NCBI RefSeq assembly: GCF_003387155.1
Contig: NZ_QUMT01000001.1
Location: 1,007,066-1,071,065, forward strand
Reading direction: 5' to 3'
Origin: Roseateles depolymerans
GTDB taxonomy: Bacteria; Pseudomonadota; Gammaproteobacteria; Burkholderiales; Burkholderiaceae_C
Length of the DNA stretch: 64,000 nucleotides
The notes under the pieces are model-generated. The model had not been told where the DNA came from. It did not search any database and saw only the letters and a program-made list of their open reading frames with translations. Of this stretch, positions 1 to 64,000 are shown piece after piece (within the stretch, counting starts at the first letter, position 1; each line of letters opens with the position of its first letter). Both the position numbers and the translations under genes were made by a program.

Positions 1-73
1 CGGGGGGCGAGGTGTCGCCGGGGCCGGCGGCCGGGTCGGTCGTGGCGGTCATGGTGCTGTTCGGATCGGTCAC
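1..73 (-). CDS. start of an unidentified protein (partial)
   Basis: Reading leftward from a GTG at 73 there is an open frame to the window edge, beginning MTDPNSTMTATTDPAAGPGD. A GGAGA box lies about 5 bases upstream of the GTG, which favours this start; an in-frame ATG eight codons in is the alternative. The 24 visible residues are low-complexity and polar and do not identify a family. It lies downstream of yaeQ on the same strand with about 100 bases between, so the two may be co-transcribed. The gene continues outside the window. Confidence 0.4.
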   Translation of the reverse strand, partial: MTDPNSTMTATTDPAAGPGDTSPP

Positions 74-171
74 GAGAGTCTCCGTCTGGATCAGGATGGG
101 GGCGGCGACGGTGCCTGCTGCAACCGACGCTCCCGGGGGATCAATGTTGGCGGCCCTTCATTCGCGGCCCT

Positions 172-729
172 TCATTCACGACCTTTCAGCAACTGCGGGG
201 TGACTTCCACGGCGCCCTTGTCGGTGGTGACATAGGCGGTGCCGTCCTGGATGCTCACCTGCCACTGCATGCTGCGTTCGGCGAGTTGCGCCAGCGCCTG
301 GGACTGGTCGGCCGGAATCTGCCAGACCGCCAGCTTGGGCGAGCGCGTCAGCTTGTTCTGGATGCCGGCCCACCACACGGGGGTGCTGGACGCGTAACTG
401 AGCACCGTCACCAGCTCGGAGCGGCCCTGGATCTGGCGCAGCCGGCGCTCGTCCGGCTGGCCCAGTTCCACCCAGTGCACCACCTCGCCGGTGAGGTCGA
501 TCTGCCAGAGGTCGGCATCGTCGGCCTCGGACAGGCCCTTGGTGAACTCGAGCTTGCCGCGCAGATCGTTCTCCGGCTGGTACAGCGCGTAGGCGAGGAT
601 GCGCAGCATCATCCGCTCGTCGGTCTCCGACGGGTGGCGGGCGACGGTCAGGTTGTGGTCGCCGTAGACATGGCGGTCCATGTCCGAGATTTGAAGCTGG
701 GCTTTGTGAATGGTGGCCTTGAGCGCCAT
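172..729 (-). CDS. yaeQ: YaeQ family protein
   Basis: A 185-residue protein beginning MALKATIHKAQLQISDMDRH, which matches the start of the YaeQ family, as does the following region with ARHPSETDERMMLRILAYAL. The family is about 180 residues, so the gene is full length. A start eight codons further upstream is possible but would add residues outside the family pattern. YaeQ has a PD-(D/E)XK nuclease-like fold; its cellular role is poorly defined, although the E. coli gene was linked to haemolysin expression. It is divergent from the coiled-coil gene starting at 822, so the roughly 90 bases between them should hold both promoters. Confidence 0.9.
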   Translation of the reverse strand: MALKATIHKAQLQISDMDRHVYGDHNLTVARHPSETDERMMLRILAYALYQPENDLRGKLEFTKGLSEADDADLWQIDLTGEVVHWVELGQPDERRLRQIQGRSELVTVLSYASSTPVWWAGIQNKLTRSPKLAVWQIPADQSQALAQLAERSMQWQVSIQDGTAYVTTDKGAVEVTPQLLKGRE

Positions 730-821
730 GAGGGGCCTTGAAAACGGGGACACTGAAGCGGCGCATTATCATTCCTGCCTCACCGACGAGACATCCCGGA
801 CCGGGACCGAAAGAAATCTTC

Positions 822-1490
822 ATGAAGCACACCCTGCGTACAACCGCTGCCGTGGCCACTCTCCTGGCCTGCGGCCTGGCTTTCGCCCAGACCACAACCC
901 CCGCTCCCAAGGCCGATGCCAAGAACGCCAAGGTCAGCAAGCCCGTGGTGGAAAAGCCCAAGCAAAAGCTGATGACCCGCGACGAGCTGCGCAGCTGCCT
1001 GCAGGAAGACAAGGCGCTGATCGACGAGGGCGTGTCCCTGAAGGCCAAGGAAAAGGAAGTTCTGGCCCAGCGCGACTCGCTCAAGGCTGAAAAGGCCGAG
1101 CAGGACAAGGGCGAGCAGGAGATGCAGACCCGCAGCAAGGACATCAAGGCCGAAATCGAGTCCCTGAATGCCTTCGCCGCCGACATCCAGGCCAATGCCG
1201 CCAAGATGGAGAAGGACCAGCTCAAGGCCAAGCAGGAGGAGTACCAGGCCCGCGCCAACACCCTGCAGCCCAAGATCGACGCCTTCAACAAGGAGCGCAA
1301 CGAGCGCGCCGAGAAGTACAAGGCCTTCAATGACCGCGTGGATGCCCAGGGCAAGGCCCTGGACGCTTTCAACGAGTCGGTGGAGACCCTGCAGGACAAG
1401 CGTGACGACTGGAAGAAGCGCTGCGCCAACCGTCCCTACGACGAAGCCGACGAAGCGGCCGTCAAGAAGGAACTGGGCCTGAAGAAGTAA
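822..1490 (+). CDS. secreted coiled-coil protein of unknown function
   Basis: A 222-residue protein with an N-terminal Sec signal peptide (MKHTLRTTAAVATLLACGLAFAQ, cleavage probably after AFA). The ATG at 822 was chosen because it gives a clean signal peptide; the frame is open 28 codons further upstream. The mature part, from about residue 55 to 200, is dominated by Lys, Glu, Gln and Ala with heptad-like spacing, so a long periplasmic coiled coil is likely. Two Cys residues (one near residue 60 in RSCLQ, one near 200 in RCAN) could form a disulfide. No enzymatic motif is visible and the family is not recognised. It converges on the response regulator gene with only 12 bases between stop codons. 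Confidence 0.75.
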   Translation: MKHTLRTTAAVATLLACGLAFAQTTTPAPKADAKNAKVSKPVVEKPKQKLMTRDELRSCLQEDKALIDEGVSLKAKEKEVLAQRDSLKAEKAEQDKGEQEMQTRSKDIKAEIESLNAFAADIQANAAKMEKDQLKAKQEEYQARANTLQPKIDAFNKERNERAEKYKAFNDRVDAQGKALDAFNESVETLQDKRDDWKKRCANRPYDEADEAAVKKELGLKK

Positions 1491-1502
1491 GCCGGGACGG
1501 AC

Positions 1503-2858
1503 TCACTCCATCCCGTAGGCCGCCAGCTTGCGATAGAGCAGCTGGCGGTGAATGCCCAGCAACCGCGCCGCCTCGGCGCGGTTGCCGCGGGCCTCGTCCA
1601 GTGCCCGCTGGATCATCACCCGCTCCAGCCGCGACACGGCTTCCGGCAGCGTCCCGCCCAGCCAGGGCGGCAGGGGCCCCGCCGTATCGGTCTCCGGGCC
1701 CGGACCGGACCGGTTCAGTTGCAGGTCCTCCGCCGCAATCACCGGATGCGGGCTCAGCGCCTGGCAGCGCTCCATGCCATTGCGCAACTCGCGCACATTG
1801 CCCGGCCACCGGTGCGCCAGCAGCGCCTGCTCGGCCTCGTGCGACAGGGCCTTGGGCTGCCCCGATCCGGCGGCCCGTTCCAGGAAATACCGCGCCAGTG
1901 GCAGGATGTCCGCCGTGCGCTCCCGCAGCGGCGGCATGTGGATGGACAGCACGTCCAGCCGCCACAGCAGGTCCTCGCGGAACTGGCCGGCCCGCACCGC
2001 CGCGGGCAGGTCCTTGTGCGTGGCAGCCACCACCCGCACATCTACTCGCACCGGCTGCGTGGCCCCCACCGGGGTGACTTCGCCTTCCTGCAGCACGCGC
2101 AGCATCTTGGCCTGGGTCTCCAGCGCCATGTCGCCGATCTCGTCCAGGAGCAGCACGCCGCCGTCGGCGGCGCGGAAGCAGCCGGGGCGGTCGCCGGTGG
2201 CGCCGGTGAAGGCGCCGCGGACGTGGCCGAACAGCTCGCTCTCCAGCAGCTCGGACGGGATGGCCGAGCAGTTCACCGCGATGAACGGCTGCGCCGCACG
2301 GTCCGAGTGACGGTGCAGGGCGCGGGCCACCATTTCCTTGCCGGTGCCGGTTTCGCCCAGCACCAGGACCGGCATGGTGCTGGCCGCCGCAAGACCGATC
2401 CGTTTGTGAACCTCGCGCATGGCCGGGCTGTCGCCCACAAAGCCGGCCAGGCCTGCCGACACCGGCAGGTGCTGCGCGCTCTGCGTCGACGGCTGGGGCG
2501 AGCGCAGCGCGCGGGTCAGCACCTCCTGCACGGCGTCGCGGCTGATGGGCTTGGCCAGGTGGTCGAAGGCGCCCAGGCGCATCGCCTCGATGGTGTTGTC
2601 GGCGCCGGCGTAGGCCGTGAGCATGATGATCGGGGGCGCCGCGCCGCCCTGGTCCCGCAGCGCCTTGAGCACGCCCAGGCCGTCCACGCCGGGCATGCGC
2701 TGGTCCAGCAGGACGGCATCGAAGTGGTCCTGTTTCATCAGGCTCAGGGCCTGCGCGCCGCGGGAGACTTCCTCGGCGTCGTGGCCCAGTGAGGTCACCG
2801 TTTCGAGCAGGGCTTCGCGGAAGGCCGCGTCGTCGTCCACGATCAGGATGCGTGCCAT
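1503..2858 (-). CDS. sigma54-dependent response regulator (NtrC family)
   Basis: A 451-residue three-domain regulator. Residues 1-120 are a receiver domain with the acidic pocket at 8-10, the probable phosphorylation site Asp52 (LLDQRMPG) and the switch Thr/Lys (TAY, LAKP). Residues about 145-370 are a sigma54-interacting AAA+ domain with Walker A GETGTGKE at 168-175, the sigma54-contact loop GAFTGA at 215-220 and Walker B VLLLDE at 235-240. The last 30 residues are a Fis-type helix-turn-helix ([20 protein letters not shown]). It should remodel sigma54-RNA polymerase at promoters bound by the C-terminal domain. The gene overlaps the 3' end of the histidine kinase gene by 16 bases, so they form a cognate pair. 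Likely target: the divergent gene at 4744, which has a sigma54-like promoter. Confidence 0.93.
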
Positions 2859-4519
2859 GGGATCTCCAGTTCGAAACGGGTGCCGGGAGCAGGGGGCGTT
2901 TCGGGGGAAGTGCCAGCGTCGGTGGCGATGCTGCTGCTGTGGCTGCTGTGGCTGTGGCTGTGGCTGTGGCTGTTGCCGCTGATGGGGGCGGGGCGGGCCT
3001 GCGGCAGCGGCACGTGGCGCAGGTCACCCCCATGCGCGAATGCCACCTCGCGGGCCAGCGCCAGGCCCAGGCCAGTGCCGTCCGCACGGCCGGTGGCGAA
3101 GGGTTCGAAAAGAGTGGGCACCAGAGACGGCGGAACTCCTTCGCCGTTGTCGTCCACTTGCAGCAGCAAGCCGCCCTGGGCTGTGCGCAAGGCCCGAAGC
3201 GTCACCCTGCCAATGGGCCCTGCCGGTGTTGTCGATGTGGCCGATGTGGACTGCGCAGCATGGCGCACTGCGTTGTCCAGCAGGTTGTCCACGGCGCGGG
3301 ACAGATGCAGCGGATCGAACCGCGCAGTGAGAGTGTTGCCGTCCCCGCCGCCGTCCTGTCCGCCGTCCTCATCGGCGTACATGCCCGACAGATCCAGCAT
3401 CAGCGCCGGCGGCGACGCATCCGGCGGGAGGCTCGTTCTCATCCCCGCCTGGGCCGCTGCCAGTCGCTGCTCCAGCCACGGTTGGAGTGCCACCGTCTGC
3501 CACTGCACCTGCAGTGGCTGCACCAGCCCCAGAAGGCTCTTCACCAGATCGTCCAGCCGGTCCACCTGGGCCACGATGCTGCGCAGCGCATCGGCCTGCC
3601 GCTCCACCGGTGCGGCCAGAGCGTTTTCCGCCTTGAGCCGCATCGCGGCAATCGGATTGCGGATCTCGTGGGCGATGGCGCCGGTCATGCGGCCCAGCGT
3701 GGCCAGCCGCAGGTCGCGGCCCCGCTGCTGGTCCGCTTCACGGATGCGGGCCTGCGCCGCACTGAAGCGCATGCGAAAGCGATTGAAGCTGTCGACGATG
3801 CGGTCCAGCTCCTGCACGCCGGTGGGGTCCAGGGCCGGCATGTCGGCCTCGTCGGTGGCGGCCTGGCCGAGGCGGCGCTGCAGGGCGCCGACGTGACGCA
3901 GCCCGCTGGCCATCAGCCATCCCAGCCACACGGCCGACCCCAGGACCACCAGCAGCAGCGCACCCAGCCCCGCCCTCAGCGTGCCCTGCGCCGCCAGGGC
4001 ATTGCCGCTGGCACGGGTCATGGTCCAGGCGGCCAGTTCGTGGCCGGCGCCCATCAGCGGGCAGGCGGTGATCACCACCGCCTCCCGGCTGCCGCGCACT
4101 ACGTCGGTCCGCAGGGCCTGGTCGTGTGCAGCCTGGGTCGCGAGTTCGGCGATCAAGGGCTGTTCGGCGGCAGGCAAATCGCGTTTCTCACCGCTGCCCT
4201 CATAGGTCGGGTAGGCATACGCGAGATTGCCGTCGCCCACGCGCCAGACGCCGCCTTCCACCTGCGGCGTTTCCACCAGCACCAGATGCAGCAGCACCTG
4301 CATCAGGTCGATGCGGCCTGCGGCGGATGGGTCCGATTGCACCGACCGCGCCTGCCGGGCAGCCAAGGTGCGGCAAGCCCCTTCCGTCGCCTGCTGGCTG
4401 GCCGCGACCTGCGCCCCGACGCTGGAGCGGTAGAGCACGGTCATGGTGACGGCCAGGGCGCCGCAGGCGGCCAGCAGCAGGATCCAGAACAGTGTGAGCT
4501 GGGTGCGCAGGGAAGTCAT
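2843..4519 (-). CDS. membrane sensor histidine kinase
   Basis: A 558-residue sensor kinase. Transmembrane segments at about 10-30 and 184-205 enclose a roughly 150-residue periplasmic sensor; a HAMP-like segment follows to about 258. The phospho-acceptor is His284 in GAIAHEIRNPIAAMRL. The ATP-binding domain has an N box (DNLLDNAVRHA), G1 (DDNGEGVP), an F box (LFEPFATGRADG) and G2 (GTGLGLALA). Unusually, between the G2 region and the final beta strand (FELEIPW) there is a run of alternating His and Ser residues encoded by a short tandem repeat. It is first in a two-gene operon with the NtrC-type regulator, as in NtrB/ZraS-type systems. The signal is unknown. Confidence 0.92.
   Translation of the reverse strand: MTSLRTQLTLFWILLLAACGALAVTMTVLYRSSVGAQVAASQQATEGACRTLAARQARSVQSDPSAAGRIDLMQVLLHLVLVETPQVEGGVWRVGDGNLAYAYPTYEGSGEKRDLPAAEQPLIAELATQAAHDQALRTDVVRGSREAVVITACPLMGAGHELAAWTMTRASGNALAAQGTLRAGLGALLLVVLGSAVWLGWLMASGLRHVGALQRRLGQAATDEADMPALDPTGVQELDRIVDSFNRFRMRFSAAQARIREADQQRGRDLRLATLGRMTGAIAHEIRNPIAAMRLKAENALAAPVERQADALRSIVAQVDRLDDLVKSLLGLVQPLQVQWQTVALQPWLEQRLAAAQAGMRTSLPPDASPPALMLDLSGMYADEDGGQDGGGDGNTLTARFDPLHLSRAVDNLLDNAVRHAAQSTSATSTTPAGPIGRVTLRALRTAQGGLLLQVDDNGEGVPPSLVPTLFEPFATGRADGTGLGLALAREVAFAHGGDLRHVPLPQARPAPISGNSHSHSHSHSSHSSSIATDAGTSPETPPAPGTRFELEIPWHAS
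2931..2975. repeat. CTGTGG-type microsatellite inside the kinase gene
   Basis: Repeats of ctgtgg and related ctg units form a short tandem array. On the minus strand it encodes the His/Ser-rich segment near residue 515 of the sensor kinase. The hexanucleotide period keeps the reading frame when units are gained or lost, so its length can vary without breaking the gene. Confidence 0.8.
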
Positions 4520-4613
4520 GCCGGGGGTGGTGGGGCAATGAAGTTACGGGGCGTTGCCATGGTAGTCAGCCCGATCCGGTGCATCGCGCGGCTGCGCGGA
4601 TGTGTCTGCAATC

Positions 4614-4630
4614 GAGACACCTGGTGTCTC
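4614..4630. promoter_or_regulatory. 17-bp perfect palindrome, possible activator binding site
   Basis: GAGACACC-T-GGTGTCTC is a perfect 8-1-8 inverted repeat in the gap between the divergent sensor kinase gene and the gene at 4744. It lies about 64 bases upstream of the -24 element of the sigma54-like promoter, roughly where an NtrC-family dimer site is expected. Assignment to the neighbouring response regulator is an inference from position; no T run follows, so it is not an obvious terminator. Confidence 0.55.
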
Positions 4631-4693
4631 AGATTCATCCGCCCAGATGCGGGGTCTGATCCGCAAGCTGTTGATTTCTCTAGGTTTTGTCGC

Positions 4694-4709
4694 TGGCACA
4701 AGTCTTGAG
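4694..4709 (+). promoter_or_regulatory. sigma54-like (-24/-12) promoter
   Basis: TGGCAC-N5-TTGAG matches the sigma54 consensus TGGCAC-N5-TTGC, with a perfect -24 element, correct spacing and one mismatch at the GC of the -12 element (GA). Transcription would start near 4719-4721, giving a leader of about 24 bases with the Shine-Dalgarno AGGAG before the ATG at 4744. The adjacent operon encodes a sigma54-type activator, which strengthens the call. Confidence 0.6.
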
Positions 4710-4743
4710 AGAGCTTGGTGACCTTCATCCACAGGAGTCCGCC

Positions 4744-5481
4744 ATGTCTCTGCGACTGACCATTTTTGCCACCCTGATGTCCGCCACCGCCGCTTTTGCC
4801 CAGGTGGCCGCCCCTGGCGGTCCGGGTGCACCGGCAGCCCCCGGCGCGCGTCCGTTGCCACCGGCACCGATGCCCTACGGCGCCGCAGCGCCGCTGCCGC
4901 CTCCCGCTCCCGTGGCCGCCGACAGCACGGCCACCGGCACCGTCGTGCAGTTCCTGCTGAATCCCAATGGGGACGCCGACGGCCTGCTGCTGAACGACGG
5001 GACCCAGGTGGCCTTCCCGCCGCACGTCGGCGATGCGGTGGGGCAGAGCGTCAAGCCGGGCGACACCGTGCAGGTCAGTGGCTGGCGCGCGCCGGGCGTG
5101 CCGGTGCTGCGCATGCAGACGCTGAGCGCCAACGGGCGCAGCATCACGGACCAGCCGCCACAGCCGGGCGCCGTGCCGCGCCCCCGCGCAGCGGACAGCG
5201 GGCTGAGCCAGCTCTCGGCCAGCGGGCGGATCGAGCGCCTGCTCTACAACGACCGGGGCGATGTGCACGGCGTGGTGCTGTCCGACCGCACCATCGTCCG
5301 CTTCCCGCCGCATCTGGCCGCGGCCATGCCGACGGAGCTGAAGACCGGTGCCTCGCTGAAGGTGCAGGGCTGGGGCGCGCGGACGGCGCAAGGCACGTCC
5401 CTGGAGGCGACGGCGGTGGCGGGCAGCAACGGGGAGCTGCGTCCGCTGGAGACTGGCCCGGTGCCGCGTCGTCCGCTCTGA
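4744..5481 (+). CDS. secreted protein with two OB-fold-like repeats
   Basis: A 245-residue exported protein: signal peptide MSLRLTIFATLMSATAAFAQ, a Pro/Ala/Gly-rich linker to about residue 60, then two similar segments of about 65 residues (roughly 62-130 and 155-225). Both share the layout GxV/IxxLLxNxxGDxxGxxLxDxTxVxFPPH, followed by a V/LxVxGW motif, which suggests duplicated small beta-barrels. The ATG at 4744 is preceded by AGGAG and yields the signal peptide; an upstream extension would spoil it. It is divergent from the two-component operon and carries a sigma54-like promoter, so it is a good candidate target. The family is not named with certainty; a role in envelope stress or ligand binding in the periplasm is speculation. 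Confidence 0.8.
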   Translation: MSLRLTIFATLMSATAAFAQVAAPGGPGAPAAPGARPLPPAPMPYGAAAPLPPPAPVAADSTATGTVVQFLLNPNGDADGLLLNDGTQVAFPPHVGDAVGQSVKPGDTVQVSGWRAPGVPVLRMQTLSANGRSITDQPPQPGAVPRPRAADSGLSQLSASGRIERLLYNDRGDVHGVVLSDRTIVRFPPHLAAAMPTELKTGASLKVQGWGARTAQGTSLEATAVAGSNGELRPLETGPVPRRPL

Positions 5482-5488
5482 CGGGCGC

Positions 5489-5560
5489 GGCCACGTCGAG
5501 CGCCACGCCCATGTCCAACGCCACGTCCACGTTCTCGTCCACGTCCACCTCCCCCCTGCA
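5489..5560. repeat. degenerate ccacg/gtccac short repeats
   Basis: The gap between the OB-fold gene and the MFS gene is made mostly of degenerate copies of ccacgtcc and gccacg. It looks like slipped-strand expansion. No ribosome-binding site is obvious here for the MFS gene that follows. Confidence 0.5.
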
Positions 5561-5569
5561 GCACCGGCC

Positions 5570-6892
5570 ATGACCACTCTCCATCCCTCCCGTCGAAGCC
5601 GCCGCGCCCTGGATGCTCTGGCCTTCCTGGTGCCGGACGTGCAGGGCGGGGTGGGGCCGTTCCTGATCGTGTTCATGTCGGGCGCGCTGGGCTGGGACGC
5701 GCAGCGCATTGGCACGGTGCTGTCGGTGTCTGCCCTGGCGGGCCTGGCTGCACAGGCGCCGGCCGGGGCCCTGATCGACCGCAGCGCCCATGCACCGCGC
5801 TGGATCGCCGGGGCCCTGGCCACGATCGCGGCTTGCCTCGGCGTCATGGCGCACTGGCCGTCGTTCGCGGTGATCCTGCTGGGGCAGTCGGTGGTGGGCG
5901 TGGCCGGCGCGCTGGTGGCCCCGGCGGTGGCGGCGGTGAGCCTGGGCCTGATGGGACGCAAGGGCCTGGATGCGCGGATCGGCCGCAACAGTGCGCTGTC
6001 CGCCGCCGGCACCGTGATGTGGGCACTGGGGACCGGCTGGCTGGCCCATCGCTACGGGCCGCGGTCGATGTTCTTCTTTGCGATGGTGCTGGCGCTGCCC
6101 ACGCTGGGGGCGGCGTTGATGATCCGCCGTGAGGACATCGATGTGCGGCTGGCGCGAGGGGCGGACCATGACGCCGAGCACGGCTCCGCCGACGCCCTGA
6201 CCGCCACGTCACCAATGACGCGCTTGCGCCAGATCGCCACCGTCCTATGGCAAGTCCCCGGCCTGCGAGTGCTGCTCACCTGCGCGTTTCTCTTCCACCT
6301 CGCCAACGCCGCCATGCTCACCCTGGTGGCACAGATGCTGGGCCACCGCGGGGACGCGGGCCTGGGCGGCTCCGGCGGCCACGGCAGCGCCGCGCTGTGG
6401 CTCTCGGGCAGCGTGATCGCCACTCAGCTCATCAGCATCCCCATCGGCCTGGCCCTGAGTCGCTGGGCGCCGGGACGCGCCCGCCGTCCGCTGTTCCTCA
6501 CCGCCTTCGCCGTGCTGGCCCTGCGCGGCCTGCTCTATCTGCGGGTGGACCATCCCCTGGGCCTGCTGGCCCTGCAATTGCTGGACGGTGCGGGCGCCTG
6601 CCTGTTTGGCATCATGCTCACCTTGGTCATCGGCGACCTGACGCGCGGCCGCGGCCACTTCAGCCTGGTGCTGGGCCTGGCCGGCACCTGTGTGGGGCTG
6701 GGCGCCGCGGCCAGCAACCTGCTGGCCGGGCATCTGGCGCACACCGCCGGCCCTGGCACGGCATTCGCCCTGCTGGCCCTGGTAGCCTGTGCAGCCTTGC
6801 TGCTCTTTGCCGCGCGCATGCCGGAAACCGGTCAGGCGCGCCTGTCCTCGTCCACTCCGGGGGCCGCGCTGCGGTCGCCCACCCTGTCATGA
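5570..6892 (+). CDS. MFS transporter
   Basis: A 440-residue polytopic membrane protein with about 12 hydrophobic segments and a central hydrophilic loop near residues 190-215, the usual Major Facilitator Superfamily plan. The first segment carries DVQGGVGPFL, seen in a group of uncharacterised bacterial MFS permeases. A short loop with DRSAHAPRW after the second segment corresponds to the conserved MFS loop 2-3. The substrate cannot be told. Its stop codon overlaps the ATG of the next transporter gene (ATGA), so the two are translationally coupled. Confidence 0.85.
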   Translation: MTTLHPSRRSRRALDALAFLVPDVQGGVGPFLIVFMSGALGWDAQRIGTVLSVSALAGLAAQAPAGALIDRSAHAPRWIAGALATIAACLGVMAHWPSFAVILLGQSVVGVAGALVAPAVAAVSLGLMGRKGLDARIGRNSALSAAGTVMWALGTGWLAHRYGPRSMFFFAMVLALPTLGAALMIRREDIDVRLARGADHDAEHGSADALTATSPMTRLRQIATVLWQVPGLRVLLTCAFLFHLANAAMLTLVAQMLGHRGDAGLGGSGGHGSAALWLSGSVIATQLISIPIGLALSRWAPGRARRPLFLTAFAVLALRGLLYLRVDHPLGLLALQLLDGAGACLFGIMLTLVIGDLTRGRGHFSLVLGLAGTCVGLGAAASNLLAGHLAHTAGPGTAFALLALVACAALLLFAARMPETGQARLSSSTPGAALRSPTLS

Positions 6893-8034
6893 GTTCTGCC
6901 CTGCCTTCGTCGCCGACCCCCTCCCGCCAGGAGCCCGCTGCCCAGGACGCGCCGGGCGGCGGCAACCACCTGCTGTGGGGGCTGGCCGTGGCGGCCATCG
7001 GTTTTGCGCTGTGGCGCCCGGTGTCGCCGCGGGAATGGCTGGGCATGATCGACTGGCAGACCATGGGCGCCTTGACCGGCCTGCTCATCATCACGCAGGG
7101 GGTGGAGCGCAGCGGGGTGCTGCAGGGCACCGCCCGCGCGCTGCTGGCCCGCACCCACACCGCCCGCCAACTGGCGATGGTGCTGTGCGCCGTGGCGGCC
7201 GTGCTGGCGGCGCTGGTCACCAATGATGTGAGCCTGTTCCTGCTGGTGCCGCTGACCCGCGAACTGGCCGCCCAGGCGCAGTTGCCGCTGGCGCGGCTGG
7301 TGGCGCTGGAAGCGCTGGCGGTGAATGCCGGCTCGTCGCTGACCCCGATCGGCAATCCGCAAAACCTGTACCTGTGGCACCGCACCGGCGAGTCCTTCGG
7401 CGGCTTCATGGGCATGATGGCCCCGGCCGTGGGGGTGATGCTGGTGCTGCTCTTCATCACCATCCTGATCACCATGCCGGGCACGAAGATCGAGGTCGGC
7501 GCGCCCCAGGAGCCGGCGCGCACCCAGCCCCGGCTGCTGGCGCTGTCCGCCGTGCTGTTCATCGGCTTCGTCGCGTCGCTGGAACTGCATGTCTGGCTGC
7601 CGGCCCTGGGCATCGTGGTGCTGGCCTTTGCACTCTTTCAGCGGCAGGTGCTGATGCGCCTGGACTGGGCCCTGCTGGCCACCTTCGTGCTGATGTTCGT
7701 GGTGGTGCATCAGTTGGTGGCGCTGCCCTGGATCGCCCAGTGGATGGCGAAGCTGCCCACCGACGTGGCGTGGCCGACCTATGTCGTGTCCATCCTCACC
7801 TCCCAAGTCATCAGCAATGTGCCGGCCACCTTGCTGCTGGCTGGTGGCACGCCGCAGCTGTCCGCCTTGGCGGTGGGGGTGAACGTGGGCGGGTACGGCT
7901 TCGTGCTGGGCTCGATGGCCAACCTGATCGCCTTGCGCCTGGCGCGCGAGCCGCACGGACTGCGGGAATTTCACCGCATCAGCCTGCCTTTCCTGGTGGT
8001 GTGCGCTGTACTGGTGGGGCTGCTGGTGGTCTGA
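6889..8034 (+). CDS. SLC13/ArsB/NhaD-type anion or cation transporter
   Basis: A 381-residue inner-membrane protein with about 10-11 hydrophobic segments. The segment VTNDVSLFLLVPL and the later NAGSSLTPIGNPQNLYLW are the paired signature motifs of the ion transporter superfamily that includes CitM, ArsB, NhaD and SLC13 proteins. The ATG at 6889 overlaps the preceding stop; the frame is open far upstream but that stretch lies inside the MFS gene in another frame. Substrate unknown: dicarboxylate, arsenite or sodium are all within the superfamily range. Confidence 0.85.
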   Translation: MSSALPSSPTPSRQEPAAQDAPGGGNHLLWGLAVAAIGFALWRPVSPREWLGMIDWQTMGALTGLLIITQGVERSGVLQGTARALLARTHTARQLAMVLCAVAAVLAALVTNDVSLFLLVPLTRELAAQAQLPLARLVALEALAVNAGSSLTPIGNPQNLYLWHRTGESFGGFMGMMAPAVGVMLVLLFITILITMPGTKIEVGAPQEPARTQPRLLALSAVLFIGFVASLELHVWLPALGIVVLAFALFQRQVLMRLDWALLATFVLMFVVVHQLVALPWIAQWMAKLPTDVAWPTYVVSILTSQVISNVPATLLLAGGTPQLSALAVGVNVGGYGFVLGSMANLIALRLAREPHGLREFHRISLPFLVVCAVLVGLLVV

Positions 8035-8114
8035 GGCGCGGGCGCCGGCACGGCAAGCCCCTCTCAATCGCACAACTTCGCTTTTGGAGCACTGGCGGGG
8101 ACGGATCGCATTCC

Positions 8115-8120
8115 TACAAT
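8115..8120 (+). promoter_or_regulatory. possible -10 element for the M3 peptidase gene
   Basis: TACAAT lies 62 bases upstream of the peptidase start in a 150-base intergenic stretch. No convincing -35 hexamer is found at 16-18 bases upstream, so the assignment is weak. Confidence 0.3.
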
Positions 8121-8182
8121 GGTCCGGCACGCCGGGGTGTGCGCGATCCGCGCATCCTCGCCATCTTCATTGAGGAATGCCA

Positions 8183-10261
8183 ATGCCCGCTACCCGCGCC
8201 ACGACTGCGTCGCCTGAGACCCAACCGCTGCTGAGAACCTGGGACGGGCCCTACGGCTTGCCGCCGTTTGCCGACATCCGCGCGGAGCACTTCGAGCCGG
8301 CCTTCGAGCAGGCCCTGGCCGAACATCGGGCCGAGCTGGCGCTCATGGCCTCGCAGAACGAGGCGCCCAGCTTCGAGAACACCGTGGCGGCCTTCGACCG
8401 CAGTGGTCGGCGTCTGGTGGCGCTGGAGCATCTGTTCTCCACCCTCAGTGCTTCGGCCACCTCGCCGGAACTGCAAGCCGCGCAGCGCCGCCTGGCCGCG
8501 CCGCTGGCCGCGCACAGCAATGCGGTCTACATGAATGCGGCGCTGTTTGCGCGCATCGAAGTGCTGCATGAACAGCGGGATCAATTGGGCCTGGACCCGC
8601 AGCAGCGTCGCCTGCTGGAACGTATCCATCTGGACTTTGTCCGTGCGGGCGCCCGGATGCAGGGCGAGGCGCGTCGCCGTTATGCGGCGCTGATGGAGCG
8701 GCTGGCGGAACTGCACACGCGCTTTGGCCAGAACGTGCTGGCGGACGAGGGCGGCTACCAACTCGTGCTGCGCACCGAGGCAGAACTGGCCGGCCTGCCG
8801 GACTTCGTGCGCGCCGCTGCCCGTCAAGCGGCGCTGGACCGCGGCGTGACCGACGAGCAGGCGCATGTGATCACCTTGTCCCGCTCGCTGATCGTGCCCT
8901 TCCTGACTTTCAGTGAACGGCGCGACCTGCGTGAGCAGGCCTGGCGGGCCTGGGTCAGCCGCGGCGAGCATGCGGGCGAAAGCGACAACCGCGAGATCAT
9001 CCGCGAGATCCTGCGCCTGCGGCACGACCAGGCGCGGCTGCATGGCTACGCGCACTATGCCGACTATGCGCTGGCCGACACCATGGCCGGTTCGCCGGCC
9101 GCTGTGCAGGGCCTGCTCGATCAGGTCTGGGAGCCGGCCAAGGCCGCGGTGGAACGCGAACGGGCCCTGCTGGATGCCGAGCGGCTGCGCCTGGGCCATC
9201 CCGACGCCATCCAGGACTGGGACTGGCGCTACTACGCCGAGAAGGTGCGCCAGCAGCGCTATCAGCTGGACGAGGCGGAGGTGAAACCGTACTTCCCGCT
9301 GGACGCCATGGTGCAGGCCATGTTCGACTGCGCCACCCGGCTGTACGGCCTGCATTTCGTGCATCAGCCGCAGGTCGCCGGTTATCACCCGGACGTGAAG
9401 GTCTACGAAGTCCGCCAGGCCGACGGCCATCTGCGCGGCCTGTTCGTGCAGGACAACTTCGCGCGTCCGACCAAGCGCAGCGGCGCGTGGATGAATGCCC
9501 TGCGCTGGCAGGCCCGCAACGGCATGGAGGCGCTGCCCATCATCCTGAACAACAACAACTTCGCCAAGGGCGCGCCGGGCGAGCCGACGCTGCTGTCGTT
9601 CGACGACACGCGCACGCTCTTCCATGAATTCGGCCACGGGCTGCATGGATTGCTGTCGCAGGTGGAGTACGAGCGGCTGTCCGGCACGCAGGTGCTGCGG
9701 GACTTCGTCGAGCTGCCGTCGCAGCTGATGGAGCACTGGATGGCCGAGCCTGAAGTGCTCAAGCGCCATGCCCGCCACTACCGCACCGGGGAGCCGATTC
9801 CCGATGCACTGCTGGAGAAGATCAACGCCGCCGCCACCTTCAACCAGGGCTACGAGACGGTGCGCTACTGCGCGTCGGCCCTGGTGGACCAGGCCATTCA
9901 TGCGCAGAGCGGCGACGTGCCGGATGTCGTGGCCTTCGAGCGCGAGACGTTGCAGCGCCTGGGGGCGCCGGCGGCAGTGGGCATGAACCACCGGCTCACG
10001 CACTTCCAGCATTTGTTCTCGGGCAGCTTCTATGCGGCGCAGTACTACGTCTACCTGTGGGCGGAGGTGCTGGATTGCGATGCCTACGAGGCATTTGTCG
10101 AAGCGGGAGACCCGTTTGATGCGGCCACGGCCCGGTCCTTGATGGACAACATCCTGGCGGTGGGCAACAGCCGCGAGCCCGGGGCGGCCTACCGCGCTTT
10201 CCGTGGACGGGATGCGCAGGTGGCGCCGATGCTCAAGGGACGGGGCCTGCTGCCGGCCTGA
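8183..10261 (+). CDS. M3 family zinc metallopeptidase (Dcp/oligopeptidase A-like)
   Basis: A 692-residue cytoplasmic peptidase of the M3 family, which cleaves short peptides released by the proteasome-like proteases or import. The zinc motif is H481-E-F-G-H485 in LFHEFGHGLHGLLS, and a second family block DFVELPSQLMEHW follows about 30 residues later. The N-terminus (TWDGPYGLPPFADIRAEHF) and the length fit peptidyl-dipeptidase Dcp and oligopeptidase A. The ATG at 8183 is preferred over one at 8177 because GAGGA at 8172-8176 sits at proper distance from it. Monocistronic by appearance. Dcp versus PrlC cannot be settled by eye. Confidence 0.9.
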   Translation: MPATRATTASPETQPLLRTWDGPYGLPPFADIRAEHFEPAFEQALAEHRAELALMASQNEAPSFENTVAAFDRSGRRLVALEHLFSTLSASATSPELQAAQRRLAAPLAAHSNAVYMNAALFARIEVLHEQRDQLGLDPQQRRLLERIHLDFVRAGARMQGEARRRYAALMERLAELHTRFGQNVLADEGGYQLVLRTEAELAGLPDFVRAAARQAALDRGVTDEQAHVITLSRSLIVPFLTFSERRDLREQAWRAWVSRGEHAGESDNREIIREILRLRHDQARLHGYAHYADYALADTMAGSPAAVQGLLDQVWEPAKAAVERERALLDAERLRLGHPDAIQDWDWRYYAEKVRQQRYQLDEAEVKPYFPLDAMVQAMFDCATRLYGLHFVHQPQVAGYHPDVKVYEVRQADGHLRGLFVQDNFARPTKRSGAWMNALRWQARNGMEALPIILNNNNFAKGAPGEPTLLSFDDTRTLFHEFGHGLHGLLSQVEYERLSGTQVLRDFVELPSQLMEHWMAEPEVLKRHARHYRTGEPIPDALLEKINAAATFNQGYETVRYCASALVDQAIHAQSGDVPDVVAFERETLQRLGAPAAVGMNHRLTHFQHLFSGSFYAAQYYVYLWAEVLDCDAYEAFVEAGDPFDAATARSLMDNILAVGNSREPGAAYRAFRGRDAQVAPMLKGRGLLPA

Positions 10262-10369
10262 ACTGGCCCGCGCGGGCTAGCGGGGGGAGACGCCGGCGCC
10301 GACGTGGGCGCTCATGGTGGAAGAAACCCCGCGCAGGGACGCGCACGCACGTCGTCCTATCATCGAGGC

Positions 10370-11230
10370 ATGAACTCGACTGATCGCCCAACGTCCGAAC
10401 GTGCGCCGTCCAGCGCCGACCTGTCTTCCTCCGCGCCTTCCAGCGCATCCAGCGCATCCAGCGCTGCCACGAACCGTGAGGCCGCACCGCGGTCCCGCAT
10501 TGCCGTGGTGACCGGCGCTGGCTCCGGCATCGGCCGGGCGGCCGCGCAGAAGCTGATGGAAGCGGGCTGGCAGGTGGCCCTGCTGGGGCGTCGTGAAGAC
10601 GCCCTGGCGCAGACCGCCGCAGCGGCGCCCCAACAGGCTTTGGTGCTGCCCACCGATGTCAGCGACGAGCACCAGGTGGCGGCTGCTTTCCGCGCTGTGA
10701 AGGAGCGCTTCGGCCGACTGGACCTGCTCTTCAACAATGCCGGCATGGGCTCCAAGGGCATGGAAATCGACCAGCTCAGCGTCGCCCAGTGGCGTGCGGT
10801 GGTCGATGTGAACCTGACCGGCAGCTTCCTCTGCGCCCGCGAGGCCTTTGCAATGATGAAGGCGCAGTCCCCGCAGGGCGGCCGCATCATCAACAATGGC
10901 TCGATTTCCGCGCATGCGCCGCGGCCGGGCTCGGTGGCCTACACCAGCACCAAACATGCCATCACCGGGCTGACCAAGACCCTGGCGTTGGACGGCCGCC
11001 CCTACGACATCGCCGCCGGCCAGCTCGACATTGGCAACGCCCAGACCGATCTCACCGCCAGCTTTTCCAAGGGCTTGCAGCAGGCGCATGGCGCCGTGGT
11101 GCCGGAACCGGTGATGGATGTGGACCATGCGGCCAGCGCACTGCTCTACATGGCGGAATTACCGCTGTCGGCCAACGTGCCTTTCCTGACGGTCATGGCC
11201 ACCAAGATGCCCTATATTGGGCGCGGTTGA
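10370..11230 (+). CDS. SDR family NAD(P)-dependent oxidoreductase
   Basis: A 286-residue short-chain dehydrogenase/reductase. After a Ser/Ala-rich N-terminal extension of about 40 residues comes the dinucleotide-binding TGAGSGIG motif, then the structural NNAG motif, a catalytic Ser in [10 protein letters not shown], and the YTSTK pair (Tyr and Lys of the active site). All catalytic residues are present. The extension is unusual for a cytoplasmic SDR and may be a linker or a start-site error, but no better downstream ATG precedes TGAGSGIG. Substrate unknown. Confidence 0.9.
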
Positions 11231-11238
11231 CTCACTCG

Positions 11239-11589
11239 ATGATGAACACGATTTCCGAACTGCTGACCCTGATGGCCCGCATCCTGCGTGGTGCGCTGTT
11301 CCTCGTGCTGTTCCTGGCCCTGCTGCTGGTGGGGCTGTGTGTGTTTGGCGTGCTGCTGGTGTGGAGCCTGATCCGCGGGCGTCGCCTGCAGCGGCCCACC
11401 GTCGGCGTCTTCCGCACGGCGGCGGACATGCGCGCGCAGGCCTTCCGTCGATCTGCCGGTTCCATGGGTGGGTCCATGGGCGGCTCGATGCACGGTGGCG
11501 CGGGCGGCTTCGGCGCGCCCGCTGCGGGTGACATCGTCGACGTGGAAGTGCGCGAGGTGCCGCAGCAGCAGCCGCGGCTGGAGCGCTGA
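11239..11589 (+). CDS. small membrane protein with Gly/Met-rich tail
   Basis: A 116-residue protein beginning MMNTISELLTLMARILRGAL, with one or two hydrophobic segments between residues 12 and 50, then a basic stretch and a Gly/Ser/Met repeat (three MGGS-like units) near residues 75-90. It starts nine bases after the SDR stop, so co-transcription is probable. It is not a recognised family; the layout suggests a short inner-membrane anchor with a flexible cytoplasmic tail. Confidence 0.65.
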   Translation: MMNTISELLTLMARILRGALFLVLFLALLLVGLCVFGVLLVWSLIRGRRLQRPTVGVFRTAADMRAQAFRRSAGSMGGSMGGSMHGGAGGFGAPAAGDIVDVEVREVPQQQPRLER

Positions 11590-11616
11590 TCGGCCCTGAT
11601 CGGCCCTGATCGGCGC
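11587..11616. repeat. three tandem copies of a 10-bp unit
   Basis: TGATCGGCCC is repeated three times (the last copy reads TGATCGGCGC), beginning at the stop codon of the small membrane protein gene and ending just before the 3' end of rsgA. It lies between two convergent genes. Confidence 0.8.
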
Positions 11617-11626
11617 TGGTCCTCGC

Positions 11627-12529
11627 TCAATAACGCGGCGGGCTGCTCAGCTCCTGCCAGAGCTCGTCATAGATGCGGTAGCGCGACGGGCTGATCTTCC
11701 CTGCCTCCACGGCCGTCAGCACGGCGCAGCCCGGCTCATGCCGGTGACTGCAGTTGTGGAAGCGGCATTCACCGAGGAAGGGCTTGAAATCGGCCATGTG
11801 ACTGGCCAGCTCCGGCGCGGGAATCTGCCGCAACCCGAATTCCTGGAAGCCCGGTGAATCCAGCAGCGCGGTCTCGCGGCGGTCGTCCAGCCAATACCAC
11901 TGCGTGGTGGTCGTGGTGTGGCGTCCGGAGTTGAGCGCCTGGGAAATCTCGCCCACCTGCGCGCCTGCATCGGGCACCAGCAGGTTGATCAGCGTGCTCT
12001 TGCCGGTGCCGCTGGGCCCCAGCACCAGCGTGGCCTGGTTTTCCAGCAGGGGCATCAGCGTCTCACGTGCTTCGTCCGGCCGACCCTTGAGGCTCAGCTC
12101 CAGCACCCGCTGGCCCATCGCCTTGTAGGGCGCCAGGCGCTGGCGGGCCGCTTCGGCCTGCGGCAGGTCGGTCTTGTTCAGCAGGATGTCGGTGGTGATG
12201 CCGGCGCTGTCCGCGGCAATCAGCGCGCGGGTCAGCTGCGATTCGGAAAACTGTGGCTCGGCGGCCACCAGCACCAGCAACCGGTCCAGGTTGGCCGCGA
12301 AGCTCTTGGTCTTCCACTCGTCCTGTCGGAACAGCAGGTTGCGCCGCGGTTCGAGCTTGTCGATGACGCCTTCATGGTCGCTGCTGCGCTGCCAGCGCAC
12401 CCGGTCGCCCACCACGCAGTCGCTTTTCTTGCCGCGGGTCAGGCAATGCACCCGTTCGCCGTTCTCGTCTTCCACCACGTAGTGACGGCCGTGGCCGCGC
12501 ACCACCAGCCCGATCTGCGCCGGCTTCAT
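11627..12529 (-). CDS. rsgA: ribosome small-subunit-dependent GTPase A
   Basis: A 300-residue circularly permuted GTPase that assists late 30S subunit maturation. An N-terminal OB domain (residues about 1-80) is followed by G4 NKTDL, then G1 GPSGTGKSTLINLL and the switch region, the permuted order G4-G1-G3 that defines the RsgA/YjeQ family. The C-terminal zinc site is visible in CRFHNCSHRHEPGC. The start codon overlaps the stop of the upstream M48 protease gene (ATGA). Confidence 0.96.
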   Translation of the reverse strand: MKPAQIGLVVRGHGRHYVVEDENGERVHCLTRGKKSDCVVGDRVRWQRSSDHEGVIDKLEPRRNLLFRQDEWKTKSFAANLDRLLVLVAAEPQFSESQLTRALIAADSAGITTDILLNKTDLPQAEAARQRLAPYKAMGQRVLELSLKGRPDEARETLMPLLENQATLVLGPSGTGKSTLINLLVPDAGAQVGEISQALNSGRHTTTTTQWYWLDDRRETALLDSPGFQEFGLRQIPAPELASHMADFKPFLGECRFHNCSHRHEPGCAVLTAVEAGKISPSRYRIYDELWQELSSPPRY

Positions 12530-13857
12530 GCGGCACCGCCGTCCAGGCGGCCCACGCCGGTCGGCAGACCGCTCAGGGCGCTGATGGCGGCGAGTCGTTC
12601 ACTCGCGGGAGGGTGGGAGTAATAAAAGCGCGCAAACACCGGGTCGGGCGTGAGCGTGCCGGCGTTGTCCTCATGCAGCTTGAGCAGCGCAGCACTCAGG
12701 TCGCGGCCGCTGGACTGCTCGCAGGCATAGGCATCGGCCTCGAACTCATGCTTGCGTGACCAGAAGGCCATCAGCGGCGTCAGGAAGAAGGTGAAGGGGG
12801 GCAGCACCAGCATGAACAGCAGCAGGGCCAGTGCATCGTTGGGCGCCGTCAGGCTGGGGCGCACGCCCAGGCCCAGGAAGAACTGGGGCAGGGTGCTCAG
12901 CAGACCCAGCAGGGCAAAACCCGCCAGGCTCAAGGCAAACATCATCACCATCCGCTTCAGCACATGCCGGCGCTTGAAATGCCCCAGCTCATGGGCCAGC
13001 ACGGCTTCCACCTCGGGCGGGTTGAGGCGGGACAGCAGCGTGTCGAAGAACACCACCCGCTTGGACGCGCCCAGGCCGGTGAAGTAGGCATTGCCATGGG
13101 CCGAGCGGCGGCTGCCGTCCATCACGAACAGGCCCTTGGCGGCAAACCCGCAGCGGGCCATCAGCCCTTCCACCCGTTCACGCATGGTCGGATCGGCCAG
13201 CGGTTCGAACTTGTTGAAAAGCGGGGCGATGAGCGTGGGGTAGACCACCAGCATCAGCAGGTTGAAGCCCATCCACACGGCCCAAGCCCACATCCACCAG
13301 GTGTGGCCCGCCGCACCCATCAGCCACAGAATGAGGGCGGCGATGGGCAGGCCCACGACGGCCCCCACCACCATCCCCTTGAGGCCGTCCATCACGAACA
13401 GCCGGAGCGTGGTGCGGTTGAAGCCAAAGCGCTGCTCCAGCCGGAAGGTGTTGTAGAGCGACCAGGGCAGGTCCAGCAGGCCGGACAGCAGCGCAAAACC
13501 CACCAGCAGGCCCAGTTGATAGCCCATCGGGCCGATCAGCGGTTCCCAGGACAGCATCCACTGGTTCAGCAGGTCCAGCCCGCCCAGCAGCGTCCAGCCC
13601 ACCAGCAGGGCGGTATCAAAGGCCAGGTGCAGGGTGCCGACGCGGCTGCGGGCCATGGTGTAGTCCGCGGCCTTCTGGTGGGCCTTGAGCGACACCGTGC
13701 CGGCGAACGCCGGTGGCACCGAGTCGCGGTGCTGCGCCACATGGCGGACCTGGCGGCCGGAGAGCCACAGCTTGGCCAGGAAGGACAGCACCAGCGCCGC
13801 CACGAAGGCCAGGCTGACGGAGAGGGCGGACACGGACCAGGAATCGGAACTGAGCAT
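12526..13857 (-). CDS. M48 family (Ste24-like) membrane metalloprotease
   Basis: A 443-residue polytopic zinc protease. The catalytic motif is H289-E-L-G-H293 ([14 protein letters not shown]), with the third ligand region in FEADAYA near residue 360. The N-terminal extension with several hydrophobic segments and the motif [11 protein letters not shown] match the CAAX prenyl protease 1/Ste24 subfamily, not the shorter HtpX. Bacterial members take part in membrane protein quality control; the substrate is unknown. The ATG at 13857 was chosen because it begins a normal N-terminus; 53 more open codons upstream lack homology. Translationally coupled to rsgA. Confidence 0.92.
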
Positions 13858-14026
13858 GTCCCGGAGTGTAGGTCCCGGGGGCCGGGCGCGCCGGCAAAGC
13901 GGGATTGGGGACTTCTTTCCGAAGCGCTCGCAGGGCTGCGACAATCGCGCCCAATGTCGGTCCCCCGCTGTTGCCTTGGCGCAGCGCGGCACCGTCTGCG
14001 CCCCTGGAGGCACCACAAGGATTCAC

Positions 14027-14632
14027 ATGAGCATTGACGCCACGCCCGCCACACCTGCCGCCACAATTGCCGCCACGCCCGTCCTGGCCCCGAGCGACCA
14101 GAACCTGATCTGGATCGACCTGGAAATGACCGGTCTGTTCCCGAACACCGACCGCATCATCGAGATCGCCGTGGTGGTGACCGATCCCACCCTGGCCATC
14201 CGCGTGGAGGGGCCGGTGTTTGCCATCCATCAGAGCGACGAGACGCTGGACAAGATGGATGCCTGGAACAAGGGCACCCACGGCAAGAGCGGCCTGATCG
14301 ACCGCGTCAAGGCCTCCACCATCAGCGAGGAAGAGGCGCAAACCCGCGTCATCGACTTCCTCAAGGCCTATGTGCCGGCCAACAAGTCGCCGATGTGCGG
14401 CAACTCCATCTGCCAGGACCGCCGTTTCCTGGCCAACTACATGCCCAAGCTGGAAGACTTCTTCCACTACCGCAACCTGGACGTTTCCACGCTGAAGGAA
14501 CTGGCTCGCCGCTGGAAGCCGGCTGCCATGGAAGGCTTCAAGAAAGCCCAGAAGCACACGGCCCTGGCGGACATCCATGAATCGATTGACGAGCTGATCC
14601 ACTACCGCGAGCATTTCCTCAAGCTCGACTGA
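14027..14632 (+). CDS. orn: oligoribonuclease
   Basis: A 201-residue 3'-5' exonuclease that degrades di- and short oligoribonucleotides, including pGpG made from c-di-GMP. The DEDDh signature begins with WIDLEMTGL and continues through [10 protein letters not shown] to the [10 protein letters not shown] block near the end. About 20 Ala/Thr/Pro-rich residues precede the conserved core, slightly longer than usual. Divergent from the M48 gene; about 170 bases between them. Its link to c-di-GMP turnover is relevant because a c-di-GMP riboswitch lies further right in the window. Confidence 0.96.
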
Positions 14633-14643
14633 GCCCGGACACC

Positions 14644-16593
14644 ATGGACGACCCGCGCCGCCCGGCGATGCTGTGGGCGGCTTTTGACTTTCCGCGCCAC
14701 CCGCTGGCGCGTGAGGACGGTGAACGCGTGCGCGGATGCTTTGTGCAGCCGCCGGCGCGTCGCCTGGTCGCGCGCGACCCGGTGTCGCTGCGGGCGGTGC
14801 TGCGCGAGGCGCATGCGGCGTCGCAGGCCGGGGCGTGGGTGCTGGGCGGGGTGCGGTATGAGGCGGCGGGGGCGCTGGATCCGGCGCTGGACACTGCGGC
14901 GATTTTTGAGGCGACTTCTGCCACGACTCGTGCGACAGGGGCGTTGCCGCTGTCGCCCGCAGAACGGGGGCACGCCGAGGGCACGATGTCGGCCGGTGCG
15001 GTTGACGCGAGGCCGCTGCTGGCCGAATTTGCGGTCTGGGACATTGCCCCGCAGCCGTGGCCCGCCACCGAAGCCCTGCGAGCGCATGACCTGTCGGCCT
15101 GGCAGGACGTGCAGTCCGATGCCGCCGAGGCCGACCAGATCGAGCGGGTGCGCAACTACATCCGCGCGGGCGACTGCTACCAGGTCAATCTGTGCACCCG
15201 CGTGCGGGCGCAGGCCGGCCCCGACTTCGACCCCGTCGCCTATTTTTTCGCCCTGCATGCGGCCCAGCCAGGCGGCTTCGCGCTGCTGCTGCGATTGGCG
15301 GACGGCGACACCGTCGCGAGCGTCTCCCCGGAGCTGTTCTTCGACTGGCGTCCGCTGCCGGAAACGCCCGAGGCGACCCACACCTGGCTGCTCTCGACCC
15401 AGCCGATGAAGGGCACCGCGCCCCGCGGCCGCGATCGCGCTGCCGACGAGGCCGCGCAGGCCTACCTGCGCACCAGCGAGAAGGAACGCGCCGAGAACCT
15501 GATGATCGTGGACCTGCTGCGCAACGACCTGTCGCGGGTGGCGGTGACCGGGTCGGTGCGGGTGCCGCGCCTGTTCGAGCTGCATGCCTTGCCGACGGTC
15601 TGGCAGATGACCTCCACCGTCAGCGCGATCAGCCGTGCAGGGCTGGCGCTGGACGACCTGTTCACTGCCTTGTTCCCCTGCGGCTCGGTGACCGGTGCAC
15701 CCAAGCGCCGCGCCATGCAGATCATCCACGAGCTGGAGCCAGGCCAGCGGGGCTGGTATACCGGCGCGCTTGGGCTGATGCAGCCCGGCGGTGCGGCGAC
15801 CTTCAACGTGCCGATCCGCACGGTTACGCTGCGGCAGGATGGGGGTGCTGAGTGTGGCGTCGGCAGTGCCATCACGCTGGATTCGGCCGCCGCGGCAGAG
15901 ATCGACGAGTGGCGTGCCAAGCTGCGATTCCTCTCCAGGGCGCAGGCCCCCATCGAGGCCCTGGAGACGCTTCGCCTGGAGGACGGTGTCTTCCAGCGTG
16001 AGGCACGGCATCTGCAGCGCCTGCATCGCACGCTGCGCCACTTCAATCTGCAAGCTGGGCTGGAGCCGGTGCGGGAACGGCTCGCTGCCATCGCAGCGGC
16101 GCATCCGGCCGGCTTGTGGCGCGTGCGGATCACCGTGGGTCGCCAGGGTGAATGGACGCAGCAGATCCAGCCGCTGGTGCATGACACCTCCCCGGTGTGG
16201 GTGGCGCTGGCGCGCACGCCGGTGGATGCCCGCGGCCCGGACGCCGAATTCCTTCAGCACAAGACGACGCGCCGGGCGATCTACCAGGCGCATCTGGACC
16301 ACAAGCCGGCGGACTGCCTGGATGTGCTGCTGTTCAACCGGGACGGCGAGCTCACCGAGGGCTGCCTGACCAACCTGGCGGTGCAGCTGGACGGGCCGGA
16401 CGGCCCCTGGCTCACCCCACCGCTGGACGCCGGCCTGCTGCCGGGCGTCATGCGGGAAGAACTGCTGGAGCAGGGCCGCATCCGCGAAGCCCGGCTCCAT
16501 CTCGACGATTTGCGGCGGGCCCATGCGCTTGCCGTCTTCAACAGTGTGCGCGGCTGGCGAGACGCCCGGCTGCTGCCTCAGGACCTTTCATGA
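14644..16593 (+). CDS. pabBC: fused aminodeoxychorismate synthase I and 4-amino-4-deoxychorismate lyase
   Basis: A 649-residue fusion for p-aminobenzoate, and therefore folate, synthesis. Residues about 125-440 are the chorismate-binding domain: GDCYQVNLCTR, the PabB-type PMKGT motif whose Lys separates PabB from TrpE, EKERAENLMIVDLLRNDL, and GSVTGAPKRRAM. Residues about 445-645 are a class IV PLP fold matching PabC, with DVLLFNRDGELTEG and the expected late LxPGVMRE motif. No glutaminase (PabA) domain is present. It starts 11 bases after orn and its stop overlaps the next start (ATGA), so orn-pabBC and the following gene may form an operon. Confidence 0.93.
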   Translation: MDDPRRPAMLWAAFDFPRHPLAREDGERVRGCFVQPPARRLVARDPVSLRAVLREAHAASQAGAWVLGGVRYEAAGALDPALDTAAIFEATSATTRATGALPLSPAERGHAEGTMSAGAVDARPLLAEFAVWDIAPQPWPATEALRAHDLSAWQDVQSDAAEADQIERVRNYIRAGDCYQVNLCTRVRAQAGPDFDPVAYFFALHAAQPGGFALLLRLADGDTVASVSPELFFDWRPLPETPEATHTWLLSTQPMKGTAPRGRDRAADEAAQAYLRTSEKERAENLMIVDLLRNDLSRVAVTGSVRVPRLFELHALPTVWQMTSTVSAISRAGLALDDLFTALFPCGSVTGAPKRRAMQIIHELEPGQRGWYTGALGLMQPGGAATFNVPIRTVTLRQDGGAECGVGSAITLDSAAAAEIDEWRAKLRFLSRAQAPIEALETLRLEDGVFQREARHLQRLHRTLRHFNLQAGLEPVRERLAAIAAAHPAGLWRVRITVGRQGEWTQQIQPLVHDTSPVWVALARTPVDARGPDAEFLQHKTTRRAIYQAHLDHKPADCLDVLLFNRDGELTEGCLTNLAVQLDGPDGPWLTPPLDAGLLPGVMREELLEQGRIREARLHLDDLRRAHALAVFNSVRGWRDARLLPQDLS

Positions 16594-19592
16594 CCACCAC
16601 TCCCCCCAAGCGCCGTGCTCCGGCGCGAAAGCCGCGTGCCGCGATGGCGCCGGCGGAAGCCATTGCCGAGATCGTTGGCGATGTGTCGCTGGATCTGTTT
16701 CCGGCGGACGTGCCGGCGGCGCCTTTGGCGTCGGATTCGGCTTCGGCTTCGACCGAGTCCCCTTCGGATGCGACAGCGGAAGCCAAGCCTGTAGCCACCA
16801 AGGCCTCCAAGACCACCGCGCCGAAGGCCAAGGCCGCGAAGACTGCAGCCGGCAAGGCCGCAGCGCCGTCGAAGCGTCGCGCTTCGAAAACCGCCGCTGA
16901 TGTCAGCAATGCAGAGACTGCCATTGGTGCAGAGGTGGCCACCGATGCTGATGGGGTCACTAATGCTGACGAAGCCATCGCCGGAGACGGTTCCACCCCT
17001 CAAGCTCCCACAAGCACGTCCGTCGGCGAGGCTGCTGCGCACGGCGCCGGCACTACTCTTGCTGGAGATGCCGCTGGCGCTGCCAACGTCGCTGATGCTG
17101 ATGCTGGCGCTGGCGCAACAGGTGCCGCCGTAATCGGCGCTGACGTGGCGGCCGCCTCGCCAGCATCGGAAGTTTCCGACGATGCAGCCGCCGCCCGTGC
17201 CTCGAAGCGCCCGGCCAAGCCACGATCCGCGCGCGGGGCTGCCGCTACGCCGACACCGGCTCCCACTGTCCTGCCGGCCTCGCTCATGCCCGAGTCCATC
17301 GACGATGCCGTCGAAGACATCTTCCAGGCGCTGATGTCCGATGAGGACGATGCATTCGCAGCGGACGCCGCCCTGGATGCGGCCGTCGGTGGGATCGAGC
17401 CGGTCGACCCTGCGCCCGTGGCGCCCAGACCAGAGCGCAATCGCAAGCCTGCGCGCAAAGGGCGTCAGCCGGCGTCCGAGCGGACGGACGACCAGTCGGA
17501 CGAACACCGATATCCCCAAGCGCACGACCATGCGGAGGACAGTTCGTACGACCGCTCAGACGACCGTGAGGAAGGCCGTGAAGATGACCGCACCTACGAT
17601 CAGCGCGCCCGCCATTCACAGTCCGACGATTCCTTCGGCGACGAAGACGCGCACCGCGACACCTTCGTCCCCAGCGAGCCTGGTGAAGTGCCTGCAGACG
17701 AAGCCCCTGCAGCCCCCACTCCCTCCCGCAACCGCCGCAAGCCGAGCCTGAGCGCTGCCGCCGCAAACGCCGATCCCGACGCGCCACCGCCTCTGCGCTT
17801 CACCCTCGGCCCTCGCGAAGATGACACGGTTTTCGGCGACTACGAGCTGCGCGACGCCGACACCGGCGGCACCTTCCGCCTGCGTCTGCTGGGCCGGTCG
17901 CTGTGGCGCTGCGATTGCGCAGGCTACCTGGCGCAAGGCGACTGCGAACACGGTGACGAACTGATGGCGCTGTTCACCGATGAACAGGACGACACGCTGG
18001 AGGGCGGCTGGCCCGCCCGCGAGGCCGAGGTCTGGCTGGTGCCGGGTGACGAGCGCCGCCTGCAGTGGATCGCCGGCAACGACGTGCCCGCGGCCCTGCG
18101 CGACCAACCGGGTCTGGACGAGCGTCACCGCCGGGATGCGGAACTGTCGCAGGACTGGCTGCAATCGCTGGTGGCGCAGGCGCGTGCCGCCGGTGTGCCC
18201 TTGCGGGTGGACGCGCCCGTCTGGCCGCAACTGGCCTGGGGTCGTGACGCCCAGGCGCGGGTGTCCCGACTGGAAGCCTTCCTCGCCGACGGTGCCGCCG
18301 CACAGGCCTTGTTGAAGGACACGCTGTCGCCTCACCAGTGGGAAGCCGCGCTGTTTGCCGTCTGCGCCGGCCGCGCCCTGGTGGCCGACGACCTGGGCCT
18401 GGGCCAACGGGGTGCCGCCATTGCCGCCATCCGGCTGTGGGACCACCTGTTCGGTGCCAGCCCGGCCCTGGTGATCGCTCCGGCGGCTGCCCATGCGGCC
18501 TGGCAGCGCGACCTGTCCCGCTGGCTGGGGGAGGGCGCTTCAGCGGTGACGGTCGCGGAAGCGCCTACCGCACGCCATGCGCCAGCCCTGCTGGTGGTGG
18601 ACGGCATCGACCTCATGGATGACACGCGGCTGGAAACGCTGCGCGCCCTGGAAAGCCGCACCGGCGCGCAGCTGCTGCTGATCGCGCATCAGGAACCGCT
18701 GGGCCAGCCTGCGCTGACGAAGTGGGTGGACTGGCTGGACAGCGCCCGTCGCGGCCCCTGGGCGCGTCTGTCGGCACTGCCGCAGGACGCCGGCAAGAAG
18801 GCGGTGCGCGAGGCGCTGGAAGCAGTGATCCTGTCCCGCCGCAAGCGCGAGCTGCACGAGCGCCTGCCCGCCTGCCTGCTGACGCCGATGTGGCTGGACG
18901 CCGCCGGCAGCAGCCTGCCGCAAGGACCGCTGAAGCAACTGCGCCAGACGCTGGAGCGCTGGGCCGCGCGTCCCTTCCTAAACAGTGCCGAGCAGCAGCA
19001 GCTGATGGAAGCGCTGGCACTGCTGCCGCCGTCATCACGCCAGGCACTGGCTGCCAAGGCGGAAGCGGTGCTGGCGGTGCGGCGCGACTGGGTGGAGTCG
19101 GCCACGCCGGCGGCCAGCCGTCTGCTGGTCTGCAGCCGCTCCGAAACGCTGCTCGACAGTCTGGGCCAGTCGCCGCAACTGCGCCGCCTGCCGCCTCACC
19201 GTCTGCGTGCGGGTGACAGCGCCGAGCAGCGCGCGGCCACCCTCAAGGCCTGGCGCGATGCGCCGGCCGGTGTGCTGATGGCCAGTGACGATGCGCTGGC
19301 AGCGGTCCCGGCCGGACTGCTGTCGCAGGACCGCGTCGCGGTGATCCATGCTGACCTGCCCTGGCAAGCCTCCACGCTGGACGAGCGGGTGATGCAGGCC
19401 TGCGGCGATGACTGCTGCGGCGTTCCTGCGGCGCTGCTGCTGATCAGCGGCTCGCTGGATGCCGGGCTGAGCCAGGCCCATGCCAAGGGCCTGAGCTTCC
19501 CGCACTGGCTGGATGCCCCGCCGACCTGGCTGGATGCCGAAGATGTGCAGGCGCTGATGGCCGTGCTGCCGGCCCTGCTGGACGGGCTGTGA
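16590..19592 (+). CDS. SWIM zinc finger/degenerate SNF2-like protein
   Basis: A 1000-residue protein. Residues 1 to about 400 are low complexity: first Ala/Lys-rich, then Ala/Asp-rich with an acidic, Arg-containing stretch. A SWIM-type zinc finger follows: C441-x-C443-x8-C452-x-H454. The C-terminal half looks like an SNF2 helicase in order and spacing: motif I region ADDLGLGQR at 599-607, APAAAHAAW (motif Ia), VVDGIDLMDD at about 669-678 (Walker B position), and RLLVCSRSETLLD starting the second RecA-like lobe. The Walker A Lys-Thr is replaced by Gln606-Arg607, the DEAH box by D671-G-I-D, and no Arg-finger motif VI is apparent. ATP hydrolysis is therefore unlikely, and it may be a DNA-binding pseudo-translocase. 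The SNF2 relationship is inferred by eye. Confidence 0.7.
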   Translation: MTTTPPKRRAPARKPRAAMAPAEAIAEIVGDVSLDLFPADVPAAPLASDSASASTESPSDATAEAKPVATKASKTTAPKAKAAKTAAGKAAAPSKRRASKTAADVSNAETAIGAEVATDADGVTNADEAIAGDGSTPQAPTSTSVGEAAAHGAGTTLAGDAAGAANVADADAGAGATGAAVIGADVAAASPASEVSDDAAAARASKRPAKPRSARGAAATPTPAPTVLPASLMPESIDDAVEDIFQALMSDEDDAFAADAALDAAVGGIEPVDPAPVAPRPERNRKPARKGRQPASERTDDQSDEHRYPQAHDHAEDSSYDRSDDREEGREDDRTYDQRARHSQSDDSFGDEDAHRDTFVPSEPGEVPADEAPAAPTPSRNRRKPSLSAAAANADPDAPPPLRFTLGPREDDTVFGDYELRDADTGGTFRLRLLGRSLWRCDCAGYLAQGDCEHGDELMALFTDEQDDTLEGGWPAREAEVWLVPGDERRLQWIAGNDVPAALRDQPGLDERHRRDAELSQDWLQSLVAQARAAGVPLRVDAPVWPQLAWGRDAQARVSRLEAFLADGAAAQALLKDTLSPHQWEAALFAVCAGRALVADDLGLGQRGAAIAAIRLWDHLFGASPALVIAPAAAHAAWQRDLSRWLGEGASAVTVAEAPTARHAPALLVVDGIDLMDDTRLETLRALESRTGAQLLLIAHQEPLGQPALTKWVDWLDSARRGPWARLSALPQDAGKKAVREALEAVILSRRKRELHERLPACLLTPMWLDAAGSSLPQGPLKQLRQTLERWAARPFLNSAEQQQLMEALALLPPSSRQALAAKAEAVLAVRRDWVESATPAASRLLVCSRSETLLDSLGQSPQLRRLPPHRLRAGDSAEQRAATLKAWRDAPAGVLMASDDALAAVPAGLLSQDRVAVIHADLPWQASTLDERVMQACGDDCCGVPAALLLISGSLDAGLSQAHAKGLSFPHWLDAPPTWLDAEDVQALMAVLPALLDGL

Positions 19593-19603
19593 CGAAAGCC
19601 CGC

Positions 19604-19622
19604 CCTTGAGGGTCTCTCAAGG
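19604..19622 (+). terminator. small hairpin after the SNF2-like gene
   Basis: CCTTGAG-GGTCT-CTCAAGG forms a perfect 7-bp stem 12 bases after the stop codon. The following bases are C-rich and not a T run, so intrinsic termination is uncertain. Confidence 0.4.
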
Positions 19623-19674
19623 CCCCTATCCCCGCACACGGGGGAGGGGCTAGGGGAAACCCCGAAAGTGAGGC

Positions 19675-19680
19675 TATACT
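19675..19680 (+). promoter_or_regulatory. -10 element of the helicase promoter
   Basis: TATACT followed by CGCGC is a good sigma70 -10 sequence in the otherwise GC-rich upstream region of the RNA helicase gene. The -35 position (AGGGGA) is poor. A start near 19687 would give an unusually long leader of about 400 bases. Confidence 0.45.
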
Positions 19681-19686
19681 CGCGCT

Positions 19687-20089
19687 CTTCATCGGCGGGC
19701 CTGTGCTTTGCACTGGCAGTTCTTGGCACTGGCCCTTGCCCGATGTTTCGTACGTCTCCTCTGACCACTTTGCAGTCCGTCGCAGGCCGCCAGAATCCTT
19801 CGGGATTCTTTGGAGTCTGCAACACGCTGGCCGTCCTGGCCTTCACGTGTTTGATGCACTGCAAGCCCTCGGGTTCGGTCGGCGGCGATGCCGTCGCTAT
19901 GACTGTTCCCCGGCGCCTCACCCGGCTCCTTGCGCATCTTCATGCCAAGCCCAGGTGATCGACGCGAGCTTTCTCCCAGCGACATGACCCTCCGCCGCGG
20001 CACCCGTGTGTCCCGCGGGCGGACAGCGACCCGGCCATCCGTGGGCATTGCATGCCGCACCGACAGCCAGGCGCTTCTTTGGACTTGAG
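19687..20089 (+). other. long 5' leader of the DEAD-box helicase
   Basis: About 400 bases separate the predicted transcription start from the helicase ATG. Short open frames exist in it but lack ribosome-binding sites and family resemblance. It holds a strong UUCG-capped hairpin at 19792-19809, and flanking bases (TTGCAG near 19771 and CTGCAA near 19817) can pair around it to form a longer stem. Long structured leaders are common on cold-induced RNA helicase and cold-shock genes, so post-transcriptional control is plausible. Confidence 0.5.
19792..19809 (+). promoter_or_regulatory. UUCG-tetraloop hairpin in the helicase leader
   Basis: AGAATCC-TTCG-GGATTCT gives a perfect 7-bp stem closed by the very stable C(UUCG)G tetraloop. 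It is not followed by a T run, so it is more likely an RNA structural element than a terminator. Confidence 0.7.
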
Positions 20090-22051
20090 ATGACTGTGAA
20101 CCAAGAACTGAACGCCCCCCAGAACGCCGACCTGATCGACGACCAGATGGATGCCGAGACCGGCACGCTGGACACGCAGGCCGACGTCGAGGCGTCCCCC
20201 GTGGCTGCCGCCCCGTCCGGCGTGGCCTTCTCCACCCTGGGTCTGCACGAGGCGCTGCAGCGCGCCGTGAAGGACTCCGGCTACGAGCACGCCACTGACG
20301 TGCAAGCCCGCGCCATTCCGCCGGCCCTGGGCGGCGCCGACCTGATGGTCTCGTCCCGCACCGGCTCCGGCAAGACCGCGTCGTTCATCCTCCCGGCCCT
20401 GCAGCAGGTGCTCGAAGCCCGTGCCGCCCGTGCCACCGGCCCCAAGGTCAAGGTGCAAGGCCCGCGCGTGCTGGTGCTGGCACCCACCCGTGAACTGGCC
20501 ATGCAGGTTTCCAAGTCGGCCATGACCTATGGCCGTCACATCCAGGGCCTGCGCGTGGCCACGGTGCTGGGCGGCATGCCCTACGCCCTGCAGCTGCGCA
20601 TGCTCAGCGGCCCGCTGGACATCCTGATCGCCACCCCCGGCCGTCTGCTGGACCACATCAACAGCGGTCGCTGCAAGCTGGACAACGTCACCATGTTCGT
20701 GCTGGACGAAGCCGACCGCATGCTGGACATGGGCTTCATCGAAGACATCGAGTTCGTGGCCCAGCAACTGCCGGTGGCCCGCCAGACCCTGATGTATTCG
20801 GCCACCTTCGCCGGCCACACCGGTCGCCTGGCCGAGCAGCTGATGAAGGACCCGCAGCGCATCGACGTCAGCGGCCACACCGAAACCCACGAAAACATCG
20901 AGCAGCGTCTGCACTGGGCCGACAACGGCCAGCACAAGCGCAAGCTGCTGGAGCACATCCTGGGCGAGCGTGACGTGGACCAGGCCGTGGTCTTCACCAG
21001 CACCCAGCAGGACACCGAATGGCTGGCCGATGCGCTGGCGGAAATCGGTCACCGCGTGGCCGCACTGCATGGCGGCATGCCGCAGGGCAAGCGCAACCGC
21101 ACGCTGATGATGCTGCGTCGCCGCGACCTGCGCGTGCTGGTGGCCACCGACGTCGCTGCCCGCGGCATCGACGTGCCCACCATCTCCCACGTGATCAACT
21201 TCGGCCTGCCGATGAAGGCCGAGGACTACGTGCACCGTATCGGCCGTACCGGCCGTGCAGGTCGCTCCGGCATCGCCGTGACCCTGGCCGAGCGCCAGGA
21301 TCTGTCGATGATCAAGCGCATCCAGCAGTTCACCACCCAATCCATCCCGGTCTCTCGCATCGAGGGCCTGGAGCCGCGCAATGAAGAGCCGCGCATCTAT
21401 CCCCCGCGGGACCGCAATGCCCGCGGTGGCGACACCCGAGGTGACTTCCGCGGTGGCAACCGTGGCGGCTTCGGTGGCGGCCAGAGCCGTGGTTATGGCC
21501 AGGGCTATGGCCAAGGTCATGGCGGTGGTGCCCGTTTCGACAACCGCGGTGAAGGCCGTGGCGGCGACCCGCGTTTCGACCGTGGTGACAACCGCGGCCC
21601 GCGCTTCGAGCCGCGTGGTGGCGACCAGGGTGCCCGTTTCGAGAACCGTCCGCCGCGTTTCGAAGGTCGTCCGGATGCACGTCCGGAAGGTCGCTTCGAG
21701 CCGCGTGGTGACCGTCGTCCCGACGCGCCGCGTTTTGGTGACCAGCGTCCCCCGTTCCAACGCGACGGCCAGGGCCGTGGCGGCGAGCGTCGTGACGGTG
21801 CCGGCTTCCAGCCGCGTCCGCAGCGTGGCGCCGACAACCGTGGCTTCGAGCCGCGTGGCGACCGTCAGGAACGTCCGGCCTTCCGGGGTGGCGACAACCG
21901 GTTTGACGACCGCGCCCGCTTCGAAGGTCGTCCGGAAGGCGCGCCGCGTTTCGCGGGCAAGCCGGGTGCTCCGCGTGGTCCGCGCAGCGATGACCGCCAG
22001 GACCGCGGTGGCTTCCAGGGCCGTCGCACCGGTCCGCGCAAGGGCTTCTGA
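20090..22051 (+). CDS. DEAD-box ATP-dependent RNA helicase with RGG-rich tail
   Basis: A 653-residue RNA helicase of the RhlE/DeaD type. All core motifs are present: SRTGSGKT (I), PTRELA (Ia), TPGRLLD (Ib), VLDEADRMLDMGF (II), SATF (III), VFTSTQQD (IV), VATDVAARGIDVP (V) and HRIGRTGRAGRSG (VI). From about residue 435 to the end the protein is a disordered tail of Arg, Gly, Asp, Phe and Pro with repeated RFE/RGGD/RFD units. Such tails usually bind RNA and drive condensate formation in cold. The gene has a long leader and is followed 46 bases later by a cold-shock-domain protein, so a joint cold response is likely. No symbol is given because RhlE, DeaD and SrmB cannot be separated by eye. Confidence 0.93.
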   Translation: MTVNQELNAPQNADLIDDQMDAETGTLDTQADVEASPVAAAPSGVAFSTLGLHEALQRAVKDSGYEHATDVQARAIPPALGGADLMVSSRTGSGKTASFILPALQQVLEARAARATGPKVKVQGPRVLVLAPTRELAMQVSKSAMTYGRHIQGLRVATVLGGMPYALQLRMLSGPLDILIATPGRLLDHINSGRCKLDNVTMFVLDEADRMLDMGFIEDIEFVAQQLPVARQTLMYSATFAGHTGRLAEQLMKDPQRIDVSGHTETHENIEQRLHWADNGQHKRKLLEHILGERDVDQAVVFTSTQQDTEWLADALAEIGHRVAALHGGMPQGKRNRTLMMLRRRDLRVLVATDVAARGIDVPTISHVINFGLPMKAEDYVHRIGRTGRAGRSGIAVTLAERQDLSMIKRIQQFTTQSIPVSRIEGLEPRNEEPRIYPPRDRNARGGDTRGDFRGGNRGGFGGGQSRGYGQGYGQGHGGGARFDNRGEGRGGDPRFDRGDNRGPRFEPRGGDQGARFENRPPRFEGRPDARPEGRFEPRGDRRPDAPRFGDQRPPFQRDGQGRGGERRDGAGFQPRPQRGADNRGFEPRGDRQERPAFRGGDNRFDDRARFEGRPEGAPRFAGKPGAPRGPRSDDRQDRGGFQGRRTGPRKGF

Positions 22052-22097
22052 CCTCGCCTTGAGGGACTGAAGGAGACGGACGGCGCGGAGCGGACGA

Positions 22098-22868
22098 ATG
22101 CGGGTGGAAGGCAAGGTCATCCAGTGGGATGACGCCAAAGGCTACGGCTTCATTGCGCCTTCGGCCGGTGGGTCGAAGATCTTTGTCCATGCCCGCGCCT
22201 TCGGTCTGCGCTCGCGTCGCCCCTTCGTGGGGGAGCGGGTCAGCTACGAGGTCGGGCTGGACGGGCAGGGCAAGTCGCGCGCGATGAACGTGCGGAGCCT
22301 GGAGCCCAAGCCCGCACCGGCTGGACCCGCGCCTGGCGCTGGTGGCACCCATGGTGCCGGTGCTGCGGGAGCCGCTCGCAGCGGCGCTGGCCGGGCGGCC
22401 GGTGGCGCTGCCGCGGGTCGCGCGGGCCCTGCCGGTCCACGCGCAGCCGGCGCCGCCCCAGCAGCAGGCAATGCGGGCTCATCCACGGCCAGCAACGCCG
22501 AGCTCTGGCTCATTCCCGTCTTCGCCAGCCTGGTGCTGCTGACGCACCTGGCCTGGCCACTGCCCCATGCCTTGTGGGGTGTCTACATGGCCATGAGTCT
22601 GGCCACCTTCATCGTGTATGCGCTGGACAAGCGTGCGGCCAAGCTCGGCCAGTGGCGTGTGAAGGAAAACACGCTGCATGGCCTGGCGCTGCTTTGCGGC
22701 TGGCCCGGCGCCTTGCTGGCGCAACACTTGCTTCGACACAAAAGCGCCAAGCCGAGCTTTCGGCGCTTCTTCTGGTTGAGCACCGCGCTCAACATCCTGT
22801 TGTTTGTCCTTGTTTTCACACCGCTGGTGCCGTCTCTGCTGAGGTCGCATGCCGCGGGCGTGTTCTGA
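22098..22868 (+). CDS. cold-shock domain plus DUF1294 membrane protein
   Basis: A 256-residue fusion. Residues 1-70 are a cold-shock domain with RNP1-like KGYGFIAP and RNP2-like IFVHARAF motifs, which bind single-stranded nucleic acid. An Ala/Gly/Pro-rich linker of about 65 residues follows. Residues about 140-250 hold three or four hydrophobic segments with the DUF1294 core (YALDKRAAKLGQWRVKE and the GWPGALLAQ block). The fusion is known from other proteobacteria; the role of DUF1294 is unknown. Placing an RNA-binding domain on a membrane anchor next to an RNA helicase suggests shared regulation. Confidence 0.88.
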   Translation: MRVEGKVIQWDDAKGYGFIAPSAGGSKIFVHARAFGLRSRRPFVGERVSYEVGLDGQGKSRAMNVRSLEPKPAPAGPAPGAGGTHGAGAAGAARSGAGRAAGGAAAGRAGPAGPRAAGAAPAAGNAGSSTASNAELWLIPVFASLVLLTHLAWPLPHALWGVYMAMSLATFIVYALDKRAAKLGQWRVKENTLHGLALLCGWPGALLAQHLLRHKSAKPSFRRFFWLSTALNILLFVLVFTPLVPSLLRSHAAGVF

Positions 22869-22871
22869 GTC

Positions 22872-23390
22872 ATGTTGCAGTTGAAAGTGATCGATACGGC
22901 GGACGTGCCGGCCGTGCTGGCCTTGCAGGCCCAGTGCTACGCGCCACAGTTCCACGAAAGCGCCGATGCCTTCCAGGCCAAGCTGCGCGCGACCCGCGGG
23001 CTGCATTGCTCCTTCCTGGCCGTCCAGGGCGAGCAGCCGCTGGGCTACGTGGTGAGCCTGCCGGTCGATGACGATCAGCTGCCGGGGCTGGATGCACCGG
23101 AATGGGCCCCGGCCCGCGCACCGCGCACCTTGTATCTGCACGACCTGGCCGTCTCGCCCGCCGGACGTGCGCACAAGCTGGGCCACAAGCTGGTGGAGCA
23201 GGTGCTGCGCCGCGCCCGCGACATGGGCCTGCAGGAAGTGGCCCTGGTGGCCGTGCAGGACTCCGGCGCCTATTGGCAGCGGCTGGGCTTCCAGGACGCC
23301 GCGGCCCCCCTGTCTACCGCGCTGCAGGACAAGCTGGACAGCTTTGGTCCGGATGCGCGCCTGATGCGCCGCAGCCTGGTGGCGGCCTGA
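22872..23390 (+). CDS. GNAT family N-acetyltransferase
   Basis: A 172-residue protein with the GNAT layout: an N-terminal helix pair, a central strand LYLHDLAVSPAGR, and an acetyl-CoA-binding segment RAHKLGHKLVEQVL in the place of the Q/RxxGxG/A motif, which is only partly conserved. The late segment SGAYWQRLGF is typical of the family end. It starts three bases after the upstream stop and may share its transcript. Substrate unknown. Confidence 0.85.
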   Translation: MLQLKVIDTADVPAVLALQAQCYAPQFHESADAFQAKLRATRGLHCSFLAVQGEQPLGYVVSLPVDDDQLPGLDAPEWAPARAPRTLYLHDLAVSPAGRAHKLGHKLVEQVLRRARDMGLQEVALVAVQDSGAYWQRLGFQDAAAPLSTALQDKLDSFGPDARLMRRSLVAA

Positions 23391-23506
23391 CCGACGGTCC
23401 GCGTCGCGTCAAGGGCTCCGCACCTGCGGCCTCCGCTGCTGTCAAGCATTCGCCCGGATTCGGGTTCACCCCCATCGGCACGGTCGAGAGGGGCCGCCGA
23501 GGCTGG

Positions 23507-23512
23507 GATAAT
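23507..23512 (+). promoter_or_regulatory. -10 element of the SMC operon, possibly leaderless
   Basis: GATAAT ends six bases before the ATG at 23519. If it acts as a -10 element, transcription would begin at or within a base or two of the start codon, giving a leaderless messenger. No Shine-Dalgarno sequence lies at normal distance, which agrees. The -35 position is poor. Confidence 0.4.
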
Positions 23513-23518
23513 CACCGC

Positions 23519-25231
23519 ATGACTGCGATCCCGGGAAGCGTGGCGGACGATCCGCTGCGCGACGATCTCCCCGAACCTTCCTTCGAAGACTATTTCCGCG
23601 AGGGGCAACTGCCGCAGGAATCCCTCCTGTGGTGGCAGCTGGAGCGAAACGAGGCCTTGCTGGCGGCGCACCGCGCGCTGTTCCACGGCCCGTCCACGCT
23701 GGTGCGGCTGCGCGTGTGGGTGTTCATCGAGCTGATGACCCTGCCGCATTCGCGCCTGACCCGCGACGACCTCAACCGGCACTTCCACGTCCTGCGCGAC
23801 GAGGCGCTGGACCTCGTCCTCAAACGGCTGCGCGATGCGCAGTTGCTGGCCTGGGACGGCTCCAATCAGCATTACGGCGTGACGCCGCTGGCGCAGCAGT
23901 TGATGGCGCTGGTGTCTCCGCTGACGCAGGCGCAGGACCAGGACGGTGACCTGGTCGGCCTGCTGGCCAACGTGGCCGGCGCGCAGCAGTTGGGCACGCT
24001 GGAGCCGGCGCAGCTGCACCATCTGCTGGCGCAGCTCTCGCGGCTGTACAACGAGTTCGCGGACGCCATCGCGTCCGGATCGGAATTCCATCTTCGCCGC
24101 GCCCGCATGCGCTTTGAGCGCGCGCTCAAGCTGGTGGAAAAAGCCAGCGAGGCGCTGTCCGCCATCATTTCGCAGGCGCAGAGCGAAGGCAATGCGCGGC
24201 TGGAGCGGCTGGCGCGTGAACTGGGCCTGGCCCAGGCGCGCCTGCTGGCCATGGCCAGCCAGTTCAACCGGGCCTTGCAACAGGCCGACCGCCAGCGGGT
24301 GACGCTGGGCTCCACCGGCATCACCACCACCGACGTGCGACGCTGGCTGCAGGAAGTGCCTTTCCTGGAGAACCTGGCGCTGGGGGCGCTGTCCCGCCCG
24401 GTGCATCCGGTCTTCGTGGCCCAGCATGAACTGCTGGACACCTGCGAAGCGGAGTTTGAACGCGACCGACCCAAGCCGCCCGCGGTGGAACCGCTGCCCG
24501 ACGGGCTGCAGGCGCCTGAAGGCAAGCTGGCCGTGATGAGCCTGCCGCCGGACATGGGCGAGCTGCAGACGCTGCTGGGCACCTGGAACCAGGCCGGCAT
24601 CTCGATGAACGACCTGCGGCCGGCGGTGCTCGGCGGCAGTTATGCCCGCGCGGCTTATCGCGCCCAGTTGCTGCCGCTGCTCGGGGACCCGCAAGCGCAG
24701 CATCTGGCCGGCGCCACCGGCGACATGGCCCGCCAGCCGTGGCGGGTGCGCTGGTCGGCCCAGCAGGGGCCGGTGCAGGACGAGTACGTGCGCTGGATGA
24801 GCGAAGGCGTGCTGCACGGTGCCGACGTGGAACCGCCGCGGGAGCCGGAAGGCTCGCCCCTGGCGCCGCCGCCGCCCGCTGAACCGCCCAAGCGTGGCCG
24901 CCGCAAGAAGGTGGCGGAGGCGGCCCCGGCTGCGGGTGCTTCCGCCACGGAAGCCCCAACAACGGAAGCCCCAGTCGCGGACGTCGCCACCGCGGATGCC
25001 ACCACTGCGGATGCCACTACCGCTGGAGCCTCCACCGCGGACGCCACCACCGTAGCAGTCACCACTGAAACGCCCCCGCCCAACACCGCAGCCGCGTCGC
25101 CGGCTGTCCCCGACGCACTTGCCGGCACCGCTGCCGCGCAAGCGCCCCTCTCATCGCCTGGACCCACCTTGCGCGCCGACCCTGTTGGCGACGACGACAC
25201 CCCGGTCCCTGAAGCCTCTTCACAGCCATGA
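23519..25231 (+). CDS. kleisin-like subunit of an SMC complex (MukF/MksF/JetA-like)
   Basis: A 570-residue protein, first of a three-gene overlapping operon ending in an SMC ATPase. Residues about 30-130 look like a winged-helix domain (LTRDDLNRHFHVLRDEALDLVLKRL), then a mainly helical middle with coiled-coil character (residues 160-300) and a globular part to about 440. From about 445 the sequence is Pro-rich, basic (PKRGRRKK) and then a long Ala/Thr/Asp-rich degenerate repeat to the stop. That tail is unlike kleisins, which end in a second winged helix contacting the SMC head. The assignment rests on gene order, size and the overlap with the next two genes. Confidence 0.65.
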   Translation: MTAIPGSVADDPLRDDLPEPSFEDYFREGQLPQESLLWWQLERNEALLAAHRALFHGPSTLVRLRVWVFIELMTLPHSRLTRDDLNRHFHVLRDEALDLVLKRLRDAQLLAWDGSNQHYGVTPLAQQLMALVSPLTQAQDQDGDLVGLLANVAGAQQLGTLEPAQLHHLLAQLSRLYNEFADAIASGSEFHLRRARMRFERALKLVEKASEALSAIISQAQSEGNARLERLARELGLAQARLLAMASQFNRALQQADRQRVTLGSTGITTTDVRRWLQEVPFLENLALGALSRPVHPVFVAQHELLDTCEAEFERDRPKPPAVEPLPDGLQAPEGKLAVMSLPPDMGELQTLLGTWNQAGISMNDLRPAVLGGSYARAAYRAQLLPLLGDPQAQHLAGATGDMARQPWRVRWSAQQGPVQDEYVRWMSEGVLHGADVEPPREPEGSPLAPPPPAEPPKRGRRKKVAEAAPAAGASATEAPTTEAPVADVATADATTADATTAGASTADATTVAVTTETPPPNTAAASPAVPDALAGTAAAQAPLSSPGPTLRADPVGDDDTPVPEASSQP

Positions 25232-25941
25232 GCCCCTCTCTCGACGACGCCGCCCATCTGGCGGCCCAACTGCTGGCCCGACGCTGGCTGCCCCGCAACC
25301 AGCCGCTGGTGCGCCGGGCCCTGATCGACCAGGAACTCTGGCGCGCCGTCAACGAGCGCCTGGCCGCCGTGGGCATGCGCATCGTGGACAACGTCTATGC
25401 CGACCACATCAGTCTGGCCATGCTGCGTCCCGCCGAGGTGGCGGTCTTTGGTGAAACCGGCCTGGCGTCCAACAACAACCTGGACCTGCCGCGCGACGGC
25501 GTGGCCTTGCTGGTGGTGCTGTGGGCGCTGATCGTGCTGCCCAAGCGCCAGCGCCAGTTGGCCCGCGCCGAGGAAGCCGCCGAAGGGCAGGGCGAGATGT
25601 TCGCCACCGACAAACCGATGCCCAGCGCCGCGAGCAGTGCGCCGACCTTGTCCTACCGCAGCCTGCTGGCGGACTTCGGCAACCAGCTGGGCAAGAAGAT
25701 GCGGCTGGACGCCAACCTCAAGCTGCTGGAGCGTCAGGGCTTCATCACTCGCAAAGGCGAAGACATTGCCGAAGGACCTTTGCTGGACCTGCTGCTGGAC
25801 TACGACACCCTGGCGCCGCGCATCCTGGACGGCGCGCTGGCCGATGTGCTGGCCCGCTCCACCGACGGCGAAGCCAGCCCGCTGCTCAACGCCATCCTGG
25901 CCGCGCGCCACAACGAAGAATCTGACCTGAGCGATTCCTGA
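25228..25941 (+). CDS. MukE/MksE/JetB-like subunit of the SMC complex
   Basis: A 237-residue protein overlapping its neighbours at both ends (ATGA with the kleisin-like gene, TGATG with the SMC gene), a coupling typical of stoichiometric complexes. It has helical stretches and a probable winged-helix region at about 135-205 (YRSLLADFGNQLGKKMRLD, LKLLERQGFITRKGED). Size and position fit the MukE/MksE/JetB dimeric subunit that binds the kleisin. No catalytic motif. Sequence identity to named families cannot be confirmed by eye. Confidence 0.65.
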   Translation: MSPSLDDAAHLAAQLLARRWLPRNQPLVRRALIDQELWRAVNERLAAVGMRIVDNVYADHISLAMLRPAEVAVFGETGLASNNNLDLPRDGVALLVVLWALIVLPKRQRQLARAEEAAEGQGEMFATDKPMPSAASSAPTLSYRSLLADFGNQLGKKMRLDANLKLLERQGFITRKGEDIAEGPLLDLLLDYDTLAPRILDGALADVLARSTDGEASPLLNAILAARHNEESDLSDS

Positions 25942-28760
25942 TGTTTCATCTCCAATCCCTGGAACTGCTGCACTGGGACTATTGCCGCCGCGTCTCGATG
26001 CCGCTGGACGGCAACATCATCACCATTGCCGGCCCGAACGGCTCGGGCAAGACCACGCTGCTGGATGCGATGCGCACCCTGCTGGGCCTGGAATGCTCCG
26101 GCGGCCGCACCTACAAGACCTATGCCCGCCACGCCAATGCGGAAACCGCCTGGCTGCGTGCGCTGGTGGACAACCGTCCGCGCGGCCGTCAGAACAGCAG
26201 CCGGCCCTTTGCCAGCTCGCTGCTCTATTCGGACCAGGTGACCCTGGCGTGCCGCATCTCGCGTCAGGGCGGGGACTGGGTGCGCCGCTACATCCTGGCC
26301 GATGGCGTCCATGAAATCGAGGCGCTGGACCAGAAGGCCGACAAGGACTGGCTGGGCATCGAGGCCTGGAAGAAGCGGCTGGAGGCTGCCGGCCTGACCC
26401 GGGCCATCGGCCGCGTGCTGGCGCTGGAGCAGGGGCAGACCGACCGCTTGTGCGAACTGTCCCCGAAGGAACTGCTGCGGCTGGTCTTTGAAGTCTTTGG
26501 CGACCAGGAAGTGCTGGACCGCTATGAACTGGCCCGCAACCATCAGCAGCAACTGCTCAAGGAAGTGGAGCAGGCCACGCATGAGCTCTCGCATGCGCAG
26601 GCGCAGCTCTCCGACCTGTCCAACCGCGTCAACAGCTATCAGCAATATCAGCTGCGCCTGAAAGAGCGCGAGCGCCTGGCCACCGAAGTGGTGCCGGTGC
26701 TGCAATGGAGCGAGCAGCGCCAGCGCACCGCGCAGCAGCTGCGCGACCTGCATCGTCAGCGGCTCTTCGCCCGTTCCGACGAACGCGGCATGAGCGAGAA
26801 GCGGGCCCACCTGCTGTCGCTGTTCCAGGCGCAGGAGGCGGCCCGCAACCGCCAGAGCGAGCTGGAGTCGCAGCGCAAGGAAGCCCGTCAGGCCTTCGAG
26901 GCGGCGCGTGACGGAGAGCGTCCGATGGAAGCCCTGGTCAAGCGCGAGGAAGACCTCAAGGCGCTGGCGGCGGTCGAGACCGACGGCGCCGCACTGACCA
27001 CTCGGCTGGAAGAGCTGGGCACGCGCCAGCATGAATTGCGGGAGAGCTTCACGCGCCACAACGACCAGCTTCGCAAGGCCCAGTCGGCCATGGATGCGCT
27101 CAGCGGCCAGCGTTTGCCGCCGCCGCCGCAGGAAGTCACGCGCTTTCGCAAGGCGTTGGATGAAGCCGGCATCCAGCACCATGTGCTGGCCGACTGCATC
27201 GATATCTCCGACGACCAGTGGCGTGCCGCTGCGGAAGGTTTCCTGCGCCCGTCCCGCTGGGTGGTGGTGCTGGCCCACAGCAGCGATGAAGCGCAGGCCT
27301 ACCGCCTGGCCTCGCGCGAGCGGTATCGGCACTACGTGGTGGCCGATGGGGAACAGGCCCCGGCGGTGAGCCCCAAGCACAGCCTGCTGTCGGTGCTGAA
27401 GTTCAATGCCAAGGCGCCGGGCTGGCTGCTGCGTCAGCTGGCCTCGATCCGCTGTGTGGCGGATACCGAGGAAGGTGCGCGGGTCGGTGGGGAATGGATC
27501 ACGCCGGATGCCTACTATCGCGACGGCCGCGGGGGCCGCAGCCTGTGGGTGGAACCTCGGGAATTCCAGTTTGGGGTCTCGGCGCTGGATGCGCGTCGTG
27601 CGTCGCTGGAGAAGGAGCTGGCCCGCTACGACCTGGAGCTGTCGCGCATTGCCAAGGAGCAGGTCGACATCGAACGTCAGCTCAAGGACGCCCATCGGGC
27701 CGCTCAGGGCCACAAGGCCGCGCAGGAGCTGGTGGAGCGGGCCGAGGAGTTCGCGCAGGCGCGTGCACGACTGCCGGGCTTGCGCCAGTCGCGGATCGAG
27801 GCGTCCACCCGCATGGCGGCGCTGGACCAGGAACACGATCGCGCCGTGGCGCAGGGCACTCGCAGCGAGCGGGACTATGAAGCCGCGCAGGCCTCGCTGA
27901 AGGCGAGCGAAGAGAACGTCTCCAAGGCCGAACGCGACTGGGCGTCCCGCCGCGATGATCTGCTGGCACAGGCCCGCCTGTCGCGCGAGGCCAAGGCCCG
28001 CTTCCCGTCGGCCTGGACACATCCCACGCGACTGGCCGCGCTGCGGGACGAATTCGAGAATGCCAAGCAGGCCGAGATTGCGGCCCGTCACGTGCAGCAG
28101 GAACTGGACACCGGCGTGTGGGAAACCGACCCGCAGGTGCAGGACCGTCATGCGCGCATGCAGGTGGCGGTGCTGGAGCAGACCACGCAGCTGGACGACC
28201 GCCGGGCCAGCAATGAGATGGCGCGGATTGCCGCCTTCAATGCCCGCGAGCGCTACATCGATGTGCTGCGCGCCACCGTGCGCCGCTACAAGAAGAATGT
28301 GCAGGAGCTGGGCGAGCTGGCCGGGGTGCATGCCCAGGCGGAACTGCCGCATCTGGACAACGACGACACGGTGCTGGCCCAGGCGGGTCTGCATGTGAAG
28401 TTCAACTTCGACGGCAAGGGAGAAGTGGGGCTGAACGACGGGGAAGCGTCGGGCGGGCAGCAGGTGCTCAAGAGCCTGATCCTGCTGGTCGGGCTGATGA
28501 AGGACGACGATGCGCCGGGCGGCTTCGTGTTCATCGACGAGCCGTTTGCTCACCTGGACGTGCGCAACATCCAGCTGGTGGGCCACTTCCTCAAGAGCAC
28601 GCGGGCGCAGTATCTGCTGACGACGCCGATCACCCACAACGTGGAAGTGTTCGAGCCGTCGGAGATTACGCTGGTGACCAGCAAGAAGCCGCGTGGGGAG
28701 CGGTGGGCACCGCCGATTGCGGTGCTGGCGAGGCGGCCGGAGGAGTCGGTGTACGGGTGA
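25941..28760 (+). CDS. SMC-type ATPase of a MukBEF/MksBEF/Wadjet-like complex
   Basis: A 939-residue SMC-family ATPase. The N-terminal head has Walker A GPNGSGKTTLLDAM at about 32-45. Long coiled-coil arms (residues about 200-370 and 555-720) flank a globular hinge-like domain at about 400-545. The C-terminal head has the ABC signature in a variant form (EASGGQQVLKSL), Walker B FVFIDEPFAHLD and the H-loop region LTTPITHN. The length is close to the short MksB type and below MukB. These complexes load on and compact or extrude DNA; related Wadjet systems add a nuclease (JetD) and restrict plasmids. No JetD-like gene is seen within several kilobases, so chromosome maintenance is at least as likely as defence. 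Confidence 0.85.
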   Translation: MFHLQSLELLHWDYCRRVSMPLDGNIITIAGPNGSGKTTLLDAMRTLLGLECSGGRTYKTYARHANAETAWLRALVDNRPRGRQNSSRPFASSLLYSDQVTLACRISRQGGDWVRRYILADGVHEIEALDQKADKDWLGIEAWKKRLEAAGLTRAIGRVLALEQGQTDRLCELSPKELLRLVFEVFGDQEVLDRYELARNHQQQLLKEVEQATHELSHAQAQLSDLSNRVNSYQQYQLRLKERERLATEVVPVLQWSEQRQRTAQQLRDLHRQRLFARSDERGMSEKRAHLLSLFQAQEAARNRQSELESQRKEARQAFEAARDGERPMEALVKREEDLKALAAVETDGAALTTRLEELGTRQHELRESFTRHNDQLRKAQSAMDALSGQRLPPPPQEVTRFRKALDEAGIQHHVLADCIDISDDQWRAAAEGFLRPSRWVVVLAHSSDEAQAYRLASRERYRHYVVADGEQAPAVSPKHSLLSVLKFNAKAPGWLLRQLASIRCVADTEEGARVGGEWITPDAYYRDGRGGRSLWVEPREFQFGVSALDARRASLEKELARYDLELSRIAKEQVDIERQLKDAHRAAQGHKAAQELVERAEEFAQARARLPGLRQSRIEASTRMAALDQEHDRAVAQGTRSERDYEAAQASLKASEENVSKAERDWASRRDDLLAQARLSREAKARFPSAWTHPTRLAALRDEFENAKQAEIAARHVQQELDTGVWETDPQVQDRHARMQVAVLEQTTQLDDRRASNEMARIAAFNARERYIDVLRATVRRYKKNVQELGELAGVHAQAELPHLDNDDTVLAQAGLHVKFNFDGKGEVGLNDGEASGGQQVLKSLILLVGLMKDDDAPGGFVFIDEPFAHLDVRNIQLVGHFLKSTRAQYLLTTPITHNVEVFEPSEITLVTSKKPRGERWAPPIAVLARRPEESVYG

Positions 28761-28791
28761 GTCGGCTTGCGCCAGGCTGCGTACTGGCGCA

Positions 28792-28816
28792 ACCGGAGTC
28801 ATGACCAAGTGACCAG
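28792..28816 (+). repeat. 25-bp direct repeat, copy 1
   Basis: This 25-bp sequence, which contains TGACCAAGTGACCA, recurs exactly at 29730-29754. The copies lie on either side of the AAA ATPase gene, 938 bases apart. It contains the direct hexamer repeat TGACCA. Confidence 0.85.
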
Positions 28817-28846
28817 CTTCCTTGTCAGCCACCGTTAGGAATTGCA

Positions 28847-29587
28847 ATGGTCCGTCGAGTCAAGCCGTATCTGCTTCACGCATCCTTCAAACCAGACGTC
28901 GAATTCGATTTCGATACCTATCCATTCAGTGTTCCTGCTGTTCGTGAATTGGAGAACATCAAGTTTCATCCGAATGTCACGTTCTTTGTCGGCGAGAACG
29001 GATCTGGCAAGTCCACCGTGATGGAGGCCCTGGCCGTGGCCTTGGGTTTCGGGCCGGAGGGAGGGACGAAGAATGTCCAGTTCAGCACCGTGGATTCCGT
29101 GTCTCCCTTGCATGACGCGCTGCGGATCGCCAAGGGGGTGCCGCAGCCGAAGGATGGCTACTTTCTCCGCGCTGAAAGCTTCTTCAACGTGGCGTCCTAC
29201 ATGGACAGCACCGGCTACGTGCAGGGGTATGGTGGGTCGCTGCACGAGCGCTCCCACGGGGAAGCCTTCATGGCGGTGCTGGTTCACAAGCTGCGCGGCA
29301 ACGGCATCTATCTGCTCGATGAACCGGAGTCGGCACTGTCACCCAACCGGCAACTGGCGGCACTCAGAGCCATCCACCAGCTGGTGGAGGATCAGTCGCA
29401 GTTCATCATTGCCACGCATTCACCCATCCTGCTGTCCTATCCCCATGCGAAGATCATTCAGTTCGACAGTTCTGGTCTGAGTGAGGTGGCTTATGAAGAC
29501 ACGGAACACTACGCCATCACGCAGGACTTCCTGAACAACTATCCGCGCCGCCTTCAGCAACTTCTTGCTGATGAAGACGATGCGTGA
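28847..29587 (+). CDS. AAA/ABC-type predicted ATPase
   Basis: A 246-residue single-domain ATPase with Walker A GENGSGKST at about residue 46-54, Walker B YLLDEPESALSP near 155-166 and an H-loop-like IATHSPILLS. It resembles the predicted ATPases of COG3910, small proteins with the SMC/OLD-like fold but without long coiled coils. The gene starts 87 bases after the SMC gene with AGGAA before the ATG. Its GC content is visibly lower than the operon upstream and it is bracketed by a 25-bp direct repeat, so it may be an inserted accessory gene. Function unknown. Confidence 0.82.
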   Translation: MVRRVKPYLLHASFKPDVEFDFDTYPFSVPAVRELENIKFHPNVTFFVGENGSGKSTVMEALAVALGFGPEGGTKNVQFSTVDSVSPLHDALRIAKGVPQPKDGYFLRAESFFNVASYMDSTGYVQGYGGSLHERSHGEAFMAVLVHKLRGNGIYLLDEPESALSPNRQLAALRAIHQLVEDQSQFIIATHSPILLSYPHAKIIQFDSSGLSEVAYEDTEHYAITQDFLNNYPRRLQQLLADEDDA

Positions 29588-29729
29588 TGTTGCTTGTTGT
29601 CTCCCATGTGAATGTCCCAATTGCACTCTGAATCCATCGAGCTTGTGCTTGTGACAGGGGCGGTCCACGGTCACCGAGAATCCCTGCGGAGCGTCCTTCA
29701 GCGATTGCTCCATGGCGGGAAGTGAAGAG

Positions 29730-29754
29730 ACCGGAGTCATGACCAAGTGACCAG
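29730..29754 (+). repeat. 25-bp direct repeat, copy 2
   Basis: Exact second copy of the sequence at 28792-28816, in the same orientation, located in the 209-base gap after the AAA ATPase gene. A partial match (ACCGGAGT) also occurs near 30315 after the next gene. Confidence 0.85.
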
Positions 29755-29796
29755 ACGAGAACTCCACCTCGTCATCATTGAGAAGGACAACACCCA

Positions 29797-30315
29797 ATGA
29801 CCGATGCCTCTTTCACCTGCTCGACCTGCGGCCAAGTGCATGCGGGTCTTCCGACCGACTATGGCTTCCGTCTCCCCGACGAAGTGCACGCATTGAACTA
29901 CCTCGAGCGCTACACAAAGTCGCGCAGCAATGCCGATCTCTGCACGCTCGACGAATCCAGATTCTTTCTGCGCGGAATTCTTCCTCTTCCGTTCCAGGAA
30001 CGTGAGGACCAGTTTTGCTGGGGCGTCTGGGTGGAGGTCAACAAGGCGACTCATGATCGCTACGTCGCGGGCTTCCACGATGACGCCCTGCAAGGTGCCA
30101 CGGCGACCGGCACTCTCGCCAACACCATTCCCGGCTATGCCGAGACCATGAGCCTTGAGGTTCAAGTCGAGTTTCAGAATGGGGGGAGTCGCCCGAAATT
30201 CCTGTTCCTGCCCAATGCCACGCACGCACTGGCGCACGAGCAACGCAGCGGCATCAGCAGCAAGCGTCATCACGACCTGCTCCACGCAGTGGGGCATTTC
30301 GACACTGAGGCGTAA
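29797..30315 (+). CDS. DUF2199 family protein
   Basis: A 172-residue soluble protein. It starts TDASFTCSTCGQVHAGLPTD, a CxxC-containing opening common in DUF2199 proteins, followed by the conserved GFRLPDEV and FFLRGILPLPF stretches and a WGVWVEV motif. Only one CxxC pair is visible, so metal binding would need another ligand. GAGAAGGA lies upstream of the ATG. Function of the family is unknown. Like the ATPase before it, the gene is lower in GC than its surroundings. Confidence 0.8.
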   Translation: MTDASFTCSTCGQVHAGLPTDYGFRLPDEVHALNYLERYTKSRSNADLCTLDESRFFLRGILPLPFQEREDQFCWGVWVEVNKATHDRYVAGFHDDALQGATATGTLANTIPGYAETMSLEVQVEFQNGGSRPKFLFLPNATHALAHEQRSGISSKRHHDLLHAVGHFDTEA

Positions 30316-30650
30316 ACCGGAGTATCAGACCCCAGCATGAGCGACCCGGAGCCACCCGTCCGCCTCTGCTTGCCGGCCGTTGTCATGCGCACGCTGGTGG
30401 CGGCCAGAGGACACACGGCACACCTCGCGCGAGTCGCGACCCCTCATCGGCAGGTCGCCGACTGAATTCTTAAAAGCCCGCTGGGCGGCGAAGTCGAAAC
30501 GACCTTGCATTCCCGGTCACCCATCAAAGGCCGAATCAGAACCAAGGTGGTGGCCGTGTAGGAACCCCAGCCTGGGCCAAGCCGCAGACAAGGCTTGTCG
30601 CCAAAGGGATGCAGGCTAGAAGATGCTTCATGCGCTGTGTAACCCAATCA
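30316..30650. other. intergenic stretch without a recognisable gene
   Basis: About 335 bases between the DUF2199 gene and the convergent small gene at 30651. Short frames exist on both strands but none shows a ribosome-binding site or family resemblance. It may contain the remains of a decayed gene. No strong terminator or repeat is visible apart from a partial match to the 25-bp repeat at its left end. Confidence 0.5.
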
Positions 30651-31043
30651 CTAGGGCACATAAACCAGGTGTATCGAGAACCGAGCACCGTCCTCAGACT
30701 CCGTGACCCGCCCTTGAAGGACCAGGTCACTCTGCCCTTCCTCGGCCGTCCACAGATCGACGAACACGTCCCAAAAGTCGCCGGTCCACTGCGCCACCGA
30801 CGTCTCCCACGTCGTTTCAGGCAGTTCGACCAGCGTGGCGCCGTAGTCCTCCAAGGCGTCACGAATGTGCTGGGCTTTTTCCGATGAAACCGGATCGACG
30901 CCATCAACGCCTTTTGAAAGGGCGTAATCACCCTCCACAAAGCAACGGACGATGTCACAAAGCATGGGACGCCAGGCGCCCGCAATTGGGTGCTCCCGGC
31001 TGTCATCTTTGACGGCTGGCGGGGTGTCTGGGAGGGTGCTCAT
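30651..31043 (-). CDS. small acidic protein of unknown function
   Basis: A 130-residue soluble, acidic protein starting MSTLPDTPPAVKDDSREHPI; the core runs from a Trp-Arg-Pro motif to a C-terminal segment ending SIHLVYVP. It is possibly a DUF7668-type protein, but this is not certain. Its ATG overlaps the stop of the MFS gene (TGATG), so it is translated with that transporter. No catalytic or membrane features are visible. Confidence 0.65.
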   Translation of the reverse strand: MSTLPDTPPAVKDDSREHPIAGAWRPMLCDIVRCFVEGDYALSKGVDGVDPVSSEKAQHIRDALEDYGATLVELPETTWETSVAQWTGDFWDVFVDLWTAEEGQSDLVLQGRVTESEDGARFSIHLVYVP

Positions 31044-32251
31044 CAACGTCTCGGCGGAATCCACATCCCGAGCAGCAAAGCCGCCAGCAATGCCAGCAGC
31101 CCAGTGACCGCAATCCCCCCCGACAGCGACACCGTCGCAATCAGCGCCGACAGCAATGCCGGCCCACTGGATCCACCCACGTCCGACAGGAATCGCCACA
31201 CGCCCAGGAAATACGCCCGCCCCAGTCGCGGCGCATGATCCGCCCCCAGCGTCATGATCAGGCCCGAGCCAATGCCGTTGCCAATGCCCACCGCCATGGC
31301 TGCGATCAGCAGTGAGGTCATGCCCGTGGTCCACGGCATCAGCAGCATGGCCACGCCGATGGTCACCATCGACGGCACCGCCACCCAGCGCCGGCCCTTC
31401 AGGTCCATCACCCGACCGGCCGGATAGAACAGCAGCATCTCCACGCCACCGGACAGACCGTAGATCAACGACGCAGCCGCAGGCGCCAGCATGAGGTGAT
31501 CGGCCCACAGCGGAATCACCGCCTGCCGCGACGAGCGCACGGCGCTCACCAGCAAGATGCCCAGGCCCAGCGTGAGAAACACATGCCGGTGGTCCCGCAA
31601 GATGCTGCGGAAGTTCACCGGTGCCGGAGCGGCCTGTCCAGCGGGCAGGGGAGGGGCCTGCAAGTCCGGCAGGCGCGCCCCGATGGCCGCCGCGCAAAGC
31701 ACCCCGGCAATGCCCACTGCAAACGCCGCCGACACGCCAAACAGATGAATGGCACCGGCCGCCAGAAAGGGCCCGATGAACATGCCAATCCGCATCACCC
31801 CACCCAGCGTGGACAAGGCACGCGCCCGATACAGCGGCGGCACCGCCTCGGTCAGGTAGCTCTGCCGCGCCAGGTTGTAGACCGCCTGGGACATGCCCAC
31901 CATGAAGCAGCCCGCCGCGAAGAACACCAGCTCGTGGGTAAACACCGACAGGCACATGCCCAGCGCGCTCCAGATGCCCGCGGCGATGATGGCGCCGCGC
32001 TCTCCCCATTTCATCGTGATCAGCGAGGCCGGCACGTTGTTGAGCAGCGACCCCAGGCTGATGAGCGTGACCACGAAGGCGGCCATCGACACCGAAGCGC
32101 CCAGGTCCCGCGCCATCAGCGGCACGATGGGCAGGATGGCGCCTTCCCCCAGACCGAACAGCAACGACGGCCCGAACGCCGGAAGGGCGATCTTGCGGAA
32201 AGAGAACTCGGGCGATTGAGCGGGCTCGGTGGGCGGGGAGATGGACGACAT
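31043..32251 (-). CDS. MFS transporter
   Basis: A 402-residue membrane protein with about 12 hydrophobic segments. It carries the MFS loop 2-3 pattern in slightly altered form (MKWGERGAI after the second segment) and typical early motifs GEGAILPIVPLMARDLG. It is not closely similar to the MFS gene at 5570. Substrate unknown; efflux of a small molecule is the usual role for this size. First in a two-gene unit with the small acidic protein. Confidence 0.86.
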   Translation of the reverse strand: MSSISPPTEPAQSPEFSFRKIALPAFGPSLLFGLGEGAILPIVPLMARDLGASVSMAAFVVTLISLGSLLNNVPASLITMKWGERGAIIAAGIWSALGMCLSVFTHELVFFAAGCFMVGMSQAVYNLARQSYLTEAVPPLYRARALSTLGGVMRIGMFIGPFLAAGAIHLFGVSAAFAVGIAGVLCAAAIGARLPDLQAPPLPAGQAAPAPVNFRSILRDHRHVFLTLGLGILLVSAVRSSRQAVIPLWADHLMLAPAAASLIYGLSGGVEMLLFYPAGRVMDLKGRRWVAVPSMVTIGVAMLLMPWTTGMTSLLIAAMAVGIGNGIGSGLIMTLGADHAPRLGRAYFLGVWRFLSDVGGSSGPALLSALIATVSLSGGIAVTGLLALLAALLLGMWIPPRR

Positions 32252-32332
32252 CAGGGGGGCACCGGAAGCGGCGGCGGGAGGGCCGACGGTGAATTCTGCG
32301 TCGGCTGCGTTTCTGAACGTGTGCCGAGGCTT

Positions 32333-32785
32333 CTATGGGTGCGATGTGTGAGTCAACGCGGTCTCTTCGGGACGATCCCAGGTCTCGGCGGCTGGCGTGC
32401 CCTGGTGATACCGCAATTGCCAGCCCTGCAGGCTGTGCGTCCACACGGACGAGCGCAGCGTGTGCAGGGTCAACGAGCCATCGGCTTGCCGATGGGCGCT
32501 TCGGTAGGTGAGCAAGGCCACATCCGGGGCCAGCATCACCAGCCGGAAGCGATCCGGCACGATCGCCGGCGGCTGCTCTTGGGAGAGCAGCAAGCGTGTG
32601 ACCGTCTCCCTCGTGTAGATGCGTCCTGAGCGGCCGACTTCATCGAAGTCCTCATGCATCAGCTGCGCCAGCCGCTCAGCGTTACAGCGTACGCCTGGAT
32701 GATGCAGCTCCACTTCCAGGGCGCGGAGCGTGTGGAGGAGGTCTGGATCGGCGGTCGATGGGGCGAGGGTGGGCGTGGCATTCAT
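32333..32785 (-). CDS. nuclear transport factor 2-like protein (DUF4440 type)
   Basis: A 150-residue protein. The sequence LLHTLRALEVELHHPGVRCN, then LAQLMHEDFDEVGRSGRIYTR and a late WTHSLQGWQLRYHQGTPA are the usual landmarks of SnoaL/DUF4440 proteins, a cone-shaped fold that binds small molecules. The ATG at 32785 was chosen to begin just before the first helix. Members are often uncharacterised. It stands alone, with the GH5 gene divergent about 270 bases away. Confidence 0.78.
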   Translation of the reverse strand: MNATPTLAPSTADPDLLHTLRALEVELHHPGVRCNAERLAQLMHEDFDEVGRSGRIYTRETVTRLLLSQEQPPAIVPDRFRLVMLAPDVALLTYRSAHRQADGSLTLHTLRSSVWTHSLQGWQLRYHQGTPAAETWDRPEETALTHTSHP

Positions 32786-33057
32786 CGGCTGATTATCTGC
32801 AGCCTTGACTTCGGGAACGCGGCCGGCGTTTCGCATCCATTCAAGGCCATGACGAAGATCCGTGAATGCTGGACTGTCATTGCCATCGGTGACACGAGCC
32901 GCCGTCCGCGGCATTGCGTCGTTAGCAGCAAGTTGCCAACTGTTGCTGGTTGATGGGAGCACGCTAACACGCTTGCATGGAACACTTTCCCGGCGTTGAG
33001 AAGCCCTGGGAGGGGCACTCGTCCGCTTCCAATTCATTGCTCAAGAAAGGCCTCGTC

Positions 33058-34842
33058 ATGAAGCTGAAGTCCCTGTGCACCGCGCGTCACGCGCTGCTGG
33101 CCGCATTGCTGATCGGCCACACCGCCATTGCCATGGCGGACGTTGCCCCGCTGTCCGTCAGCGGCAACAAGATCCTGGCCGGTGGGCAGCCCGCCAGCTT
33201 TGCCGGCAATAGTCTCTTCTGGAGTAACACCGGCTGGGGCGGCGAGAAGTACTACAACGGCAATGTGGTGAGCTGGTTGAAGAATGACTGGAAGTCCCGC
33301 GTCATTCGCGTGGCCATGGGCGTGGACGAAGGGGGCGGTTACCTGCAGGACCCGGCCGGCAACAAGGCCCGCGTCAAGGCCGTAGTGGATGCCGCCATTG
33401 CCAACGACATGTACGTCATCATCGACTGGCACAGCCATCATGCCGAGGACTATCGCGCCCAGGCCGTGGCCTTCTTCGATGAAATGGCCCGCACCTATGG
33501 CAAGAACAATCACGTCATTTACGAGGTCTACAACGAGCCGCTGAACATCTCCTGGAGCGGCACCATCAAGCCGTATGCGCAGGCGGTGATCAATGCCATT
33601 CGCGCGGTGGACCCGGACAACCTGATCATTGTGGGCACGCCCAATTGGTCTCAGGATGTGGATGCCGCCTCGCGGGACCCGATCAGCGGCGCCAACATCG
33701 CCTACACGCTGCACTTCTACGCCGGCAGTCACGGCCAATGGCTGCGCGACAAGGCCCAGACCGCGCTGAACAATGGCATTGCACTGTTCGTGACGGAATG
33801 GGGCTCGGTCGGGGCCAGCGGGGATGGCGGCGTCGCCACCAGCGAGACCTGGGCCTGGGTGGACTTCATGAAGGCCAAGGGCATCAGCAATGCCAACTGG
33901 GCGCTGAATGACAAGTCCGAAGGCGCATCGGCCCTGGTGCCGGGCGCCAGCAGTCAGGGCGGCTGGTCCGCGGGCCAGCTCACCGCATCCGGTGCCCTGA
34001 CCAAGCAGATCATCGGCGGCTGGCCCGCCGGCCCGGCACCGACACCGGGTTGCACGCGTGTCTCGATTCCGGCGCAGATCCAGGCGGAAGCCTATTGCCA
34101 GATGTCCGGCGTGCAGGTGGAAGCCACGACGGACGTCAATGGCGGCAGCAATGTCGGCTACATCGACACCGGCGACTGGCTGACCTATGACGTCAATGTG
34201 CCGGCCGCTGGCAGCTATGTGGTCAAGTACCGCGTGGCCAGTGCCTCCGGTGGCGGCACCATCCAGATGGAAAAGGGCGGTGGCGGCGCGGTGTATGGCA
34301 CGGTGAACCTGCCGTCCACCGGCGGCTGGCAGAACTGGACGACAGTGACGCAGACCGTCTCCCTGCCGGCCGGCCAACAGACGCTGGGGATCGTGGCGAA
34401 GTCGGGCGGGTTCAACCTCAATTGGGTGGACATCAGCCGGTCAGGCGATCCGGTGGACAGCGGCATCACCATTCAAGCGGAAAACTTTGACGCGATGAGC
34501 GGCGTGCAGACCGAAGCCACGACCGATTCAGGCGGCGGTCTCAATGTCGGCTATCTGGACGCCGGAGACTGGCTGTCCTACCCGACCGTCAACATCGCCA
34601 CGGCCGGCACCTACACGATTGAATACCGGGTCGCGAGCCTGAATGGCGGCGGCAACCTGCAACTGGAAGAAGCGGGCGGCAGCGTGGTGTATGGGTCGGT
34701 GAACATTCCGTCCACCGGCGGCTGGCAGAACTGGGTGACCGTCAAGCACACGGTGCAATTGCCGGCCGGCCAGCGCAAGTTCGGCATTGCCGTGCGCAAT
34801 GGCGGCTACAACCTGAACTGGTTCCGGATCACCAAGTCGTGA
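33058..34842 (+). CDS. secreted GH5 endoglucanase-type enzyme with two CBM6 modules
   Basis: A 594-residue exported glycoside hydrolase. Signal peptide at 1-28 (MKLKSLCTARHALLAALLIG...). Residues about 30-320 form a GH5 (beta/alpha)8 barrel: the acid/base is Glu160 in YEVYNEPL, the nucleophile Glu247 in FVTEWGS, with VIIDWHSHHAED before them. Two CBM6-like carbohydrate-binding modules follow (about 338-465 and 470-594), each with IQAE, TDxxGGxNVGYxDxGDWL and a closing INW/NLNWF strand. The likely substrate is cellulose or a beta-glucan, acting outside the cell. An intrinsic terminator follows, so it is monocistronic. Confidence 0.92.
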   Translation: MKLKSLCTARHALLAALLIGHTAIAMADVAPLSVSGNKILAGGQPASFAGNSLFWSNTGWGGEKYYNGNVVSWLKNDWKSRVIRVAMGVDEGGGYLQDPAGNKARVKAVVDAAIANDMYVIIDWHSHHAEDYRAQAVAFFDEMARTYGKNNHVIYEVYNEPLNISWSGTIKPYAQAVINAIRAVDPDNLIIVGTPNWSQDVDAASRDPISGANIAYTLHFYAGSHGQWLRDKAQTALNNGIALFVTEWGSVGASGDGGVATSETWAWVDFMKAKGISNANWALNDKSEGASALVPGASSQGGWSAGQLTASGALTKQIIGGWPAGPAPTPGCTRVSIPAQIQAEAYCQMSGVQVEATTDVNGGSNVGYIDTGDWLTYDVNVPAAGSYVVKYRVASASGGGTIQMEKGGGGAVYGTVNLPSTGGWQNWTTVTQTVSLPAGQQTLGIVAKSGGFNLNWVDISRSGDPVDSGITIQAENFDAMSGVQTEATTDSGGGLNVGYLDAGDWLSYPTVNIATAGTYTIEYRVASLNGGGNLQLEEAGGSVVYGSVNIPSTGGWQNWVTVKHTVQLPAGQRKFGIAVRNGGYNLNWFRITKS

Positions 34843-34908
34843 TGCGGCGGGCCCCTGGAGGGCCCTCTTCGAGGCATTCGCGGGACCTTGCACATCCGCG
34901 ATGAAAAG

Positions 34909-34937
34909 GGCAGCCGTCAGGGCTGCCATTCTTTTTT
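34909..34937 (+). terminator. intrinsic terminator after the GH5 gene
   Basis: GGCAGCC-GTCAG-GGCTGCC forms a 7-bp GC-rich stem followed by ATTCTTTTTT, a textbook rho-independent terminator 67 bases after the stop codon. Confidence 0.92.
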
Positions 34938-35067
34938 GCGAGTCCAGTCAGGCCGTTCGCAATCGCGCTTCAATGGTTCGCCGCCTCGGTAAATTTCTCC
35001 CTCTGCCCGGATCCCCCTCTCCGCACGCGCTAGCATCAGCCCGACGGAAGGTTTCCCCGAGGGATAG

Positions 35068-37809
35068 ATGAAACGACAGTTCGGACTCACGATGGTGTCG
35101 GTGGCGCTGCTGAGCGCCTGCGCTGCTACTGGCCCTGGTACGCCCAAGACCGCTGACAAGGCTGCCGCCGCCCCGACGCCGGCCGCCCAGCCCGCCTCCG
35201 GCCCACGCGGCGTGGTGCCGCTGTCCCGCGTCCCTCTGGTGTCCACCCCCGGCGCCTCCGCCGCCAGCGCGCCCACGGCGATCGACCCGTCCGAGCCCAA
35301 GCCCTACGACAAGGTCATCACCCCGGACGCCAAGACCCAGGACGGCCTGTTCAAGATCCACACCATCAAGACCCGGCTGTACTTCGAAATCCCGAAGGCA
35401 CTGCTGGACCAGCCCCTGCTGATGGTGGCCAATGCCACCCAGGTGCCGGCCGGGGTGGAGCATGTGGGCCGCGCGCTGAACGAGGACGTGGTCCGCTTCG
35501 TCCTGAAGAACAACCGGCTCTACCTGCAACAGATCTCCCACGCCTTCGTCACCGACCCCGGCAAGCCGAATGCGGACGCGGTGCAGCGCTCCCAGCGTGA
35601 CCCCATTTTGGCGAGCTTTCCGGTCGAGACGCTGGGCAAGGACGGCGCACCCGTCATCGAGGTCAGCCGCTTGTTCCTGAGCGAGGTCGGCGATTTCAGC
35701 GCCCGCAGCATGCTGCGCGGCAGCGGCCCGGACCCCTCGCGCAGCTACATCGACCAGACCAAGGCCTTCCCGGCCAGCGTGCGCATCGATGCGGTGCAGA
35801 CCTACCAGATCGGCGCGCAGCCGCTGATCATCCCCGGCATGCCGGTGGTGCCGCCGTCCTCGCCGTCTCGCGCGGGCAGCGTCAACATCGCCTACAACAT
35901 CGTCCAGTTGCCCAAGGAAGCCATGCGGCCGCGCTTCATGGATGACCGGGTCGGCTTCTTCAACGTGTCCCGCGTGGACTTTGGCGCCAGCGGCCAGGAA
36001 CTCAAGCGCGACCGGCTGATCACCCGCTGGCGGCTTGAAAAGAAGGACCCGGACGCGCCCCTGAGCGAACCGATCAAACCCATCGTCTGGTACATCGACA
36101 GCGCAACGCCCGAAGCGCTGGTCCCGTACGTGAAAAAGGGTGTGGAAGCCTGGAACAAGGCCTTCGAAGCGGCAGGCTTCAAGAACGCGGTGCAGGCGCG
36201 CCGTTTCCCGACCAAGGAAGAAGACCCGGAATTCGACCCCGAGGACGTGCGCTACAGCATCATCCGCTGGGTGCCGTCGCCGGTGGCCAATGCCTACGGC
36301 CCGCACCTGAGTGATCCCCGCAGCGGCGAGATCCTCAATGCCAATGTCGTGATGTTCCACAACATCCTCCAGCTGCAGCGGGACTGGTACATCACCCAGG
36401 CCGGCGCCGTCGATCCGCGCGCCCGCCAGCTGCCGCTGCCGGACGACCTGATGGGCGAGCTGGTGACCTTCGTGGTGAGCCACGAGGTGGGCCATGCGCT
36501 GGGCTTCCCGCACAACATGAAGTCCAGCTCGCTGTATCCGGTGGAAAAGCTGCGGGACCCGCAGTGGCTGCGCACCATGGGCCATGTGCCCTCGCTGATG
36601 GACTATGCGCGCTTCAACTACCTGGTGCAGCCGGAGGACAAGGTCGACCCGGCCTTGCTGATTCCCGGCGTCGGCCCCTATGACGTATTCGCCACCCGCT
36701 GGGGCTACACCCCCATCCCGTCGGCGAAGACACCGGAGGAGGAACTGCCCGCCCTCAATGCCTGGGCCCGCGAGCAGGACAGCAAGCCCTGGCTGCGCTT
36801 CTCCTCGCCCAAGGCGGACGGCGGTGATGCCGGCGAGAACGTCGAGGCCATCGGGGATGCGGATGCGGTCACGGCCACCACGCTGGGCATCCAGAACCTC
36901 AAGCGCATTGTTCGCCAATTGCCGTCCACGACGGTGCGGGACGGCCAGGACGACCGCACGGTGGAGCAGCTCTACCGCACCCTGGCGGGTCAATGGGGCC
37001 GGGAGCTCAGCCACGTCATTGCGCTGGTGGGCGGCTACCGTGTGCAGAACAAGCACAACGACCAGCCCGGACCGGTGTCCGAGCCGGTGTCGCGCGTCCA
37101 GCAGGCGCGTGCGGTCAAGCTGCTCAATGAACAGCTGTTCGCCACGCCGCAGTGGTTGCTGGAGCCAACGGTCACCGAGCGGCTGCGCACCTGGGAGCCC
37201 AACATGATGCTGCAGGTCTACCAGCGCGCGCTGCTGCGTTACCTGCTGGACCAGGCCCGCACCCGCCGCATGCAGGACCAGTCCGCGCTGCTGGGCGACA
37301 AGGCCTATGGGGTGGACCAGTTGCTGCAGGACCTGCGGCAGGGCATCTTCACCGAGCTGCCCTCAGGCCACCGCGTGACGCCGATCCGCCGCAACCTGCA
37401 GCGCGGTTATCTGGAGCTGCTGGCCGAGCGCATCAATGCGCCGGGCGCCGCCGTGGATGACAGCCGGACTCTCATGCGCGAGGAGATGAAGCAGTTGCGT
37501 CAGCAGATGCAGGCAGCGGCGGGCAAGGCACCGGATGCGGTGCAGCGAGCCCACTGGGCCGGCCTGGCGGACTACAGCGCCCGAGTGCTGGACCCGCGCA
37601 CCGGCGGCGGCATCACGCTCTTCATGGGCTTCTCATGGAATGGCGCGCAGGCGCAGGACCTCTGCTGGGACGACGGGCAGGCCCTGTACGACCAGCTCGT
37701 GCAGCAGGAGTTTGGACGGGCGCAGTTGGGCCAGGGGCAGACCCCCGGGCAGGTGCAGGGTCGGGACCCGGCTCAACCCAGCGTCCCCACCACCGCGATT
37801 TCCTTCTGA
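35068..37809 (+). CDS. zinc-dependent metalloprotease lipoprotein (DUF5117/DUF4953 type)
   Basis: A 913-residue exported protein with a lipobox LLSAC, the lipidated residue being about Cys18. The catalytic motif is H472-E-V-G-H-A-L-G-F-P-H482, a full HExxHxxGxxH metzincin zinc site in VSHEVGHALGFPHNMKSSS. The long N-terminal part and the C-terminal helical part match the large DUF5117/DUF4953 metalloproteases of proteobacteria, whose substrates are unknown. GAGGGAT precedes the ATG. Its last 37 bases overlap the convergent flhA gene, so the two genes share a 3' end. Confidence 0.88.
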   Translation: MKRQFGLTMVSVALLSACAATGPGTPKTADKAAAAPTPAAQPASGPRGVVPLSRVPLVSTPGASAASAPTAIDPSEPKPYDKVITPDAKTQDGLFKIHTIKTRLYFEIPKALLDQPLLMVANATQVPAGVEHVGRALNEDVVRFVLKNNRLYLQQISHAFVTDPGKPNADAVQRSQRDPILASFPVETLGKDGAPVIEVSRLFLSEVGDFSARSMLRGSGPDPSRSYIDQTKAFPASVRIDAVQTYQIGAQPLIIPGMPVVPPSSPSRAGSVNIAYNIVQLPKEAMRPRFMDDRVGFFNVSRVDFGASGQELKRDRLITRWRLEKKDPDAPLSEPIKPIVWYIDSATPEALVPYVKKGVEAWNKAFEAAGFKNAVQARRFPTKEEDPEFDPEDVRYSIIRWVPSPVANAYGPHLSDPRSGEILNANVVMFHNILQLQRDWYITQAGAVDPRARQLPLPDDLMGELVTFVVSHEVGHALGFPHNMKSSSLYPVEKLRDPQWLRTMGHVPSLMDYARFNYLVQPEDKVDPALLIPGVGPYDVFATRWGYTPIPSAKTPEEELPALNAWAREQDSKPWLRFSSPKADGGDAGENVEAIGDADAVTATTLGIQNLKRIVRQLPSTTVRDGQDDRTVEQLYRTLAGQWGRELSHVIALVGGYRVQNKHNDQPGPVSEPVSRVQQARAVKLLNEQLFATPQWLLEPTVTERLRTWEPNMMLQVYQRALLRYLLDQARTRRMQDQSALLGDKAYGVDQLLQDLRQGIFTELPSGHRVTPIRRNLQRGYLELLAERINAPGAAVDDSRTLMREEMKQLRQQMQAAAGKAPDAVQRAHWAGLADYSARVLDPRTGGGITLFMGFSWNGAQAQDLCWDDGQALYDQLVQQEFGRAQLGQGQTPGQVQGRDPAQPSVPTTAISF

Positions 37810-39878
37810 TCCGGCACCTCGTTGTAGGACAGCACAGCCAGGCCCGGCGCAAACAGCCGCGCATACCGCGCCAGCAGCGGCCGCACCTGCGGCATCACCA
37901 GCAGCGCCGGCGCCGTGCCCTGGGCCTTCATCTGATCCCGCGCGCCGGGCATGTGCTGCTGCAACTGCGACAGCAACTGCGGGTCCACCGGGAAGCTGTC
38001 CAGCTGCACCTTGGCCCCGCCCGCCCGTGCCTGGTTCAGCGCATTGAGCAGGTGGTTTTCCAGCTCGCTGCCCAGGTTGAACACCTTCAGCGCTGACAGC
38101 GCCTGCTGCGGCCCCTGCAACTGCGCCACGATCTGGCGCTTCAGAGCACAGCGCACCTCGGCCGCCAGCAGGATCGGGTCCTTGGTGGCCTCGGCGTTTT
38201 CCACCAGGGTCGAGGCAATGGTCTGGATGTCCTTCACCGACACGCCCTCGGTCAGCAGCAGCCGCATCACCTTCAGCAGTTGGGCATGGGTGTAGGCCTT
38301 GTCCAGAGCGGCGCCCAGCTTGGGCGCGATGGCATTGAGCCGCTCCATCAGCGCCGCCATGTCGTCAAAGCGCAGCAGCTCGGGCAGTTGCTCGCGGATG
38401 ACCTTGGAGACATGCGTGGCCACCACGCTGGGCACATCCACCACCTGGTAGCCCAGCCCCAGCGCATGGGCCTTGTCCTCCGGCGTGATCCAGGTGACCG
38501 GCATGCCGTAGGCCGGGTCGAAGCCGGGAATGCCATCCACATCGCCAAAGATCTGGCCGGAGGCAATCGCCATCAGCCGGTCCGGATACAGCTCCGCCTG
38601 CGCCACCACCGCACCGCTGAGCGAGATGGCGTACTGGCTCGGCTTGAGCGACAGGTCGTCCCGCACCTGCAGTGTGGGAAGCAGCACGCCGAGCGTCTCG
38701 CTCAGGGACTGCCGCATGCCGCGCACGCGGGTCTGCAGCGGCGCGCCCTGGCCGGGGTCGATCAGGCTCACCAGCTTGTAGCCCAGGCTCACCGACACGG
38801 CCTCCACCACCGGCAGGGCCTGCCAGTCGATCTCCGGCGGTGCGCCCGCCACCAGGGCCGCGGCCACCGGCGTGGCCGCCTGCACCGCCTCCTTGGGGCG
38901 GCTCGACATGCGCCAGGCCGCATAGGCCAGGGCGACTGCAAAGGCACTGAAGGCCATCCAGGGCATGCCGGGAATCAGCGCCAGCACCAGCATCACGCCG
39001 GCGGCGCTGTAGAGCACCTGCGGCGAGGCCAGCATCTGCTCGCTGACCTGCGTCTCCAGTTGCCCTGAATCACTGACGCGGGTGACGATGATCGCGGCGG
39101 CGGACGACAGCAGCAGCGCCGGAATCTGGGCCACCAGGCCGTCACCGATGGTCAGCAGCCCGTACTGGCGCATCGCTTCGGCCAGGCTCAGGCCATGCAT
39201 GAACGCGCCGATGGCGACGCCGCCCACCAGGTTGATCAGCAGGATGAGGATGGAGGCGATCGCATCGCCGCGCACGAACTTGCTGGCGCCGTCCATGGCG
39301 CCGTAGAAGTCCGCCTCCGTGCCGACTTCCTTGCGGCGCTTCTGCGCCTGCTCCTGGTTGATCAGGCCGGCATTGAGGTCGGCGTCGATCGCCATCTGCT
39401 TGCCGGGCAGGGCATCCAGCGTGAAACGCGCGGACACCTCGGAGATCCGCTCCGCGCCCTTGGTCACCACGATGAAGTTCACCACCATCAGGATGACGAA
39501 CACCACCAGGCCGACGATGAAGTTGCCGCCGATCACCACATTGCCGAAGGACTCGATCACCTTGCCGGCGGCATGCGTGCCCTCATGACCATGCAGCAGC
39601 ACCACGCGGGTGGAGGCCACGTTCAGCGACAGCCGCATCAGCGTGGTCGCCAGGATGACGCTCGGGAAGATGGAGAAGTCCAGCGGCCGCTTGCTGTTCA
39701 CGCTGACCAGGATCACCACCAGGGCCAGCACGATGTTGAAGGTGAACAGGACATCCAGCAACACCGGCGGCATCGGCAGGATGACCATCGCCAGGATGGC
39801 CAGCAGGAACAGCGGCGCGGCAACCCGCAGTTCACGCAGGTCGGCCAGGCGCTGGCGGAAGGGAGAGGAGGGGGTCAT
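37773..39878 (-). CDS. flhA: flagellar export gate protein FlhA
   Basis: A 701-residue component of the flagellar type III export gate. Residues 1-325 contain about eight transmembrane segments and the conserved FHIPEP-type loop with FTLDALPGKQMAIDADLNAGLI; the C-terminal cytoplasmic domain binds chaperone-substrate complexes. The start overlaps the end of flhB by four bases. It is the last gene of the leftward block fliM-N-P-Q-R-flhB-flhA. Confidence 0.97.
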   Translation of the reverse strand: MTPSSPFRQRLADLRELRVAAPLFLLAILAMVILPMPPVLLDVLFTFNIVLALVVILVSVNSKRPLDFSIFPSVILATTLMRLSLNVASTRVVLLHGHEGTHAAGKVIESFGNVVIGGNFIVGLVVFVILMVVNFIVVTKGAERISEVSARFTLDALPGKQMAIDADLNAGLINQEQAQKRRKEVGTEADFYGAMDGASKFVRGDAIASILILLINLVGGVAIGAFMHGLSLAEAMRQYGLLTIGDGLVAQIPALLLSSAAAIIVTRVSDSGQLETQVSEQMLASPQVLYSAAGVMLVLALIPGMPWMAFSAFAVALAYAAWRMSSRPKEAVQAATPVAAALVAGAPPEIDWQALPVVEAVSVSLGYKLVSLIDPGQGAPLQTRVRGMRQSLSETLGVLLPTLQVRDDLSLKPSQYAISLSGAVVAQAELYPDRLMAIASGQIFGDVDGIPGFDPAYGMPVTWITPEDKAHALGLGYQVVDVPSVVATHVSKVIREQLPELLRFDDMAALMERLNAIAPKLGAALDKAYTHAQLLKVMRLLLTEGVSVKDIQTIASTLVENAEATKDPILLAAEVRCALKRQIVAQLQGPQQALSALKVFNLGSELENHLLNALNQARAGGAKVQLDSFPVDPQLLSQLQQHMPGARDQMKAQGTAPALLVMPQVRPLLARYARLFAPGLAVLSYNEVPDQKEIAVVGTLG

Positions 39879-41065
39879 CGGCGGTCCTCGGATGGGCGCG
39901 GATCAGGAGAAGGGTCGGTGCTGCCCGGCGGGTCCGACAGATGCGCGGGCACGGGCAGGTCGGTGGACAGGCGCGGTTCGGTCTTGCGCTGCCCGCTGCG
40001 GAAGGCCTTGAGCTGCATCACATAGCTCAGCACCTGGGCAACGGCCTGATAGAGCGTCGCGGGAATCTGCTGCTGTACCTGCGAGGTGTTGTAGAGGGCC
40101 CGCGCCAGCGGCGGCAGTTCGAGCTGCTGCACCTGGAACTCACGGGCCAGCTGACGGATGTAGAGCGCCATCTCGTCCACGCCCTTGGCCACGACATAGG
40201 GTGCCTCGGCCTGCTGGCTGTCGTAGCGCAGGGCGACGGCATAGTGCTGCGGGTTGACGATCACCACATCCGCCTCCGGCACCGCCTTGCGGATGCTGCG
40301 CCGGGCCAGCTGCTGCTGGAGCTGGCGGATGCGCTGGCGGACCTCGGGGCGGCCTTCGTTCTGCTTGTATTCGTCCTTCACTTCCTGCTTGGTCATGCGC
40401 TGGCCCCGCAGGAAGAAGAGCCGCTGCAGCGGCACATCCACCATCGCATAGAGCGCCAGCACGACGGCCAGCGTCAGCAGCGCATCCATGGTGAGACTGC
40501 CGGCCTGCAGTAGGGCCTGCGGCAGGGGCAGGCCCTGCAGCCGCACATAATCGTGGGCCATGCCGGCCACCATCCAGATCAGCACCGCCAGCACCCCGAG
40601 GGTCTTGAGCAGCGTGGCCGCCAGGTCGCTGTAGTGCTTGGTGCTGAAGAGCCGGCCCAGGTTGGACAGGGGATTCATCCGGGACCACTGCGGCGCCCAG
40701 TGCTGCGTGGCGAAGGACAGCCCGCCGCCCAGTTGCGTCGCCAGGATCACCGCCGCCGGCAGGGCCAGCAGCGGCAGCACCATCGATCCCATCAGCCACA
40801 ACGCTTCCAGCGCCGTGTCACCCCAGCGGGCGTCCAGCGCGCCCAGGCCCGGCTCGCCATCCAGCGGTGCCAGCACCAGCCGGAACAGTCGGCCGAAATC
40901 TTCCAGGTAGCGCGGGGCCAGCCACACCAGCAGCTTCAGCCCCAGCAGCAAGCCCACGGCGGCGCCCACGTCCTTGCTGCGGGCCACCTGGCCCTGCTCG
41001 CGAGCCTTGCGGAGTTTTTGCTCCGAAGGCTTTTCGGTCTTGTCGCCGCTGCTGCCCTCAGCCAT
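39875..41065 (-). CDS. flhB: flagellar export switch protein FlhB
   Basis: A 396-residue export apparatus protein that sets substrate specificity (hook versus filament). It starts with EKTEKPSEQKLRKAREQGQV-like residues, has four transmembrane segments to about 215, and a cytoplasmic domain. The autocleavage site reads N271-P-Q-H274 (VIVNPQHYAVAL), where the usual sequence is NPTH. Asn and Pro, needed for cleavage, are kept. The C-terminal extension of about 35 residues after the last core helix is longer than in E. coli. Overlaps fliR by 8 bases. Confidence 0.96.
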   Translation of the reverse strand: MAEGSSGDKTEKPSEQKLRKAREQGQVARSKDVGAAVGLLLGLKLLVWLAPRYLEDFGRLFRLVLAPLDGEPGLGALDARWGDTALEALWLMGSMVLPLLALPAAVILATQLGGGLSFATQHWAPQWSRMNPLSNLGRLFSTKHYSDLAATLLKTLGVLAVLIWMVAGMAHDYVRLQGLPLPQALLQAGSLTMDALLTLAVVLALYAMVDVPLQRLFFLRGQRMTKQEVKDEYKQNEGRPEVRQRIRQLQQQLARRSIRKAVPEADVVIVNPQHYAVALRYDSQQAEAPYVVAKGVDEMALYIRQLAREFQVQQLELPPLARALYNTSQVQQQIPATLYQAVAQVLSYVMQLKAFRSGQRKTEPRLSTDLPVPAHLSDPPGSTDPSPDPRPSEDRR

Positions 41066-41849
41066 GCAGACCTCCCGGCGCGCGCATGCCCTGCTCGATC
41101 AGCTGAAGCAGGTGCTGGGTCATGCGCAGGTAGTGGGCCGGCACCGAGGCCAGCATCTGGGTGAGCATGAAGAGCCCGAACAGCGTCACCAGCGAATAGC
41201 CCAGCGAGAACAGATTGAGCGCAGGCGCCACTCGGTTGAGGAAGCCCATGCCGATCTGCACGACCAGCGTGGCGGCCACCACCGGCAGCGCCAGCAGCAG
41301 CGCCGCCGAGAAGACCCAGGCCAGGTTGTAGACCAGGTTCTGCAGCGTAATGGCCGACAGCCCGGCGCCGACCGGCCAGGCGCGGAAGCTCTCGCCCAGC
41401 ACGGCGGTGAACAGCAGATGCCCGTCCATGGAGAAGAAGGCCAGCACGCACAGCACATTGAGCAGCGCGCCCACCACGTCGGACGAGCTGCCGTTGATCG
41501 GGTCATTGAGCACCGCCATGGCCAGCCCCAGCTGTGAGGACAGCAGGAAGCCCAGCACGCCGATGACGGCCATGGCCAGGTGGAAGGTCAGGCCCAGGGC
41601 CAAACCCAGCAGGGCCTGCTCGGCCGCCACCACGATGCCCTGCAGCGAAAACGCCGACACCGTCACCGCCGTGGTCTGCGACACCGGCATCAGCACCACC
41701 GCCAGCACCAGCGACAGCAGCGCCCGCACCGACACCGGCATGCCGGCATCGCCGATGGTGGGCGCGGCGCTGAGCAGCGCCATGGTGCGGCAGAAGGGCC
41801 ACCACAGCGCGGCGAGCCAGGCGGTCAGTTGGTTGAAGTCGATGTCCAC
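41058..41849 (-). CDS. fliR: flagellar export gate protein FliR
   Basis: A 263-residue inner-membrane protein with six or so hydrophobic segments. The typical opening is seen after the start: FNQLTAWLAALWWPFCRTMAL, and the family stretch INGSSSDVVGALLNVLCVLAFF follows. A GTG at 41849 is preferred because it gives the usual length and start; an upstream ATG at 41918 would add 23 odd residues and overlap fliQ. The five export gate genes fliP-Q-R-flhB-flhA form a single operon. Confidence 0.93.
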   Translation of the reverse strand: MDIDFNQLTAWLAALWWPFCRTMALLSAAPTIGDAGMPVSVRALLSLVLAVVLMPVSQTTAVTVSAFSLQGIVVAAEQALLGLALGLTFHLAMAVIGVLGFLLSSQLGLAMAVLNDPINGSSSDVVGALLNVLCVLAFFSMDGHLLFTAVLGESFRAWPVGAGLSAITLQNLVYNLAWVFSAALLLALPVVAATLVVQIGMGFLNRVAPALNLFSLGYSLVTLFGLFMLTQMLASVPAHYLRMTQHLLQLIEQGMRAPGGLHG

Positions 41850-41889
41850 GGCGTGGTCCCCGTCCGTGTGTCCGTACCCGTGCGGTGCC

Positions 41890-42159
41890 TCAGGCGACCC
41901 ACTGCGCGGCCCGCTCAAACACGGACACGCAGAAGTCCATCAGCATGCCGACCATCCAGCGCCCGGTCACGCCCACCACCAGCAGCGTGACCAGCAGCCG
42001 CGGCAGAAAGGACAGGGTCTGCTCATTGATCTGGGTGGCGGCCTGGAACAGCGCCACCATCAGCCCCACCAGCAGGCCCGGCACGATGAGCACCAGCACC
42101 AGCACCAGGGTAAGGTTCAGGCTCTCGCCGATGAGGTCGATGGCCATGTCCGGCGTCAT
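41890..42159 (-). CDS. fliQ: flagellar export gate protein FliQ
   Basis: An 89-residue two-helix membrane protein, the family's usual length. It shows VPGLLVGLMVALFQAATQINEQTL, the most conserved FliQ block, between two long hydrophobic segments. Of two adjacent ATG codons, the one at 42159 sits six bases from AGGAG and is preferred. Spaced 15 bases after fliP. Confidence 0.96.
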   Translation of the reverse strand: MTPDMAIDLIGESLNLTLVLVLVLIVPGLLVGLMVALFQAATQINEQTLSFLPRLLVTLLVVGVTGRWMVGMLMDFCVSVFERAAQWVA

Positions 42160-42177
42160 CATCCGCTCCTTCCGGGC

Positions 42178-43002
42178 TTAGCCGCCCACGCCCCGCACGC
42201 TGGAGACCAGCGTGTTGACCGTCAGCGTCCAGCCGTCCACCAGCACGAACAGCAGCAGCTTGAGCGGCAGCGAGATGACCAGCGGCGACAACATCATCAT
42301 GCCCATGGCCATCAGCACCGACGACACCACCAGGTCGATGACCAGGAAGGGGATGAACAGCATGCAGCCGATCTGGAAGGCGGTCTTCAGCTCCGACAGC
42401 GTGAAGGCGGCCAGCTTGACCGGGAAGCTGTGGTCTTCCGGCTTGGTCACTGCCGTCTCGCCGGAGAGCTGCGCGATCTGGGCCAGGGCGCTCTTGCTGG
42501 TCTGGGCCAGCATGAAGCGGGAGATGGGCGCCTCGGCCACGCGCAGCGCCTGGCTGAGGGTGATCTTCTCGTCGTCGTAGGGCTTGAGGGCTTCGTCGTA
42601 GACCTGCACGCCGATGGGGCGCATCACGAGGATGGTCAGGATCAGCGCGATGCCGGTGACCAGGCGGTTGGGCAGGCCCTGCTGAAGCCCCAGCGCCTGC
42701 CGCAGCAGCGACAGCACGATGACGAAGCGGGTGAAGCAGGTCATCATCAACACCAGCACGGGCAGCAGCCCGAGCAGCGTCATGATGACCAGCACCTGCG
42801 TCTTCAGCGTGAACTCACCGCCGCCGCCCGCGGCGTTGCCACCGGCGATCTTGATGGTGGTGGCCACGGCGGGATGGCAGGCCAGGCTCAGGGTCAGGCC
42901 GGTCGCCAGCCCCAGCATCGGCCCGGCCGTCCGCGCGCAGGCGCGGCGCAGCCCTGCAGGGGCCGCCAGCATCCGGTTCCGCAATGCGGCGCCCGCGGCC
43001 AT
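42178..43002 (-). CDS. fliP: flagellar export gate protein FliP
   Basis: A 274-residue protein with an N-terminal signal-like segment and four further hydrophobic segments. The FliP signatures MMTCFTRFVIVLSLLRQALG and FQIGCMLFIPFLVIDLVVSS are both clear. The ATG at 43002 begins one base after the fliN stop codon. No fliO is found between fliN and fliP, unlike the usual arrangement. Confidence 0.96.
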   Translation of the reverse strand: MAAGAALRNRMLAAPAGLRRACARTAGPMLGLATGLTLSLACHPAVATTIKIAGGNAAGGGGEFTLKTQVLVIMTLLGLLPVLVLMMTCFTRFVIVLSLLRQALGLQQGLPNRLVTGIALILTILVMRPIGVQVYDEALKPYDDEKITLSQALRVAEAPISRFMLAQTSKSALAQIAQLSGETAVTKPEDHSFPVKLAAFTLSELKTAFQIGCMLFIPFLVIDLVVSSVLMAMGMMMLSPLVISLPLKLLLFVLVDGWTLTVNTLVSSVRGVGG

Positions 43003-43003
43003 G

Positions 43004-43345
43004 TCAGCCCAGCGACGACAGGTCCAGCCCGTCGATGTCCAGCACGCGCAGCGCATGGCTGTCGCCACTGACCACGACTTCCGCATGGCCGATGGCCGTG
43101 CCGTTGACCTTGATGACCAGCGGCGCGCCGGCCAGGGTGTCCAGTTCCACCACGCTGTCGCTGCGCAGCTGGGCCAGGTCATGCAGGGACAGCCGCGCCT
43201 CGCCCACCTCCAGCGTGAGGGTCACCGGAATCTTGCGCATCAGGGCCGGCAGGTCGCGCGACGGCGGCCGCGGGTCCAGCACAGGGACGTCTTCCACGGG
43301 CGGCTCATTCAGCAGACCGGCGATCAGGTCGGTATCACTCATCAT
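43004..43345 (-). CDS. fliN: flagellar switch protein FliN
   Basis: A 113-residue C-ring protein. The surface-presentation-of-antigens fold is visible in IPVTLTLEVGEARLSLHDLAQL and VVELDTLAGAPLVIKVNGTAIG, ending in VVVSGDSHALRVLDI. Of the possible starts, the ATG at 43345 is six bases from GGAG. The N-terminal segment of about 30 residues is short. It interacts with FliM and FliH in the C ring. Confidence 0.94.
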   Translation of the reverse strand: MMSDTDLIAGLLNEPPVEDVPVLDPRPPSRDLPALMRKIPVTLTLEVGEARLSLHDLAQLRSDSVVELDTLAGAPLVIKVNGTAIGHAEVVVSGDSHALRVLDIDGLDLSSLG

Positions 43346-43348
43346 CAA

Positions 43349-44260
43349 TCACTCCAGGTCTTCAAAAGAGGTCAGGCACAGCTTGCCGTGGTGCTCGGCC
43401 ACCGCCGCGCGCATCAGCGGCGAGCCTTCCACCAGCACGGTGGCGTCGGCCAGATGGATGGGGATCAGGGCGCCGGGGGCCAGGTCCAGCACGCTGCCCA
43501 GGTCCATCTCCTGCTCCAGCAGGCGTGCCTGCAGCTTGAGGGTGAGACGGCGGGCCAGCGGCTGCACCGCCACGGCCGCGCGCGCCGGGCCGCGATGCTG
43601 GGCGGCCAGGCGCCTCAGCAGGGGTGTGAGATAGGCGCCATCCAGCACCACCCGCAGATGCATGTCGCGCTCGGGGCGGGCATCGGCATCGCGCACCAGC
43701 AGCGTGACTTCCCAGGCATCGGTGCAGTTGGTCGGCAGGCCGCCGATCTGCAGCGGCGGCAGGTCGTTCGACCCTGCCTCATCGTTGTCGGGCGCTGCGG
43801 TGGCGACCTGCGCCAGCGCCTGCAGCGTCAACTGGCAGCCCTGGCGGGCCAGCGCCTGCAGCAGCCGCTCTTCCGTGGCCGTCATCGGCAGGGCGCTGAG
43901 CTCGCTGGCCGGGGCGTCGGTGCTGGCACTGGCCAGGCCCAGGCGCCGCGCCATCAGCCCGTTGACCAGGGCGCGGTCGATGCGGCAGGCCACCAGGCCG
44001 GAGGGGCCCATGGCATGCAGCCAGCGGCCGGCGTCCGGGTCCAGCAGGACCTCGGCTTCACGCGCCGCGCGATCCAGCGGCTGCAGGCTCACCTCGCGCA
44101 GATCGTAGTGGGCGTGATAGCGCCGGTTCCAGGGCAGGCACAGCTGGCGATGCAGCGTCTCGCGCAGGCGGACGGCCACCCGCGGCAGCAGATGCACCGG
44201 ACGGCCAAGGCTTCGCGTATCAAGCGCAGCGGGCCGGGGAGAAAGGGCAGGGCTGGTCAT
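43349..44260 (-). CDS. fliM: divergent FliM-type switch protein
   Basis: A 303-residue protein in the position of fliM, immediately before fliN. The C-terminal 80 residues (LTLKLQARLLEQEMDLGSVLDLAPGALIPI) form the SpoA domain shared with FliN. The N-terminus lacks the EIDALL-type peptide by which FliM normally binds CheY-P, and the middle domain has ARRLG (104-108) in the place of the GGxG loop that normally touches FliG. It is therefore a rapidly diverged FliM, like those of secondary lateral flagella, and may not respond to the main chemotaxis pathway. It is first of the leftward operon. Confidence 0.82.
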   Translation of the reverse strand: MTSPALSPRPAALDTRSLGRPVHLLPRVAVRLRETLHRQLCLPWNRRYHAHYDLREVSLQPLDRAAREAEVLLDPDAGRWLHAMGPSGLVACRIDRALVNGLMARRLGLASASTDAPASELSALPMTATEERLLQALARQGCQLTLQALAQVATAAPDNDEAGSNDLPPLQIGGLPTNCTDAWEVTLLVRDADARPERDMHLRVVLDGAYLTPLLRRLAAQHRGPARAAVAVQPLARRLTLKLQARLLEQEMDLGSVLDLAPGALIPIHLADATVLVEGSPLMRAAVAEHHGKLCLTSFEDLE

Positions 44261-44308
44261 GGGGGATCCGTGGCGGACTCAATAAAGGCGTGATGCCATA
44301 ACCACTTC

Positions 44309-44314
44309 ATTCTA
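44309..44314 (-). promoter_or_regulatory. possible -10 element of the leftward flagellar operon
   Basis: On the minus strand TAGAAT matches the -10 consensus in five of six positions, with CTGCAA at an 18-base spacing as a weak -35. It is 48 bases upstream of fliM. No clear sigma28 or sigma54 promoter is seen here. Confidence 0.35.
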
Positions 44315-44615
44315 GGAATCGAATGCGGGTTTTGCAGGGGTCCAGGATATTCGTAAATCCAGTGGACGTTAAAAATTCACAATGCACTATGCAATGGACG
44401 CCTGCAATTGGGCAGGCTGCGGGTATTCCAAATTTAAGTCATCCTATTACCGGGTCGCCTTACCCCTGGCAGGGACATCGTGTTAGCGTTTTCATATTTA
44501 TCAAACATCGGCGCGATTCACGCAGATCGAGCGGAATCCATGTCAGTTTGCGTTTGTCAGATGTGAACTTCTTCACGTTGGCAAATACTGCTTTGCGGCA
44601 TTGCACAAGAAGTCC

Positions 44616-44644
44616 TTGTTGCGTACGGATGCAGCCACTACAGT
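44616..44644 (+). promoter_or_regulatory. possible promoter driving the c-di-GMP riboswitch
   Basis: TTGTTG (44616-44621), a 17-base spacer and TACAGT (44639-44644) make a moderate sigma70-type promoter. Transcription from about 44650 would begin almost at the first base of the riboswitch P1 stem, which supports the assignment. Confidence 0.4.
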
Positions 44645-44647
44645 CCG

Positions 44648-44756
44648 TCACATCAGGGCACACCCGAGCGAAAGCCGGGGTCGCAAAGCCTCCGGTCTAC
44701 CACCGGCACCCCCTTGCGGGGCGTCAGGTCACGATAGCGGGGTTGCCAGACCTGAG
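44648..44756 (+). promoter_or_regulatory. cyclic-di-GMP-I (GEMM-I) riboswitch
   Basis: The plus strand carries the conserved GEMM-I core in order: an outer P1 stem TCAGG (44653-44657) with CCTGA (44751-44755); the GGGCACACC segment; a P2 stem CCCG-A-GC capped by a GAAA tetraloop and closed by GC-CGGG; the nearly invariant CGCAAAGCCTCCGG (44682-44695); a P3 stem; and TAGCGGGGTTGCC (44735-44747). These match the Vibrio Vc2 aptamer closely, including the GAAA tetraloop and the CAAAGCC joining strand that stacks on the ligand. It senses c-di-GMP and normally switches transcription or translation downstream. The next gene on this strand is fliE, about 530 bases away. Confidence 0.9.
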
Positions 44757-44798
44757 TCTGCGGGGCACGTGACGCGTGCTTCATGGGCACATGCCTGC

Positions 44799-44818
44799 CA
44801 GGCCCCCACCGGGGCCTG
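44799..44818 (+). terminator. GC-rich hairpin, probable riboswitch expression platform
   Basis: CAGGCCCC-CACC-GGGGCCTG is a perfect 8-bp stem 43 bases after the aptamer, followed by TTGTGACCTGCTTTT. The T run is interrupted, so it is weaker than a textbook terminator, but its place makes it the likely on/off element of the riboswitch. Confidence 0.6.
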
Positions 44819-45100
44819 TTGTGACCTGCTTTTGGCGTTCGCCACGGTGAGCCCGTCTTGACACTTGATGTGACACAGGATGGTCAAGCCATGCAGCAGA
44901 CAAGAACTTCCCTGTCTTTTTCAGCGGCTCGCTGCCGCCGGTTTCCGATCGTGGATCGGGACTTCCGGCGCGTGCGGGGCCTCGCGGTGTGCCGCGCGGC
45001 GCTGCTGCTGAAGCGTTCGCCTCGCGATCCCGCGGGTTCGCTGCTGCATGTCTGCCGCCCTGTGATGCGTCCCCGCGTCGTCCCGGATTCTTCCCTTTTC

Positions 45101-45133
45101 AAATATGTCGCGATTCACTAAATAGACATATTT
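45101..45133. repeat. 9-bp inverted repeat AAATATGTC/GACATATTT
   Basis: AAATATGTC (45101-45109) and GACATATTT (45125-45133) are perfect inverted copies separated by 15 bases, in an AT-rich pocket upstream of fliE. It could be an operator for a dimeric regulator or an RNA hairpin. Confidence 0.6.
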
Positions 45134-45140
45134 GAGTCTT

Positions 45141-45163
45141 GCAGGCCTGGTGAGGAGGCCTGC
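45141..45163 (+). repeat. 8-bp hairpin GCAGGCCT/AGGCCTGC upstream of fliE
   Basis: GCAGGCCT-GGTGAGG-AGGCCTGC forms a perfect 8-bp stem with a 7-base loop, immediately after the AT-rich inverted repeat. No T run follows, so it may be a second leader structure and not a terminator. Confidence 0.55.
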
Positions 45164-45281
45164 CGCCAGGAAATACCCTTTCAGTTTGAAAACCATCCGG
45201 ATATTCCGGAGGGAAAAACTCATCCAGAAATTCGCGTTTTCTTGAATATGGAAAATGCCAACGTTCAGTCGGGAGCTTGAT

Positions 45282-45617
45282 ATGTCCGTGTCGGCGATTC
45301 AATCGTCACTGGCCCAGACGGCCATGGATTCATTATTGAACCAGGATGCCGTCCGTCTCCAGAATGACGCGCAAGCGCTCATGGGGGGTGCCTCCCATAA
45401 CCCGGATGGGATGGGCTTCGAGCAGCTGCTGCGCCGTGTCGACGACAAGGACCAGGCCGCCAGCGCGCGCATGGAGGCCGTCGAACGCGGCGAGAGCGAC
45501 GACCTGGTGGGCGCCATGCTGGCCAGCCAGGAAGCCAGCCTCTCCTTCTCCATGCTCATGCAGGTGCGCAACAAGGTGGTCGGCGCTGTGGATGAGCTGA
45601 TCAAGCTGCAGCTCTGA
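45282..45617 (+). CDS. fliE: flagellar rod-MS ring junction protein FliE
   Basis: A 111-residue protein starting MSVSAIQSSLAQTAMDSLLN. The C-terminal block ASLSFSMLMQVRNKVVGAVDEL is the FliE signature. GGGAG lies six bases before the ATG at 45282; an in-frame ATG nine codons upstream lacks this spacing. It is the first gene of the rightward flagellar block, downstream of the riboswitch. Confidence 0.95.
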   Translation: MSVSAIQSSLAQTAMDSLLNQDAVRLQNDAQALMGGASHNPDGMGFEQLLRRVDDKDQAASARMEAVERGESDDLVGAMLASQEASLSFSMLMQVRNKVVGAVDELIKLQL

Positions 45618-45633
45618 ACGCGGGGCCCCGGTC

Positions 45634-47448
45634 ATGAACGAACTGCAAACCGTGCCCACCACCGCCGCGCCAGGCTGGCGCCAGCGGCTGGACGGCCTGA
45701 TGAGCGGGCTGGGCAAGGCCGCGCCGGCCGCCGGCGCCGGGCTTCGCGGCGCGCTGCCGCTGCTGGGGCTCGCCGCCGTGGTCACCGCCCTGGTGCTGAT
45801 GCTGCTGTGGCGCGACCAGGCCGGCTACAAGCCGGTCTTCGGCCACCAGGAACGCGTGCCCACCGCCGACGTGCTGTCGGTGCTGGATGCCGAGCACATC
45901 CCCTACCGCCTTCATCCCGACAGCGGCCAGGTGCTGGTGGCCGAGTCGCAGCTGGGCAAGGCCCGCATGCTGCTGGCGGCCAAGGGCGTTGTGGCCAAGC
46001 TGCCGGCCGGTCTGGAGCTGATGGACCGCAACGATCCGCTGGGCGTGAGCCAGTTCGTGCAGGACATCCGCTTCCGGCGCGGTCTGGAAGGGGAACTCGC
46101 GCAGAGCATGATGGCGCTGGATGCGGTCGAGAGCGCCCGTGTGCACCTCTCGATTGCCCGCAGCAGCTCGTTCGTGCTGAACGACGGCCAGAAGAGCTCG
46201 GCCTCGGTGGTGGTGACCCTCAAGCCCGGGCGCTCGCTCAGCCATGAGCAGATTGCCGCGGCCATCAACCTGGTGGCGGGCTCCGTCGCGAACCTGGAGC
46301 CTTCCCGCGTCAGCCTGGTGGACCAGCAGGGTAGCTTGCTGTCCTCCCGCGTGGACCTGAGCGAAGGCTTCGACGGCACCGCTCAGGGCAATGAAGCCCA
46401 GAAGCGGGTGCAGGACGAGGTCCGCCGCAATGTGCATGAACTGCTGGCCCCGGTGCTGGGCGAGCAGAACTACCGGCTCAGCGTTACGGCCGAGGTCAAC
46501 AACGACCGGGTGCAGGAAACCCGCGAGCAATACGGCGACGCGCCCAAGGTGACCAACGAGGCCACCCGCGAGGAGCAGGACCGTGAGCGCATCGCGCTCG
46601 GCATTCCCGGCTCGCTGAGCAACCGGCCTGCGGCGGCGCTGGCGTCTGCGGCGGCATCGGCCTCGCAGGTCGGGCCGGACGACACCGCCGGCAATGGCAA
46701 CAGCAACGTGGCCCGCAAGAATGCGTCGACCCGGCAGTACGCCTACGACCGCAGCATCACCCAGGTGCGCAAGAGCCGCGGACGGCTGGAGCGGCTGAGC
46801 GTGGCGGTGCTGCTCAACACCGCGGCGGCGCCCGGCGGCGCCAAGACCTGGTCGCCCGAAGACGTGGCCAAGGTCGAGCGCCTGCTCAATGACGGCCTGG
46901 GCATGGACAAGACCCGCGGCGACAAGCTGACCGTGTCCTCCCTGGCCTTCCCCGGCGCACCGGCGGTCGAGCCCTGGTACCAGCAGCGCGACACCCTGGT
47001 GGATGTCGGCGGCTGGGCGGCCGGGGCGGTGGCGGCCCTGCTGGGTTATCTGCTGATTGCGCGTCCGCTGCTGCGCATGGGCCAGCATGCGCTGGGCATG
47101 GGCCCGGCGAAGGCACGGGCCGACCGCCGCAACGCGGACGACCGTCGCACCGATCCCGGGCAGGGCCCGGAGATCACGCCGCTGCAACCGCTGGGCAGCA
47201 GCGGCGGCAGCCCGGCCCCCGTCGGCGTGGGCGGGCCGTCCGCCGAAGCACCGGCCCTGGGGCATGCCCCCGCGACGGGTCGCAGCTCCCCGGTGATGCC
47301 GCTGCTGGAAAACTATGAACTGCCGCCCCCCGGCTCGCCGGTGGACGTGCTGGTGGACCACCTGAAGGTGCTCGCGGCCAAGGAGCCGGAGCGGGTGGCG
47401 GAAGTCGTCAAGCAATGGGTGCAGAAGAAAAATGGCCGAAGCGAGTGA
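45634..47448 (+). CDS. fliF: flagellar MS-ring protein FliF
   Basis: A 604-residue MS-ring protein. A transmembrane segment at about 45-62 is followed by ring-building motifs (YKPVFGHQERVPTADVLSVL, LDAVESARVHLSIAR and SASVVVTLKPGRSLS), a second transmembrane segment at about 452-472 and the C-terminal FliG-binding tail (PVDVLVDHLKVLAAKEPERVAEVVKQWV). It starts 17 bases after fliE and overlaps fliG by 17 bases. Confidence 0.97.
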   Translation: MNELQTVPTTAAPGWRQRLDGLMSGLGKAAPAAGAGLRGALPLLGLAAVVTALVLMLLWRDQAGYKPVFGHQERVPTADVLSVLDAEHIPYRLHPDSGQVLVAESQLGKARMLLAAKGVVAKLPAGLELMDRNDPLGVSQFVQDIRFRRGLEGELAQSMMALDAVESARVHLSIARSSSFVLNDGQKSSASVVVTLKPGRSLSHEQIAAAINLVAGSVANLEPSRVSLVDQQGSLLSSRVDLSEGFDGTAQGNEAQKRVQDEVRRNVHELLAPVLGEQNYRLSVTAEVNNDRVQETREQYGDAPKVTNEATREEQDRERIALGIPGSLSNRPAAALASAAASASQVGPDDTAGNGNSNVARKNASTRQYAYDRSITQVRKSRGRLERLSVAVLLNTAAAPGGAKTWSPEDVAKVERLLNDGLGMDKTRGDKLTVSSLAFPGAPAVEPWYQQRDTLVDVGGWAAGAVAALLGYLLIARPLLRMGQHALGMGPAKARADRRNADDRRTDPGQGPEITPLQPLGSSGGSPAPVGVGGPSAEAPALGHAPATGRSSPVMPLLENYELPPPGSPVDVLVDHLKVLAAKEPERVAEVVKQWVQKKNGRSE

Positions 47449-48469
47449 TTTCATTCCGCCGGGCAGCGCTGCGTCGCTGAGCCCCGTCGAACGCGCCGCC
47501 ATCGTGCTGCTGAGCATGGGGGAGGAGCCGGCTGCGGCCGTCCTGCGCTGCCTCTCCCGCGAGGAGCTGCTGGACGTGACGCAGGTCATGTCCCGTCTCT
47601 CCGGCATCAAGGTCGACTGGGTGAAGACCTCCCTGCAGGACTTCTTCGACGACTATCGCGAGCAAAGCGGCGTGCATGGCGCGTCGCGCAGCTACCTCAA
47701 GCGATCGCTCGACCTGGCCCTGGGGCAGCAGATCGCCTCCAGCGTGCTCAACAGCATCTACGGCGACGCCATCCGTCCCAAGATGCAGCGCCTGCAATGG
47801 GCCTCGCCCAAGTGGCTGGCCGAGCAGATCAGCCAGGAGCATCAACGCATGCAGGCGGTGTTCCTGGCCTTCCTGCCCAGCGCCCTGGCCACCGAGGTGG
47901 TGGGGGCCCTGCCGGAAAGCACCAGCGCCAGCCGCGACCGTGTGCTGCTGCAGATGGCGCGGCTGTCGGAAGTGGATGCCGACCTGCTGGCCGAGCTGGA
48001 AGAGCTGGTGGAACGCTGCCTGGCTGGCCTTGGCCAGCAGGGCGCCACGGTCGAGGGCGTCAAGCAGGTGGCTGAAATCCTGAACCGCATGCCGGAGCAG
48101 CGCCAGCAGATGGTCGAGCTGCTGCGGGCGCACGACCCGGTGGTGGTCGGCGAGATCGAGACCAGCATGTACGAGTTCTTCATGCTGTCGCGCCAGAGCG
48201 AAGCCACGCTCACCCGCCTCATCGAGGAAGTGCCGCTGGAGCTGTGGGCCGTGGCGCTCAAGGGCGCCGAGCCGGCAGTGCGGGACGCCATCCTGGCCGC
48301 CATGCCGCGTCGTCAGGCGCAGAGCTTCGAGGACCTGATGCGTCGCGGCGGCCCGATGCCGATGAGCCGTGTCGAGCAGGCCCGCGCCGAAATCATGACG
48401 CAGGTGAAGGCGCTGGTGGATGCCGGCGAGATCCAGGTGCAACTGTTCGCCGAGGCGGTCGTCGAATGA
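47432..48469 (+). CDS. fliG: flagellar motor switch protein FliG
   Basis: A 345-residue rotor protein. The N-terminal domain opens LSPVERAAIVLLSMGEEPAAAVL and the C-terminal torque domain includes LMRRGGPMPMSRVEQARAEIM, close to the usual charged helix. In the middle domain the FliM-contact motif reads E136-H-Q-R139 and not the canonical EHPQ. It fits a secondary flagellar system. Overlaps fliF and fliH. Confidence 0.94.
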   Translation: MAEASDFIPPGSAASLSPVERAAIVLLSMGEEPAAAVLRCLSREELLDVTQVMSRLSGIKVDWVKTSLQDFFDDYREQSGVHGASRSYLKRSLDLALGQQIASSVLNSIYGDAIRPKMQRLQWASPKWLAEQISQEHQRMQAVFLAFLPSALATEVVGALPESTSASRDRVLLQMARLSEVDADLLAELEELVERCLAGLGQQGATVEGVKQVAEILNRMPEQRQQMVELLRAHDPVVVGEIETSMYEFFMLSRQSEATLTRLIEEVPLELWAVALKGAEPAVRDAILAAMPRRQAQSFEDLMRRGGPMPMSRVEQARAEIMTQVKALVDAGEIQVQLFAEAVVE

Positions 48470-49197
48470 AGACGCTTCGCCCGCACCGTTTTCCGCCGCT
48501 GGCCCAGATCGGGTCGCGGGGGCCGGACGCGCAGGCCGGCCTCAGCGGCGCCGAGCTGCAGGCCAGCCTGGCCCAGGGCTTCCAGGAAGGCCTGGCCCGC
48601 GGCTACGAGGAAGGCTATGCGAGCGGACTGCAAAGCGGGCAGGAGCAGGCGCGCAGCAGTGCCGAGATGGCCGGACATGCCAAGGGCCTGGCCGCCGGAC
48701 GGGAAGATGCCAAGGCGCTGCTGGCCAGTCCGCTGGCGGCGGTCGACACCCTGTTGACCCATCTGTGCCAGCTGCAGAAGGACTATCAATCGGCCGTGCG
48801 TCGCGAGGTGGTCGAGCTGGTGGAGCGGGTGGCCCGGCAGGTGATCCGGGCCGAGCTGACGCTGCGCCCGGCCCAGTTGCTGGCGCTGGTGGATGAGACG
48901 CTGTCGGCCATGTCGCCGACCCGCGAAGGCGTGGTGGTCTTCCTCAATCCGGAAGACCGTGAACGCCTGCTGGAGCTGGCGCCCGAACGTGTCCAGGGCT
49001 GGACCCTGCATGCCGACAGCGCCCTGGAGCCGGGCGAATGCCGCGTCGTCGCCGGAGGCCGTGAAGCCGACGCCGGCTGCCGCCAGCGGCTGTCCGCCGT
49101 GATGACGCAGGTGCGGGGCCAGTTGATGCCCGAAGGCGTGGAGTCGGACGACGCTGAGGGCGAGACCTTGATGCAGCCGCTGGAGGATCAGCCATGA
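48466..49197 (+). CDS. fliH: flagellar export regulator FliH
   Basis: A 243-residue protein that holds the export ATPase FliI in check and links it to FliN. The N-terminal third has the GxxxG-type repeat run (GFQEGLARGYEEGYASG) typical of FliH, and the C-terminal domain has VVELVERVARQVIRAELTL. ATGA overlaps with both fliG and fliI. Confidence 0.94.
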   Translation: MKTLRPHRFPPLAQIGSRGPDAQAGLSGAELQASLAQGFQEGLARGYEEGYASGLQSGQEQARSSAEMAGHAKGLAAGREDAKALLASPLAAVDTLLTHLCQLQKDYQSAVRREVVELVERVARQVIRAELTLRPAQLLALVDETLSAMSPTREGVVVFLNPEDRERLLELAPERVQGWTLHADSALEPGECRVVAGGREADAGCRQRLSAVMTQVRGQLMPEGVESDDAEGETLMQPLEDQP

Positions 49198-50534
49198 TCA
49201 GCCATGCCCTGCGCCGCGTGGAACTGGGCGAAGTGCCCGTGGCCACGCCCACCGGCCGACTGATCGGCGCTTCCGGCCTGCTGCTGGAAGCCACCGGCTG
49301 CACGCTGCGCACCGGGCAGCGCTGCCTGATCGAGACCGGCTCGGACCACCGGCCCGAGGGCACCGAGGCGCCGCTGCGCGACTGGCTGGCTGCGCAGGTC
49401 GTCGGCTTCCGCGACCAGACCGCCTACCTCATGCCCTTCAAGAAGCCCGACGGCCTGGCCGCCGGTGCGCGCGTGTTGCCGGTGGTGGAACGCACCCATC
49501 TGATGATCGGCCCGCAATGGCTGGGCCGCATCGTCAATGGTCTGGGCGAGCCGATCGACGGACTGGGGCGGCTGGGGGGCGACCTGCCCCTCAACATGTC
49601 GCCGCCCAAGGTCAATCCGCTGCGCAAGCGCCCGGTGGACGAGCCGCTGGACGTCGGCGTGCGCGCCATCAACGGCCTGCTGACGCTGGGCCGTGGCCAA
49701 CGGGTCGGCCTGATGGCCGGCTCCGGCGTGGGCAAGAGCGTGCTGCTGGGCCTGATCACCCGCAACACCGTCGCCGATGTGGTGGTGGTGGGGTTGATCG
49801 GCGAGCGGGGTCGCGAGGTGCGTGAATTCATCGAGCTCTCGCTGGGCGAGGCGGGCCTGGCCCGGGCGGTGGTGGTGGTGGCGCCGGCGGATGAATCGCC
49901 GCTGATGCGCCTGCGGGCCACCGAGCTGTGCCACAGCATCGCCGCCCACTACCGGGACCAGGGCCAGCATGTGCTGCTGCTGATCGACTCCCTCACCCGC
50001 TACGCCATGGCGCGCCGCGAGGTGGCCCTGGCCCTGGGCGAACCACCGGCCACGCGGGGATATCCGCCCTCTGTCTTCAGCCTGCTGCCGGAACTGGTGG
50101 AAAGCGCCGGCAACGGCGAAGGCCCCGGCAGCATGAGCGCCATCTACACCGTGCTGGCCGAAGGCGACGACCAGCAGGACCCGGTGGTCGACACCGCCCG
50201 GGCCATCCTGGACGGCCACATCGTGCTGTCGCGTGCGCTGGCCGAGCGCGGCCACTATCCCGCCATCGATGTGGCGCAGTCGATCAGCCGCTGCATGTCG
50301 CTGGTCGCCGGCCGCCCGCAGCAGGAGGCTGCCCGGCTGGTGAAGCAGCTCATGGCCCGCTTCGAGCAGGTGCGTGAACTCATGCCGCTGGGCGCCTATG
50401 TGCCTGGGGCCGATCCGGCGACCGACCGCGCCGTGGCCCTGTGGCCCCGCATTGAAGCCTTCCTGCACCAGGGCACGCATGAAGGCGCGCCGATGGAGCA
50501 GACCGTGGCCCGTCTGCAGGAGTTGCTGGCATGA
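49194..50534 (+). CDS. fliI: flagellum-specific ATPase FliI
   Basis: A 446-residue F1-beta-like ATPase that powers flagellar type III export. Walker A is GLMAGSGVGKSVLLGLI; Walker B is HVLLLIDSLTRYAMARREVALALGEPP-like (VLLLIDSLTR); the substrate-binding loop TRGYPPSVFSLLP and ERGREVREFIE are also present. Overlaps fliH and fliJ by four bases each. Confidence 0.97.
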   Translation: MISHALRRVELGEVPVATPTGRLIGASGLLLEATGCTLRTGQRCLIETGSDHRPEGTEAPLRDWLAAQVVGFRDQTAYLMPFKKPDGLAAGARVLPVVERTHLMIGPQWLGRIVNGLGEPIDGLGRLGGDLPLNMSPPKVNPLRKRPVDEPLDVGVRAINGLLTLGRGQRVGLMAGSGVGKSVLLGLITRNTVADVVVVGLIGERGREVREFIELSLGEAGLARAVVVVAPADESPLMRLRATELCHSIAAHYRDQGQHVLLLIDSLTRYAMARREVALALGEPPATRGYPPSVFSLLPELVESAGNGEGPGSMSAIYTVLAEGDDQQDPVVDTARAILDGHIVLSRALAERGHYPAIDVAQSISRCMSLVAGRPQQEAARLVKQLMARFEQVRELMPLGAYVPGADPATDRAVALWPRIEAFLHQGTHEGAPMEQTVARLQELLA

Positions 50535-51061
50535 GCGGCTCGTCCACCTCCACGCAGCGTCAGCTGGGCCGCCTGCTGGAATTGCAGCAGCTCCAGCTCG
50601 ACCGCCAGCAGGCCCAGCTCGTGGCGCAGCAGCAGTTGTGCCAGCGGGTGCAGGGCACCGTGCAGCGGCTGGAAGCCCTGGGCGCCCATGCGAGCCTGGC
50701 CGGCAGCCAGTTGCCGGGCCTGGCCCAGAACAGCGCCGTCTACAAGCAGGCCATGCTGGCCTGGGCCGACCAGCAGCGGCAGGAGCTGGCCCGTCGGCAG
50801 GCCGACCTGGCCCAGGCCCAGGCCGAGGCGATGGCGTCAGCCCGCCGCCAGGCCTCGCTCCAGCAACTGCTGAGCCTGGCCGATGCCCGGGCGCTGGTGG
50901 AAGCCCAACGCCGCGAACAGAAACGCGACGACGAGGTGGCCAGCCAGGCGGTGCAGTCCGCCTCGGCTACCGCCCGTGCGGGGGCGTCCACCGGCTTCGG
51001 CAGCCTCAGCGCCTTTGGTCCCACCGGCTTCGGCCCCACCACCTGGGGGTCGAATGTTTAA
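50531..51061 (+). CDS. fliJ: flagellar export chaperone FliJ-like
   Basis: A 176-residue protein, almost entirely helical and Gln/Arg/Ala-rich between residues 8 and 145, so an antiparallel coiled coil as in FliJ. The last 30 residues are Gly/Ser-rich. Identity rests mainly on position right after fliI and on the coiled-coil profile, because FliJ sequences are poorly conserved. Confidence 0.85.
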   Translation: MSGSSTSTQRQLGRLLELQQLQLDRQQAQLVAQQQLCQRVQGTVQRLEALGAHASLAGSQLPGLAQNSAVYKQAMLAWADQQRQELARRQADLAQAQAEAMASARRQASLQQLLSLADARALVEAQRREQKRDDEVASQAVQSASATARAGASTGFGSLSAFGPTGFGPTTWGSNV

Positions 51062-51126
51062 GAACTGTGCCCGGCCGGTCGCCTTGCACCAGGGAAGTCC
51101 CATCGACCCCCTTGGAGGTGCCTGAC

Positions 51127-52494
51127 ATGACGACCAGTTTCGACCCCACCACCATGGCCACCAACCTGGCCACCGCCTACACCCAGTCGGCGCAGAGCCT
51201 GATCACCGCGCAGACCAAGGCGGCCCAGGCGACTTCGACCGGCCTGACCAAGCTGCAGAGCGTGCTGAGCACGTTCAACACGGCCCTGTCCGGCCTGTCG
51301 TCCACGACCGGCAAGACGCTCACCCAGTACAGCGCCACGGCCAGCGACAGCAGCGTGCTGACCGCCACGGCCACCGGCAAGGCCCAGGCCACCAGCACGC
51401 CGCTGTTCGTGGAGCAACTGGCCACCACCCATCAGGTGGCCTTCCAGGACCTGCCCGCGGTGCCGGCGGGCCCGGGCAGCATGTCGGTGCAATTGGCCAA
51501 CGGCAGCGGTTTCAATGTCGACCTGGCCAGCGCCGATTCGGACGGTGACGGCACGCTGTCCCAATCCGAGATCGCCCGCGCGATCAACACCGCCGCCAAC
51601 GGCCAGGCCACCGCCATGGTGGTGACGGTGGGCGGCGCCACGCAGTTGCTGCTGACCTCCGGCGTCAGCGGCGCGGGCGGCAAGATCACCCTGGACACGT
51701 CCGGCCTGAGCGGCCCGCTCAAGACGGCCCTGGACGACACCACCAAACAGAAGCAACTGGTGGCGGCGCAGGACGCCGTGGTCTGGCTGGGCGCGCAGGG
51801 CGCCGGCGTGCGGCTGCAGCAATCGACCAATACGCTGACGGCCATCGACGGCGTCACGGTGACGCTGAAGAAGGCCCAGGCCACTGGCGACGCGCCGACC
51901 ACGCTCACCGTCTCCCGCGACGACAGCGCCACCGCCGGCAAGCTGCAGACCTTCGTGGATGCGTACAACTCGCTGTCCAAGGCCCTGAGCGACCTGACGG
52001 CCGTGGGCAGCGGCACCACCGCGTCCGGCACCTTCGCGTCCGACGCCGGCGTGCGGGCGCTGCGCGACCGCCTGTCCGGTCTGCTGCGGGCCGACTACGG
52101 CGGCTCCAACCTGCGCACGCTGGGCGTCAGCATCGACCGCTACGGCCAGCTGAGCCTGGACAGCGCCAAGCTGACCAAGGCCCTGACCGCGCAGCCGACC
52201 GCCCTGGACGACGTTTTGGGGTCGGCCGCGCTGTCCGCGCCGTCGGGCTTGCTCGGCGCTTTCGACAAGGCACTGGACGTGTGGACCGACACCGGCACCG
52301 GCCAGATCAAGTCTCGCCAGGCCACCGTCACCGCCCAGCAGAAGAGCCTGAGCGACCGCCAGACCCGTCTCGACAGCCAATACACCCAGGCCTACAACCG
52401 CTACCTCCAGCAGTTCACCGCACTGCAGAACCTGCAGTCGCAGCTGGCGGATACCGGCAGCCTGTTCGATTCCATCAGCGCATCCGCCTCATGA
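51127..52494 (+). CDS. fliD: flagellar filament cap protein FliD
   Basis: A 455-residue filament cap. The FliD N-terminal (SLITAQTKAAQATSTGLTKLQSVLSTF) and C-terminal (TFVDAYNSLSKALSDL, TLGVSIDRYGQLSLDSAKL) domains are present, ending in a heptad region (RLDSQYTQAYNRYLQQFTALQ). Between them at residues 137-148 there is a perfect EF-hand loop, D-S-D-G-D-G-T-L-S-Q-S-E. GGAGG lies 10 bases before the ATG; a 65-base gap precedes the gene. Confidence 0.94.
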   Translation: MTTSFDPTTMATNLATAYTQSAQSLITAQTKAAQATSTGLTKLQSVLSTFNTALSGLSSTTGKTLTQYSATASDSSVLTATATGKAQATSTPLFVEQLATTHQVAFQDLPAVPAGPGSMSVQLANGSGFNVDLASADSDGDGTLSQSEIARAINTAANGQATAMVVTVGGATQLLLTSGVSGAGGKITLDTSGLSGPLKTALDDTTKQKQLVAAQDAVVWLGAQGAGVRLQQSTNTLTAIDGVTVTLKKAQATGDAPTTLTVSRDDSATAGKLQTFVDAYNSLSKALSDLTAVGSGTTASGTFASDAGVRALRDRLSGLLRADYGGSNLRTLGVSIDRYGQLSLDSAKLTKALTAQPTALDDVLGSAALSAPSGLLGAFDKALDVWTDTGTGQIKSRQATVTAQQKSLSDRQTRLDSQYTQAYNRYLQQFTALQNLQSQLADTGSLFDSISASAS

Positions 52495-52877
52495 GCTACG
52501 ACGCCTACCAGAGCTACCAGGCTGTTCACCTGCATGCTCAGACTGCCCAAGCCTCCCCGCTCCAGCTGGTGCTGGTGCTGATGGACGGCCTGCTGGATGA
52601 ACTGGCCCGCGCACGCGCCCACATCGAAGCCCGGCGCTTCGAGCTGAAGGCCGCCAGCCTGGACAAGTGCGTGAGCATCATCAACGGGCTCTCCAGCGCC
52701 CTGGACCTGGAAGCGGGCGGCGAGGTGGTGCACAACCTGGCCCGTCTGTACGACTACTGCGCCGACCGGCTGTACCGGGCCGGCGTGGAAATGAACCCGG
52801 CAGTGGTGGACGAGGTGCAGCGCCTGCTGGGCCAGATCCGCGGCGGCTGGCAGGGCGTGATGGCCCGTCACGCATGA
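52491..52877 (+). CDS. fliS: flagellin export chaperone FliS
   Basis: A 128-residue helical protein starting MSYDAYQSYQAVHLHAQTAQ, with the FliS landmarks ASPLQLVLVLMDGLLDELARA and LDLEAGGEVVHNLARLYDY. It protects flagellin before export. Four-base overlaps with fliD and the next gene indicate coupled translation. Confidence 0.96.
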   Translation: MSYDAYQSYQAVHLHAQTAQASPLQLVLVLMDGLLDELARARAHIEARRFELKAASLDKCVSIINGLSSALDLEAGGEVVHNLARLYDYCADRLYRAGVEMNPAVVDEVQRLLGQIRGGWQGVMARHA

Positions 52878-53236
52878 GAAAGACGGCCATGCCCATCCCG
52901 GTTCCCGTCCCCACCACCCAGGCCGTGCCGGTCACCGGCCGTCTGCTGTCCCTGGGCGAGCGCCTGCGGGAAGCGGCCGCCAGCGGTCATTGGGCGGCGC
53001 TGGCCAGCATCGATGCGGAGCTGGCGCAGTTCCTGGCGCGCCTGGACGGGAAGCGGCTGGACATGAGCGAACGCAAGGCGCTGCGTGAACTGCAGGCCGT
53101 GCATGAGCAGGTGCGCAGCGATTGCAGCCATGAGCTTGAGCATGTGCGGCAGACGCTGGCGCAGATGCAGGAGCAGCGGGGCGGATGGTCCGCCTACGCG
53201 GAAAGTCAGGACTGGGGCACGGAGGCCAAGGCATGA
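52874..53236 (+). CDS. FliT-like flagellar chaperone
   Basis: A 120-residue, mainly helical protein, placed between fliS and fliK as fliT/lafD is in other clusters. The region GHWAALASIDAELAQFLARL, followed by a long helix to about 105, fits the four-helix FliT fold that binds FliD. Sequence similarity is weak, so the identity rests on position and profile. Confidence 0.7.
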   Translation: MRKTAMPIPVPVPTTQAVPVTGRLLSLGERLREAAASGHWAALASIDAELAQFLARLDGKRLDMSERKALRELQAVHEQVRSDCSHELEHVRQTLAQMQEQRGGWSAYAESQDWGTEAKA

Positions 53237-54660
53237 ACACGATGACCCCATTTGCAGTGGCGCAGGCAACGGCCGGACGTGGTGCGGCGGCTGATCTCAG
53301 CCGTGTGCCCCCCGCTCGCGAGACCCTCCGTGAAACCGCCCGCGAGGTGCAGCCCGAACGCGCGCTGCGTGCGGACCGCGAGGCCGACACCGCTCGCGAG
53401 ACGCGGCGCGGGTTCTCGGAGGCGATGGCGCAGCAGCGCCGCGCTGTGAGTGAAGACCGCGACAGCGATGCAGCGCGCGGCGCCGCCCGCACGCAGACGC
53501 ATGAGACGAGCCCTGTGGGCAGCGACGTGCCCGTGGCCTCATCGGCCCAGGCCGAGCAGGCGCCGCCGCCAGCAGCGCTGCCCATTCCTTCAGCGGCCGC
53601 CGACCCCAGTGCCCAGGAAGCACTTGCGCAAGCCGTGGCGTCCTTGCTGGACGGCACCGCACCGGCGAGTTCGGCTGTAACGGCCCTGGCGGACACGCTG
53701 GCCGCCGATGGCACGAACGCGGCGGCGCCATCCGACGTGGAAGGCAGCAGCGATGCTGCCGATGCTGCGCAGGACCCCTCCAGCAACGCGGCCCTTTCGG
53801 CCTGGCTGCTGCCGACCTTGCTGCCCACGGTCATGCCGCCGGCCCCCGCACTGGGCCCGGCTGCAGCGGCCTTCCTGAACGGCCAAGGCGCAAGCGCCAA
53901 CGCAGCCCCGGCCTCTGGCAACAACGAAGCCGGCGCCGGCGCGTCAGCCCTGCTGTCCGGCGCCGTGGCCGCCGATGCTGCGCAGCTGCTGAGTCTCAAG
54001 GCCCAGACCGCCGATGAACGGTTCGCGGACACCCCTGCGATCCGCGCCGCCGATGCATCGACCAGCACCGACACCTCCGCCTGGGCCGGCCTGCAGCGCT
54101 GGAGCGCCGCGATGATGGACGCGTCCAGCGCCGCGCTGTGGCCAACACCCGCGTCGGCCCGCAGCGTCAGCGATCACACCCTCACACTGCCGGACCAACG
54201 CCAGGACTGGCGCAGCAGCCTGATGCAGGCGCTGGGCGACCGTCTGCAATTGCAGGCCGTGCAGCGCAGCGAGCAGGCCCGCCTGCATCTGATGCCGCCG
54301 CAGCTGGGCCGCATCGAGATCGACATCCGCCAGCAGGGCGGCGCCTTGCAGGTGCAACTCAGCGCCACCCACGACGAAGTCCGCCAGCAACTGCGCCAGA
54401 TCGCCGAGCCGCTGCGTCAGGACCTGGTCCAGCGCCACACCGGCGACGTGTCGGTGCAGGTGGCCAGCGGTGCCCAGGCGGCCGGCGATGGCCGGGGCCG
54501 CGACGGCGCAGCGGGCGGCCAGGCGGGGCAAGGCCAGACGGGCCAGGGCCAGCCGCGCGACGCCCAGCGTCAGCCCGGCCGCGCCCTGACGGACGACGCA
54601 CGCGGCGCCGCCGGAGCCTTTGGCGACGCACTGGCCGGCCAGGCCCAGGCGCAGGTCTGA
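53233..54660 (+). CDS. fliK: flagellar hook-length control protein FliK
   Basis: A 475-residue protein. Residues 1-330 are Ala/Thr/Ser/Pro-rich and disordered, with a charged Arg/Glu region at 20-60, the ruler part. The C-terminal Flg_hook domain (about 340-420) contains RLHLMPPQLGRIEIDIRQQGG and VQLSATHDEVRQQL. The tail ends in Gly/Gln/Arg-rich repeats. It sets hook length and triggers the export switch through FlhB. Confidence 0.94.
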   Translation: MNTMTPFAVAQATAGRGAAADLSRVPPARETLRETAREVQPERALRADREADTARETRRGFSEAMAQQRRAVSEDRDSDAARGAARTQTHETSPVGSDVPVASSAQAEQAPPPAALPIPSAAADPSAQEALAQAVASLLDGTAPASSAVTALADTLAADGTNAAAPSDVEGSSDAADAAQDPSSNAALSAWLLPTLLPTVMPPAPALGPAAAAFLNGQGASANAAPASGNNEAGAGASALLSGAVAADAAQLLSLKAQTADERFADTPAIRAADASTSTDTSAWAGLQRWSAAMMDASSAALWPTPASARSVSDHTLTLPDQRQDWRSSLMQALGDRLQLQAVQRSEQARLHLMPPQLGRIEIDIRQQGGALQVQLSATHDEVRQQLRQIAEPLRQDLVQRHTGDVSVQVASGAQAAGDGRGRDGAAGGQAGQGQTGQGQPRDAQRQPGRALTDDARGAAGAFGDALAGQAQAQV

Positions 54661-54691
54661 GGCCCGGCCCCCGCATCAGGAGAACACCAGG

Positions 54692-55168
54692 ATGAACACC
54701 AAATCCAAACTCGTCGCCGTCATCGCAGGCGTGGCCCTGCTGGCCGCTGGCGGGGCCGGGGCGGCCGTGTGGTGGATGCAGTCGCATCGCGCCCATCCCG
54801 CCGGGGACGCCAAGGCCGAAGCGCCCAAGGAAGAGGTCAAGCCGGCACCGGACTACAAGTACGTGACGCTGGACAAGGTGCTGGTGATGCTGCGCGGCCC
54901 GAATGGCTCGGCGGTGTCGCACTACATGGCGGTGGACATCGTCTTCAAGGCCTTGCCCGAGCAGGAGAAGCGCACCAAGGAACATCTGCCGCTGCTGCGC
55001 ACGGTGGCGGTGAAGGCGCTGTCGGTGCACACGGTGGAAAGCGCCTCGGCCATGAGCGTGGAGGACTTCGCGCTGCTGCTGAACAAGGCCTACCAGGCCA
55101 GTTATGCCGCAGAGCGTCGCGAGCCCCCGTTCGCCGAAGCCCTGATCGGCAAGCTGATCATCGAATAA
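54692..55168 (+). CDS. fliL: flagellar basal-body protein FliL
   Basis: A 158-residue protein with one transmembrane segment at about 7-30, a short acidic-basic linker and a periplasmic domain. The stretch YKYVTLDKVLVMLRGPNGSAV and the end PFAEALIGKLIIE are typical FliL features. It stabilises the stator around the rotor. Confidence 0.9.
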   Translation: MNTKSKLVAVIAGVALLAAGGAGAAVWWMQSHRAHPAGDAKAEAPKEEVKPAPDYKYVTLDKVLVMLRGPNGSAVSHYMAVDIVFKALPEQEKRTKEHLPLLRTVAVKALSVHTVESASAMSVEDFALLLNKAYQASYAAERREPPFAEALIGKLIIE

Positions 55169-55179
55169 GGCCGAGCACC

Positions 55180-55893
55180 ATGCAACACGCCTACGCCGAA
55201 TGGGGAGCCGTTGCCTCCGCGGGCCTGAGCGCCGAGATCGAGCAGCGCGCGCTGCGCGAGTACGCGCCCCTGGTCAAGCGAGTGGTGCGTCAACTCTCGG
55301 CGCAGGCCAGCGCGGTGATGGACCGGGAAGACATGGAGCAGATCGGCCTGATGGGCCTGCTGGAAGCGCTGCGCCGCTACGGCCCGCCGGATGCCGGATT
55401 CGGCAGCTTCGCGGCGCTGCGGGTGCGCGGCGCCATCCTGGATGAACTGCGCCGGCAGGACTGGCGTCCGCGCACCGTCCGTCAGGACAGCCACAAGCAG
55501 CGCGATGCCCTGCGGGCGCTCACCCGCACGCTGGGCCGCGAGCCGACCGAGGCCGAGATCCTGCAGCACCTGAAGCTGAGCCCGCAGGCCTACCAGGAGT
55601 TCCTGCAGGCCGAGGTGGCGGAGGAGCTGGCCAGCTTCGACGAACTGGTGGAAGACCTGGCCCAACTGCCCAGCGAGCAGCGCAGCCCGGAAGCACAGCT
55701 GATGGTGACGCGCTCCATCGCCCAGGCGCTGTCCGCGCTGAATGAGCGGGAGCAGAAGGTCATCCAGCTCTATTACGAATTCGACGCCAGCCTCAAGGAG
55801 ATCGCCGCCGTGCTCGATCTCACCGAGGCCCGTGTGTCCCAGATCAACAAGGCCGCACTCGCCAAGATGCGCGCCCATCTCCAGCGAGGCTGA
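55180..55893 (+). CDS. fliA: RNA polymerase sigma28 factor (FliA/LafS type)
   Basis: A 237-residue sigma factor of the FliA class. Region 2: YAPLVKRVVRQLSAQASAVMDREDMEQIGLMGL; region 3: REPTEAEILQHLKL; region 4: ALSALNEREQKVIQLYYEFDASLKEIAAVL with the helix-turn-helix ending SQINKAALAKM. It directs late flagellar genes and is inhibited by FlgM, whose gene follows motAB. The presence of an own sigma28 is a mark of an independent lateral system. Confidence 0.96.
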   Translation: MQHAYAEWGAVASAGLSAEIEQRALREYAPLVKRVVRQLSAQASAVMDREDMEQIGLMGLLEALRRYGPPDAGFGSFAALRVRGAILDELRRQDWRPRTVRQDSHKQRDALRALTRTLGREPTEAEILQHLKLSPQAYQEFLQAEVAEELASFDELVEDLAQLPSEQRSPEAQLMVTRSIAQALSALNEREQKVIQLYYEFDASLKEIAAVLDLTEARVSQINKAALAKMRAHLQRG

Positions 55894-55895
55894 TC

Positions 55896-56834
55896 GTGCA
55901 ACCCTTTGTCGGAATTCTCATCGTCCTGGGCTGTGTTTTCGGCGGCTTCATGCTGCATGGCGGCAGCTTCAGGGTCATCTGGCAGCCGGTGGAGCTGCTG
56001 ATCATCGTGGGGGCCGCTGTCGGCGCCATCGTGCTGGGCAACCCGCGCCATGTGCTGTCGGAGATGCTGTGGCAGCTCAAGAAGCTGGTCAAGCGCGACC
56101 ACCACGGCCAGGAGTTCCAGCGCCAACTGCTGCTGCTGATGTACGAGCTGCTGCAGGCGGCCTCCGGCGGGCTCAAGGCCCTGGACGCCCACGTGGAAGC
56201 CCCGCAGCAGAGCCCGCTGTTCCAGCGTTATCCGCTGATCCTGAACGACCCCAAGCTGCTGCACTTCATCGTGGACAACTTCCGCCTGATGGCCATGGGC
56301 AAGATCAGCGCGCATGAGCTGGAAGGCGTGCTGGAGCAGGAGCTCGATGCCATCCAGGAAGAGCTGACGCAGCCGTCCCGCTCGCTGCACAAGATTGCCG
56401 AGGCCATGCCGGGCTTCGGCATCCTGGCAGCGGTGCTGGGCATCGTCATGGCCATGAACAACGTGGCGGAAGGCGCCAGCACCGGCGAGATCGCCGTCAT
56501 GGTGGCCGCCGCCATGGTCGGTACCTTCATCGGCATCTTCTTCTGCTACGGCGTGCTGGACCCCATCTCCAACATGATGAAGCAGCTGGTGCATGAAGAG
56601 CTGGCTTCGCTGGAATCGGTCAAGGTGGTGCTGGTGACCCACGTGGCGGGCAAGCCGCCGCTGCTGGCCATCGATGCCGGCCGCCGCCTGGTGCAGCTCA
56701 ACATCAAGCCGACCTTCGTGCAGCTGGAGTCGTGGATCGACGCGCTCAACGGCAAGCAGGACGGCGCCGACAGCAGCACGCCGCGCCGCCGCGCCAGCGA
56801 CCGCGCACCGGAAGGGGAGCGCCGTGCAGCCTGA
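55896..56834 (+). CDS. motA: flagellar stator protein MotA
   Basis: A 312-residue stator protein with four hydrophobic segments, starting at a GTG two bases after the fliA stop. The motif PGFGILAAVLGIVMAMNN and the last pair MVGTFIGIFFCYGVLDP are conserved MotA features. The C-terminal tail is basic and disordered. Overlaps motB by 11 bases. Confidence 0.95.
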   Translation: MQPFVGILIVLGCVFGGFMLHGGSFRVIWQPVELLIIVGAAVGAIVLGNPRHVLSEMLWQLKKLVKRDHHGQEFQRQLLLLMYELLQAASGGLKALDAHVEAPQQSPLFQRYPLILNDPKLLHFIVDNFRLMAMGKISAHELEGVLEQELDAIQEELTQPSRSLHKIAEAMPGFGILAAVLGIVMAMNNVAEGASTGEIAVMVAAAMVGTFIGIFFCYGVLDPISNMMKQLVHEELASLESVKVVLVTHVAGKPPLLAIDAGRRLVQLNIKPTFVQLESWIDALNGKQDGADSSTPRRRASDRAPEGERRAA

Positions 56835-57780
56835 AGTCGTCAGCCTCAAGCCCGCGCGCGGCGACCATCAGACGGTCGTCAAGCGGGTCTCGCGCAAACA
56901 TGAGGACGAAGGCCATGGCGGCGCCTGGAAGGTCGCGTTTGCCGACTTCTGCCTGGCGCTGCTGTGCCTGTTCCTGGTGCTGTGGCTGCTGGCCTCGCGC
57001 AATTCCGAACGCATGCAGGTGGTGCTGCAAAACGCCGGCGCCAACCTGATCGAGGACGGCCAGGGCCTGACCAATTCGCTGGCCGCCGGGTCGCGCGGCA
57101 GCATGATCGAGCGCAATCCGGTGCCCTCGCGCAGTGAAGATCCGAATCCGGGCGACCCGACCCATGGACCGTCCGACGCCCGCGTGGGCAAGCCCAGCCT
57201 GGAGTCGCCGGAGCAACTGCAGGCGCTGGCACGCCGCATTGCGGGGCTGGCGGCGGAAGAGGGGCTGGAAGGCCATCTGCGCACCGCCGTCACCGCGCAG
57301 GGCCTGCGGCTTCAGCTGCATGACACCGAGTCCAGCGGCATGTTCGAGCGCGGCAGCGCGCTGCCGTCGCCGCGGCTGCGGGCGCTGCTGCGCAAGCTGG
57401 GCCCGCTGCTGGCGGAGGTGCGCAACCAGGTGCTGATCGTCGGCCACACCGATGCCACCGCCTACCAGGACAAGGCCCCCGGCGCCTTCACCAACTGGGC
57501 CCTGTCCAGCCACCGCGCCATGGCGGCGCGGCATGAGCTGCTGCTGGGCGGCATGCCCGAAGCGTCGGTGCTGCAGGTCAGCGGCATGGCCGATGCGGCG
57601 CCGCTGGACACGAACGATCCCAAGTCCCCGGTGAACCGCCGTATCGAACTGATGCTGCTCACCAGCGCCCAGTCCCGCGCCATCGCCGGCATGTACGGCC
57701 CTGGCGACTGGACGCGCACGCCGGTGGACCCCGCCGAACAGGTCCGCGGCTTCTCGCACGCGCCAACGGCGGCGCGGTGA
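56824..57780 (+). CDS. motB: flagellar stator protein MotB
   Basis: A 318-residue peptidoglycan-bound stator starting at a GTG, with GGGGAG upstream. Residues 35-55 are the single transmembrane segment (WKVAFADFCLALLCLFLVLW) with the ion-carrying Asp41. The C-terminal OmpA-like domain includes VLIVGHTDATAYQDKAPG and NRRIELML. The N-terminal motifs (GHGGAWKVAFADF) match proton-type MotB. Confidence 0.95.
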   Translation: MQPEVVSLKPARGDHQTVVKRVSRKHEDEGHGGAWKVAFADFCLALLCLFLVLWLLASRNSERMQVVLQNAGANLIEDGQGLTNSLAAGSRGSMIERNPVPSRSEDPNPGDPTHGPSDARVGKPSLESPEQLQALARRIAGLAAEEGLEGHLRTAVTAQGLRLQLHDTESSGMFERGSALPSPRLRALLRKLGPLLAEVRNQVLIVGHTDATAYQDKAPGAFTNWALSSHRAMAARHELLLGGMPEASVLQVSGMADAAPLDTNDPKSPVNRRIELMLLTSAQSRAIAGMYGPGDWTRTPVDPAEQVRGFSHAPTAAR

Positions 57781-57789
57781 GGAGCAGCC

Positions 57790-58098
57790 ATGAAAACCAA
57801 GTCCAAAGGTGATCGCATGAGAGTCACAAGCAACGGCCCCTTGAATCCGGTGACGGGCGCCGGCGGCGTGTCGGCCGAGACCCCGGTCGCGGGCCCGCAG
57901 GGCGCCAGCCCGGCGATGCAGGCGGCGGCGCTGGAATCCGATGCGCTCAAGCCCGCGCAGGCGGCGTTGGCCGCGATGCCGGAAGTGGATGAGGTGAAGG
58001 TCGCGGCGCTGCGCGATGCGCTGGCCAATGGCGAGATCCGGTTCGACGCGAACCGGCTGGCCCAGCTGATCCAGCGTTTCCACGGAGGCCGGGCATGA
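57790..58098 (+). CDS. flgM: anti-sigma28 factor FlgM
   Basis: A 102-residue protein. The C-terminal half EVDEVKVAALRDALANGEIRFDANRLAQLI is the FlgM sigma28-binding helix pattern. The N-terminal half is Ala/Gly/Pro-rich and disordered. GGAG lies before the ATG. It holds the local FliA inactive until it is exported through the completed hook. Confidence 0.94.
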   Translation: MKTKSKGDRMRVTSNGPLNPVTGAGGVSAETPVAGPQGASPAMQAAALESDALKPAQAALAAMPEVDEVKVAALRDALANGEIRFDANRLAQLIQRFHGGRA

Positions 58099-58562
58099 GC
58101 GCGGTGATGTCGTCGATGGTGCGGCCGGGCGCCGACAGCCCCGCGGCAGTGATGCTGCGGCAGCTCACCGACGGCCTGCGGCAGGACCTGGCCGCTTATG
58201 ACGACCTGCGGGAGCTGCTGAATCAGCAATTCAATGCGGCACTCAAGCACGACGCCGACCAGATGAGCGAGCTCTCCGCGCGCATCCTGACCCAGGTGGC
58301 CACGCTGGATGTGCAGCGGGCTCGTCGCCGGGACCTGCTGGTGTCGCTGCTGGGCAGTGCGGTGGAGCCGTCGGTGCGCACGCTGCTGCAGCGTTTGCCG
58401 GCCAGCGCGGCCCAGCCGATTGCCGTGTTGTGGCGGGCGCTGGAACAGGCCCTGACGGCCTGCAAGACGCTCAACCTGCGCAACTGCCAGCTGATCACCG
58501 AGCAGCAGGCCCTGATGCAGCAGCTGATGGGGCGTGAGGAGCATGTGTATGCGCAGCGCTGA
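58095..58562 (+). CDS. flgN: flagellar export chaperone FlgN
   Basis: A 155-residue, mainly helical protein overlapping flgM by four bases. The mixture of LLNQQFNAALKHDADQMSELS and the C-terminal region with LRNCQLITEQQALMQQLMG matches FlgN, the chaperone for hook-filament junction proteins FlgK and FlgL. The pairing flgM-flgN is standard. Confidence 0.9.
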   Translation: MSAVMSSMVRPGADSPAAVMLRQLTDGLRQDLAAYDDLRELLNQQFNAALKHDADQMSELSARILTQVATLDVQRARRRDLLVSLLGSAVEPSVRTLLQRLPASAAQPIAVLWRALEQALTACKTLNLRNCQLITEQQALMQQLMGREEHVYAQR

Positions 58563-59484
58563 TCTGAACGCCGGCGAGTTTCCCGCCTTGCCGTCGGTGC
58601 GCGGCGGCGGCGCGTCGTCGGGTGCCGTGCGCATGGCGGTGGGAGCGACGCCGATGACGTCGGCCGGTGCGGACACGCCGCGCTTTGGAGCGCTCTATCA
58701 GCAGCTTCAGCGCGAGGTGACGCGCTACATCGAACAGGGCAGCGAAGGCGGCGGCAGTCTGTCGCCGGAAGGTGCCTGGCGTCGGCAGCAATTGCTCGCA
58801 GGGCCAGCCTCGAGCGGTGACCTGAAGGGCGCGATGCTCGGCGGGCTGGCCGGCGGCTCTGCATTGCTGGACGAGACGGTCGCGACCTCCGCACTGCGAG
58901 CAGCCGGCGTGGGCGGCGTCCCCGCAGCGACGCCCGCGCAGCAGCAGGCCTTCGTGAACGAGGTGTTGCCGCTGGCCCGGCAGGCTGCGGACCGTCTGGG
59001 TGTGGCGCCGGAAGTGCTCACGGCCCAGGCGGCGCTGGAAACCGGATGGGGCCGCTCGCCGATCCGTCGCGGCGACGGCAGCAGCAGCCACAACTTCTTT
59101 GGCATCAAGGCTGGCAGCGGCTGGTCGGGTGAGGTGACGGTGGCGTCCACCACCGAGGTGGAGGCGGGGCAGGCCGTGTCGCGCGAGGCCAGCTTCCGGG
59201 CCTACGCCTCGCCGGCGCAGTCCTTCCAGGATCTGGCCAGCCTGATCGGCGGCAGCCCGCGTTACCAGGCGGCGCTGGGCACGGGTGCGGACGCTCGCGC
59301 CTATGGTCAGGCGCTCCAACGCGGCGGTTATGCCACTGATCCGGCCTATGCAGACAAGCTGGCCGCTGTGGCGGCGCGTGTGACTGCCCCGTCGGCGCCC
59401 CATCCGGCAGCCCGTGCAGCGACCGGTCCGGCGACCGCTTCGGCGACGGGACCCACGGCTCGCACCGAAGGAGGCGCGCCATGA
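58549..59484 (+). CDS. flagellar peptidoglycan hydrolase, FlgJ C-domain type
   Basis: A 311-residue protein. Residues about 120-280 are a glucosaminidase domain, with the catalytic Glu in AQAALETGWGRSP and motifs HNFFGIKAGSGWSG and FRAYASPAQSFQDL. The N-terminal 110 residues do not show the rod-binding sequence of canonical FlgJ. ATG at 58549 has AGGAG seven bases upstream and overlaps flgN by 14 bases. It likely opens the cell wall for the rod, so it replaces only the muramidase part of FlgJ. Confidence 0.85.
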   Translation: MRSADLNAGEFPALPSVRGGGASSGAVRMAVGATPMTSAGADTPRFGALYQQLQREVTRYIEQGSEGGGSLSPEGAWRRQQLLAGPASSGDLKGAMLGGLAGGSALLDETVATSALRAAGVGGVPAATPAQQQAFVNEVLPLARQAADRLGVAPEVLTAQAALETGWGRSPIRRGDGSSSHNFFGIKAGSGWSGEVTVASTTEVEAGQAVSREASFRAYASPAQSFQDLASLIGGSPRYQAALGTGADARAYGQALQRGGYATDPAYADKLAAVAARVTAPSAPHPAARAATGPATASATGPTARTEGGAP

Positions 59485-59558
59485 GCGGTCATTCCGTCGA
59501 CGCCGTCCATGTGAGCGTCCCGGTGATCGCTGCAGCAGGCACGCCAGCCCGCGACGCT

Positions 59559-60263
59559 TCAGCGCAGCTCGGCCGGCTCCACCAGTCCCGTCTCCAGCAC
59601 CCGTGCCTGGATGATGCGGCCGCTGTTGAGGTTGCGCACCCGGATCACCGCCTGGCGGGCACCGCTGTCCAGTGCCTCGCCCTGGCCTTCCACGCGCACG
59701 CCGTCACGGCTGGCCAGGATGCGGACCGCGTCGCCGCGTCGCACGATGACTGCCGCCACCAGCAGGCGCTTTTGCAGCACCTGGCCCGGGCGCAGGCTGG
59801 TGCGAGCGGCCAGGCCCGTGTCCAGGGTGGACAAGGCATCAAGGGTCTGGCTGATGTCGCGGCGCTGCAGTTGCACGTCCGCCTCGCCGACGGCTTGACC
59901 GGTGTTGACCGACTGGGTCATCACCAGCACCTCCGCGCTAAGCGTGGCGCGCAGCAGGTAGTCCTGCGGCGGCACCTTGGCGCTGTCGTCCACGCAGCGG
60001 GCCACCAGGCGGATGCGGCTGAGGCTGCGGCTGTCCTGCAGGGCAATGTCCCAGCCGGCCGGGCAGGCGGGCCGGGCGCGCGGCGAGGGCTGGGTCAACT
60101 GCACTTCCGCGGCCAGCAGGCCGGCCTGGTCGGCCTGGTCCAGCAGCGCACGGCGGGCGGTCTCCACCACCTGGCTGTCCAGGTCGGCGGTGGCCGCCGG
60201 CAATGCCGCCAGGGCGCCTGTCATTGAGGCCAGCAGGCCAACGAAAAGAAGGGGAACTCGCAT
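59559..60263 (-). CDS. flgA: P-ring assembly chaperone FlgA
   Basis: A 234-residue periplasmic protein with signal peptide MRVPLLFVGLLASMTGALAA. The SAF-like domain at about 115-175 (GQAVGEADVQLQRRDISQ, RTSLRPGQVLQKRLL) and the closing GEALDSGARQAVIRVRNLNSGRIIQARV are FlgA features. It is transcribed opposite to all its neighbours in the rightward block. The start codon at 60263 overlaps the start codon of divergent flgB; an ATG two codons upstream is also possible. Confidence 0.9.
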   Translation of the reverse strand: MRVPLLFVGLLASMTGALAALPAATADLDSQVVETARRALLDQADQAGLLAAEVQLTQPSPRARPACPAGWDIALQDSRSLSRIRLVARCVDDSAKVPPQDYLLRATLSAEVLVMTQSVNTGQAVGEADVQLQRRDISQTLDALSTLDTGLAARTSLRPGQVLQKRLLVAAVIVRRGDAVRILASRDGVRVEGQGEALDSGARQAVIRVRNLNSGRIIQARVLETGLVEPAELR

Positions 60264-60636
60264 GAGCATCGATTTCAGCAAGGCGGCCGGTGTGCACGAC
60301 GACGCGCTGCGCCTGCGGGCGGAGCGGACCAAGGTGCTGGCCTCCAATATCGCCAACGTCAGCACGCCAGGGTATCAGGCGCGGGACCTTGATTTTGCCG
60401 CGTCCCTGACCTCCGCCCTCGGCGGCGGCGATGGATTCGCCGAGGAACTGCCGCTGGACACCAGCGGGCAGGACCTGCTGTACCGCGTCCCCTACCACCC
60501 CTCGCAGGACGGCAACACCGTCGAGCTGGGCGTGGAGCAGGCGTCCTTCGCCCAGAACGCCCTGGATTTCCAGACCAGCCTGACCTTTGTCCAGATGAAG
60601 CTCAAGGGCCTGGCCAAGGCCATCGACGGTCAATAA
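60262..60636 (+). CDS. flgB: flagellar rod protein FlgB
   Basis: A 124-residue rod protein starting MSIDFSKAAGVHDDALRLRA, with the axial protein motif LASNIANVSTPGYQARDLDF. Its ATG shares two bases with the flgA start on the other strand. GAAGGGGAA at 60247-60255, inside flgA, is the ribosome-binding site. It begins the flgB-C-D-E-F-G run. Confidence 0.95.
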   Translation: MSIDFSKAAGVHDDALRLRAERTKVLASNIANVSTPGYQARDLDFAASLTSALGGGDGFAEELPLDTSGQDLLYRVPYHPSQDGNTVELGVEQASFAQNALDFQTSLTFVQMKLKGLAKAIDGQ

Positions 60637-60648
60637 CGGAGTACAGCC

Positions 60649-61074
60649 ATGTCCTTCAAGCAGATCAGCCAGATTGCCGGTTCGGCGATGTCCGCCCAGA
60701 CGGTGCGGCTCAACACCATTGCCAGCAACCTGGCCAACGCGCAGTCGGCCGCCGGCAGCGAGACCAGCACCTATCACGCCCGCAAGCCGGTGTTTGCCGC
60801 CCTGGCGGCCCGCGAGGGCCTGGGCGACCAGCAACTGGCCGGCGCTCGCGTGCAGGTGCTGGATGTGGTGGAGAGCCAGGAGCCGCTGCGCAAGGCCTAT
60901 GAACCGGAGAACCCGCTGGCCAATGAGAACGGCGAGGTCTTCTATCCGAATGTGAATCCGGTGGCGGAGATGACCGACATGTTGTCGGCGTCACGGGCCT
61001 TCGAGACCAATGTCGAAGTGCTGTCCCGGGTGAAGTCCATGCAGCAGTCCCTGCTGCGCCTGGGCGAAAGCTGA
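60649..61074 (+). CDS. flgC: flagellar rod protein FlgC
   Basis: A 141-residue rod protein with the N-terminal axial motif LNTIASNLANAQSAAGSET and the C-terminal MTDMLSASRAFETNVEVLS. Twelve bases after flgB. Confidence 0.96.
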   Translation: MSFKQISQIAGSAMSAQTVRLNTIASNLANAQSAAGSETSTYHARKPVFAALAAREGLGDQQLAGARVQVLDVVESQEPLRKAYEPENPLANENGEVFYPNVNPVAEMTDMLSASRAFETNVEVLSRVKSMQQSLLRLGES

Positions 61075-61098
61075 TCCCCCCTTTGTCACGGAGCCCCC

Positions 61099-61752
61099 AT
61101 GAGCACCGCCGTCACCAACACCACCAGCAGCAGTTCTTCCACCAGCGGCAACAGCATTGCCGGCAATGGGGAGCTGAGCAGCCTGTTCACCACGCTGCTG
61201 GTCGCACAGATCAAGAACCAGGACCCGCTGTCCCCGCAGGATCCGTCGCAGTTCGTCAGCCAGCTGACGCAGCTCAGCCAGGTCGAGTCCATGCAGCAGC
61301 TGACCTCGCAAGGCCAGACCAACACCAGCATGCTGGCCAGCCTGCAGCTGATGACCTTGGGCGCGCAGGTCGGATCGACGCTGCAGGCGGCGGTGTCGTC
61401 GGTGTCGCTGTCCGGCCAGCCGGTGGAGCTGCGCTTCAACCTGGATTCGTCCAGCACGGCCAACACGCTGGTGGTCACCGGCAGCGACGGTCGCGCGCAG
61501 CGGGTGGACCTGGGCTCGATGAGCCGCGGCGAGCAGTCCTACACCCTGGACCCGGCCAAGCTGGGCCTGGCCAACGGCAGCTACAGCGTGGCCGTCGAGA
61601 CCCAGAACAAGCAGAGCGTGACGGTGGAGACACTGGCCCGGCTGGACGGCGTGCGCCTGTCCGCCGACGGCAACGTCATGCTGCAACTGGCCGGGGTGGG
61701 GGAAGTCACCAGCCAGGCCATCACGCAATTCAAGGGACGCAGCGGCAACTGA
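61099..61752 (+). CDS. flgD: flagellar hook cap protein FlgD
   Basis: A 217-residue protein that caps the growing hook. The family's N-terminal block is LFTTLLVAQIKNQDPLSPQDPSQFVSQLTQLSQVE; the C-terminal part has the Ig-like beta domain (LVVTGSDGRAQRVDLG). Twenty-four bases after flgC. Confidence 0.95.
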   Translation: MSTAVTNTTSSSSSTSGNSIAGNGELSSLFTTLLVAQIKNQDPLSPQDPSQFVSQLTQLSQVESMQQLTSQGQTNTSMLASLQLMTLGAQVGSTLQAAVSSVSLSGQPVELRFNLDSSSTANTLVVTGSDGRAQRVDLGSMSRGEQSYTLDPAKLGLANGSYSVAVETQNKQSVTVETLARLDGVRLSADGNVMLQLAGVGEVTSQAITQFKGRSGN

Positions 61753-61834
61753 CCCACCGGTCGCACCGCCCTTGTCCTGACCGATCCCCGCCTTTCATCC
61801 CAGCAGTCCGCTTCACAGTCCCACGGAGGCCCTC

Positions 61835-63043
61835 ATGAGTTTCGAAATCGCACGCTCCGGCATCAACGCGGTCAACGCCAGCCTGGAGACCATCAGCAAC
61901 AACATCGCCAATTCCGGCACCTATGGCTTCAAGTCGAGCCGCACCAACTTCTCGGCCATGTATGCCGACAGCCACGCCAACGGCGTGGAGGCCAGCTCCA
62001 CCTCGCAGAGCGTCGACATTGGCGGCGGTCTGTTCAACACCGGTCGCGGCATGGACGCGATGATCCAGGGCCGCGGTTTCTTCCCGGTGAAGGATGACGC
62101 CGGCCAGACCGTGTTCACCCGCGTGGGCATCTTCAGCGTGGACAAGAACGGCTTCGTGATCGACAGCCTGGGCCGCAAGGCGCAGGGCTATGCCGCGGTG
62201 CTGGATGCCAACGGCAAGCCAGTGGACGGCGCGGGCCTGGGCGCCTTTGGCGACCTGAAGGTGGCCACTGGCCAGATTCCGGCGCAGGCCAGCGAGAAGC
62301 TGAACTTCAACGGCAACCTCAGCGCCGACTGGACCACGCCCACTGCCGCGCCGTTCAACAAGGACGATCCGCTGACCTACAACAGCTCGGTGACCTCGGT
62401 GATCTACGACTCGCTGGGCACCAAGCACAGCGTGACGCAGTATTTCGTCAAAACCGGCACCGGCACGGCCGATGCGTATTACAGCTTCGACGGCGCGGCC
62501 CCGGCCGGCGTGGGCGCGACGCTCAACTTCAATGCGCAGGGCCAGCTGACGGCGGTGCCGACGGTGACGCTCAATGCCACGCCGACCAACGGCGCCGCCC
62601 CCATCGCCCTGGCCATCGACTACACCGGCACGACGCAATTCGCCGGCGACACCACCACGCTGACCAATGCCACCGACGGTTATGCCGCCGGCACGCTGAC
62701 CGGGACCAGCATCAGCGAGGACGGCTCGCTGGTGGCCACCTACAGCAATGGCGAGAAGCAGACGGTGGGCACGCTGGCGGTGGCGACCTTTGCCAACGAA
62801 AGCGGCCTGACGCCGATCAGCGAGACCAGCTGGTCGTCCAGCCAGACCAGCGGCGTGGCACTGTATTCGCGGCCGGGTGCCGGCACGGCGGGCAAGCTGG
62901 CGTCGGGATCGCTGGAGCAGTCGAATGTGGACATCACCGGTGAGCTGGTGAGCCTGATGAGCGCGCAGCGCAACTACCAGGCCAACACCAAGGTGATCTC
63001 CACCGAGAACGATGTGATGCAGGCCCTGATGCAGGCCGTGTAA
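61835..63043 (+). CDS. flgE: flagellar hook protein FlgE
   Basis: A 402-residue hook subunit. N-terminal axial motif NASLETISNNIANSGTYGFKSSR, central hook domain, C-terminal LEQSNVDITGELVSLMSAQRNYQANTKV. Preceded by CGGAGG at good distance. An 82-base gap separates it from flgD. Confidence 0.96.
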   Translation: MSFEIARSGINAVNASLETISNNIANSGTYGFKSSRTNFSAMYADSHANGVEASSTSQSVDIGGGLFNTGRGMDAMIQGRGFFPVKDDAGQTVFTRVGIFSVDKNGFVIDSLGRKAQGYAAVLDANGKPVDGAGLGAFGDLKVATGQIPAQASEKLNFNGNLSADWTTPTAAPFNKDDPLTYNSSVTSVIYDSLGTKHSVTQYFVKTGTGTADAYYSFDGAAPAGVGATLNFNAQGQLTAVPTVTLNATPTNGAAPIALAIDYTGTTQFAGDTTTLTNATDGYAAGTLTGTSISEDGSLVATYSNGEKQTVGTLAVATFANESGLTPISETSWSSSQTSGVALYSRPGAGTAGKLASGSLEQSNVDITGELVSLMSAQRNYQANTKVISTENDVMQALMQAV

Positions 63044-63053
63044 GGACGCAGCG

Positions 63054-63788
63054 ATGGACGCCCTGATCTACACCGTGATGAGCGGCGCGGAGCGCATCCA
63101 GCGCGCCCAGGCCGTGCATGCCAACAATCTGGCCAATCTGGAGACGGCTGGTTTCCGGGCCAATCTGGAGCAGGCCAGTGCCGCGCAGGTGAAAGGCTAC
63201 GGCTACGACGCCCGCCATCTGGCCCAGGAACGCTCGGACGTGATCAGCGCCAAGGCGGGCAGCCAGCGCGAGACCGGCCGTGAGCTGGACCTGGCGGTGC
63301 AGGGCGATGGTCTGTTCGCGGTGGCGCAGGACGGACCCGACGGCCGCGAGGCCTACACCCGCGCCGGCACCTTCACGCTGGATGCCGAAGGCCGGCTGAT
63401 GCTGGGGCGGCATGCGGTGATGGGGGAGGGCGGACCGATCGTGCTGCCGCCGCATGACCGGCTGGAGATCCTGTCCGATGGGACGGTGTCCATCCTCAGC
63501 GGCGGTGCGACGGAGATGCAGCCGGTGGACAAGCTCAAGCTGGTCAAGCCGGACTTCGCCACGCTGACGAAGAACGAGGCCGGGCTGCTGGTGCCGCGCA
63601 GCGGCAATGCCCCGGTGAGTGATCCGTCGGTGAAGGTGGCGGCCGGCAAGCTCGAGTCGAGCAATGTGTCGGCGGTGGAGGAGATGGTGGCGACCATGAA
63701 TCTCGCCCGCGATTTCGAGCTGCAGATGCGGCTGTACAAGGCGACGGACGGAATGGCCGATACCGGCAACCGTCTGATGCGCGAATGA
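63054..63788 (+). CDS. flgF: flagellar proximal rod protein FlgF
   Basis: A 244-residue rod protein with AVHANNLANLETAGFRANLEQ at the start, YTRAGTFTLDAEGRLM in the middle and KLESSNVSAVEEMVATMNLARDFELQMR at the end, the standard FlgF/FlgG plan. Ten bases after flgE. Confidence 0.95.
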   Translation: MDALIYTVMSGAERIQRAQAVHANNLANLETAGFRANLEQASAAQVKGYGYDARHLAQERSDVISAKAGSQRETGRELDLAVQGDGLFAVAQDGPDGREAYTRAGTFTLDAEGRLMLGRHAVMGEGGPIVLPPHDRLEILSDGTVSILSGGATEMQPVDKLKLVKPDFATLTKNEAGLLVPRSGNAPVSDPSVKVAAGKLESSNVSAVEEMVATMNLARDFELQMRLYKATDGMADTGNRLMRE

Positions 63789-63816
63789 CGACCCCAATCA
63801 AGCCAAGGAGTGCACC

Positions 63817-64000
63817 ATGAACCCAGCCATGTGGATCAGCAAGACCGGCGTGCAGGCGCAGGACGCCAAGCTGCAGGCGATTGCCAACAACCTCGCGAAC
63901 GTGAACACGGTGGGCTTCAAGCGCGACCGGGTGATGTTCGAAGATCTGTTCTATCAGGTGGAGCGTCAGCCGGGCGCGCAGGCGGAGGACGGCACGGCCG
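63817..64000 (+). CDS. flgG: flagellar distal rod protein FlgG (partial)
   Basis: The first 61 residues of FlgG, with MNPAMWISKTGVQAQDAKLQ and LANVNTVGFKRDRVMFEDLFYQ, the classic FlgG opening. AAGGAG precedes the ATG. The gene runs off the right edge of the window. Confidence 0.94.
   Translation, partial: MNPAMWISKTGVQAQDAKLQAIANNLANVNTVGFKRDRVMFEDLFYQVERQPGAQAEDGTA

Follow-up and report, generated by a model that had tools for sequence, protein, structure and literature searches.

A c-di-GMP-I riboswitch heading the lateral flagellar operon of Roseateles depolymerans, predicted to act on a leader open reading frame

The influence of c-di-GMP on flagella in Proteobacteria is usually ascribed to protein receptors. 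A stretch of 64,000 nucleotides from R. depolymerans (contig NZ_QUMT01000001.1; called the window here and numbered from its first letter) raises the question of whether the signal can also reach a flagellar operon directly through RNA. An original prediction, made from the letters of the window, had placed a c-di-GMP-I riboswitch before a lateral-type flagellar operon and proposed that the ligand switches the operon off through a downstream hairpin. We asked whether the riboswitch is genuine, whether it belongs to the flagellar genes, and at which step and in which direction it might act.

A search with the Rfam covariance model RF01051, the check suggested along with the prediction, returned a plus-strand match at 44647-44750 that covered the full model (1-87). 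Its score of 58 bits is well above the gathering score of 35 (E=9.6e-9; search space: whole window, both strands). It was the only Rfam family to reach its gathering threshold in the window, and a permissive Rfam scan of 44550-45300 added one chance-level thermometer match on the opposite strand (17.6 bits, cut-off 126). All predicted landmarks were found in their places: the outer stem P1, formed by TCAGG (44653-44657) and CCTGA (44751-44755), the GAAA-capped stem P2, CGCAAAGCCTCCGG and TAGCGGGGTTGCC. We also built our own covariance model, R1, from 25 aptamers (of 26 first aligned, L020 was dropped; L004 was turned round). With R1 the window aptamer, itself among the training rows, scored 83 bits. 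Across the 25 aptamers, 13 of the 21 base pairs showed compensatory (both-side) changes, and 94.1% of cells were paired.

The window keeps the consensus segments AGGGC and GGUUGCC, as judged by sequence match only. We take the ligand-contact residues G20, A47 and C92 (Vc2 numbering) to map onto these segments; on this mapping the residues are kept and there is no G20A, which is a feature of cGAMP-sensing variants. Model match and covariation confirm the element as a genuine c-di-GMP-I riboswitch, which is predicted to bind c-di-GMP. A variant core, GGCACA...GUCGC, is common to 32 of the 34 lateral leaders compared below, the remaining two reading AAA and UCA, both with U. Among 29 other aptamers, some of which the script's pattern misread, the script found U in four, and inspection by eye added L067; these five are all from other genera; the sequence subtype is not exclusive to lateral leaders. 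An aptamer of the same subtype precedes a methyl-accepting chemotaxis protein in genome G022 (L065, 6367-6462).

The ligand is very likely made in this genome (G000, 5.66 Mb), because it contains 49 GGDEF matches, a few of which are pieces of one gene. It holds four RF01051 matches in total. The three outside the flagellar locus precede a large ORF without Pfam match, an adhesin and a ShlB/FhaC-type secretion gene. The adhesin is of the filamentous-haemagglutinin type (ESPR and TPS domains) and lies 476 nt beyond its aptamer (L034, 6137-6212); the ShlB/FhaC-type gene belongs to two-partner secretion and follows a minus-strand aptamer (L035, 6084-6173).

As predicted, the next plus-strand gene after the window aptamer is fliE (45282..45617; TIGR00205, 64 bits, cut-off 30), and it opens a flagellar run that includes fliA and motA/motB. 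According to NCBIfam, the genes are fliE, fliF, fliG, fliI, a weak fliJ, fliD, fliS, a FliK/YscP-like gene, fliA, motA, motB/lafU, flgJ and flgE. Several of these matches fall below the curated cut-off, e.g. those to FliG and LafU; for the stator protein, the best match was the LafU model NF005273 with 192.7 bits, below the cut-off of 383. From the Shine-Dalgarno sequence GGGAG and from relatives, we infer that fliE starts at ATG 45282. Divergent to this operon lie flhA, flhB, fliR and fliP, together with a gene whose product carries a FliM/FliN C-terminal domain. The lateral-type FliF (45634..47448, plus strand; TIGR00206) is 77-97% identical in eight other genomes of the genus, and a second FliF elsewhere in the genome is 36% identical to it. 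The operon is lateral, i.e. part of a second, divergent flagellar set besides the primary one.

Does the aptamer belong to this operon? Among 16 genomes of the genus Roseateles, nine carry a lateral FliF (identity 77-100%, a range that includes the window's own), and all nine have the aptamer before fliE on the fliE strand. The remaining seven are without lateral FliF; RF01051 matches were fetched from them as well, but not one had a neighbour that matched a lateral protein of the window. Since presence of the aptamer at the site and of FliF agrees in 16/16 genomes, the association is not chance. The comparison of relatives proposed with the original prediction thereby bore out the conservation of the aptamer (9/9 genomes with lateral FliF) and also that of the downstream hairpin, the stem of which (hairpin B below) covaries in 18 leaders.

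R1 was then applied to 67 named lateral-FliG loci and found the aptamer in 30, on the fliE strand every time; all matches scored 71-90 bits, with nothing weaker down to E 1. Thirteen genus names are represented (Roseateles, Mitsuaria, Pelomonas, Rubrivivax, Methylibium, Paucibacter, Aquincola, Aquabacterium, Ramlibacter, Paracidovorax, Azoarcus, Zoogloea and Dactylopiibacterium), some of them metagenome-bin labels and some overlapping with Roseateles in the GTDB sense. The aptamer is dispensable, since no aptamer was detected in 37 of the 67 loci, two of which (L109, L123) are on contigs too short to reach fliE. Loci without it come from Janthinobacterium, Variovorax, Pseudorhodoferax, Methyloversatilis and Comamonas and include five Steroidobacter/Peristeroidobacter loci; Aquabacterium is split (L107 with, L086 without), and tblastn found no fliE in four Hydrogenophaga loci. 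In a FliG tree with long branches, parts of which are unsafe, the aptamer-bearing loci are scattered across the betaproteobacterial part. RF01051 matches anywhere in the genome occurred in 43/50 and 6/17 genomes of the 67 loci; the adjacency count rests on the R1 scan of the loci and not on these genome-wide numbers. A c-di-GMP-I switch before a betaproteobacterial lateral operon is thus upheld, but not as a use special to this genome, as many other betaproteobacterial lateral loci keep the aptamer.

For leader comparisons we used the 30 named loci, the window, L052, L061 and L064, giving 34 leaders that are related and not independent of each other. A fliE match lay on the aptamer's strand in all 34, 160-724 nt downstream of the aptamer. 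One of these loci, L105 (Rhodocyclaceae MAG CTSoil_117), contains a pair of very similar divergent aptamers at 7063-7150 (minus strand) and 7503-7590 (plus strand), one per lateral flagellar operon; in addition to the aptamer that faces fliE, there is one that points the opposite way, before divergent fliM-fliP-fliR-flhB-flhA.

The aptamer probably forms the 5' end of its transcript, because in 27/34 leaders only 2-4 nt separate the end of the best promoter-like pair from the start of the aptamer model (0-6 nt in 29/34). The mean score of this pair was 9.9, versus 8.1 in shuffles. In the window it corresponds to a putative sigma-70-like promoter, TTGTTG-17-TACAGT (44616..44644, plus strand), in a block that is 94% identical to both L073 and L052; a stricter consensus promoter scan does not list it. 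The predicted transcript start is at about 44650, at the 5' edge of the aptamer. Upstream of the promoter, the palindromic site TGTGAACTTCTTCACG (44562..44577) keeps GTGA-N6-TCAC in 8/8 aligned Roseateles-type loci; we take it to be of the CRP/FNR type, a candidate by its sequence. In the same eight loci, the conserved blocks ATTCTAGGAATCGA, AATAAATCAC-like, TTTCATATTTATCAA and GTGAACTTCTTCACG occur within 44250-44600, perhaps as operators or as a divergent fliM promoter.

Downstream of the aptamer, three plus-strand hairpins recur in 18 Roseateles-type leaders (Methylibium, Paucibacter and genome G022 included). In hairpin A (GCACGTGACGCGTGC, 44765..44779), 3/7 pairs showed both-side changes, and in hairpin B (CAGGCCCC-CACC-GGGGCCTG, 44799..44818) 5/7 counted pairs did so, each with 97.6% of cells paired in the 18 leaders; hairpin C (TGGCGTTCGCCA, 44833..44844) had 1/4 such pairs and 85.5% of cells paired. 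For the platform helices as a whole, 95.7% of cells were paired and 9/21 pairs had both-side changes. The covariation score was reached by none of 500 shuffles and the number of such pairs by three of 500, and the signal was destroyed, with far lower values, in slid-partner controls. A covariance model of the platform, R2, gave no convincing match in 84 loci outside the training set: its best matches, in L127 (E 0.028) and L068 (E 0.066), were at unrelated places, and L094 (E 0.24) alone was hit at the right place. Local fold z-scores in 30 leaders were modest, with means of -1.85 for the platform, -0.93 for the ribosome-site window and -0.56 for the 120 nt after the start.

Hairpin B is the perfect 8-bp GC hairpin of the original prediction, located 43 bases past CCTGA as described. 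It could serve transcription attenuation, in which c-di-GMP would favour the hairpin at 44799-44818 and stop transcription before fliE, as at flgB of Clostridioides difficile; the class I switches of that species are transcriptional OFF switches according to the accessible text of PMC11477304. The hairpin is real and GC-rich, its pairing is conserved, and some terminator-like site lies between aptamer and fliE in 14/34 leaders. However, hairpin B is directly followed by the element UUGUGACC (44819..44826, plus strand) instead of a U-run in 16/18 aligned leaders, a terminator scan of the plus strand from 44250 to 45400 found none, and the 14 leaders are at background level, as Markov controls gave a mean of 11.7; the window and its near relatives L084, L073 and L052 have no such site. 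Moreover, conservation extends past the hairpin to a Shine-Dalgarno-ATG pair. We therefore rejected hairpin B as an intrinsic terminator: the predicted stem is conserved, but its role as a c-di-GMP-favoured terminator is not supported, and attenuation of this kind appears decidedly improbable.

Some pairings would link the platform with the aptamer. RNAalifold proposed UUGUGACCUG with CAGGGCACA of the aptamer, whereby the UUGUGACC side could meet the 5' strand at 44654-44662. Its UGUG/CACA part is possible in 17/18 leaders and its CCUG/CAGG half is whole in 10/18, without covariation. Such a pairing, which we regard as a lead only, would make platform and aptamer exclusive and would belong to the unbound state. 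Two other partners of UUGUGACC, the 5' flank GTCACA, which may fall outside the transcript, and the aptamer 3' strand GGTCACGA, can pair with it in the window; both pairings were rejected as broken in several relatives when inspected by eye. A 9-nt complement in the window, GTCACATCA/TGATGTGAC, is complete only in the nearest relatives, likewise by eye.

What lies at the platform's end suggests another step. From +60 to +360 after the aptamer, we ranked ATGs by their anti-Shine-Dalgarno pairing; the best one lay at +115..170 in 20/34 leaders, where 19% were expected. The binomial p of 3e-7 is optimistic: the choice of band followed inspection of the data, and the leaders are related to each other. 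The best site was outside the band in 14/34 leaders, the close relative L073 included. When second-best sites, one GTG and some assignments by eye were admitted, a start could be placed at +120..165 in 30/34 leaders, the exceptions being L095, L096, L100 and L111. In the window, the site opens a leader ORF of 76 codons (MQQTRTSLSF...; 44891..45121, plus strand) without Pfam match, with its Shine-Dalgarno-ATG pair at the near-constant distance and its first ~12 codons common to the window and its nearest relatives. Where assigned, leader ORFs have 5-124 codons (L118 apart), e.g. MVIHAQLFIP in L074 and MNCHILV in L094; given this range and the lack of a peptide conserved outside close groups, some may be chance. 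The leader ORF of L105 (61 codons) runs into fliE and stops ~11 nt beyond the A of the fliE ATG; this overlap suggests translational coupling. The position of the Shine-Dalgarno-ATG pair at the end of the platform suggests that translation initiation is the switched step.

In the window, the Shine-Dalgarno sequence of the leader ORF is held in a putative ribosome-site hairpin, CCGTCTTG / CAGGATGG (44853..44883, plus strand), which has 8 bp in the window and in three near relatives and is modestly supported. Compared with shuffled upstream sequence, stems holding the Shine-Dalgarno sequence (CCGUCUUG/CAGGAUGG in the window) reached p<0.05 in 6/30 leaders and p<0.2 in 16/30; the stem is absent in L090 and L092, and in several of the 30 leaders it is absent or no better than in shuffled sequence.

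Sequence identity indicates how far the conserved RNA extends. Between the window and L073, 50-nt bins from 44547 to 44896 are 86-100% identical, except for 78% in the bin of the variable aptamer arm; identity then falls to 68% and to 42-50% through 44947-45096. Because of this fall after 44896, the conserved RNA appears to begin at the promoter and to end shortly after the start of the leader ORF. The spacer at 44947-45096 is poorly conserved (36-50% identity) and is followed by a second conserved island at 45097-45296. Beyond the spacer every bin is at least 80% identical to L073 (80-86% within the island), and the bins before fliE show 62-74% identity to L052. This island contains an 11-bp inverted repeat, TCAAATATGTC-N15-GACATATTTGA (45099..45135, plus strand), which could be an RNA hairpin or an operator; different stems in a similar place in L074 and L075 hint at a hairpin. 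In the 34 leaders, a GGGATTGTTTTGTCCTGAAT-like block recurs between leader ORF and fliE, sometimes after a hairpin and at variable distance from fliE.

An island with an inverted repeat behind a poorly conserved spacer could also mean that fliE has its own promoter in the second block (45097-45280), in which case the riboswitch would control only a short leader RNA or ORF, with little flagellar effect. A consensus scan shows no plus-strand promoter in that block, which is a weak point against this idea because the same scan misses the promoter proposed at 44616-44644. The idea is also opposed by the aptamer's presence at the site in all nine lateral-gene genomes of the genus and its orientation towards fliE in 30/30 positive named loci. 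In L118 (Steroidobacteraceae), moreover, the ATG after the platform is the start of fliE itself. We consider a separate fliE promoter of this kind unlikely.

As a guide to the direction of control, energy folding was largely uninformative, with a weak lean to OFF. When the aptamer was forced, openness of the ribosome site dropped by >0.1 in 6/30 leaders, a number that includes the near-identical pairs L083/L135 and L090/L092, and climbed in 1/30; the window itself was almost unchanged (0.47 to 0.43). The leader that climbed, L074 (0.29 to 0.60), would suit an ON switch, in which c-di-GMP frees the leader ribosome site and lateral flagella rise with c-di-GMP on surfaces. Lateral flagella are generally known as surface organelles, and other aptamers of this genome precede an adhesin and a ShlB/FhaC-type gene, where ON control would be expected. 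Yet six of the 30 leaders lean the opposite way against one, and c-di-GMP usually represses flagella. We judge an ON switch to be rather unlikely, and control is probably in the OFF direction.

On balance, we favour, as moderately probable, a reading in which the c-di-GMP-I riboswitch heads the fliE-operon mRNA and acts on translation initiation of the leader ORF, which would be coupled to fliE, most likely as an OFF switch. The aptamer would make up the first ~100 nt of the lateral fliE operon mRNA, and binding of c-di-GMP would change access to the leader ribosome site, with translation initiation and not an intrinsic terminator as the switched step. Translation of the leader would then decide whether transcription or translation continues into fliE, some hundreds of bases on, either by translational coupling, where the two overlap as in L105, or elsewhere through Rho-dependent termination that is exposed or shielded. 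High c-di-GMP would most likely lower lateral flagellar expression, as suggested by physiology and by the weak lean in folding. More tentatively, control of the whole lateral operon may be indirect: translation of the leader ORF, which has 5-16 codons in several genera, would set polarity (Rho) or coupling, relieving or imposing it across a leader of several hundred bases; in the unbound state, UUGUGACCUG may in addition invade the 5' strand of the aptamer. If riboswitch control of the operon through the leader ORF is true, c-di-GMP would act on surface motility directly through RNA under 13 genus names, and biofilm signals may reach swimming or swarming genes by this route.

The element resembles the RF01051 (GEMM-I) family in sequence, secondary structure, GAAA-capped stem and conserved core, and differs from it in the GGCACA...GUCGC subtype and in the downstream platform with a leader ORF. 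To our knowledge, a leader ORF between aptamer and operon would be unusual as the expression platform of a c-di-GMP-I riboswitch. Our literature search, with most subscription papers outside its reach, found no title that deals with riboswitches of lateral flagella or with any in Roseateles. A paper on the lateral flagella of Burkholderia dolosa lists a LafA homologue in R. depolymerans (PMC5773237). The Laf system described there is similar to the present one in being a second set of flagellar genes that includes a FliA of its own and a stator protein of LafU-like type, in the window a putative one by its match below the cut-off; control by sigma-54 and sigma-28 is described, and the accessible text mentions no riboswitch (PMC5773237). 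A word-start search of that text for 'di-GMP', which may miss 'c-di-GMP', gave no match. The flgB operon of C. difficile is under a class I c-di-GMP riboswitch that acts as a transcriptional OFF switch, as far as the accessible text of PMC11477304 describes it. Both switches have a class I aptamer heading a large flagellar operon with a flagellar sigma factor gene. In contrast to flgB, the switch described here precedes a second (lateral) system, no intrinsic terminator was found in it, and a Shine-Dalgarno-ATG pair follows its platform. C. difficile already provides an example of a flagellar operon under class I control; in the literature accessible to us, the use of such control for lateral flagella, with a leader ORF, appears to be new.
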